Positions 1 through 34,577 of a stretch of 34,577 bases of DNA are shown piece by piece (position 1 is the stretch's first letter; each line of letters starts with the position of its first letter). The stretch is from NCBI GenBank assembly GCA_947489135.1, contig CANLCU010000007.1, positions 1 to 34,577 of the forward strand. Reading direction: 5' to 3'. Source of the DNA: Micrococcales bacterium. GTDB taxonomy: Bacteria; Actinomycetota; Actinomycetes; Actinomycetales; Microbacteriaceae. The position numbers were made by a program, and so were the translations under genes. The notes beneath the pieces were generated by a model that saw only the letters and a list, made by a program, of their open reading frames with translations, was not told where the DNA came from and searched no databases.

Positions 1-637
1 GCTCTAAACCAAGAGCAACTAGATGTTCATTAGTTTTACTAAATGGTCTCGACCCAAAGAATCCCCGGTAAGCAGATAGAGGAGATGGGTGTGCTGACTC
101 GATCAACTTAGCGTTCAGGGCGGTTTGAGCCACTTCCCTGCCAAGTGCAATCGCTGGTGAACCCCAGAGGATAAACACCAGCTTGTTTCGCTGAGCAAGT
201 TGGATGAGAGCTTCTCGTGTGAACTCCTCCCAACCAAGTTTGGAGTGAGCTCCTGCTTTACCAATCTGGGTAGTTAGAGTCCTGTTCAGAAGTAGCACGC
301 CCTGGCCACTCCATCTAGAAAGATCGGCTTGAGTCTTAGCCTCTACACCTAAATCATCACTAAGTTCTTTGACAATGTTGACTAAGCTCCTAGGCATCTT
401 GTTTTCGGGATTCATTGCAAAAGCTAAGCCAATTGCATCGCCTTCAGTTGGGTAGGGATCTTGACCCAAGATGACCACCTTTATATTGGCTGGATCCATA
501 TCGAAGGCTCGCATCACTTGATTGAGATCAGGAGTTACTTGAGCCTCTGCCAACACTTTCTGTTCTATCGCTTCAAGCAATGGCCTTTGCTGGACTAGCC
601 AAGTCTGCCAAGTAGGATGCATAGCTTCAAAGAACAT
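1..637 (-). CDS. ung: Uracil-DNA glycosylase, family 1 (3' end cut off by window)
   Basis: Removes uracil from DNA to start base excision repair. I translated the minus strand from an ATG at 637; the frame stays open to base 1, giving 212 codons. The water-activating motif GQDPYP with its catalytic Asp lies at about residues 58-63, followed by a GLAFA segment. The C-terminal DNA-intercalation motif HPSPLSAYRGFFGSRPF is present near the window edge. Family members are about 220-230 residues, so probably only a few C-terminal residues are missing. A second in-frame ATG at 622 gives a start beginning MHPTW; neither start has a strong ribosome binding site. The start lies 21 bases from the stop of the toxin gene on the same strand, so ung may be read with the toxin-antitoxin genes upstream of it. 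Confidence 0.95.
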   Translation of the reverse strand, partial: MFFEAMHPTWQTWLVQQRPLLEAIEQKVLAEAQVTPDLNQVMRAFDMDPANIKVVILGQDPYPTEGDAIGLAFAMNPENKMPRSLVNIVKELSDDLGVEAKTQADLSRWSGQGVLLLNRTLTTQIGKAGAHSKLGWEEFTREALIQLAQRNKLVFILWGSPAIALGREVAQTALNAKLIESAHPSPLSAYRGFFGSRPFSKTNEHLVALGLE

Positions 638-657
638 GAATATAGGTCAATCCCGGT

Positions 658-1050
658 CTAGTTCTCTGCGTCGAGGATGAAGTCAAGATCCAGAGCCAAA
701 AGAGCTCTGTCAACTGTCACAAGTTTGGCTCCAGAAGCGGAAGCTTGAGCGAGTATCAGACGATCGAAAGGGTCATGTTTAGCAAGTGAGCCAAAACGCA
801 AGATCTCATTCGCCGCATTAGAGGTGAATTCCGAAACATGAATGTTGGCACTCTCGAATTGTTGAGATAAATCGTTAGGTATCTTGATTCCACCTAACAT
901 CGATTTCATGTTGAGCTCAGCAATGGAGATACTCGAGACTGACACGTCTTTAGCTGTTTGAATCAACTTTTTAGTCTTGGGCCCAAGCCTGCCTGGTGAG
1001 CCTGCTACCCAAACTGCTACATGGGTGTCAAGAAGGACTATGGATGGCAA
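658..1050 (-). CDS. PIN-domain toxin, VapC-like
   Basis: Probable toxin ribonuclease of a type II toxin-antitoxin pair. The 130-residue protein is a single PIN domain with the expected acidic residues: Asp in LLDTHVAVW near residue 8, Glu in SIAELNMKS near 45, Asp in HDPFDRLILA near 93-96, and Asp in TVDRALL near 113. The LLDTHVAVW and HDPFDRLI motifs match the VapC subgroup often paired with Phd/YefM antitoxins. The start is a TTG two bases after the antitoxin stop; there is no ATG or GTG nearby in frame, and an AAGG sequence about 8 bases upstream could serve as ribosome binding site. The tight spacing implies translational coupling with the antitoxin. RNA target unknown. Confidence 0.88.
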   Translation of the reverse strand: MPSIVLLDTHVAVWVAGSPGRLGPKTKKLIQTAKDVSVSSISIAELNMKSMLGGIKIPNDLSQQFESANIHVSEFTSNAANEILRFGSLAKHDPFDRLILAQASASGAKLVTVDRALLALDLDFILDAEN

Positions 1051-1052
1051 GA

Positions 1053-1295
1053 CTACGCCTTGTCGAAAAGTGCATTGAACTTAGCATCTAAGGCGTCCCA
1101 TGCTGAGTCAGATAGATCGCTGATTTCACCTTTTGCAAACCCAAGCTTCCTAGAGGGAGTCTCTTCTTCATACTTGACTAACCTAAGGACTGGTTTACCA
1201 GCTCTGGCAATAGTGACTTCAGCTCCAGACTCTACTTCCTCAACAAGCTTGGAGAAGTGGGTCTTTGCTGCATGGATGTTCACAACTTTCTTCAT
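1053..1295 (-). CDS. Phd/YefM-family antitoxin
   Basis: An 80-residue antitoxin that should bind and neutralise the PIN toxin encoded immediately downstream and repress the shared operon. The N-terminal part (about residues 1-55) has the Phd/YefM signature: a VNIHAAKTHFSKLVEEVESGAEV segment followed by TIARAGKPVLRLV. The C-terminal part (residues 50-80), probably disordered until it binds the toxin, carries the toxin-binding function in this family. The ATG at 1295 is only a few bases after a -10-like element, so the mRNA may be nearly leaderless. A perfect 15-bp palindrome lies between the promoter elements and is a good autoregulatory operator candidate. Confidence 0.88.
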   Translation of the reverse strand: MKKVVNIHAAKTHFSKLVEEVESGAEVTIARAGKPVLRLVKYEEETPSRKLGFAKGEISDLSDSAWDALDAKFNALFDKA

Positions 1296-1301
1296 AGCCT
1301 A

Positions 1302-1331
1302 AGCATAAGTGGACTAACTTAGTCCAGTCAA
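1302..1331 (-). promoter_or_regulatory. Promoter of the toxin-antitoxin operon
   Basis: Read on the minus strand, TTGACT (1331-1326) is followed after 18 bases by TATGCT (1307-1302), and the antitoxin ATG begins 6 bases further on. Both hexamers are good matches to a housekeeping sigma-70-type promoter. The expected transcription start falls at or next to the start codon. Confidence 0.6.
1311..1325. promoter_or_regulatory. 15-bp palindrome, likely antitoxin operator
   Basis: GGACTAACTTAGTCC is a perfect inverted repeat with 7-bp arms and one central base. It directly abuts the -35 hexamer and fills nearly the whole spacer to the -10 hexamer, so a bound repressor would block RNA polymerase. 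Phd/YefM antitoxins are known to bind short palindromes in their own promoters; binding here is inferred. Confidence 0.65.
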
Positions 1332-1375
1332 GAGACACGAACTAATTGTGGAGAATTGGATCTACTTGAACACAT

Positions 1376-1381
1376 TTGACA
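1376..1381 (+). promoter_or_regulatory. Possible -35 element upstream of the M20 gene
   Basis: A perfect TTGACA lies 57 bases before the amidohydrolase ATG. No convincing -10 follows: 17-18 bases downstream the sequence is TTAGTGC. The promoter is therefore only suggested. The rest of the 1296-1438 gap holds the divergent toxin-antitoxin promoter and nothing else I recognise. Confidence 0.3.
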
Positions 1382-1438
1382 AACCTATGGTGCGCCGTTT
1401 AGTGCCAAGATAGAAGCACCTCAAGAAAGAAGACTTAC

Positions 1439-2647
1439 ATGGACCAGAACCAACTCAAGAGCCAAGCTAATGCCAAGCAAGAGAAGCTTGTCTCGATAAG
1501 ACGTGCTTTGCACCAGGTTCCTGAGTTCGGGCTAGATCTTCCTCAGACACTGGCTATTGTCTTGAAAGAGGTTGAAGGTCTTGGTGAGGTAACTCTAGGT
1601 AAAGGTATGACTGCTGCTGCAGTTGTTATTAGAGGTAGCCAACCTGGTCCAACTGTTCTACTGAGAGCAGACATGGATGCTCTAGCAGTTGAAGAAGACA
1701 CTGGTTTAGATTTTGCTTCTACTAACGGTTACATGCACGCCTGTGGTCACGACTTACATATGGCCATGGGTATTGGTGCAGCACAACTTATTGCTGAGAA
1801 CAAAGATCAACTAAAGGGAAATGTTGTCATGTTCTTCCAGCCAGGTGAAGAAGGCCATGATGGAGCAGGAGTCATGCTCTCTCAAGACATGCACCTAGCT
1901 TCTGGTGAAATGCCTATTGCTGCATTTGGTCTGCACGTATTCTCTATTCCTGAACCAGGAATCTTCCTATCTCGCAAGGGAACCTTAATGGCTTCTGCTG
2001 GTGATCTACTTGTCACCCTAAAGGGTAAGGGTGGACATGGTTCAATGCCATGGGCAGCTAAAGACCCAATCACCGGCATGATTGAGATTCTAAGTTCTCT
2101 CCAGTCATACATCGCTAAGAACTTTGATGCTCTAGACCCAATCGTTCTAAACGTAGGTTGGATCAAGGCTGGTAATGATCACACCACCAACATCGTTCCT
2201 GAGTCTGTGAGCTTTGGTGCAACAGTTAGATCTTTCTCTAAGAAGGGTTATGACGATACCCGCACCAAGATTCCAGCCTTCATCAAGAACATGGCTGCTG
2301 CCTTTGAGCTAGAAGCAGAGATTGAATTCACTCCAGCAACCAAAGTGCTAATCAATGACCACGGTGCCGTTGACCGTGTTGAGCGAGTGACCAAGGAACT
2401 CTTTGGCGAAGCTCGCTATGTCAACATGGAGCAACCAATCCCAGGTGGTGAGGACTATGCCAGCATCGTTGAAGTTATCCCTGGAGCATTCGTATTCCTA
2501 GGTGCTGCCTACCCTGGCACTACCCCACAAGACCGTGAAGCAAACCACAGCAATAAGGCTAAGTTTGATGATGGAGTGCTAGCCGATGGTGCCGCTCTCC
2601 TAGCAGCCCTAGCCTTTGACACTTTAGATGAGGCTGCATCTAAGTAA
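1439..2647 (+). CDS. M20-family (M20D) metallo-amidohydrolase
   Basis: A 402-residue zinc hydrolase of the hippurate hydrolase / N-acyl-L-amino-acid amidohydrolase group, expected to cleave an acyl group or amide from amino acids in the cytoplasm. Visible motifs: LRADMDAL (75-82), HACGHDLHMA (100-109) with metal-ligand Cys102 and His104, QPGEEG (134-139) with catalytic Glu137/138, GLHV with His166, and GGHGSMPW near 198-205 in the dimerisation domain. Most M20D proteins have His where Trp205 stands. The C-terminal PGGEDYA segment and an NHSNKAKFDDG segment complete the metal-binding fold. The ATG at 1439 follows a purine-rich AAGAAAGAAG. No signal peptide is visible. Substrate cannot be assigned; methionine genes follow but a gap of 119 bases separates them. 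Confidence 0.88.
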   Translation: MDQNQLKSQANAKQEKLVSIRRALHQVPEFGLDLPQTLAIVLKEVEGLGEVTLGKGMTAAAVVIRGSQPGPTVLLRADMDALAVEEDTGLDFASTNGYMHACGHDLHMAMGIGAAQLIAENKDQLKGNVVMFFQPGEEGHDGAGVMLSQDMHLASGEMPIAAFGLHVFSIPEPGIFLSRKGTLMASAGDLLVTLKGKGGHGSMPWAAKDPITGMIEILSSLQSYIAKNFDALDPIVLNVGWIKAGNDHTTNIVPESVSFGATVRSFSKKGYDDTRTKIPAFIKNMAAAFELEAEIEFTPATKVLINDHGAVDRVERVTKELFGEARYVNMEQPIPGGEDYASIVEVIPGAFVFLGAAYPGTTPQDREANHSNKAKFDDGVLADGAALLAALAFDTLDEAASK

Positions 2648-2672
2648 TCCCCCCTCTGGTCAATGACGTCCA

Positions 2673-2714
2673 GGTAAACAAAAGTTACCAAAAGTTTCAG
2701 GCCTAGCTTGGCCT
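2673..2714. promoter_or_regulatory. Two small inverted repeats upstream of metY
   Basis: The 119-base gap before metY contains GGTAA...TTACC (2673-2677 / 2685-2689) and AGGCC...GGCCT (2699-2703 / 2710-2714). Either could be an operator or, for the second, a weak terminator of the amidohydrolase gene. No riboswitch architecture was recognised and no clear promoter could be assigned. Confidence 0.25.
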
Positions 2715-2766
2715 AATTCTTGTTTGTACTTACCCTTGAGACACACACCATAGAGAGAGATAAACC

Positions 2767-4065
2767 ATGAGCAACCAACCTTCTGAATGGGGCTTTGAAA
2801 CAGCACAGATCCACGCTGGAGCAGCCCCAGATGCAACCACCAATGCAGTTGTTACACCTATCTATAACACCACTGCCTACGTCTTCAACTCATCAGAGCA
2901 TGCAGCCAATCTGTTTGGTCTAGCTGAGTTCGGTAACATCTACACCCGCATCATGAACCCAACTCAGGATGTTGCAGAGAAGAGAATTGCAGCTCTTGAA
3001 GGTGGAACAGCGGCTCTACTACTATCTTCTGGTCAAGCAGCAGAAACCTTTGCGATTCTAAACATCGCTCAGGCTGGCGACCACATTGTTTCCTCATCAT
3101 CTATTTATGGTGGAACATACAACCTCTTCAAGTACACCTTGCCCAAGCTAGGTATCGAAACTACTTTCGTTGAAGATCAGGATGATGCAGCTGCTTGGGC
3201 CGCTGCAGTTAGACCAAACACCAAGGCATTCTTTGCTGAGACTATTGGTAACCCTCAGGTAAGCATCCTAGACATCCAGAAGGTTTCTGAAGTAGCACAC
3301 AATGCTGGCGTTCCACTTATCGTGGACAACACTGTAGCTACCCCTTACCTAATCAAGCCACTTGAGCACGGAGCAGACATTGTTATTCACTCTGCTACCA
3401 AGTTCCTTGGTGGTCATGGAACAGTAGTTGCTGGTGCAATTGTTGACGGTGGAAAGTTTGCTTGGTCTAAGTCAGACAAGTTCCCAGGACTAACTACTCC
3501 TGACGAGTCCTACCACGGTGTTAACTACACGGCAGCTCTAGGTGATGGCATTGCTTACATCATCAAGGCACGTGTTCAGCTTCTTCGTGACCTAGGTGCA
3601 GCTATTGCTCCAACAAGTGCATGGCAGTTGCTTCAGGGAATTGAAACTCTAAGCCTTCGTATCGAAAGACACGTTGAGAACGCTAAGAAGGTTGCTATCT
3701 GGCTAGAAGCTCACCCACAGGTTGAGTCAGTTAACTATGCAGCTCTTCCTTCATCACCTTGGTTCGAAGCGGCTAAGAAGTATGCCCCTAAGGGTCCTGG
3801 TGCTATCGTCTCATTCGAAATCAAGGGTGGCCGCGAAAAGGGATCTAAGTTTGTTGATTCACTAGAACTCTTCTCGCACGTTGCCAACATTGGTGATGTG
3901 AGATCTCTAGTTATTCACCCAGCATCAACAACACACTCTCAGCTGACACCTGAACAGCAGATTACTGCTGGCGTAACCCCAGGTCTAATCAGATTGTCTG
4001 TTGGACTTGAGTCAATCGACGATCTGCTTGCAGATCTAGAAACTGGCTTTGCAGCAGCAAAGTAA
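2767..4065 (+). CDS. metY: O-acetylhomoserine sulfhydrylase (O-acetyl-L-homoserine aminocarboxypropyltransferase)
   Basis: Makes homocysteine from O-acetylhomoserine and sulfide, the direct-sulfhydrylation route to methionine. The 432-residue length and sequence fit the MetY branch of the Cys/Met-metabolism PLP enzymes. Visible features: YTRIMNPT (59-66) which contacts cofactor phosphate from the neighbouring subunit, LSSGQAA (87-92), Asp187 in IVDNTVATPY for the pyridine nitrogen, and Lys212 in HSATKFLGGHG as the Schiff-base lysine. The C-terminal end has the IHPASTTHSQL and GLIRLSVGLE segments typical of the family. The ATG follows a purine-rich GAGAGAGA. metX starts 20 bases after the stop, so the two are almost certainly one operon and carry successive steps in reverse order. 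Confidence 0.96.
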   Translation: MSNQPSEWGFETAQIHAGAAPDATTNAVVTPIYNTTAYVFNSSEHAANLFGLAEFGNIYTRIMNPTQDVAEKRIAALEGGTAALLLSSGQAAETFAILNIAQAGDHIVSSSSIYGGTYNLFKYTLPKLGIETTFVEDQDDAAAWAAAVRPNTKAFFAETIGNPQVSILDIQKVSEVAHNAGVPLIVDNTVATPYLIKPLEHGADIVIHSATKFLGGHGTVVAGAIVDGGKFAWSKSDKFPGLTTPDESYHGVNYTAALGDGIAYIIKARVQLLRDLGAAIAPTSAWQLLQGIETLSLRIERHVENAKKVAIWLEAHPQVESVNYAALPSSPWFEAAKKYAPKGPGAIVSFEIKGGREKGSKFVDSLELFSHVANIGDVRSLVIHPASTTHSQLTPEQQITAGVTPGLIRLSVGLESIDDLLADLETGFAAAK

Positions 4066-4085
4066 GGGAAATAGCCTCTAACTAA

Positions 4086-5291
4086 ATGGAATTTCAAACA
4101 CCTGAGGACACCGTCCCCTCCGAGCTCATTACCGAAGAGCTAACCCGACAACTAGTCGGGAAGCCTAAGGCAACTGGAGCTTGGAGGGACGGTGATCCTT
4201 CTGGTGATAGATCTTTCGCAAACCTAAATCCCCTCTCTCTAGAATCCGGTAAAGAACTACTTGGTGCCAAAATAGCTTTTGAATCCTGGGGTGAACTAAA
4301 TGCAGATTCCTCTAATGCAGTTTTAGTTCTCCATGCTCTAACCGGTGACTCTCACGCAGTTGGCAAAGCCAGTAAAGAACACCCAACCGAAGGTTGGTGG
4401 AGTGAACTTATTGGTCCAGGGCTTGCACTTGATACCAACAAATACTTTGTAGTTGCACCAAACATTCTTGGTGGTTGCCAAGGTTCAACTGGCCCTGCTT
4501 CTCTAGATAAGACTGGTCGTGAATACGGCTCTAGATTTCCCTACCTAACCATCAGAGATCAGGTTGCTGCTCAGGTAGCTCTTAGTGATGTTCTGAAGAT
4601 TAATTCTTGGCATGCAATCATCGGTGGCTCTATGGGTGGCATGCATGTACTTGAATGGGCTATTCAACACCCAAGCAGAGTGCAAAGAATCGCTGTTATC
4701 GCAGCTCCTGCCGTTACTTCAGCAGATCAGATTGCCTTGAACTCAGTTCAGGTAGAAGCCATCAAGACAGACCCTAACTTTGCTAAGGGTAATTACTATG
4801 ACGCTAAAGCAGGTCTAGGCCCTCATGCTGGTTTAGCTCTGGCTAGAAGAATGGCACTACTCAACTATCGCTCCCCGAGTGAACTAAATGAACGCTTTGA
4901 TAGAGCTTGGCAGAGTGAAATAAATCCTCTTGGCGAAGGGGGCCGCTTCGCGGTTATCTCTTACCTAGATTTCCATGGCAATAAATTCACTAGAAGATTT
5001 GATGCCAATTCATACATCACACTTTTGGAAGCTATGAACTCTCATGATGTTGGCAGAGGCAGAAAATCGGCTAAGGCTGCTCTTGGCAAGATCAAGGCAA
5101 AGACTATGGTTATCGGTATTGATAGCGATCGACTCTTTCCTATTGAGAATCAAAGATTTATTGCCGAGAACCTAAATGTTGATTTAGTTGGCGGCAAACT
5201 ACACACCATCAAGAGCTCTTTCGGTCACGACGGCTTCCTTATTGAATACAAGAAGGTCGGACCTCTTCTAGCTAAGCTACTTCGCTCTTAG
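4086..5291 (+). CDS. metX: Homoserine O-acetyltransferase
   Basis: Transfers acetyl from acetyl-CoA to homoserine, giving the substrate of the upstream sulfhydrylase. It is an alpha/beta-hydrolase fold protein of 401 residues. The HALTGDSH oxyanion segment is at 83-90, the nucleophile Ser182 sits in GGSMGGMHVLEW, Asp348 in IDSDRLFP and His381 in SSFGHDGFLIE complete the triad. AAGGGAAA precedes the ATG. The N-terminal 45 residues before the conserved part are variable, which is usual. The acyl donor (acetyl, not succinyl) is inferred from the MetX fold and the MetY partner. The 3' end overlaps the convergent glycosyltransferase gene by 20 bases. Confidence 0.95.
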   Translation: MEFQTPEDTVPSELITEELTRQLVGKPKATGAWRDGDPSGDRSFANLNPLSLESGKELLGAKIAFESWGELNADSSNAVLVLHALTGDSHAVGKASKEHPTEGWWSELIGPGLALDTNKYFVVAPNILGGCQGSTGPASLDKTGREYGSRFPYLTIRDQVAAQVALSDVLKINSWHAIIGGSMGGMHVLEWAIQHPSRVQRIAVIAAPAVTSADQIALNSVQVEAIKTDPNFAKGNYYDAKAGLGPHAGLALARRMALLNYRSPSELNERFDRAWQSEINPLGEGGRFAVISYLDFHGNKFTRRFDANSYITLLEAMNSHDVGRGRKSAKAALGKIKAKTMVIGIDSDRLFPIENQRFIAENLNVDLVGGKLHTIKSSFGHDGFLIEYKKVGPLLAKLLRS

Positions 5292-6507
5292 CCTTATTCC
5301 CCAACTTAGTTAGTTGGATGTTTGCATAAACCAAGATGGCAATAAGTCCTAGGTTCTTGAGGATTAGTAGTGTTACTCCAAGTGCTTGACCATCAAGTAG
5401 CGAACCATAGAACACTGGGAAGATAAGCCAAGTGATGGCTGATGTGAAGATGGTCAGCCAAACAACTAGCTTCCAGTTAGCTGTCTTAGCCAGAATTCCA
5501 AACAAGACAGCAGCAACAATCCAGAGTTGATACTGCGGTGATCCAACCTTGTTAAAAACAATCAAATCCATAGTTGCAGTTAAGAACATCCAAGCAAACA
5601 GAGTTTTTGTGTCAGCACCTTGTCTCTTAGCTCTAAACCCTAGGAAAACTGTGATGGCTAGTGCTCCGAATTGAACAAGAGTCATCAAGCTAGCAATCTC
5701 TGCTACCCCTGCACCTGATACTTGGAAAGTAACAATGGTGTTGTCGTAGTAAACATCAGCACCAGGGATTTGTAACAAGATCTGAACCAACCAGATTATG
5801 GCTACGGTTGCTTCAACCTGAATGCCACGGCCAGATTGCATGGTGATGAAACTAAACATGTTTTCATTGCCACCAAGAAGTAGCCCTATAAGAACTAGAA
5901 CACCGGTTCCTATCGCCATGTGAATTATGAATCTGACTCTTCTGTCTGAAACTACAAAACCTGTAAAGATTCCAGCCATCGGTGAAACCTTGATCCAGGT
6001 TGCAAAACTAAAGAACTGCATTGAAAGTGATTCTCTTTTCTTGAGAAAAGAGACAACTGCTAGAACACAGAGTGCAAGACTGAATACTTCTAACCTGCCA
6101 AGAGCTACAGGCCCGGTTAGGAAAATACAGAGAATAAGGAACCAAGCACCTTTAACTCGATCCATCTGCTTGCCCCAACCCAAGAGATAAGCAATCAAAA
6201 GCATGTTCACATTCACAACAACAATGAACCAACCGGTCATGTAGTCAAATGGCCATACCCATTCCACCAACATCACTGGAATGTTGGCTATGTATGGATA
6301 AACCCAAGGCAGATTGATGCCGAGTATCTTGCCGTCTGTGAAGCCTGCATTAGCCCAAGCTGAATATGTGTAGCGAACATCGCTGTATGGATCACCGCTT
6401 AGAGAACCTGCCCAGATAAGGATCATCTGAGCTACCAAAGCAACTGCCAGAACGAACCAGAACTTACTAAACAGCAGCTCAAGGCGTGGCAATAGATTTG
6501 CTTTCAA
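5272..6507 (-). CDS. GT-C-type membrane glycosyltransferase (GT87/DUF2029-like)
   Basis: A polytopic membrane protein with about 10-12 hydrophobic segments. Features suggest the polyprenol-phosphate-mannose-dependent GT-C class (PimE-like GT87): a first extracellular loop with acidic GDPYSDVRYTYSAW after the first membrane span, a KVSPM segment mid-protein, and KVGSPQYQLW late in the protein, resembling the SPQY motif of that family. It may add a sugar to a cell-envelope glycolipid or glycoprotein. The frame extends to a TTG at 6537, but the TTG at 6507 is preceded by AAGGAG with 7-base spacing and is the better start (411 residues, M-KANLLPRLELL). Family-level call only; substrate unknown. 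The 3' end overlaps metX. Confidence 0.7.
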   Translation of the reverse strand: MKANLLPRLELLFSKFWFVLAVALVAQMILIWAGSLSGDPYSDVRYTYSAWANAGFTDGKILGINLPWVYPYIANIPVMLVEWVWPFDYMTGWFIVVVNVNMLLIAYLLGWGKQMDRVKGAWFLILCIFLTGPVALGRLEVFSLALCVLAVVSFLKKRESLSMQFFSFATWIKVSPMAGIFTGFVVSDRRVRFIIHMAIGTGVLVLIGLLLGGNENMFSFITMQSGRGIQVEATVAIIWLVQILLQIPGADVYYDNTIVTFQVSGAGVAEIASLMTLVQFGALAITVFLGFRAKRQGADTKTLFAWMFLTATMDLIVFNKVGSPQYQLWIVAAVLFGILAKTANWKLVVWLTIFTSAITWLIFPVFYGSLLDGQALGVTLLILKNLGLIAILVYANIQLTKLGNKAKSEVA

Positions 6508-6514
6508 CTGAGTT

Positions 6515-6520
6515 CTCCTT
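6515..6520 (-). promoter_or_regulatory. Ribosome binding site deciding the glycosyltransferase start
   Basis: AAGGAG on the minus strand, 7 bases before the TTG at 6507. The longer alternative TTG at 6537 has no comparable sequence. Confidence 0.7.
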
Positions 6521-6578
6521 GATTGTCCCTTTTGCAAGTCTAGGCGCGAAGCTTTCTAGCCTTGACTAGGCTGGGGCT

Positions 6579-7655
6579 ATGACCAAGCTATTTGAACCAA
6601 TAACTATTCGAAGTAAAACCTCTAGAAACCGCATCTGGATTGCTCCAATGTGTCAGTACTCATGCGAGAACAAAGATGGCATGCCATCTTCATGGCATGT
6701 TGTACACCTAGGCTCTAGAGCTGTTGGTGGAGCAGGTCTAGTTATGTGTGAAGCAACAGCGGTTTGCCCTGAAGGACGCATTAGTCCTTGGGATGCGGGA
6801 ATTTGGAATGATGAGCAAGCTAGCGCTTGGCGTAAAGTTACCGACTTTATTAGAGAGCACGGCTCTCTAGCAGCAATTCAACTAGCTCACGCTGGAAGAA
6901 AAGCAAGCAACTACAGATCTTGGTCAGGTCAAGGAGCAGTTCCAATAGCAGATGGTGGTTGGGAACCTGTTTCATCAACCAGTGAAGCATTTCCTGAATC
7001 CAATACTCCTCATGAACTAACTACCGAAGAGGTTTACGCATCCATTCAAGATTGGGTTGATGCAGGCGTTAGATCAATCAAAGCTGGTTTTGACGTGATT
7101 GAAATCCATGCTGCTCACGGTTATCTAGTGCACCAATTCCTCTCTCCTATTACTAACCAAAGAACAGATGAGTTTGGTGGATCTATAGAAAAGCGTGCCA
7201 AGTACTTAGTTGACATAGTCAAAGGCATAAGAAACGCTGTTGGTCAAGATATTCCAATCAGCGTTAGATTCTCCGCTACCGATTACCGTGAAGATGGCTT
7301 CACAGTTGAGCAGTGTGCTGAAGTTGCAAAGCTTTGTGAAGATGCGGGTGCTGATGTATTTGATATCTCAAGTGGTGGTTTGACTCTTGGAGTGAAGATT
7401 CCATTTGGTCCTGGCTACCAAGTTCCTATGGCTAATGATATTGCTTTAGAAGTTGAAGCACCGGTAGCTGCTGTTGGTTTGATTACTGAATCTAAGCAAG
7501 CTGAAGAGATCTTGCAAACAACAGATGTTGAAATCATCATGATTGGAAGACTGTCTCTAAGAGATCCTTATTGGCCACTAAGAGCAGCTCATGAACTAGG
7601 TGTTGAGGTTAACTACTGGCCTAACCAATACGTCAGAGGAACTTATCCTGCTTAG
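6579..7655 (+). CDS. Old Yellow Enzyme family NADH:flavin oxidoreductase (YqjM-like)
   Basis: An FMN-dependent ene-reductase of 358 residues. The thermophilic-like/YqjM class is indicated by Cys25 and Tyr27 in APMCQYS, the paired His177 and His180 with Tyr182 in EIHAAHGYLVHQFLSP, TNQRTDEFGGS following it, and the C-terminal IIMIGRLSLRDPYWP phosphate-binding part. Arg residues in SVRFSATD and a QLAHAGRKAS segment also match. Such enzymes reduce activated C=C bonds; the natural substrate is usually unknown. The ATG has only a weak GGGG before it. It is divergent from the glycosyltransferase gene and convergent with the CNNM pair, with its stop overlapping the next gene by 4 bases, so it is probably transcribed alone. 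Confidence 0.92.
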   Translation: MTKLFEPITIRSKTSRNRIWIAPMCQYSCENKDGMPSSWHVVHLGSRAVGGAGLVMCEATAVCPEGRISPWDAGIWNDEQASAWRKVTDFIREHGSLAAIQLAHAGRKASNYRSWSGQGAVPIADGGWEPVSSTSEAFPESNTPHELTTEEVYASIQDWVDAGVRSIKAGFDVIEIHAAHGYLVHQFLSPITNQRTDEFGGSIEKRAKYLVDIVKGIRNAVGQDIPISVRFSATDYREDGFTVEQCAEVAKLCEDAGADVFDISSGGLTLGVKIPFGPGYQVPMANDIALEVEAPVAAVGLITESKQAEEILQTTDVEIIMIGRLSLRDPYWPLRAAHELGVEVNYWPNQYVRGTYPA

Positions 7656-8692
7656 TCACGTCTAGTGGCGTCTTGAACTTCACCAACAAGTTCTTCAAGA
7701 ATGTCTTCTAAGAACAGTAGACCAACGGGCTTCCCATCATCATTGAAGTTAGCCATCAGGTGCTGTCTATCTCTCTTCATAAGAGCAAGAGCATCTTCTA
7801 GTTCAACAGTTCCACCAATTGACTTCACAGTTCTAAGGAGCTTGCGTTCAACTGGTTCATCAGCTTCTTCTTCATCACTGTCAATAACATCTTTGAGGTG
7901 AAGGTAACCTTCAATCTCTCCTGAGTCATTAAGAATTAGGTAGCGACTAAAGCCATGCTTAGCAACTGCTTGTTCAATCTCTCTAGGTGTGACATCTAGA
8001 TTGAAAGTAATAAGGTTCTCGATTGGAACAAGAATGTCTTGAACCTTCTTATCGGTGAACTCAAAAGTATTTCCAATAGCACCGGTAGCATCAATCAGCA
8101 CTCCCTCACGGGTTGAGTGCTCAACAATGTTTTCTACCTGATCTAGTGTGTATGCACTGTTGGTCTCGTTAACTGCCTTCACACCAAATAGTCGAAGCAC
8201 ACCATTAGCCATACCGTTTAGAACAACAACCACTGGCTTCAAGACAAGGGATAGACCATAAGCAATAGGAACCAGAACTAGAGCAGCCCGCTCAGGAATA
8301 GAGAAAGCAATGTTCTTAGGAACCATCTCACCTAGGAGCACGTGTAGGAAGGTAACTACAGCAAGAGCAATAACAAATGATGTTGCATAAGTAGCGTCTT
8401 CGCCAAACCCTAGAGCGTAAAGAGGACCTTTTAGAAGTTGCTGAACACTTGGCTCAACAACAATAAGAATCAAAAGCGCACAAATAGTGATACCTAGCTG
8501 ACAAGTAGCCACAATCAGGCTCACGTTTTCCATGCCCTTGATGGTTAGCTGTGCTGGCTTAGAACCTGCTTCTGCTCTTGGTTCTATCTGTGCTCTTCTA
8601 GCAGAGAAGATAGCGAACTCAGCGGCAACGAAGAATGCACTAGCTGTAAGCAGGCCTATGAATGAAAAGAGAGCAACGATTGGATCACTCAT
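7652..8692 (-). CDS. CNNM/CorC-type membrane protein with DUF21 and CBS domains (second of pair)
   Basis: Residues about 1-180 form a DUF21 (CNNM) transmembrane domain, with hydrophobic segments and the GEMVPKNIAFS motif near 120-130. A CBS pair follows and the protein ends in LFLEDILEELVGEV, without the C-terminal CorC/HlyC transporter-associated domain present in its neighbour. Members are associated with Mg2+ or Co2+ transport or efflux; the ion is not readable from sequence. A GTG at 8701 opens the frame, but the ATG at 8692 has AGGTGA about 5 bases upstream and gives 346 residues. This ATG overlaps the stop of the upstream paralogue by 8 bases, so the two are translationally coupled and may form a heteromer. 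Confidence 0.85.
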   Translation of the reverse strand: MSDPIVALFSFIGLLTASAFFVAAEFAIFSARRAQIEPRAEAGSKPAQLTIKGMENVSLIVATCQLGITICALLILIVVEPSVQQLLKGPLYALGFGEDATYATSFVIALAVVTFLHVLLGEMVPKNIAFSIPERAALVLVPIAYGLSLVLKPVVVVLNGMANGVLRLFGVKAVNETNSAYTLDQVENIVEHSTREGVLIDATGAIGNTFEFTDKKVQDILVPIENLITFNLDVTPREIEQAVAKHGFSRYLILNDSGEIEGYLHLKDVIDSDEEEADEPVERKLLRTVKSIGGTVELEDALALMKRDRQHLMANFNDDGKPVGLLFLEDILEELVGEVQDATRRD

Positions 8693-10010
8693 CTTTATCA
8701 CCTGCCTCAGGAACCTTAGTTTCAGGAATAAATCGAATTCGGTCTACTCGTCTACCGTCCATGCGTTCAACTCGAAGTGTTCCGCCATCAATCTGGACTT
8801 CATCGCCAACAGCAGCTACTCGACCTAACTCAAACATTAGGTAACCCGCAACTGTTTCATATGAACCATCCTCAGGAACCTTGACTGCAAGTTTCTCTAA
8901 AAGCTCATCTGGTCTATACATGCCAGGGAAAGAGTAGGACTGATCTTTACCACCGGTTATTTCAACCTTGGCTCTATCGTGTTCATCACCAAGTTCACCA
9001 ACTAGTTCTTCAATAAGGTCTTCGAGGGTAACGATTCCTGCTGTGCCACCATACTCATCAACAACAATCGCTAACTGCAGTCCATGAGATCTCAACACAC
9101 CCATCAGCTTTTCTAGAGACATTGTCTCAGGAACTCTAAATGGTTCAACCATCAAAGCGGTAGCAGGAACTGTTGAACGCTTTTCTCGAGGAACAGATGC
9201 AGCTGCCTTGACGTGGACGATACCGTCAACGTCATCGGTTGAACCAGTGAACACAGGGAATCTTGAGAAGCCTGTGCTGTGTGAAAGAGAAATAACATCC
9301 TGAACTGTTGCAGAAGCATCAAGAGAGGTCAACTTGGTTCTAGGAGTCATGACTTCAGCAGCAGTTAGCTGAGATAGCTCAAGGGTCTTAGAGATTAGGT
9401 CCGCTGTTCTCTGCTGCAAAGCACCAAGGCTTGCTGATCTCTGAACTAGGTAACTAAGTTCCTCTGCAGTTCTAGAAGAGCTCAGCTCTTCTTTAGGTTC
9501 AATACCTAAAGATCTAACAATTGCGTTTCCAGTGTTATTCAACAACCAGACCAACCAGCCAAATACAAAAGTGAATGCTAGCTGGAATCTGATTACAGCT
9601 TTATTTACCTGCAGTGGAAGAGCGATAGCTAGGTTCTTTGGAATTAGTTCACCAATAAGAAATGAGAAGACAGTTGCTAGAACTAGTGAGAGCGCAAGCG
9701 CGATCCCATGCAGAGTTGATTCACTCAATCCTAGGAAGCCAAGCCCTGGCTCAATTAACTTGGCTAGTGAAGGCTCAGCTAGGAAACCGGTAAGCATTGT
9801 GGTCACGGTAATACCGATTTGAGCACTAGATAAATGGGTGCTGGAGCGCTTCAAAGCTCTAATGCTTGGGGATAGACCTCTCTCCCCTTGGTCACGACGA
9901 CGTTCTAGTTCAGTTCGTTCAAGGTTGATGAGAGAAAACTCACTGGCAACGAATAGTCCTGTTCCAATCGTGAGAACCACACCTAATGCCAGTAAATACC
10001 ACTCGGTCAT
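8685..10010 (-). CDS. CNNM/CorC-type membrane protein with DUF21, CBS and CorC_HlyC domains (first of pair)
   Basis: A 441-residue membrane protein. A DUF21 domain occupies about residues 1-190, with GELIPKNLAIALP at 120-132. The CBS pair spans about 215-340, beginning AAEVMTPRTKL and containing VVDEYGGTAGIVTLEDLIEELVGE (317-340). A CorC/HlyC domain fills about 350-430. This is the complete architecture of the bacterial CorC/YhdP-type family linked to Mg2+ efflux or homeostasis; hemolysin naming in databases is historical. It precedes a shorter paralogue on the same transcript, a common tandem arrangement in actinobacteria. The ribosome binding site is weak (AAGAAG well upstream). A palindrome lies 11 bases before the start. 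Confidence 0.88.
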   Translation of the reverse strand: MTEWYLLALGVVLTIGTGLFVASEFSLINLERTELERRRDQGERGLSPSIRALKRSSTHLSSAQIGITVTTMLTGFLAEPSLAKLIEPGLGFLGLSESTLHGIALALSLVLATVFSFLIGELIPKNLAIALPLQVNKAVIRFQLAFTFVFGWLVWLLNNTGNAIVRSLGIEPKEELSSSRTAEELSYLVQRSASLGALQQRTADLISKTLELSQLTAAEVMTPRTKLTSLDASATVQDVISLSHSTGFSRFPVFTGSTDDVDGIVHVKAAASVPREKRSTVPATALMVEPFRVPETMSLEKLMGVLRSHGLQLAIVVDEYGGTAGIVTLEDLIEELVGELGDEHDRAKVEITGGKDQSYSFPGMYRPDELLEKLAVKVPEDGSYETVAGYLMFELGRVAAVGDEVQIDGGTLRVERMDGRRVDRIRFIPETKVPEAGDKDE

Positions 10011-10020
10011 CGGGCGAATA

Positions 10021-10035
10021 CTTCTTTATAAGAAG
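10021..10035. promoter_or_regulatory. Perfect palindrome upstream of the CNNM operon
   Basis: CTTCTTTATAAGAAG has 6-bp perfect arms around TAT and begins 11 bases before the CNNM start codon. Its centre on the minus strand reads TATAAA and could coincide with a -10 element, which would suit a repressor site. The rest of the 10011-10176 gap toward kgd is AT-rich with no promoter I can assign with confidence. Confidence 0.35.
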
Positions 10036-10163
10036 GGTAGGGGTCATAATCCATAGCAATTAAATCATACAAGACCCTGTATTTATTGAATCCAGTGGGG
10101 ATAACCCTGAAATTCAACCCTTTTAGGCTTGGTAGGCTTGGAAGGCATTGTTTCCGTGAAAGT

Positions 10164-10172
10164 AAGAGGTGA
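10164..10172 (+). promoter_or_regulatory. Ribosome binding site deciding the kgd start
   Basis: AAGAGGTGA lies 4 bases before the TTG at 10177 (7 bases from its GAGG core). The upstream TTG at 10129 and GTG at 10156 lack such a site. Confidence 0.65.
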
Positions 10173-10176
10173 ACCG

Positions 10177-13100
10177 TTGTCCGACGACAACTCACAATCT
10201 GGACAAGAATTCGGCGCTAACGAGTGGTTAGTCGATGAAATGTATAGCCAATGGCTCTTAAACCCAGAATCTATCGATAAAGAGTGGCAGCCAATCCTTG
10301 AGCGTTACCACCAGCTCAAGCAGGGTAACCAGCCAGCTGCTCCGGTAACTCCAATCACTTCTACCCCGGTAACACCTATTACTCCACAAGCTGTTTCTAC
10401 CTCAACCGGATCACTTCCACTGGTAGCGAAGACAACTCGTGTTGAACCTCAGGCTCAACCTATCCCTGCTCAAGCTCCAACAGTTGACTCTGCTGAAGTT
10501 CATGAAGAAGCAGAAGATCAGATCAACATTCTTAAAGGAATGTCTAAGACTCTTGCAGCCAACATGGATGCATCTTTGACTATTCCAACTGCCACAAGCG
10601 TTAGAGCAATTCCAGCGAAGCTGCTAATTGATAACCGCATTGTTATCAACTCTCACCTTGGTAGAACTCGTGGTGGCAAGGTTTCTTTCACCCACATCAT
10701 TGGATACGCAATTGTTAGAGCTCTAAAAGAATTCCCTAGCCAAAACGTTTACTACGAAGAAATTGATGGCAAGCCAGCTGCTGTTTCTCCTGCAAACATC
10801 AACTTTGGTCTTGCAATTGATATTCCAAAGCCTGATGGCACTAGAGCACTTCTAGTTCCAAACATCAAGAAGGCTCAAAGACTTAACTTTGCTACCTACC
10901 TAAACGCTTATGAGGGTCTAGTTAAGCGAGCAAGAGACAACAAGCTATCTGCTGAAGACTTCTCTGGCACAACAGTTTCTCTAACTAACCCAGGTGGAAT
11001 TGGAACTGTTCACTCAGTGCCAAGACTTACTAAGGGTCAAGGTTGCATTGTTGGTGCAGGAGCTTTGGACTACCCTGCTGAATTCCAAGGTATGAGTGAA
11101 GAACACCTAGCGAAGATTGGTGTTAGCAAGGTTATTACTCTTACCTCTACCTATGACCACAGAGTTATTCAAGGTGCAGGTTCTGGAGAGTTCTTAAGAA
11201 AGATCAATGAACTACTTCTTGGTGAACGTGGTTTCTACGATGAAATCTTTGCTGACCTTCGTATTCCTTACGAACCAATTCGTTGGGCTACTGACTTTGA
11301 AACTACAGAAGCTGATGGCAGAAGCAAAGAAACTAGAGTTCAAGAACTTATCAACTCTTACCGTGTTCGCGGCCACCTTATGGCAGATATTGATCCACTG
11401 GAGTACCAGCAGCGATCACATCCTGACCTAGATGTTCTAACCCACGGTCTAAGCCTCTGGGATCTAGACAGAACCTATAAGACCGGTGGCTTTGGCGGTA
11501 AGTCAAAGATGATGGTTAGAGATGTCCTAAAGATTCTTCGTGATTCATACTGCCGAACAGTTGGTATCGAATACATGCACATCCATAACCCAGCAGAACG
11601 TAAATGGATGCAGGACCACCTAGAGGTTCCTTACGTAAAGCCATCACGTGATGCTCAACTTCGTATCCTCGAAAAACTAAACGAAGCGGAAGCATTCGAA
11701 ACCTTCCTACAAACCAAGTTCGTAGGGCAGAAACGCTTCAGCCTTGAAGGTGGAGAATCTACTATTGCTGCTCTTGATGCAATCTTGCAGGCAGCAGCAG
11801 ATCACCAGCTTGATGAAGTTGCTATTGGTATGGCACACAGAGGTCGTCTAAACGTTCTTACCAACATCGCTGGTAAAACCTATGGTCAAGTCTTCAGAGA
11901 GTTTGAAGGCAACACCGATGTAAAGACTGTTCAAGGTTCAGGAGATGTGAAGTATCACCTAGGTACATCAGGTGTATTCACTAGTGCAACAGGAAACACC
12001 ACCAAGGTTTACTTAGCTGCCAACCCTTCTCACCTAGAAGCTGTGAACCCAGTACTTGAAGGTATTGTTCGAGCAAAGCTTGACCGAATCAATAAGTCTC
12101 CTGGAGAGAACCCAGTACTACCGCTACTGATTCACGGTGATGCTGCATTTGCTGGACAGGGTGTTGTTCCAGAGACTCTAAACATGATGAGCCTTAGAGG
12201 CTATAGAACTGGTGGAACAATCCACATCGTGATTAACAACCAGGTGGGTTTCACTACCCCACCTAACATGTCACGTTCAACTGTTTACTCAACAGACATT
12301 GCTAAGGGAATCCAGGTTCCTATCTTCCACGTAAACGGAGATGACCCAGAAGCAGTATTCAGAGTTGCTCAACTAGCTTTTGATTACCGTCAGACCTTCG
12401 GTAAGGATGCGGTCATTGACCTAGTTTGTTACCGTCGTCGTGGACACAACGAAGGTGATGATCCTTCGATGACTCAGCCACTTATGTATAACTTGATTGA
12501 AGCTAAGCGTTCAGTTAGAACTCTGTATCTAGAGTCTCTAGTTGGTCGAGGAGACATCACTCGTGAAGAGTTCGAGCAATCGAATGCTGATCTTCAAGCC
12601 AAGCTTGAGAAGGCTTTCATTGATGTTCACGAAGCCATGGCTCAGCCAATTGAACTTGTTTCAAGACCACAGGGTATTGGAACAACAGCTAGCGATCACC
12701 CAGAGATCAACCACGAAACAAAGATTGCTAAGGACGTAGTTGAACTTATTGGTGCAGCTCACAGCAACATTCCGCCTGCATTCAGTGTTCACCCTAAACT
12801 TCAGCAGCTGCTAGCAAAGCGTGTTGAAATGTCTAGAGAAGGTGGCATTGACTGGGGATTCGGAGAACTACTAGCTCTTGGTTCACTACTAGTTGAAGGT
12901 GTGAATGTTCGTATGTCTGGTCAAGACACCAGACGTGGAACATTTGTTCAACGTCACGCTGTCTTCCACGATCGTGACAATGGCCAAGAGTGGATTCCAC
13001 TTAGAAACCTTTCAGAAGCTCAATCTAAGTTCTACATCTACGACTCACTGTTGAGCGAATACGCTGCAATGGGATTTGAATACGGATACTCAGTAGAACG

Positions 13101-13866
13101 TAAAGATGCTTTGGTTCTATGGGAAGCACAGTTCGGTGACTTCGCTAACGGTGCTCAGACCATCCTTGATGAGTTCATCTCTTCAGCAGAACAGAAGTGG
13201 GGTCAGAACTCTTCACTAGTTCTACTTCTACCTCACGGTTATGAAGGCCAGGGACCAGACCACTCTTCAGCGCGTATCGAAAGATACCTGCAGCTATGTG
13301 CTGAGAACAACATGACTGTTGCTCAACCTTCAACACCTGCTAACCACTTCCACCTACTTCGTCGTCAAGCATATGCAAGACCAAGAAGACCGCTAATCGT
13401 CTTCACACCTAAATCAATGCTTCGCCTAAAGGCAGCATCATCAAAGGTTGAGGACTTCACTACTGGTTCATTCCAGCCTGTGATTGATGATGAGCGTGGA
13501 CTAAACAAGTCAAGCGTGAAGAGAGTTCTATTCTGTTCAGGCAAGATCTACTGGGATCTATTGGCAGAAGCTGAAAAGCGTAACGATCAGCACACAGCTA
13601 TCGTTCGCGTTGAACAGCTTTACCCAACACCAGTTGATGAGATCAAGGCTGTCTATGCTCAGTACCCAGGAGCAGAGTTGTTCTGGGTTCAGGATGAACC
13701 AGCTAACCAGGGTCCTTGGACATATATAGGTCTATTCCTTCCTAAGTACATGGGTGGACAAGTAGCACAGATAGTTTCAAGACCTGCTAGTGCCTCTCCT
13801 GCAACTGGTTCAGCTAAGCGTCACGCTGTTGAACAAGCTGACCTAGTTGAGAGAGCGTTTAGCTAA
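10177..13866 (+). CDS. kgd: Multifunctional 2-oxoglutarate metabolism enzyme (2-oxoglutarate decarboxylase/dehydrogenase E1 with fused E2 domain)
   Basis: The fused actinobacterial protein that decarboxylates 2-oxoglutarate and, with lipoylated E2 and E3 from elsewhere, makes succinyl-CoA in the TCA cycle. In order: a short N-terminal helix like other E1o proteins (NEWLVDEMYSQWLLNPES), a Pro/Thr-rich linker (about 45-100), a dihydrolipoyl acyltransferase-type catalytic domain ending in TYDHRVIQGAG with His328, then the thiamine-dependent E1 with AHRGRLNVL, GDAAFAGQGVVPETLN (from 654) and HGYEGQGPDHSSARIE (from 1020). No lipoyl domain is present, as expected for this class. The frame opens at a TTG at 10129, but the TTG at 10177 follows AAGAGGTGA at proper spacing and gives the normal N-terminus (1229 residues). 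The downstream gene follows after 2 bases. Confidence 0.96.
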   Translation: MSDDNSQSGQEFGANEWLVDEMYSQWLLNPESIDKEWQPILERYHQLKQGNQPAAPVTPITSTPVTPITPQAVSTSTGSLPLVAKTTRVEPQAQPIPAQAPTVDSAEVHEEAEDQINILKGMSKTLAANMDASLTIPTATSVRAIPAKLLIDNRIVINSHLGRTRGGKVSFTHIIGYAIVRALKEFPSQNVYYEEIDGKPAAVSPANINFGLAIDIPKPDGTRALLVPNIKKAQRLNFATYLNAYEGLVKRARDNKLSAEDFSGTTVSLTNPGGIGTVHSVPRLTKGQGCIVGAGALDYPAEFQGMSEEHLAKIGVSKVITLTSTYDHRVIQGAGSGEFLRKINELLLGERGFYDEIFADLRIPYEPIRWATDFETTEADGRSKETRVQELINSYRVRGHLMADIDPLEYQQRSHPDLDVLTHGLSLWDLDRTYKTGGFGGKSKMMVRDVLKILRDSYCRTVGIEYMHIHNPAERKWMQDHLEVPYVKPSRDAQLRILEKLNEAEAFETFLQTKFVGQKRFSLEGGESTIAALDAILQAAADHQLDEVAIGMAHRGRLNVLTNIAGKTYGQVFREFEGNTDVKTVQGSGDVKYHLGTSGVFTSATGNTTKVYLAANPSHLEAVNPVLEGIVRAKLDRINKSPGENPVLPLLIHGDAAFAGQGVVPETLNMMSLRGYRTGGTIHIVINNQVGFTTPPNMSRSTVYSTDIAKGIQVPIFHVNGDDPEAVFRVAQLAFDYRQTFGKDAVIDLVCYRRRGHNEGDDPSMTQPLMYNLIEAKRSVRTLYLESLVGRGDITREEFEQSNADLQAKLEKAFIDVHEAMAQPIELVSRPQGIGTTASDHPEINHETKIAKDVVELIGAAHSNIPPAFSVHPKLQQLLAKRVEMSREGGIDWGFGELLALGSLLVEGVNVRMSGQDTRRGTFVQRHAVFHDRDNGQEWIPLRNLSEAQSKFYIYDSLLSEYAAMGFEYGYSVERKDALVLWEAQFGDFANGAQTILDEFISSAEQKWGQNSSLVLLLPHGYEGQGPDHSSARIERYLQLCAENNMTVAQPSTPANHFHLLRRQAYARPRRPLIVFTPKSMLRLKAASSKVEDFTTGSFQPVIDDERGLNKSSVKRVLFCSGKIYWDLLAEAEKRNDQHTAIVRVEQLYPTPVDEIKAVYAQYPGAELFWVQDEPANQGPWTYIGLFLPKYMGGQVAQIVSRPASASPATGSAKRHAVEQADLVERAFS

Positions 13867-13868
13867 AG

Positions 13869-14480
13869 ATGGAAGAGCCACGTCGTAACATTCGAGTTGT
13901 CATCATTGGTGACGACATCGTTGGTGCAGGTGGCGACCCTAAAGGTTTGGGTTGGGTTGGACGCGTTATCGCAAAGACTCAAAGTGACTATCCAAGAATC
14001 GACTTCTATGTTCTTGCTACCCCAGAGGTAACAACTGCTCAGCTAAGTGAACAGTGGCTAGAAGAAGCTGCTAAGCGTTTTGCTCCAGATACAGACAACA
14101 GATTGATTGTTGCTTTGAACTCAAACGACATTAACGCTGGAATCACAATGTCTAGATCAAGACTGAACCTAGCGAACATCCTCGACACAGCAACAAGCAA
14201 GGGTGTTCAAAGCTTTGTCATCTCCCCTATTCCTAGTCGTAACCCTCAACTGAACTATGACATTGAACATCTCTCAGCAGGATTTGAAGATGTTGCTTCA
14301 AGAAGAAGCTTGCCGTTCGTAGATGCATACAGACCACTGGTAGATCACCCTGGATTCAACGAAGAGATAAAGAATTCTCAATTCGGATTACCAGGTCAAC
14401 TAGGTCACGGCCTTATTGCTTGGCTTGTGCTAAACCAAGGTTGGTACAGCTGGTTAGATCTTCCAGAGCAAGAGATATAA
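13869..14480 (+). CDS. SGNH/GDSL-like protein with Asp replacing the nucleophilic Ser
   Basis: A 203-residue protein with the SGNH-hydrolase layout: block I is VVIIGDDIVGAGG (11-23), where the usual GDSxxxG serine is Asp; GLGWVGRV follows as in many actinobacterial GDSL proteins. Block III resembles NSND (NSNDINAG, about 84-91). A late GQLGHGLIAW supplies a possible catalytic His. With no Ser at the nucleophile, ordinary esterase activity is doubtful; it could be a binding or pseudoenzyme form or use other chemistry. No signal peptide is visible. It starts 2 bases after the kgd stop, so it is surely co-transcribed with kgd, and a strong terminator follows. Function unknown. Confidence 0.75.
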   Translation: MEEPRRNIRVVIIGDDIVGAGGDPKGLGWVGRVIAKTQSDYPRIDFYVLATPEVTTAQLSEQWLEEAAKRFAPDTDNRLIVALNSNDINAGITMSRSRLNLANILDTATSKGVQSFVISPIPSRNPQLNYDIEHLSAGFEDVASRRSLPFVDAYRPLVDHPGFNEEIKNSQFGLPGQLGHGLIAWLVLNQGWYSWLDLPEQEI

Positions 14481-14483
14481 GAA

Positions 14484-14515
14484 AAATCCCCGCCACTAGA
14501 GCGGGGATTTCTTTA
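14484..14515. terminator. Bidirectional intrinsic terminator
   Basis: AAATCCCCGC (14484-14493) pairs perfectly with GCGGGGATTT (14501-14510) around a 7-base loop. The plus strand continues CTTTAATT and the minus strand ends in a run of five T, so the 10-bp GC-rich hairpin can end both the kgd operon and the convergent sigR-rsrA transcript. Confidence 0.92.
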
Positions 14516-14743
14516 ATTCTCTGATTGGAACCTATTTTGCATCTTGGATGCAAAACTTACTTGAGCATTCATCGATGAGCTACTTATGAGTTTCGATATC
14601 TTGCTTTCGATTGCATACTCTTTCTTGCAAGTTTGACAACCATCCAGGTGAGCTAACACCTCGGATCTCTGCGCTTCATTGAGTTCATTAGCTAGGAAAT
14701 CAAAAACTCTTCCTAGAGTGAGTTCGCAGTTATTTTCTGACAT
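14513..14743 (-). CDS. rsrA: Zinc-binding anti-sigma factor, RsrA-like
   Basis: A 76-residue ZAS-family anti-sigma factor expected to hold the ECF sigma factor encoded just upstream and release it on thiol oxidation. The HxxxCxxC zinc motif is His32, Cys36, Cys39 in HLDGCQTC, and Cys6 is in the N-terminal position corresponding to the additional redox cysteine of Streptomyces RsrA. These are all its cysteines, so the disulfide switch could work as described for RsrA. AAAGGG 8 bases before the ATG is the ribosome binding site and begins at the stop of the sigma gene, 11 bases upstream. The protein is somewhat shorter than Streptomyces RsrA (about 105 residues). Confidence 0.88.
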   Translation of the reverse strand: MSENNCELTLGRVFDFLANELNEAQRSEVLAHLDGCQTCKKEYAIESKISKLISSSSMNAQVSFASKMQNRFQSEN

Positions 14744-14754
14744 TGGATTACCCT

Positions 14755-15489
14755 TTACTTTTTCTTATCTTCATCTAAACCGATCCCAAAGCCAGCAGCC
14801 ATCTCTTTCAAGACTTCACTTAGCTTTTCACGGGCGCGGGAAACTTTTGAACCAACAGTGTTCTGCTTTAGATCTAGCAGCTCTGCGATTTCTTTGTTAC
14901 CTAGTCCAACAACAAACTTTTGGAAAGCAACTTCTCTGAACTCTTCATCGAGAGCGTTGATAGCTGCTTCAATGTCAGCCATACCGAACTTCTCAATGAT
15001 TAGCATTTCCGGTGAGTCGGCTGCGTTGTTGAAGTCGTACTCGTCGAATCCGTAGTCGACGTTTCCTTCTTCATCTTCGTAGGCGAACTGGTGTTTCTTG
15101 TCCAGCTCGGTCTGCTTGATGCCGGCTGAAACAAGTTCACGCTTGGCGATCTTGTAGAGCCAAGGTCCAGGTCCATAGCCGATATCGGTGAAGGAATCCC
15201 ATGACTTGAACGCCTTCATCAAGGCGTCTTGGGCAATGTCTTCTCCACGCTGGAAGGTTCCTGCTCTTGAAATGCAGTAGCGGCGAATACCCTCAAAGTA
15301 AGGTGCGGCGGCTATGGCGAAAGGAACACGACTAGGGGTCGGATTTGCGGGAGTTCCCATTTGGCTACTCATTGGTTGTGAGTTTAGTAGTTCTGATTGG
15401 TGATTGGTGCTGATTCTGGCGGTTGCACGGTAAACGTGACGGCGTGGAGCTGGCTGAGTTGCATTCTCTGAAATGTAAATAAGTATCAT
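14755..15489 (-). CDS. sigR: ECF sigma factor, SigR/SigH-like (thiol-oxidative stress)
   Basis: Region 2 is at about residues 57-120 (RRYCISRAGTFQRGEDIAQDALMKAFKSWDSF), followed by GPGPWLYKIAKRELVSAG. An acidic linker is at about 127-165, and region 4 at 175-230 contains the helix-turn-helix segment NKEIAELLDLKQNTVGSKVSRAREKL. Pairing with an RsrA-like gene and the aroA-rsgA neighbourhood supports SigR/SigH. The start is uncertain: the ATG at 15489 directly abuts GGAGG (no spacer), so translation from it is doubtful, while in-frame ATGs at 15372 and 15360 have no ribosome binding site. The 40-55 residue N-terminal extension resembles the arrangement of the longer SigR' isoform in Streptomyces. 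No clear GGAAT-GTT autoregulatory promoter was found in the gap to aroA. Confidence 0.87.
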   Translation of the reverse strand: MILIYISENATQPAPRRHVYRATARISTNHQSELLNSQPMSSQMGTPANPTPSRVPFAIAAAPYFEGIRRYCISRAGTFQRGEDIAQDALMKAFKSWDSFTDIGYGPGPWLYKIAKRELVSAGIKQTELDKKHQFAYEDEEGNVDYGFDEYDFNNAADSPEMLIIEKFGMADIEAAINALDEEFREVAFQKFVVGLGNKEIAELLDLKQNTVGSKVSRAREKLSEVLKEMAAGFGIGLDEDKKK

Positions 15490-15552
15490 CCTCCGGGTTA
15501 GTTTGTTCGTCTTTGAACTGCTTTGGTCCTAAGGCACCAATAAATCATGCCG

Positions 15553-15558
15553 TTAGAA
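15553..15558 (+). promoter_or_regulatory. Likely -10 element of aroA
   Basis: TAGAAT ends 10 bases before the aroA ATG, so the transcript leader would be only a few bases long. No good -35 is visible at the expected distance. Confidence 0.4.
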
Positions 15559-15568
15559 TAGAGAACAC

Positions 15569-16894
15569 ATGACGGACAACATTTATTCCCGCTCGGCTAA
15601 AAGTTCTTGGCTTGCCCCAACAATTCAACATGCCATCTCTGGATCCGTCTCTTTGCCAGGCTCAAAATCGCTAACCAACCGTGAATTAGTGCTGTCTGCC
15701 CTTGCCTCATCACCCAGCCGCCTGATTAACCCCCTAGATTCAAGGGATTCCTCGCTGATGATTGAGTCCCTGATACAGCTAGGGACTCAAATCACCGTCA
15801 GCGAAAGGAGTGACTCTGTAATAGTCGCACCTACCACTGACATTGAGGGTCGAGAGCCCCTGAAAGCCCGTATTGACTGCGGTTTAGCCGGCACAGTCAT
15901 GAGATTTGTACCTCCTATGGCAGCCCTATTTGCTGGCGAAATCACCTTTGATGGCGATGAAGCTGCCCGCAGAAGACCTATGAAGACCACCATTGATTCC
16001 CTAAGAGCACTTGGGGTTTCAGTCGAAGATCAGGGCTCTGGATCTCTACCTTTTACCATCACTAGCTCAGGGGTTATCGAAGGTGACTACCTTGAGATCG
16101 ATGCCAGCGCTTCCAGTCAGTTCGTTTCTGGGCTTCTCTTGGCTGCTCCGAGATTTACTAAAGGTCTATCCCTTCGCCATGTTGGCAAAGACCTCCCTAG
16201 CCTTCCTCATATTGAGATGACTCTTGAATGTCTAAGACAAAGAGGCGTCAAAGTGTCCCAACCAGAAGAAACCCTATGGGTGGTTGAACCAGGACCGATT
16301 AGTGGTGGGGATATAAACATTGAACCTGACCTATCTAATGCAGGACCTTTCTTAGCAGCAGCTCTGGTTCTTGGTGGATCAGTAAGAGTAAAGAACTGGC
16401 CACTAACAACTACTCAGGTCGGTAAACACTTTGTTGAGATTCTCACTCAAATGGGAGCAAGCTTTGAAAGAGACGGTGATGATCTTGTCATCGCCGGAAC
16501 AGGAAGCATCAAGGGACTAGATATTGATCTATCTATTGGTGGTGAACTCGCTCCGGTAATTATTGCTTTAGCTGTTCTAGCTGATGGTCCTTCCAGAATT
16601 ACAGGTATTGCTCACCTTAGAGGGCATGAGACAGATCGTCTTGCAGCTTTGACTAATGAGATAAACAGCATTGGCGGAAAAGCTACTGAACTTGAAGACG
16701 GTATCGCTATTGAACCAAGTAGTGAATTACATTCAGGCACTTGGAAGACTTATGAAGATCACCGCATGGCAACTGCAGGAGCAATAATTGGTCTTAGAGT
16801 TCCTGGCATAACTATCGAAGACATCAGTGTCGTGAGTAAGACCATGCCTGAGTTTGTATCGCTATGGAATGGCTTGTTAGGAACCAACTCTTGA
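15569..16894 (+). CDS. aroA: 3-phosphoshikimate 1-carboxyvinyltransferase (EPSP synthase)
   Basis: Condenses shikimate-3-phosphate with phosphoenolpyruvate, the sixth step of the shikimate pathway. The 441-residue protein has the substrate motifs LPGSKSLTNRELVLSALA near the N-terminus, CGLAGTVMRFVPPMAAL around 110, GDEAARRRPM around 131-140, SASSQFVSGLLLAAPR around 178-193, the GHETDRLAAL segment around 352-361 and YEDHRMATAGA near the C-terminus. All key basic and acidic positions I can see are kept. It starts a three-gene run with rsgA (4-base overlap) and hisN, and is divergent from sigR, a conserved actinobacterial order. Confidence 0.96.
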   Translation: MTDNIYSRSAKSSWLAPTIQHAISGSVSLPGSKSLTNRELVLSALASSPSRLINPLDSRDSSLMIESLIQLGTQITVSERSDSVIVAPTTDIEGREPLKARIDCGLAGTVMRFVPPMAALFAGEITFDGDEAARRRPMKTTIDSLRALGVSVEDQGSGSLPFTITSSGVIEGDYLEIDASASSQFVSGLLLAAPRFTKGLSLRHVGKDLPSLPHIEMTLECLRQRGVKVSQPEETLWVVEPGPISGGDINIEPDLSNAGPFLAAALVLGGSVRVKNWPLTTTQVGKHFVEILTQMGASFERDGDDLVIAGTGSIKGLDIDLSIGGELAPVIIALAVLADGPSRITGIAHLRGHETDRLAALTNEINSIGGKATELEDGIAIEPSSELHSGTWKTYEDHRMATAGAIIGLRVPGITIEDISVVSKTMPEFVSLWNGLLGTNS

Positions 16895-17916
16895 GTTGGT
16901 TGTATGAGCCAGAACCTGGCCAACACGATATCGATGAGAGTGATATCAGGTCTAGACCAAACCCTAAAGGCAATAAGCCAAGAACAAAGACAAGACCTAC
17001 ATATAAAGATGCTCCTATCGGAATGGTTATTCAGGTTGATAAGGGTAGATACACAGTCATCGTTGATGAATCTAGAGAGATAACAGCAACACTTGGTAAA
17101 GAACTAAGAAAAGAAGGTGTTGCTGTTGGAGATCTTGTTGCCCTTGCTGGTGATACCTCTGACACAGTTGGAGCGCTATCTCGAATAGTTCGAGTGGAAC
17201 CTAGAACATCTCTCTTGAGACGAAGTGCTGACGATAGCGATCAGGTTGAACGAGTCATGGTTGCTAACGCAACCCAGATGCTCATTGTGGTGGCTATTGC
17301 TAACCCTGAACCTAGAACCAGATTGATTGATAGATACCTAGCTGCTGCATTTGATGCAGGTCTAAGACCTGCTCTATGTATTACCAAGGTAGACCTTGCT
17401 GATCCAACAGAGTTCCTCTCTAACTTCTCTGGATTATCAATTCCTGTAATTCTGAACAAACAGGAAAGTCCTTCACTAAAGGAACTCAATGACTTCTTGG
17501 CCAATGAGATCACCGTTGTTGTTGGACACAGCGGTGTTGGTAAATCAACTCTGGTGAATGCTGTCTCCCCTGGAGCTCTTCGTTCAACCGGTGGAGTAAA
17601 TGCTGTTACCGGTAGAGGAAGACACACCAGCAGCTCAGTAAGAGCTATCAATCTAAACAGAGAAACTAACTCCTGGATTATTGATACCCCAGGCGTTAGA
17701 TCCTTTGGTCTTGGGCATATCAAACTAGAGAACCTTCTAAAGAGCTTTGAAGACCTATGGGCTATTGCGGTTGATTGCCCTAGAGACTGCTCCCACCTTG
17801 CTGACTCCCCTGACTGTCTACTAGATGAAGCAATTGCTAATGGCACAATACCTGAAGCACGAGTTGATTCCCTTAGAAGACTCATGTCTTCTCTAGCCAA
17901 CTCATCTAACGAGTAA
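16891..17916 (+). CDS. rsgA: Small ribosomal subunit biogenesis GTPase RsgA
   Basis: A circularly permuted GTPase that helps mature the 30S subunit. An N-terminal basic linker is followed by an OB-fold (about 45-110). GTPase motifs then occur in permuted order: G4 TKVD at 165, G1 GHSGVGKS from 212, an RHTSS segment for G2, and G3 DTPGVR at 265. A C-terminal zinc site has Cys296, Cys300, His302 and Cys309. The frame opens at an ATG at 16864, but the TTG at 16891 overlaps the aroA stop as TTGA, has AGGA about 8 bases upstream, and gives a family-like N-terminus (SWLYEPEPG; 341 residues), so I prefer it. Confidence 0.95.
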   Translation: MSWLYEPEPGQHDIDESDIRSRPNPKGNKPRTKTRPTYKDAPIGMVIQVDKGRYTVIVDESREITATLGKELRKEGVAVGDLVALAGDTSDTVGALSRIVRVEPRTSLLRRSADDSDQVERVMVANATQMLIVVAIANPEPRTRLIDRYLAAAFDAGLRPALCITKVDLADPTEFLSNFSGLSIPVILNKQESPSLKELNDFLANEITVVVGHSGVGKSTLVNAVSPGALRSTGGVNAVTGRGRHTSSSVRAINLNRETNSWIIDTPGVRSFGLGHIKLENLLKSFEDLWAIAVDCPRDCSHLADSPDCLLDEAIANGTIPEARVDSLRRLMSSLANSSNE

Positions 17917-17925
17917 GTTTTATAC

Positions 17926-18735
17926 ATGGACTTCAGTAAAGATTTAGCTCTTGCCCTTGAGATGGCAGATATCGCTGACAAGATATCTCTAGATCGTTTC
18001 TATGCTCAAGATCTAGTAGTTGAAACTAAACCAGACTCATCTCCTGTTACTGATGCTGACAGAAGCGTTGAAGCAGCTCTAAAACAAGTTCTTCAAGAAC
18101 AAAGACCAGATGATTCCCTCATTGGTGAAGAGTATGGAACAGTTGGTGAAAACCTTCACGGCAAGGGAAGCAGAACCTGGATCATTGACCCAATCGATGG
18201 CACAGCTAACTTCATGAGAGGTGTGCCAGTATGGGCGACTTTGATTGCTCTGGCAATAGATGGCAAACCAGTAGTGAGTGTTGTTAGTGCTCCAGCTATG
18301 GGTAGAAGATGGTGGGCTGCTCCAGGACTTGGTGCACACACCAGACACATCGATGGTAGAGAAGTCCCAATTCAAGTTTCTAAAGTCAACAAGCTAGAGA
18401 ATGCTTCACTTAGTTATAACAACCTGAAGCTATGGGATCAGTTGGGTCAGCTAGACCAACTAATAGATCTATCTAGAAAGATTTGGCGAACCAGAGCATT
18501 CGGAGACTTCTGGTCATACATGCTCCTAGCTGAAGGAACTCTCGAGATAACAGCAGAACATGATCTAAAGATTTATGACATCGCTGCTCTAGTTCCTATT
18601 GTTGAACAAGCTGGTGGAACTATCTCAGATCTTGATGGTGATCTAACTACCCAGAGCTCTAGTGTTCTAGCAACTAACGGAATCCTTCACAGAACAGTGG
18701 CTGAACACTTCAGACACCCAAACATCAAGAACTAG
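17926..18735 (+). CDS. hisN: Histidinol-phosphatase, inositol monophosphatase family
   Basis: Likely dephosphorylates histidinol phosphate in histidine synthesis. The 269-residue protein has the metal-binding motifs of the IMPase family: SPVTDADRSVE (about 39-49), EEYG near 67-70, and IIDPIDGTANFMRGVPVWATLIAL (about 86-109); the late KIYDIAALVPIVEQAGG segment supplies the last metal Asp. The HisN assignment rather than inositol monophosphatase rests on its place after rsgA and on sequence style, and is inferred. It begins 9 bases after rsgA. Its TAG stop overlaps that of the convergent gamma-glutamyltransferase gene by four bases (CTAG). Confidence 0.87.
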   Translation: MDFSKDLALALEMADIADKISLDRFYAQDLVVETKPDSSPVTDADRSVEAALKQVLQEQRPDDSLIGEEYGTVGENLHGKGSRTWIIDPIDGTANFMRGVPVWATLIALAIDGKPVVSVVSAPAMGRRWWAAPGLGAHTRHIDGREVPIQVSKVNKLENASLSYNNLKLWDQLGQLDQLIDLSRKIWRTRAFGDFWSYMLLAEGTLEITAEHDLKIYDIAALVPIVEQAGGTISDLDGDLTTQSSSVLATNGILHRTVAEHFRHPNIKN

Positions 18736-20309
18736 ATTCCTGCTGCCTGACCGTCAACTCTGACATCGCTTCCCCAGGCTTGTGTTCCATTATCAAGAAT
18801 CTTCAATAGTTGAACAGCAGAGCCATGGCCATACTCAGGCAATAGCATCACGTCATGCCCCTTAGCCTTCAACTCATCAATGACTTCAGCTGAGACTCTT
18901 GATTCAATCTGAAGCTTTCCTGCTCCAGTTTCATAATCAGATGAATCACCAATCAAGTGCTGCCATCTTGCAGCTTCACAAGCTTCTTGAACACTCATGC
19001 CTAAATCAATCAGGGCAACTATTAGCTGGAAGTTTGTCTGCACTTGGATGTTTGCTCCAGGAGTTCCACCAACATAGGCAAGAGATCCATCAGGGTTAGT
19101 GACAGTCCAAGCGTTAAGGGTGTGAGCTGGTCTCTTGCCTGGCTCAATCAGGTTAGGTGAGTTCTCATCCAAACTAAAACCTGTAGCTCTGTTGTTTAGA
19201 AGAACTCCGGTTCCCTTAGGAACAAAAGCAGAACCAAAGCCATGGAACACACTCTGAATCCAGGACACAGCATTACCTTCAGCATCAGCCACGATGAAGT
19301 AGGTAGTGTCACTACCTTCCTTAGTGTCTCCTTCAGGACCGTTATAGGCCTTGTCTGGATTGATTTGCTTTCTTCTCATTGCAATGTGCTCTTGAGAAAG
19401 AATTCTTTGAGTATCAACAGGAACAAACTCTGGATCAGCAATGATTTCATTGCGGTCCATAAAGCCAATCTTCTTAGCCTCAACCATTAGGTGAATACGC
19501 TCAGCTTCTGAGAGCTTAGCTAGATCATTATCTTCAACCAGAAGAAGTTCTTCTAGAAGAATCATTCCTTGGGTTGGTGGAGGTTGACCATGAACAGAGT
19601 AACCACGGTAGTTAGCAGTAAGAGGTGCTTCAACTCTGGTCACGTGATTAGCAAGGTCTTCATGGTTAAACCAACCATCAGTTCCAGAAACAATCTTGTC
19701 CGCTACCTCACCCTTATAGAAACCATCTCTACCGTTTTGAGCAATCAGTTTCAAAGTGTTAGCTAGATCTTTCTGAATAACAACACCACCAATAGCAAGC
19801 GATGTGTGAATGCCCATATCTGCAAAGAAGGTAACCTCCGGAAAGAGTTTCAATAGACCTTGAATTCTCAAGACGAAATCTCTTGATGCAGGAAAACCAA
19901 ACTCTGCATACCTAATTGCAGGAGCAAGTATCTGTTCGATAGGTAACTTGCCATATCTCTCGTGGGCTGCGAACCAGGCTGCTACTGTGCCTGGCACAGT
20001 TGCAGATCTATAACCATGGTGATCAAACTTGTCTGTGAACTTATCTCTTGTTGCCGAGTGGCCTGCTTCACCGCTGCCATTGAAGGCTAAGTTCTCTTTT
20101 GTCTTTGCATGATGCGTAATTAGGAAAGCATCCCCACCAAGTTGAGATGCTCCTGGCTCAACTACTGAGATAACAGCACTCAGAGCAATCCCCGCATCTA
20201 TGAATGAACCACCAGCTTTAAGAATCTCTAGTGCTGCTGAAACAGCCAGAGGCTGGCTAGCAGCAGCTCCACCATTTCTTGAGTAAACGACTCCGCGATG
20301 TGTTTTCAT
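18732..20309 (-). CDS. Gamma-glutamyltransferase family protein (Ntn hydrolase, cytoplasmic type)
   Basis: A 525-residue autoprocessing N-terminal-nucleophile hydrolase. The predicted self-cleavage gives a large chain (1-334) and a small chain starting at Thr335 in SDTTYFIVADAEGNAVSWIQS. The substrate-region motif is PGKRPAHTLN instead of the GKRMSSSM of classical GGT, which places it with the YwrD/HpxW-like group, where oxamate amidohydrolase and acylase activities occur. No signal peptide is visible, unlike secreted GGT. Actinobacteria use mycothiol rather than glutathione, so a role in gamma-glutamyl or other amide turnover is more likely than glutathione breakdown. The ATG at 20309 lacks a strong ribosome binding site. 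It is divergent from the SDR gene by 56 bases. Confidence 0.88.
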   Translation of the reverse strand: MKTHRGVVYSRNGGAAASQPLAVSAALEILKAGGSFIDAGIALSAVISVVEPGASQLGGDAFLITHHAKTKENLAFNGSGEAGHSATRDKFTDKFDHHGYRSATVPGTVAAWFAAHERYGKLPIEQILAPAIRYAEFGFPASRDFVLRIQGLLKLFPEVTFFADMGIHTSLAIGGVVIQKDLANTLKLIAQNGRDGFYKGEVADKIVSGTDGWFNHEDLANHVTRVEAPLTANYRGYSVHGQPPPTQGMILLEELLLVEDNDLAKLSEAERIHLMVEAKKIGFMDRNEIIADPEFVPVDTQRILSQEHIAMRRKQINPDKAYNGPEGDTKEGSDTTYFIVADAEGNAVSWIQSVFHGFGSAFVPKGTGVLLNNRATGFSLDENSPNLIEPGKRPAHTLNAWTVTNPDGSLAYVGGTPGANIQVQTNFQLIVALIDLGMSVQEACEAARWQHLIGDSSDYETGAGKLQIESRVSAEVIDELKAKGHDVMLLPEYGHGSAVQLLKILDNGTQAWGSDVRVDGQAAGI

Positions 20310-20365
20310 GTGCCTATTCTGCCCGAGTTAGGGCGAGAGTATCTAAATAAGGCCATAATTGAGAA

Positions 20366-21052
20366 ATGGAATTCACTGGTAAAAACATCTTGGTAATTGG
20401 TGGCTCAGGAGCATTAGGTTCAGAGCTAGTGAGACAACTCTCTGCTCAAGGAGCAGTTGTCATGGCAACAGCAAGAAATGCTGACACAGCAGCTCGCATA
20501 CCAGCTGAAGCAGCGGTGAAGCTAGTTGTTGATCTTGAGAGCCAAGACAGCATCAAGACCCTAACTGATTACCTACTAAACCTAAACCAGCCAATTCATG
20601 GCATCATCAACGCAGCAGGTGTTGTTGGTTTCGCCAAAGCAACAGAGACAACTGCTCAAGATGCTGCGAAGCTCATGCAGATCAATAACCTAGGACCAGC
20701 AAGCATCATCTCTGCTCTTCATCCACTTCTTGCTCTAGATAAAGAAGCAGGATCATTTGTTGCTGGAATTACAGGAGTTGTTTCAGAGAAGGTATTCCCA
20801 GGGATGTCTGCCTACACAGTTTCTAAGTCTGCTCACGCTAGCTACCTAGCAACAATCACTCAAGAGTTCCGCAGAGACAAGATTCAAGTTACCGATGCTA
20901 AGCCTGGACACATAGAAACAGGTCTTGCTTCAAGAGCTATCTTTGGAACTGCTCCGGCTTTCCCTGAGGGCATGACTGCTGGCCATTTGGTGAGCGTGTT
21001 GCTAGAGGGTATAAAAGAAGGCAAGCCTGTAATCGGTAGTACCGAGTTCTAG
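20366..21052 (+). CDS. Short-chain dehydrogenase/reductase family protein
   Basis: A 228-residue Rossmann-fold oxidoreductase. The cofactor motif GGSGALGSE is at 12-20, a VVDLE segment follows the adenine site, NAAG lies at about 86-89, and the catalytic pair is in YTVSK (about 151-155). At the usual catalytic Ser position, 13 residues before Tyr, the protein has Gly (in AGITGVVSEK), with Thr one residue further; this may alter activity. The C-terminal part is short. Substrate not predictable. It is transcribed alone, divergent from the gamma-glutamyltransferase gene, and followed by a nested hairpin. Confidence 0.85.
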   Translation: MEFTGKNILVIGGSGALGSELVRQLSAQGAVVMATARNADTAARIPAEAAVKLVVDLESQDSIKTLTDYLLNLNQPIHGIINAAGVVGFAKATETTAQDAAKLMQINNLGPASIISALHPLLALDKEAGSFVAGITGVVSEKVFPGMSAYTVSKSAHASYLATITQEFRRDKIQVTDAKPGHIETGLASRAIFGTAPAFPEGMTAGHLVSVLLEGIKEGKPVIGSTEF

Positions 21053-21059
21053 GCTTGCC
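21020..21059 (+). terminator. Nested hairpin at the end of the SDR gene
   Basis: GGCAAGCCT (21020-21028) pairs perfectly with AGGCTTGCC (21051-21059), enclosing a second perfect palindrome, CGGTA/TACCG (21034-21044). The outer left arm and inner stem lie in the last codons of the SDR gene. Downstream bases are TAAATTCTTTA, not a clean T run, so this is a probable, imperfect terminator or an mRNA 3' structure. Confidence 0.5.
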
Positions 21060-21073
21060 TAAATTCTTTATTC

Positions 21074-21093
21074 AAGAAACAACTAAGTTTCTT
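21074..21093 (-). terminator. Weak hairpin after the Cys-rich micro-ORF
   Basis: AAGAAAC (21074-21080) and GTTTCTT (21087-21093) form a 7-bp stem with a 6-base loop, immediately after the micro-ORF stop on the minus strand. AT-rich and with little T tract, so modest as a terminator. Confidence 0.35.
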
Positions 21094-21159
21094 CTAATCG
21101 TTTGAGTTACCTTGGCACTTGCAGCCTTCGCCACAACCGCATTCCTTGTCATCCAACAT
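21094..21159 (-). CDS. Cysteine-rich 21-residue micropeptide (putative metal-binding)
   Basis: A short ORF starting ATG (21159) and ending TAG, too short for standard gene calling. It encodes a 21-residue acidic, hydrophilic peptide with four cysteines at residues 7, 9, 13 and 15, spaced CxCxxxCxC with Gly, Glu and Lys between them, similar to metal-thiolate clusters in metallothioneins. A strong ribosome binding site, GGGAGG (21172-21167), lies 7 bases before the ATG, one of the best in the window. The gene lies on the same strand as and downstream of ychF with a 92-base gap that contains a palindrome and a TTGACC, so it may have its own promoter. I do not recognise a named family. Metal binding, redox sensing or chaperone-like roles are all only possible. 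Confidence 0.65.
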   Translation of the reverse strand: MLDDKECGCGEGCKCQGNSND

Positions 21160-21166
21160 CTTCACA

Positions 21167-21172
21167 CCTCCC
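21167..21172 (-). promoter_or_regulatory. Ribosome binding site of the Cys-rich micro-ORF
   Basis: GGGAGG on the minus strand, 7 bases before the ATG at 21159. It is the main evidence that this very short ORF is translated. Confidence 0.7.
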
Positions 21173-21228
21173 AAAGAATCTCTAGTGTTTGAAGTATCGC
21201 AGACCCTCTAAGTTTTACCCTCAATTAG

Positions 21229-21239
21229 GTCAACTTGAC
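21229..21239. promoter_or_regulatory. 11-bp palindrome between ychF and the micro-ORF
   Basis: GTCAACTTGAC is a perfect inverted repeat (5-bp arms). On the minus strand it contains a -35-like TTGACC that points toward the micro-ORF; the sequence 17 bases on, TAGAGG, is only a weak -10. It could be an operator. Confidence 0.35.
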
Positions 21240-21251
21240 TAGGTGTCTTTG

Positions 21252-22325
21252 TTAGACGTTGAACCTAAACTCAACAACATCTCCATCACGCATGACATAG
21301 TCTTTGCCTTCCATGCGGACTTTACCTGCTGCTTTGGCATCAGCCATGGAACCAGCAGCTATGAGATCTTCAAAAGAAACAATTTCAGCTTTGATGAATC
21401 CTCTTTGGAAATCAGTATGGATAACACCAGCTGCCTGAGGTGCTGTTGCACCTTTCTTTATGGTCCATGCTCTAGTTTCTTTAGGACCAGCAGTTAGGTA
21501 GGTCTGTAGGCCTAGAGTGTTGAAACCAATACGAGCAAGCTGGTCTAAGCCAGACTCATCTTGCCCAAGAGAAGCTAGAAGTTCATTAGCTTCTTCAGGA
21601 GAAAGATCAATAAGTTCGCTCTCAACCTTGGCATCTAAGAACACTGCTTCTGCAGGAGCAACTAGGTCAGCTAACTGCTTACGTTTAGAGGCATCGCTAA
21701 GCACAGACTCATCAACGTTGAAGACATAAAGAATAGGTTTAGCAGTTAGCAGACCAAGTTCTTTAATTGGCAGTAGATCAATAGTTGAAACTGATAGAGG
21801 CTTACCTGCATTTAGGAACTCAAGGGCTTGGTCTACTGTGTCAAGAACAGCAGGCTCTACTTTCTTACCCTTAACTTCTTTTTCAATTCTTACTCGTGCT
21901 TTATCTAGAGTTTCTAGATCAGCCAAGATTAGCTCTGTGTTGATTGTTTCAATATCACTTGAAGCATCAACCTTTCCATCAACGTGAATAACATCAGGAT
22001 CAACAAAGCCTCTTACTACCTGAGCGATAGCATCCGCTTCGCGGATGTTAGCTAGGAACTTGTTTCCTAGTCCCTCACCAAGAGATGCGCCTTTAACAAT
22101 TCCAGCGATATCAACAAATGACACAGGAGCTGGAAGCAATTTTTCACTGGAGAAGATATTGGCGAGCTTCTGAAGTCTTGGGTCAGGCAGGTTTACAACA
22201 CCGATGTTGGGTTCAATGGTTGCGAAGGGATAGTTCGCTGCCAACACATTGTTCTTAGTTAGTGCGTTGAAGAGAGTTGATTTGCCGACGTTTGGTAGTC
22301 CGACGATACCGATTGTTAGAGCCAT
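21252..22325 (-). CDS. ychF: Redox-regulated/translation-associated ATPase YchF
   Basis: An OLA1/YchF-type P-loop protein of the Obg-related group, 357 residues, associated with ribosomes and usually hydrolysing ATP rather than GTP. G1 is GLPNVGKST at 9-17, the conserved [12 protein letters not shown] switch follows at about 31-42, and [11 protein letters not shown] is G3. A coiled-coil segment lies mid-protein and a TGS-like domain closes the C-terminus ([22 protein letters not shown] and the final [10 protein letters not shown]). The ATG at 22325 has no strong ribosome binding site, and a 14-bp palindrome lies just upstream of it. It is divergent from the exonuclease gene. Confidence 0.96.
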
Positions 22326-22329
22326 TCAA

Positions 22330-22343
22330 GCAAGTTTACTTGC
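22330..22343. promoter_or_regulatory. Palindrome immediately upstream of ychF
   Basis: GCAAGT TT ACTTGC has 6-bp arms and a 2-base centre and lies 5-18 bases before the ychF ATG. It occupies the ribosome-binding region and could act as an operator or an mRNA hairpin. Confidence 0.35.
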
Positions 22344-22391
22344 CTAAAGCCCTCTGCCTTCGGTGTCTTGGGCTTTGGGTTAGATTGAACC

Positions 22392-22970
22392 ATGCCGCTA
22401 AATTTCACAGCCATCGACTTTGAGACCGCTAATGGGTCTTCAGCTAGTCCCTGTGCTGTTGGTTTAGTGAAGGTAGCTGAAGGCAAGATCGTCGATACCT
22501 TCTCCACCTTGATAAAGCCCCCTTATCCAAATGACTGGTTTGCAACAGGAAACATAGGTGTTCATGGCATCCACCCACAGGATGTGTTGGATGCTCCTAC
22601 TTGGGCAGAAGCCTTAGAGCAGATGATTGGGTTTATTGGTATGGATGACCTGATTGCTCACAATGCAGGGTTTGACATGGGGGTATTGAGATCTAGCGCT
22701 GCCCTAATCGAGGCTAAATTACCTGATATTCGCTATGGTTGCTCCTTGATTATGGCTAGAAAGACCTACAACCTAGACAGTTACAGGCTCAATCAGGTGG
22801 CTTATGCCATAGGCCATGAGGAGTTTGACCACCATGATGCCCTAGCCGATAGTGATGCCTGTGCCAGGATTGTCATCCATATGGCTGACAGGCATGGGGT
22901 TTCTAGCCTTGATGAGCTAGCCAAGCTAACTAACCATAAGATCAAGAGCCTTAGGCCTGAACCTGCCTAA
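22392..22970 (+). CDS. DEDDh 3'-5' exonuclease (DnaQ/epsilon-like)
   Basis: A 192-residue DnaQ-like exonuclease domain. All active-site residues are visible: Asp9 and Glu11 in AIDFET, Asp95 in HNAGFDMGVL, and His148 with Asp153 in HHDALADSDA. A short C-terminal tail follows the domain. It is a stand-alone DEDDh exonuclease acting on DNA or RNA rather than the main replicative proofreader, judging by the FETANG-type start seen in many actinobacterial stand-alone proteins. The ATG has no ribosome binding site, and a TAGATT ends 6 bases before it, so the mRNA may be leaderless. A gccta/taggc stem at 22965-22978 includes the stop codon. Its codon use appears less CTA/AGA-biased than its neighbours. 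Confidence 0.87.
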   Translation: MPLNFTAIDFETANGSSASPCAVGLVKVAEGKIVDTFSTLIKPPYPNDWFATGNIGVHGIHPQDVLDAPTWAEALEQMIGFIGMDDLIAHNAGFDMGVLRSSAALIEAKLPDIRYGCSLIMARKTYNLDSYRLNQVAYAIGHEEFDHHDALADSDACARIVIHMADRHGVSSLDELAKLTNHKIKSLRPEPA

Positions 22971-22984
22971 ATCTAGGCATTTGT

Positions 22985-22990
22985 TATACT
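22985..22990 (+). promoter_or_regulatory. Likely -10 element of the sugar-kinase/aldolase operon
   Basis: TATACT lies 85 bases before the kinase ATG. No good -35 stands at the expected distance. The leader from here to 23075 would be about 80 bases, with no riboswitch that I recognise. Confidence 0.4.
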
Positions 22991-23075
22991 TTTCAAGTTA
23001 GCCGACAGTGCCGTTTGCTCTAATTAGCCAGATTTATTGGGCATCTAAACAGATACGAGTGAGTAGGAGAAACAC

Positions 23076-24098
23076 ATGTCGCAAGGACACTTTGGTGCTC
23101 CGGTTGTCACATTGACACCTGCCCCCACTCTCGACAGAACATACTTTGTAAATAACCTTCACCCTGGCCAGGTCAATAGAGCTGACGATGTTCGTGAAGA
23201 ACTAGCAGGTAAAGGTATTAACGTTTCTCGCGGTCTCACTCTTGCCAACATTCATGCTCCAGGAGTAGTTCCTATTGGTAATGCTGATGTGAGCGTATTG
23301 GAAAGAACTGGATCATCTTTCCTAGTTCCAATGTGGGTTGAAGGTAGCCTACGTGTTTCAACAACAATTGTTGATATCCACGGAACAACTACCAAGGTCA
23401 ATGAATCTCCTAGATCACTAAGTGAAGAAGACTGGCAGAAAGTTATTGATCTAACTGAAGCTGAAGTTAGAAACACTGGAGCTAAGTGGTTAGTAATCGC
23501 AGGAGCTCTTCCTACCTATAAGTCAACCGGTGTTTATGTTGACCTCCAGCCAATCTTTGATGCCATGAAAGCTATGGGAGTAAAGGTTGCTCTTGATACT
23601 TCAGGTGAACCACTTTCCTATTGGGCTCGTAAGGGCTGTGCAAATGTCATTAAGCCAAATGCTGAAGAACTAGCTTCTGCAGTTGGTAGAGAACTAGCTA
23701 CCGTTGGTGATGTTGTTGATGCAGCTCGTGAACTTTGCCAACACGGCATTGAAGTAGTTCTTGCTTCTATGGGAGCGGACGGAATGATTGCCGTGACATT
23801 AGAAGGCGAATGGGCAGCTAGAACTCCTCCGGTTAAAGTCATCAACACTGTTGGTGCTGGAGATGCAACTCTTGCTGGATTCCTATCTGCTGTTGTGTCT
23901 AACCCAATTGCCGAAGGTGAAGAAGATTACGGTGTTGGCTTCAATGTTCCACTAGGTGTTCAAACAGCTGTTCGCTGGGGAGCTATTGCAGTTACCCAAC
24001 CAACATCAGGTCTTGAGAATCTAGATAACATGCCTCCAGCAACTGTTGATTCAGAACCAAACCTAAATGTTCCACTCGAAGAAATAGCCAAACCATAG
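23076..24098 (+). CDS. PfkB-family hexose phosphate kinase (1-phosphofructokinase-like)
   Basis: A ribokinase-fold kinase of 340 residues. The N-terminal LTPAPTLDRTYFVNNL and AGKGINVSRGLTLAN segments match the 1-phosphofructokinase / tagatose-6-phosphate kinase group, and the C-terminal NTVGAGDATLAGFLSA (258-271) holds the anion hole and catalytic base Asp263. The next gene is fructose-bisphosphate aldolase, so the likely product is fructose-1,6-bisphosphate or tagatose-1,6-bisphosphate, which the aldolase would split. No PTS genes accompany it here. TAGGAG lies 6 bases before the ATG. The assigned substrate is inferred from family and context; a 6-phosphofructokinase role is also possible. 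Confidence 0.85.
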   Translation: MSQGHFGAPVVTLTPAPTLDRTYFVNNLHPGQVNRADDVREELAGKGINVSRGLTLANIHAPGVVPIGNADVSVLERTGSSFLVPMWVEGSLRVSTTIVDIHGTTTKVNESPRSLSEEDWQKVIDLTEAEVRNTGAKWLVIAGALPTYKSTGVYVDLQPIFDAMKAMGVKVALDTSGEPLSYWARKGCANVIKPNAEELASAVGRELATVGDVVDAARELCQHGIEVVLASMGADGMIAVTLEGEWAARTPPVKVINTVGAGDATLAGFLSAVVSNPIAEGEEDYGVGFNVPLGVQTAVRWGAIAVTQPTSGLENLDNMPPATVDSEPNLNVPLEEIAKP

Positions 24099-24108
24099 GA
24101 GTACTAAA

Positions 24109-25134
24109 GTGCCAGTAGCAACACCTGATCAATACGCAGAAATGATTGACCGCGCTAAGAAAGGTGGATTTGCTTACCCTGCCATCAACGTATCTAGTTC
24201 TCAGACAGTTAACGCTGTTCTGCAGGGACTAACCGAAGCTGGTTCAGATGGCATCCTTCAGGTAACAACAGGTGGTGGCGATTACTGGTCAGGTTCATCT
24301 GTAAAGCACATGGCAACCGGTGCTGCTGCTATGGCTAACTTCGTTAGAGAAGTTGCCAAGAACTACCCAATTACTGTTGGTATCCACACTGACCACTGCT
24401 CTAAGCCACACCTAGAGACATTCCTTCTTCCTCTACTAGAACTAAGCAAGGAAAGAGTTCGTAACCACCAGGAACCACTATTCAACTCACAGATGTGGGA
24501 TGGATCAGCTGTAAGCCTTACCGAGAATCTTCAGATATCTAAAGACCTGCTAGCTCAGACCAAGAACCTAGGCATCATCTTGGAAGTTGAGATTGGTGTT
24601 GTTGGTGGAGAAGAAGACGGTGTTGAAGGTGGCGAAGGAGATCACCTTTACTCAACCATCGAAGATGGTCTACTAACTGCTGAAGCCCTAGGTCTAGGCG
24701 AAAACGGTAGATACCTAACGGCTCTTACCTTTGGTAACGTGCACGGTGTCTATAAGGCAGGAAACGTAGTTCTACGTCCAGAACTTCTAAATGACATTCA
24801 GCGTGCAGTTGGCGACAAGTATGGCAAGGACATGCCATTTGACCTTGTCTTCCACGGTGGTTCAGGTTCAACTCCTCAAGAGATTTCAGATGCAGTTCGC
24901 TTCGGTGTTGTGAAGATGAACATCGACACTGACACTCAGTACGCATTCACCAGATCTATTGCCGGTCACATGCTTTCTAACTACGACAAGGTTCTAAAGA
25001 TTGATGGTGAAGTTGGCGACAAGAAGGCTTATGACCCACGTGCATGGGGCAAGGTTGCTGAAGCGGACATGGCTAAGCGTGTTGTGCTTGCAACCCAGGA
25101 GCTAGGTTCTGTTTCAAAATCTATGAGCATCTAA
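24109..25134 (+). CDS. fba: Fructose-bisphosphate aldolase, class II
   Basis: A zinc-dependent aldolase cleaving fructose-1,6-bisphosphate to glyceraldehyde-3-phosphate and dihydroxyacetone phosphate. The 341-residue protein has the family segments GIHTDHCSKPH (zinc His and catalytic Asp near residues 102-108), LEVEIGVVGGEEDGV, TFGNVHGVYKAGNV with a zinc His, and VFHGGSGSTPQEI followed by GVVKMNIDTDTQ, which bind phosphate. It is of the FbaA (class IIA) type. The start is GTG at 24109, with GGAG about 8 bases upstream, 10 bases after the kinase stop, so the two genes are co-transcribed. Confidence 0.96.
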   Translation: MPVATPDQYAEMIDRAKKGGFAYPAINVSSSQTVNAVLQGLTEAGSDGILQVTTGGGDYWSGSSVKHMATGAAAMANFVREVAKNYPITVGIHTDHCSKPHLETFLLPLLELSKERVRNHQEPLFNSQMWDGSAVSLTENLQISKDLLAQTKNLGIILEVEIGVVGGEEDGVEGGEGDHLYSTIEDGLLTAEALGLGENGRYLTALTFGNVHGVYKAGNVVLRPELLNDIQRAVGDKYGKDMPFDLVFHGGSGSTPQEISDAVRFGVVKMNIDTDTQYAFTRSIAGHMLSNYDKVLKIDGEVGDKKAYDPRAWGKVAEADMAKRVVLATQELGSVSKSMSI

Positions 25135-25341
25135 ATGTCTGGTGTAGATCCTTTTTACGACAACGGGAAACCGAGGTTTAAAGGTTCCTACAAGAACAAT
25201 GAGATGCATGGCTTTTGGGAGTTCTTTAGAAAAGATGGATCTCTTATGAGGTCAGGTTCCTTTGATGAAGGTAAACAAACTGGTGTTTGGAAAACCTTTG
25301 ACAGAACTGGGAAGCTAGTTAAAGAAACTAAGTTCGACTAA
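25135..25341 (+). CDS. Small MORN-repeat/YwqK-like protein
   Basis: A 68-residue protein made of about three imperfect MORN-type repeats: a Gly-x2-Phe/Trp pattern seen as [20 protein letters not shown], then [20 protein letters not shown], with an initial NGKPRFKG. Such repeats resemble the YwqK antitoxin-like MORN variants and the bacterial toxin-antitoxin MORN family. The ATG directly follows the aldolase stop (TAAATG), so translation is probably coupled to fba. Its length suggests a small binding module. It overlaps the convergent ispH stop by four bases. No partner toxin is seen nearby; function unknown. Confidence 0.7.
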
Positions 25342-26357
25342 CGCTTCTGCTTATTGCTGGTATCTTCACCAGCAGCCTTTAGATCTTTTCTAAGCTCTTT
25401 AGGTAGTGAGAACTGAACATCTTCTTCAGCGGTCTGAACAATGTCAACATCTCCGAAACCTCGACGAGCAAGGTCTTCAAGAACTTCTTCAACTAGTACT
25501 TCAGGTACTGATGCGCCTGATGTCACACCGACAGTTGAAACACCATCAAACCATTCGTCTTTCATCTCTGAGGCAAAGTCCACTCGGTAAGAAGCTTTTG
25601 CTCCTGCTTCCAAAGCAACTTCAACAAGACGAACTGTGTTTGAAGAATTAGCAGAACCCACAACAATTACGAGCTCGGCATCGATGGCTACCTTCTTGAT
25701 TGCAACCTGCCTGTTTTGTGTTGCATAACAAATGTCATCACTAGGTGGGTTTTGTAGAGTTGGGAATCTCTCTCTAAGAGCTTCCACAGTTTCATAGGTT
25801 TCATCAACAGACAAAGTGGTCTGAGAGAGCCAAATAACTTTCTCTGGGTCTCTAATGGTTACATTTAGAATTCCGTGACGACCATCAACTAGTTGAACGT
25901 GATCTGGAGCTTCTCCGGCCGTTCCTTCTACTTCTTCGTGACCTTCGTGACCGATAAGAAGAATGTCGTAGTCTTCGCTAGCAAATCTTTGAACTTCTCT
26001 ATGAACCTTGGTAACCAAAGGACAGGTTGCATCAATAGTGTTTAGGTTTCGCTCTTCAGAAGCCTTGATAACAGCAGGGCTCACTCCGTGAGCTGAGAAG
26101 ACCAGGATGCTACCTTCAGGCACTTCATCAACTTCATTGACGAAGATAGCTCCGCGACGCTCCAGGCTTGAGACAACGTGCTTGTTGTGGACAATCTCTT
26201 TACGAACATAGACAGGTGAGCCATGAAGGTCTAGAGCCTTCTCAACAGCAATAACGGCTCTGTCCACTCCAGCACAGTAGCCTCGGGGAGCTGCCAAAAG
26301 AACTCGCTTGCGCGAAGCAATAAGTCCTTGGTCGGAAGTATTCTGGGAGATAGACAC
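25338..26357 (-). CDS. ispH: 4-hydroxy-3-methylbut-2-enyl diphosphate reductase
   Basis: Last step of the MEP pathway, giving IPP and DMAPP. The 339-residue iron-sulfur enzyme has its three cluster cysteines at 28 (APRGYCAGV), 112 (DATCPLV) and 210 (ICYATQNRQ), substrate His57 and His90 (SAHG), and catalytic Glu in EEVEGTAGE (about 141-149). The start is GTG at 26357 with no obvious ribosome binding site. It is divergent from xseA, 34 bases away. The isoprenyl transferase further along the window is a downstream user of its products. Confidence 0.96.
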
Positions 26358-26391
26358 AAGCCAAGTCTAAACCAGTGAAAGGAAACTGCCT

Positions 26392-27606
26392 GTGAACGAG
26401 CAAATCGCCATTGGTAAAGACCCAGATCATCCCTTCACGGTCCAACAGCTAAGCGAGAGAGTCGCTAATGCGGTCAAAGGTTGGGGAAATGCTTGGGTTG
26501 AGGGCGAAATCATCAAGTTCCAAGCCAAAGCCGGAGGCCATGCCTATCCGCAGCTTAGAGACCTTGCTACCGGTTCAACAATCTCACTGGTTATCTTCAA
26601 CGGTGTCTTAGTTTCAGCTGGAGAAGAGTTCAAAGACGGCGACAGAGTTCTAGTCTCAGGAAACATGGACTACTACGTAGCCCGAGGAACTCTTAGCCTC
26701 AAAGTGTCTTCCATAAAGAAGGTTGGTCTTGGAGTTCTTATGGCTGAGATTGAAGCCAGAAGAGCAAAGATTTATGCAGAGGGTCTTGCTGATCCTTCAA
26801 AGAAGAAGAAACTTCCTTTCCTACCTGGCGTAATTGGTCTAATCACTGCTGAGAATTCAGATGCTGAGAAAGATGTTAGACAGAACATTCTCTTGAGATG
26901 GCCAGAAGCAGTTATCAAGATGGCTAACGTATCTGTTCAAGGAGAAGAATGTGCTCCGAGTGTTATTGCAGCTCTAAAGAAGATGGATGCAGATCCTGAA
27001 GTAGAGGTAATCATCATTACCCGTGGTGGTGGTGGTTTCCTAGATCTAGTTGGCTTTAGCGATGAAGCACTTGTGAGAGCAGTAGCTGCTTGTGAGACCC
27101 CTGTCATATCCGCTATTGGACATGAGAATGACAGACCTATCATTGATGATGTTGCGGACCTAAGAGCATCAACTCCAACCGATGCCGCTAAACGAGTAGT
27201 TCCTGATGTGGTTGATGAAAGAAGAAAGATTTCAGAATCTCTAGAGAGAATGAAATCAATCATTGGTTCATACCTAGGTCACCAAGTGACCTTGATTCAA
27301 CAGATTAGACAGCATCCTCTTCTAAAAGACCCACATGCCTACCTAATTCAGAGAAGCGATGATCTAACTAGAGCTCTAGGGGAACTTAGAGATGACCTTG
27401 ATTACAAGCTTGATAGACAATCCACTGACCTAGCCAACAAGAAGAGCCTCCTTAGATCCCTATCCCCGCAAAGCACCCTAGATAGAGGCTATGCAGTGGT
27501 TAGAGACTCAGAAGGAAAGGTCATAACTGACCCGAAGATGGCTAAATCTGGAACTTTGCTGAAACTTAGGGTTGCCAAGGGTGACCTGGATGCAACCGCA
27601 AACTAA
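26392..27606 (+). CDS. xseA: Exodeoxyribonuclease VII large subunit
   Basis: Catalytic subunit of the single-strand exonuclease VII used in recombination and mismatch repair. The 404-residue protein has an N-terminal OB-fold (about 15-110, VEGEIIKFQAKAGGHAYPQLRD), then the catalytic core with LPGVIGLITAENSDAEKDV, IIITRGGGGFLDLVGFSDEALVRAV and SAIGHENDRPIIDDVADLRASTPTDAA, and a helical C-terminal part. The GTG at 26392 has AAAGGAAA upstream. It heads an operon of xseA, xseB, DUF4245, carbonic anhydrase and fumC. Confidence 0.97.
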   Translation: MNEQIAIGKDPDHPFTVQQLSERVANAVKGWGNAWVEGEIIKFQAKAGGHAYPQLRDLATGSTISLVIFNGVLVSAGEEFKDGDRVLVSGNMDYYVARGTLSLKVSSIKKVGLGVLMAEIEARRAKIYAEGLADPSKKKKLPFLPGVIGLITAENSDAEKDVRQNILLRWPEAVIKMANVSVQGEECAPSVIAALKKMDADPEVEVIIITRGGGGFLDLVGFSDEALVRAVAACETPVISAIGHENDRPIIDDVADLRASTPTDAAKRVVPDVVDERRKISESLERMKSIIGSYLGHQVTLIQQIRQHPLLKDPHAYLIQRSDDLTRALGELRDDLDYKLDRQSTDLANKKSLLRSLSPQSTLDRGYAVVRDSEGKVITDPKMAKSGTLLKLRVAKGDLDATAN

Positions 27607-27629
27607 TCAACGATTAAACTGGAGACACT

Positions 27630-27848
27630 ATGGCTGAGAAGAACCCAAACGCTGACATCGCAGAGATGACCTATGAGCAGGCTCGCGATGAGCTAACCAA
27701 GGTCTTGAATGAACTAGAGCAAGGCTCAGTAACCCTAGATCAGAGCATGGCTCTATGGCAGCGTGGTGAAGTGTTAGCTCAGAAGTGTGAAGAGTGGCTA
27801 ACTGGAGCTAGAGCAAAACTTGATGAAGTTCTAAAGAAGAAGGACTAA
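27630..27848 (+). CDS. xseB: Exodeoxyribonuclease VII small subunit
   Basis: A 72-residue mostly helical subunit that coats the large subunit. The conserved MTYEQARDELTKVLNELEQGSVTLDQSMALWQRGEVL segment is seen, followed by a CEEWLTGARAKLDEVL helix. GGAGA about 5 bases before the ATG is a good ribosome binding site. It begins 23 bases after xseA and is followed by DUF4245 after 7 bases. Confidence 0.95.
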   Translation: MAEKNPNADIAEMTYEQARDELTKVLNELEQGSVTLDQSMALWQRGEVLAQKCEEWLTGARAKLDEVLKKKD

Positions 27849-27855
27849 ATACCCA

Positions 27856-28437
27856 TTGAGTGATTCAGCAGCTAGACACAGAGCCCGCCAAACAGTTATC
27901 AACCTGATTCTGGCCCTTGGTGCATCCATTGGTTTAGTTGTCACACTTGTCCTTATTGTTCCTAGAGATGATTCAAACCGAATTAAAGGAATTGATTACA
28001 CCGCCATTTCTCAGCAGGCTAAAGCTGATTCAGCTTTCGATGTAATCACCATTACTCCCCCAGAAAACTGGTGGGCAAACAATGCTGCTCTAACAACAAA
28101 CAACATTGACACAGTTCCTGTCTTCAAAGCAGGCTTTGTTGGTAGCGATATCAAATACATTGGCTACACCCAAGCCTTCAATGCCAACCCAACCTGGCTA
28201 GCTCTATCGCTAAATGGCAAAGTCCTAACCGAGCAGTATTCTTCAAAGCACTACAAGTGGGATGTCTACGAATCAATAGTTGATAATAACCCTAAGAAGA
28301 CCATGGACTACATCATGGTCTTGAACTACAAAGCTGAAGACTACCTACTTCTCTACGGAGTTGCAGATCCAAGTGAATTCAAATCTTTTATTGACTCAAT
28401 CGATAAAGAACTGAACGGAGTGCCACAAATTGACTAG
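27856..28437 (+). CDS. DUF4245 membrane-anchored protein
   Basis: A 193-residue protein with a single N-terminal membrane segment (about 14-36) and a soluble extracytoplasmic domain with the PPENWWANNAAL pattern. DUF4245 proteins commonly follow xseB in actinobacteria, as here, and their role is unknown. The TTG start at 27856 lies 7 bases after the xseB stop. The end overlaps the carbonic anhydrase start by 8 bases. Confidence 0.85.
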   Translation: MSDSAARHRARQTVINLILALGASIGLVVTLVLIVPRDDSNRIKGIDYTAISQQAKADSAFDVITITPPENWWANNAALTTNNIDTVPVFKAGFVGSDIKYIGYTQAFNANPTWLALSLNGKVLTEQYSSKHYKWDVYESIVDNNPKKTMDYIMVLNYKAEDYLLLYGVADPSEFKSFIDSIDKELNGVPQID

Positions 28438-29059
28438 ATCAAATAGACCACAGACTCCGGCAGAGGCCTGGTCAGCAATGCTCGAGGGTAACCAGAGATT
28501 CGTAACTGATAACCCATCTCACGCAAGACAAGATTCTGGCCTTCGTCAGGAACTAGCCAAAGAGCAAAAACCTTTCGCTGCCCTATTTGGTTGTTCAGAT
28601 TCCAGACTTTCAGCGGAAATCATCTTTGATGTTGGTCTAGGTGACCTATTTGTAGTTCGCAACGCAGGACAGGTTATTGCAGAGACCATTCTTGGTTCTT
28701 TGGAGTATGCAGTTGAGGTTCTGGGTGTTCCTTTGATTCTCGTGTTAGGTCACGATGAGTGCGGAGCAATTAGAGCGACTATGAACTCAACTGAAGGACA
28801 AGTTATGCCTCAGGGTGAGTTCATCCATAACCTGGTTGGAAGAATTACTCCAACTGTATTGGCAGCTAAAGCCAACGGCCTCAACGAAATTGACCAGATT
28901 ACAGCTCTACACATCAGAGGCACCATCAACGAACTAATCGCTAGATCAACCCTCATCGCGCAGCGTATTGAATCAGGTAAATTGGCAGTTGTTGGAGCAA
29001 ACTACAAGTTAGCCCTTGGTGAGATTCAAGAGATTGTAACCATCGGCAACACCAAATAG
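28430..29059 (+). CDS. Beta-class carbonic anhydrase
   Basis: Interconverts CO2 and bicarbonate. The 209-residue protein has zinc ligands Cys55, His108 and Cys111 in GCSDSRL and GHDECGA, plus the Asp57-Arg59 dyad. RNAGQVI at about 78-84 is also conserved. The start is TTG at 28430, with GGAG upstream, overlapping the DUF4245 stop by 8 bases. It may supply bicarbonate for carboxylation. No signal peptide is visible. Confidence 0.94.
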   Translation: MTRSNRPQTPAEAWSAMLEGNQRFVTDNPSHARQDSGLRQELAKEQKPFAALFGCSDSRLSAEIIFDVGLGDLFVVRNAGQVIAETILGSLEYAVEVLGVPLILVLGHDECGAIRATMNSTEGQVMPQGEFIHNLVGRITPTVLAAKANGLNEIDQITALHIRGTINELIARSTLIAQRIESGKLAVVGANYKLALGEIQEIVTIGNTK

Positions 29060-29072
29060 ATAAGGCAAGTGA

Positions 29073-30461
29073 ATGGAATACCGCATTGAACACGACACCA
29101 TGGGTGAAGTCAAAGTCCCAGTAGACGCTCTATACGCAGCTCAAACAGCAAGAGCAGTAGAGAACTTCCCAATTAGCGGTACCACCCTAGAGCGAGCACA
29201 CATTGCCGCATTAGCCCAGATCAAGAAGTCAGCAGCTCTAGCTAACGCATCTCTTGGTGTTTTAGATAAGAACATCGCAAATGCTATTGCCTTCGCTGCA
29301 GATGAAGTTATCTCAGGTAAGCACGATAAAGAATTCCCTGTGGACATCTTCCAGACTGGTTCTGGAACTTCATCAAACATGAACATGAATGAAGTTCTAG
29401 CAACCCTTGCAACAGCAAAGCTGGGTAGCAAGGTTCACCCTAACGACCACGTAAACGCATCTCAGTCATCAAACGATGTCTTCCCTACTTCAGTGCACCT
29501 AGCAGTTACCTCCGCTCTTATTCATAACCTGCTTCCATCTCTAGATCATCTAGCTAAAGCATTAGAAATAAAGGCAAAGGCTTGGGAGGCTGTAGTTAAG
29601 GCAGGACGTACTCATCTAATGGATGCCACTCCTGTGACACTTGGTCAAGAGTTTGGTGGCTATGCTGCTCAGATTAGATATGGCATTGAAAGAGTTGAAT
29701 CAACCATCGCTAGAGTCGCTGAAGTTCCTTTAGGTGGAACTGCTGTTGGCACAGGCATCAACACCCCTAAGGGTTTCCCTCAGGAAGTCATTCGCCTACT
29801 TGCAGCAGAAACAAAACTTCCGGTTACCGAAGCTAGAAACCACTTTGAAGCTCAGGGGGCTAGAGATGCTCTAGTTGAAGCATCAGGTGCTCTAAGAACT
29901 CTTTCTGTTGGTGTTACCAAGATTGCTAACGATCTTCGTTGGATGGGATCAGGACCAAACGCAGGTATTGGTGAACTTTCTATTCCAGATCTACAACCAG
30001 GTTCATCAATCATGCCTGGCAAAGTCAACCCTGTTATCCCTGAAGCAGTTCTAATGGTTGTTGCCAGAGTTATCGGTAACGATGCAACTGTTGCTTGGGC
30101 AGGTGCCACAGGTAACTTCGAACTCAACGTTGCTATTCCTGTTATGGGGAACGCTCTACTTGAATCAATTAGATTGCTATCTAACTCCCTAGTGTTATTA
30201 GCTGATAAGACCATTGATGGTCTTGAGGCAAACGTTGAAAGATCAAGAGCACTAGCTGAGTCTTCTCCATCAATAGTTACCCCGCTAAACAAATACATTG
30301 GCTACGAATCAGCAGCCAAGATTGCTAAGCATGCTGTTGCTAAGGGTCTAACAATCCGTGAAGCAACTATTGAGCTTGGTTACGTGGATGGCGAGAAGCT
30401 AACCATGGAACAGCTAGATAAAGCTCTAGATGTTCTATCAATGACTAAGCCGAGTGAGTAA
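29073..30461 (+). CDS. fumC: Class II fumarate hydratase
   Basis: Converts fumarate to malate in the TCA cycle; the iron-free class II enzyme. The 462-residue protein has [35 protein letters not shown], the catalytic-site [10 protein letters not shown] with His181, and the flexible loop [11 protein letters not shown] with Ser311/Ser312. The aspartase/argininosuccinase superfamily is certain; fumarase is the best member by the SSN and HxxD segments. AAGG lies about 8 bases before the ATG. It closes the xseA operon and overlaps the convergent prepilin peptidase gene by 17 bases. Confidence 0.95.
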
Positions 30462-30933
30462 CTAGCCAATAGCTACAGGTTCCAATAAAACTAAGTAACA
30501 GGTAAGGCCCTAGTGGGATACTCGTACCCAAACTAACCTTGCCTTTAGTTAGCAGAACCAGAATCACTCCAAAGGCGAGAACAAAGGCTATGCCGATAGC
30601 TACTATCGGCAGATAGATATTGAAATAGCCCAAGATTAGAGCTAGCACTCCTGCTAACTTCACATCCCCCATCCCTAGAACATCAAAGTGATTAGCAATG
30701 ATGCCAATGACTAAAACAACTAGCGAGCAAAGAACACAAACAAGAAACCGTGCCCAGTCCATCGAGATTATGGTGGCAACTAGCTGAGATACAAGAGCTA
30801 TCGGATAGGCGGGCAAGACTAACCTATTTGGAAGACGATGTTCTCTGAGATCTATTACAGCTAAGGGCCATGCCACCGCTAGCAAATACAGAGCGGGTAT
30901 TAGAGCTAGTAATTCAGATGGACTGGGCACCAA
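30445..30933 (-). CDS. A24-family prepilin peptidase
   Basis: A small polytopic membrane protein (162 residues, about 5-6 hydrophobic segments). Two Asp motifs of the aspartyl prepilin peptidases are present: DLREHRLPN (about 27-35) and GMGDVKLAG (about 87-95). It lacks the N-terminal methyltransferase domain, resembling TadV/FlaK-size enzymes. It should cleave type IV or Tad prepilin leaders, but no pilus gene is in the window. The frame opens at a TTG at 30933; a GTG at 30930 is equally plausible, and the ribosome binding site is weak. Confidence 0.85.
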
Positions 30934-30944
30934 CCCAAGTTAGC

Positions 30945-30966
30945 CAAGAAACAATTTTGCTTCTTG
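30945..30966. promoter_or_regulatory. Inverted repeat between phoH2 and the prepilin peptidase gene
   Basis: CAAGAA...TTCTTG arms of 6 bp around a partly symmetric 10-base centre, in the 62-base gap. It may be a weak terminator of phoH2 or an operator. Confidence 0.3.
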
Positions 30967-30995
30967 AGTTTTACACAGGGTCTAAATATTGCAGC

Positions 30996-32348
30996 CTAGT
31001 TATCTAGAAGGCTGGTGACCATATCAGCAATAGGTGAACGCTCAGATCTAGTTAGAGTCAGGTGAGCAAATAGTGATTGACCCTTTAGGGCTTCAATCAC
31101 TGATGCAACTCCATCGTGTCTACCAACTCTTAGATTGTCTCTTTGAGCAACATCGTGAGTCATGATTACTCTTGAGTTTTGTCCAATGCGGCTAAGTACT
31201 GTTAGTAGAACGTTTCTCTCTAGCGATTGAGCTTCATCAACGATGACAAACGTATCGTGAAGAGACCTTCCTCTGATGTGTGTAAGCGGAAGAACTTCCA
31301 GTAAGTCTCTATCAATGATGTGATCAATTACTTCTTTGCTTACTAGTGGTCCTAGTGTGTCAAAGACTGCTTGTGCCCAAGGATTCATTTTCTCTGCTTC
31401 TGTTCCAGGTAAGAAACCTAGCTCTTGACCACCAACTGCATAGAGTGGTCTGAAGACCATAATCTTCTTGTGAGCACGTCGCTCTAATACTGCTTCTAAT
31501 CCAGCACATAAAGCTAGAGCAGACTTACCTGTTCCAGCTCTACCACCTAGAGAAACAATTCCAATCTCTGGATCTAGAAGAACATCAATAGCTAGTCTCT
31601 GCTCAGCACTCCTACCGTGCACACCGAAGAGATCTCTATCTCCACGCACTAACTTGATTCTCTTGTCCTGGGTGACTCGACCTAGAGCACTTCCTCTTTC
31701 ACTTGTGATAACGAGACCACAGTTAGCAGGTAGGTCTTTGACCTCCGGGTGGTCATAGATTTCACCATCATAGAAATCACTCATCTGATCAGCACTTAGA
31801 GCAATCTCAGCAATGCCTGTGTAGCCAGAGTCAACAGCCATCTCAGCTTTGTACTCATCAGCTAATAGACCAAGGGCTGAAGCCTTTACTCGAAGAGGTA
31901 GGTCTTTAGAGACAACAGTGACATCGAAGCCCTCATTAGAAAGATTCGCAGCTACTGCCAAGATTCTTGAATCGTTATCGCCTAGCTGAAAACCAACTGG
32001 AAGAACTTCAGGGTTGATGTGGTTTAGTTCAACTCGAAGAGTTCCACCCTCACCAACAGGAATAGGGAAATCTAATCTCTCGTGCTTGATACGAAGATCA
32101 TCTAGGTTTCTTAGAGCTTGCCTAGCGAAATAGCCGATCTCTGGATCGTGACGCTTTTTCTCTAGCTCGTTGATAACGATGATTGGAATTACAAGTTCAT
32201 GTTCTTTGAAGCGGAACATCGCTCTTGGGTCTGAAAGAAAGACCGAAGTGTCTATGACGAAAGTCTTGATTGCCGTATCCGGCTTGACTGGTTGGGCCTT
32301 AGCAGTTGATTTTGTGGTCTTGGTCGTAGTACTGCTATTAGCGGCCAT
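30996..32348 (-). CDS. phoH2: PhoH2: PIN domain fused to PhoH ATPase
   Basis: A 450-residue fusion. The N-terminal PIN ribonuclease domain (about 28-150) has Asp33, Glu61, Asp124/126 and Asp149. The C-terminal PhoH ATPase (about 245-445) has Walker [10 protein letters not shown] with Lys275, [21 protein letters not shown], and Walker B IVDEAQS with Asp371. PhoH2 proteins act as sequence-selective RNA helicase/ribonucleases; in mycobacteria they pair with an upstream antitoxin-like ORF, which I do not see here. The first 27 residues are Ser/Thr/Lys-rich and variable. The gap before it contains an inverted repeat and a TTGACC. Confidence 0.93.
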
Positions 32349-32369
32349 TTATGCTCCAATTCACTTGTT

Positions 32370-32388
32370 GAAGTTATGTTAGAACTTC
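32370..32388. promoter_or_regulatory. Inverted repeat upstream of phoH2
   Basis: GAAGTT (32370-32375) and AACTTC (32383-32388) lie 22-40 bases before the phoH2 ATG. An operator or leader hairpin is possible. A TTGACC on the minus strand lies further upstream without a properly spaced -10. Confidence 0.3.
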
Positions 32389-32446
32389 TAAGCCAAATTG
32401 GCAGGTCAACACGCTTAGTGTTTTAAAGAAGTTACTTGTAGTTCAC

Positions 32447-33208
32447 CTAAGCCCCGAAACGTCTATGCCGCTTAGCAAATGCTCGCAGCGCTCTCAAGAA
32501 ATCAACCCTTCTGAAATCAGGCCATAGAGCTTCTTCAAAATACAACTCACTGTTGCTGCTCTGCCAAAGCAGGAAGCCACTTAGTCTTTGTTCTCCTGAG
32601 GTTCTAATAATCAAATCAGGATCTGGTTGTCCACCGGTGTAAAGGTGCTCGGTAATAAGTTCAGGTGAAAGTAATTCAGCTAGGTCTTCGATACTGTTTC
32701 CAGCTTCAGAATGTTTACGAAGAATCTGTTTCATAGCTTCAGCAATTTCATTGCGACCACCGTAAGCAACAGCAAGGTTCACATCCAGTCCCTTTAGATC
32801 TGCTGTTGCTTTCTCTGCTACTTCAATTCTTTCTCTAAGGGCCGAAGGAAGTGCATCTCTATCTCCTACTAGCCTTACTCGCCACTTCTTAGCTTCTGCT
32901 AGTTCAGTTGCAACATCACCGATGATTCTCAAAAGATCATCTAGTTCATCAGTTGATCTCTTAGTTAGGTTCTCAATGGAGAGCATGTAGAGAGTAACTA
33001 CTGGAATCTCTAGCTCATCACACCAGCCCAGGAATTCATGAATCTTCTTACCACCAGCTGTGTGACCTATCTTGGCTTTAGCTCCAAAGTTTCTTTCAGC
33101 CCATCTCCTATTGCCATCAAGCATCACAGCTACGTGCTTAGGTAGGTCAACTGAGGTGAGGTCTCCTAGGATTCCCCGCTCATAGAGCCGATAGATCAAC
33201 TTACGCAT
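32447..33208 (-). CDS. uppS: Isoprenyl transferase (cis-prenyltransferase), short-chain Rv1086-like
   Basis: A cis-prenyltransferase of 253 residues. HVAVMLDGNRRWA holds the catalytic Asp31, LSIENLTKRS follows, and the C-terminal part carries PDPDLIIRTSGEQRLSGFLLWQSSNSELYFEE. The protein is strikingly like the M. tuberculosis Z,E-farnesyl diphosphate synthase Rv1086 (from memory, shared YERGIL/YELRL start, LYTGGQPDPDL, RRVDFLRALR and HRRFGA ending), so it may make a short product rather than undecaprenyl diphosphate. A second, long-chain enzyme would then be needed elsewhere. The gene is divergent from the hemolysin III gene, as in actinobacteria generally. Confidence 0.92.
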   Translation of the reverse strand: MRKLIYRLYERGILGDLTSVDLPKHVAVMLDGNRRWAERNFGAKAKIGHTAGGKKIHEFLGWCDELEIPVVTLYMLSIENLTKRSTDELDDLLRIIGDVATELAEAKKWRVRLVGDRDALPSALRERIEVAEKATADLKGLDVNLAVAYGGRNEIAEAMKQILRKHSEAGNSIEDLAELLSPELITEHLYTGGQPDPDLIIRTSGEQRLSGFLLWQSSNSELYFEEALWPDFRRVDFLRALRAFAKRHRRFGA

Positions 33209-33264
33209 GTCTTAAGGTTACCTGCATGAAGCAGGCATCAGAGTAAAGGCCATAAGGTTTAGGT

Positions 33265-33981
33265 ATGAGTAATGAACAGCCAGATCCCCTATATCTTCCA
33301 TTAAGCGAAACTATTCCAGAGAACGCATTAGATCCAAAACCTACCTGGCGAGGCTGGATCCACACCGGTGTATTGCCAATAGTTATAGCTGGTGGAATCA
33401 TTTTGCTAGTTCTAGCCGATGGCGTGATTGCCAAGGTCGCAGCAGCCATATTCTTTGCTTGTTCATTCCTGCTATTTGGTAACTCAGCTCTCTATCACCG
33501 CTTCAACTGGAAGCCAAAGATGAGAGTTGCTCTAAAGAGAATTGACCATGCCAACATCTTCTTACTTATTGCTGGAAGCTACACGCCAATGGCAATGCTC
33601 GCTCTTGAGAGGGACAAAGGAGTAGTTCTACTTCTTAGTGTTTGGATAGGAGCAATTGTAGGAGTGTTCTTCAGAGTGTTCTGGATCAATGCACCTAGAT
33701 GGCTTTATGTTCCTCTTTATGTGGGTCTTGGTTGGGCAGCGATGTTCTACATCGTTGACTTCTTGAACTTCAACATAGTTGCAATGGTTTTGATTCTTGC
33801 CGGTGGTCTTTGCTACACAGCAGGAGCCGTGTTCTACGGTCTAAAAAGACCTAACCCATTCCCAGGTCATTTTGGTTTCCATGAAATATTCCATTCACTA
33901 ACTGTGATTGCATTCATGTGTCACTGGGTAGCAGTGCTACTAGTAAGTCTTAACCCACTAGTTGGTTCGCTAGGAAACTAG
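33265..33981 (+). CDS. Hemolysin III family (TrhA/PAQR-like) membrane protein
   Basis: A 238-residue seven-helix membrane protein of the hemolysin III/PAQR family. The family motifs are visible: SALYHRF near residue 74, LKRIDHANIFLLIAGSYTP near 92-110, and FHEIFHSLTVIAFMCHW near 212-228, whose His residues form a metal site in PAQR proteins. A soluble N-terminal tail of about 30 residues precedes the first helix. A homologue (Rv1085c) neighbours Rv1086 in M. tuberculosis. Stop overlaps the convergent small membrane protein gene by four bases. Confidence 0.93.
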   Translation: MSNEQPDPLYLPLSETIPENALDPKPTWRGWIHTGVLPIVIAGGIILLVLADGVIAKVAAAIFFACSFLLFGNSALYHRFNWKPKMRVALKRIDHANIFLLIAGSYTPMAMLALERDKGVVLLLSVWIGAIVGVFFRVFWINAPRWLYVPLYVGLGWAAMFYIVDFLNFNIVAMVLILAGGLCYTAGAVFYGLKRPNPFPGHFGFHEIFHSLTVIAFMCHWVAVLLVSLNPLVGSLGN

Positions 33982-34193
33982 TTCTTCTTAGTCTTAGCAG
34001 CTTGCTCTTCAGCAAGCTCTCTAGCAATCTCATCACGGTAACGAACTTTACGTATTCTTCTGACCATGTCAAAGATAATAAAACCAGAACCGATAGCCAT
34101 GGCTAGGGTAAAGATCCAACCAATGGTTCCGGGGCTTGCAGCAATTGCTTCGGCTTCTTCTTCGGCTCTAAGTATCAATGTATTGAAGTTCAT
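33978..34193 (-). CDS. Small single-span membrane protein, possible Rv1083-like
   Basis: A 71-residue protein with one membrane segment (about 23-42), an acidic N-terminus (AEEEAEAIAA) and a charged cytoplasmic tail with RRIRKVRYRDEIARELAEEQ and a Lys-rich end. In M. tuberculosis the small gene Rv1083 sits between mca and Rv1084 near Rv1085c-Rv1086; position and orientation here match, so it may be that orthologue, but the sequence comparison was not done. AAGG lies 7 bases before the ATG. Function unknown. Confidence 0.7.
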   Translation of the reverse strand: MNFNTLILRAEEEAEAIAASPGTIGWIFTLAMAIGSGFIIFDMVRRIRKVRYRDEIARELAEEQAAKTKKN

Positions 34194-34209
34194 GAGTTAA
34201 CCTTAACCT

Positions 34210-34577
34210 GTGCAGCAGTTACCCGAGCAAATAGCCCAGCGTTATGGCAAAAGCCCTCAGCAGGAGGGTCAAAGACGCAAGGCAATAATCATCACAGCGA
34301 GCGTCTTTGCTGCCCTATTCATCATCTGGGCTAGCTGGGCAGGGCTTACTGCCAAGAATGATCCAACAGTCAAAACGACCTCTTTTGAGGTCATAGACCA
34401 AACCAGTACTTCTGTGAGCTTTGTGGTCACAAAGCCAGCCAATTCAACCGTTATTTGTGCCGTTCAGGCCCTCAAAGAGGATTATGCAATAGTTGCCCAC
34501 AAAGAGGTCATAATCCCTGCATCAGGCTCTGGAGACAGCACAGTCATCAATGTTCCCTATAAAGCAACCCTTAGAAC
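34210..34577 (+). CDS. DUF4307 membrane protein (3' end cut off by window)
   Basis: I translated this from the GTG at 34210; an in-frame TAA at 34204-34206 fixes the start region. The frame stays open to the window end (122 codons). It has a polar N-terminus with RYGKSPQQEGQRRKA, one membrane segment (about 24-46, with IIWASWAGL), and an extracellular beta-rich part, including CAVQAL. This is the DUF4307 pattern. Homologues lie beside mca and greA in actinobacteria. It is divergent from the 71-residue gene with only 16 bases between starts, so its promoter must overlap that gene. Confidence 0.85.
   Translation, partial: MQQLPEQIAQRYGKSPQQEGQRRKAIIITASVFAALFIIWASWAGLTAKNDPTVKTTSFEVIDQTSTSVSFVVTKPANSTVICAVQALKEDYAIVAHKEVIIPASGSGDSTVINVPYKATLR

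Follow-up and report, generated by a model that had tools for sequence, protein, structure and literature searches.

Metallothioneins are small, cysteine-rich proteins without aromatic residues that carry CxC arrays; to our knowledge, not many copper-binding ones from bacteria have been characterised, and peptides of 20-26 residues also escape ordinary gene calling. MymT of M. tuberculosis is controlled by RicR, a paralogue of CsoR. It is described as a small Cys-rich protein of 4.9 kDa, encoded by a non-annotated ORF, required for copper resistance and with a predicted capacity of up to six Cu(I) (PMC7558416). The SmtA/BmtA types are described as zinc/cadmium proteins that adopt a zinc-finger fold, with a Cys9His cluster in the Pseudomonas case (PMC7387436, PMC7558416), and the 26-residue protein of Neurospora crassa was once considered the shortest metallothionein (PMC4755600). 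On the side of regulation, TtCsoR counts as a bona fide CsoR; its site CCCCACCCCACCTGGGGTGGGG is palindromic and G/C-rich, and its operon is copZ-csoR-copA (PMC10318464). CopM of Synechocystis, a putatively periplasmic protein, shows strong induction by copper (PMC4182526), and CruR, 145 residues long and with CXXC and RAPP motifs, is a predicted exported protein (PMC9426467).

The peptide described here lies on a stretch of 34,577 nucleotides from a Micrococcales bacterium of the family Microbacteriaceae (GCA_947489135.1, contig CANLCU010000007.1, positions 1 to 34,577), the whole of which we call the window, and it has relatives in other genomes of the genus. By description, MymT is the closest to it in role (PMC7558416, PMC7387436), but the window peptide is about half the size and has a CxCGxxCxC core, no family model common to the two was found, and the gene of the window peptide's relatives, unlike that of MymT, adjoins the presumed repressor. 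Closest in motif, without significance, is the N. crassa Cu-metallothionein, which was the one PDB match of our family profile (1T2Y, with a CNCGxxCxCS core in a 25-residue chain) at an E-value of 5.6, too high to speak for homology; one long relative alone gave no PDB match at E<=10. In comparison with that protein, the window peptide has 21 residues and four cysteines, and its family has a bacterial operon setting. The likeness to the SmtA/BmtA types would be one of Cys-rich metal sequestration (PMC7387436, PMC7558416), whereas the window peptide matched no family at E<=10 in either Pfam or NCBIfam. Five relatives reached at most sub-cutoff Metallothio_5, _2 or _PEC scores in Pfam (best 15.2 vs 25 bits), and in NCBIfam no match was obtained for the three relatives scanned or for the L052 protein described below. 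The loci of the relatives resemble CsoR-controlled copper operons in having a PF02583 gene, a palindromic G/C-rich operator and metal genes behind, and depart from the known ones in that a metallothionein-like peptide of about 25 residues comes first behind the repressor. In Synechocystis, the neighbours of copM are the two-component genes copRS, not csoR and a micropeptide (PMC4182526), and CruR (DUF2946) is comparable as a Cys-containing ORF before copper-related genes (PMC9426467) but differs in length, motifs and arrangement. No such peptide was found for this group in the titles and abstract openings of the literature covered, a scope outside which most subscription journals fall.

The first-pass annotation had drawn attention to a minus-strand GGGAGG followed, after a 7-base spacer, by an ATG and 21 codons with cysteines at 7, 9, 13 and 15 (CxCxxxCxC), a description that proved exact on re-reading (Table 1). 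The ORF ends in TAG and translates as MLDDKECGCGEGCKCQGNSND, with four cysteines in 21 residues, no aromatic residue and no histidine. It is thus small, Cys-rich, free of aromatics and arranged in CxC arrays, and by its build would be metallothionein-like, a very small version of a known type. In-frame TTG and GTG codons upstream of the ATG are possible alternative starts, and the gap between ychF and the SDR gene otherwise holds just very short overlapping ORFs (20-30 aa). The spacer towards ychF includes a 16-nt block containing TGCGATACT, a possible extended -10 element that may serve as promoter of the micropeptide; no sigma-70 consensus promoter was found near the gene. Within the window there was no Rfam match at gathering score and no tRNA was found.

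Table 1. Positions of the features of the micropeptide locus in the window and of genes in related loci (numbering of each locus)
Feature	Sequence	Positions	Strand	Basis or remark
Micropeptide gene	window	21094..21159	-	translated ORF and homologues in relatives
Ribosome binding site GGGAGG	window	21167..21172	-	7 nt (TGTGAAG, 21160-21166) 5' of ATG
ychF GTPase gene	window	21252..22325	-	upstream neighbour; PF06071, PF01926; marks shared chromosomal slot in relatives
Short-chain dehydrogenase (SDR) gene	window	20366..21052	+	convergent downstream neighbour; marks the slot's other side
16-nt block GTCTGCGATACTTCAA	window	21189..21204	-	identical in nearest relative L002, spacer otherwise diverged (alignment)
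Weak A+T-rich hairpin	window	21074..21093	-	directly 3' of stop; z -1.12, 25/200 shuffles fold equally well
Acetyltransferase remnant	L002	1337..1487	+	between ychF and peptide
Acidic, secreted-looking protein	L002	1664..2080	-	
Acidic, secreted-looking protein	L013	733..1086	-	
44-residue, 12-Cys relative	L031	1432..1563	-	
62-residue, 11-Cys protein	L052	1316..1501	-	directly behind csoR
P-type ATPase	L053	1776..3281	+	
P-type ATPase with Cys/His-rich N-terminal tail	L054	1089..2588	+	behind csoR
P-type ATPase with Cys/His-rich N-terminal tail	L055	1785..3284	+	behind csoR
P-type ATPase with Cys/His-rich N-terminal tail	L056	2..1501	-	behind csoR
P-type ATPase with Cys/His-rich N-terminal tail	L057	1788..3269	+	behind csoR

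We compared the window with 200 dinucleotide-preserving shuffles of itself, considering ATG ORFs of 15-40 aa on both strands. An ORF with CxCxxxCxC occurred in three of the 200 shuffles, one with both this pattern and a correctly placed GGAGG in none, and one with any arrangement of at least four cysteines and GGAGG in eight; the real window has one ORF of each class. The earlier judgement that the cysteine pattern together with a strong ribosome site is improbable by chance is borne out by this comparison.

A search of 67 genomes of the genus with the single window sequence gave matches in 12, of which seven were accepted: the window's own, a peptide of G065 that is 81% identical and also lies behind ychF, and five more distant ones. 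The profile built from these seven matched 24 of the 67 genomes at E<=0.5, and when the loci were read individually for start, ribosome site and Cys core, 18 genomes, including that of the window (G000), were accepted and six rejected. Among the 22 good-quality genomes, six had profile matches and four were accepted; 49 of the 67, many of them incomplete, have no accepted member. The rejected profile matches, in G003, G026 (its second match included), G031, G046, G050 and G066, miss the start, the ribosome site or the core, as do loci L005, L007, L009, L010 and L012 of the first search. A pattern scan of contigs confirmed three of 391 matches, but these are not independent members, as they are the same peptides as in G035, G015 and G029.

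All 18 members start with ATG behind a purine-rich ribosome site, which is AGGAGG, GGGAGG, GGAGG or AAGGAG in 17 and AGAAGGTG in L029. The CxCGxxCxC core is present in all except L026, where serine replaces the first cysteine, so that 71 of the 72 core positions are Cys; TGT and TGC both occur in each of the four columns. The aligned members have 4-12 cysteines in 19-44 aa, and the longer ones, such as one of 32 aa with 8 Cys and one of 44 aa with 12, contain Cys modules in repeated form. Each of the three relatives folded has a strong hairpin behind the stop (L015, z -6.29; L016, z -4.90; L018, z -3.48). It had been stated beforehand that close relatives without a conserved ATG, ribosome site or cysteine pattern would speak against a gene, and the relatives keep all three; the gap downstream of ychF in Microbacteriaceae, the place proposed for the search, did contain homologues. 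The window ORF belongs to a real, lineage-restricted gene family. The 12-Cys relative in L031 is apparently a repeat of the CxC module and is not beside csoR; we take its neighbour to be ABC-transporter-like. L014, L016 and L017 carry a second peptide type, with an MIK start and a GGCC end, in loci without csoR or the CsoR palindrome, next to a gene that presumably encodes a DedA-like membrane protein.

Across seven sequence pairs, pN/pS ranged from 0.05 to 0.48. Between L015 and L019, synonymous differences affect 8 of 14 sites and non-synonymous ones 2 of 64 (Fisher p 5e-6), and between L016 and L017 the figures are 7.5 of 14.3 and 1.5 of 63.7 (Fisher p 9e-6, on rounded counts). The window and L002 differ at 3 of 10.7 synonymous and 7 of 52.3 non-synonymous sites, which gives the highest ratio of the seven pairs (0.48) and is not significant (p 0.36). 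The synonymous bias that had been suggested as a check is therefore strong in two close pairs but not significant in the window's own closest pair; in the relatives, the peptide is under purifying selection.

Gene order places the window copy in a shared chromosomal slot. The Rhodoluna sp. contig L041, whose peptide is the same as that of G029, carries ychF-csoR-peptide-copM-SDR on 10 kb, and parts of this order are seen in L015 on the ychF side and in L018, L022, L013, L039 and L040 on the SDR side. The order is ychF-peptide-SDR in the window and ychF-peptide-X-SDR in L002, where X is an acidic protein without significant Pfam match and the SDR homologue, which matches PF00106, is 84% identical to that of the window. 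By position, the window copy is thus the orthologue of the peptide in the slot ychF-[csoR-peptide-copM]-SDR, with csoR and copM gone, and from the synteny with L041 and other relatives its lineage most likely lost these two genes and kept a shortened peptide. The window copy is without the third CxC pair of most relatives and keeps all four core cysteines. With four csoR genes as queries, no csoR remnant was detected beside the window and L002 copies. L002 does contain, between ychF and the peptide, a remnant similar to the acetyltransferase gene found before csoR in L018 (against the L018 gene, local score 39 with 0 of 500 shuffles as high; against the L022 gene, 11 of 500), possibly a trace of the rearrangement that removed csoR; no such remnant is present in the window. 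The acidic, secreted-looking protein occupies the interval between copM or the peptide and SDR in several relatives, has no significant Pfam match and is absent from the window slot.

In nine of the 18 members, a gene of the CsoR family (PF02583) lies directly upstream of the peptide, all nine above cutoff in the genus search (individually scored, L018 has 76.0 and L026 65.6 bits vs a gathering score of 22.8). The contig of L013 starts 32 bases before the ATG, which puts its upstream side off the contig. The other eight members, the window among them, have no PF02583 gene directly upstream; G036, G037, G056 and G064 have one elsewhere in the genome, and none was detected anywhere in G000, G065, G038 and G060, the first two of which are each about 80% complete. 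Since no such gene was detected in G000 or G065, we do not claim CsoR control for the window's host. Where the two genes are linked, the csoR stop overlaps the ribosome site or ATG of the peptide in seven of nine cases, and spacers of 48 (L048) and 37 bases (L049) separate them in the other two. Of 16 csoR loci, a set that leaves out the weak paralogue L059 and the csoR fragments L058 and L060, 14 have an operator-like palindrome, TACCCC-N3-GGGGTA, located 25-31 bases upstream of the aligned csoR start; in the remaining two it is cut by the contig end (L046) or has a one-base variant (L050). The 3-kb loci around members lacking csoR yielded no such palindrome. A promoter-like motif, GCGNATNNT (with a third N other than G), was noticed post hoc in four of eight csoR-less upstream regions; it is absent in the window and L002, and we draw no claim from it.

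The gene after csoR in these 16 loci is the micropeptide in nine, a 62-residue protein with 11 cysteines in one (L052) and a P-type ATPase in six. Scored as whole genes, all six ATPases exceed the heavy-metal ATPase cutoff; of three scanned as cut proteins, only that of L051 does. The membrane motif CPH, which marks CopB-type copper pumps, is present in five of the six, L053 being without it. In this last locus, from genome G050, the csoR match (1501) runs across a TGA. The N-terminal tail of four of the six ATPases is rich in Cys and His and includes a nearly constant CxCDHNPGGECHCPPNECKCD, and it looks like a metallothionein-like module fused to the pump; the tail of the L054 ATPase had no Pfam match at E<=5. 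The L052 protein, from genome G040, is itself metallothionein-like and has no family match above cutoff (Metallothio, 12.1 vs 23 bits). Of the four genes behind the peptide that were scanned for the CopM family (NF049983, cutoff 90 bits), those of L018 (93.0) and L022 (94.9) pass and those of L013 (89.9) and L015 (83.9) fall slightly under; the peptide precedes copM in L015, L018, L022 and L041.

The metal residues of the CsoR proteins, in YC and NHLxTH, form a Cys-His-His and not a Cys-His-Cys site, which makes the sensed metal less certain; a Cys-His-His site occurs in the Thermus thermophilus copper sensor. For the two CsoR proteins scanned, RicR was the best NCBIfam model, below cutoff (54.7 and 51.6 vs 175 bits), and RcnR and FrmR models matched weakly, also below cutoff. 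The idea that the peptide substitutes for a metal pump gained no support, since a heavy-metal P-type ATPase is matched at E<=1e-30 in 62 of the 67 genomes of the genus; in G000 there is one match, below cutoff.

The CxC pairs, the lack of aromatics, the copper-type repressor before the peptide, the CopM-family gene after it and the heavy-metal pump in equivalent operons are together best read as those of a Cu(I)-buffering metallothionein. We regard it as probable that the window ORF is a real gene of an ultra-short, copper-sequestering metallothionein family; the family and its copper context are well supported, and the window copy is likely active. We infer metal binding, copper as the metal, induction by copper, and the expression and function of the window copy. 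Of the roles first proposed, a metallothionein-like, metal-sensing or redox peptide, the metallothionein-like one is well supported, with a gene context in relatives that points to copper; sensing and redox activity found no specific support. The thiolates of CxCGxxCxC would wrap around a metal, most likely Cu(I), and the peptide would buffer or detoxify cytoplasmic copper; four cysteines could be enough for a single small Cu-thiolate cluster, perhaps shared by two peptides. In the relatives, a csoR-peptide-(copM) operon would yield the peptide once the CsoR-family repressor leaves its TACCCC-N3-GGGGTA operator. In the window lineage, where the csoR and copM of the slot would have been lost and the shortened four-Cys peptide stays, it is probably transcribed from a small promoter of its own or together with ychF.

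More broadly, and with confidence only a little above even, we propose an undescribed family among the smallest gene-encoded metallothioneins, in which a lone CxCGxxCxC module, in most members 19-28 aa long, works as a copper buffer, growth to 8-12 cysteines has been stepwise within one genus, the peptide is translationally coupled to its own copper repressor, a similar Cys module is fused to the N-terminus of a copper pump in sister species, and actinobacteria with small genomes can lose the repressor while retaining the peptide alone. A conserved, operon-linked family in such actinobacteria would show that a single four-cysteine module is selectable as a metal buffer, and the natural series from 4 to 12 cysteines could be used to test how such proteins grow.

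Two alternatives concern whether the window copy is a gene that still matters. That it is an untranslated chance ORF in a non-coding gap might be suspected from its very short length, the lack of a sigma-70 consensus promoter and the lack of significant synonymous bias in the window/L002 pair taken alone, but this is already contradicted by conservation: the ATG, ribosome site and Cys core are kept in 18 genomes of this genus and in two from another. With the strong bias to synonymous change in two close pairs, the hairpins 3' of the stop in all three relatives folded and the 0 of 200 shuffles added, we give it almost no probability. A decaying and no longer useful relic of a csoR-linked peptide gene is a more serious, although still unlikely, reading. 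Both the window and L002 have lost csoR, copM and the third CxC pair, the acetyltransferase remnant persists in L002, and the pair's pN/pS of 0.48 is not significant; yet both copies keep all four cysteines, Gly10 and EGCKC, the two of 12 Cys-codon bases that changed between them are both silent, no indel or stop separates them, and the ribosome site has been kept although the spacer diverged.

The remaining alternatives accept a functional peptide and differ on what it does. A copper-sensing leader peptide, an upstream ORF controlling copM in the manner of CruR/DUF2946, would suit the four loci where the peptide precedes copM and the strong hairpin between the two in L015 and L018, but L014, L016 and L017 have no copM, the longer forms carry 8-12 cysteines, and the CXXC and RAPP motifs of CruR are absent from the 21-aa sequence. 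Since the next gene is convergent and no co-directional gene lies directly downstream, nothing is there to control and the role cannot hold at the window locus; overall we consider it very improbable. The operon context would fit equally well a peptide that passes Cu(I) on to CsoR, CopM or an ATPase, as a copper chaperone or in exchange, instead of storing it, and forms with 4-6 cysteines could bind just a few metals. Against this, the cysteine count ranges between 4 and 12, a spread that a buffer would be expected to show, and in the window slot the peptide persists with csoR and copM gone, which leaves handing-on with a low probability. We find a metallothionein for another metal (Zn, Cd, Ag or Ni) similarly improbable: the Cys-His-His site of CsoR, whose residues presumably resemble those of other metal sensors, and the weak sub-cutoff RcnR and FrmR matches point that way, while the CopM-family neighbour, RicR as the best if sub-cutoff csoR model, the CPH P-type ATPases in five of six equivalent operons and the CsoR-type palindrome point to copper.

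Beyond the genus, profile searches found no convincing member in 398 genomes of the family, 347 of the order and 346 of the phylum; outside matches in G487 (order search), whose locus was inspected, and in G1075 (phylum search), judged from a 202-aa frame, look like chance. A search for csoR in 349 family genomes matched 122, of which 121 lie outside the genus, and two of the 29 outside loci that were read (L063 and L064, both from genus g46) have csoR followed by a 25-aa peptide with six cysteines, MTDTTTCNCGGNCQCTANGGSCNCK or a near copy of it, behind the ribosome site AAAGGAGG or TAAGGAGG. As this second genus was very probably included in the 398-genome profile search, which missed it, our distribution counts are lower bounds. 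A further search around G181 (199 genomes) recovered both g46 cases, not the third g46 genome, and no other convincing case; its match in G110, whose locus was inspected, looks like chance. Looking behind csoR, which found the second genus where the profile search had not, offers a simple rule for finding more members. Six of the 29 outside loci have a His-rich, ATPase-like protein.
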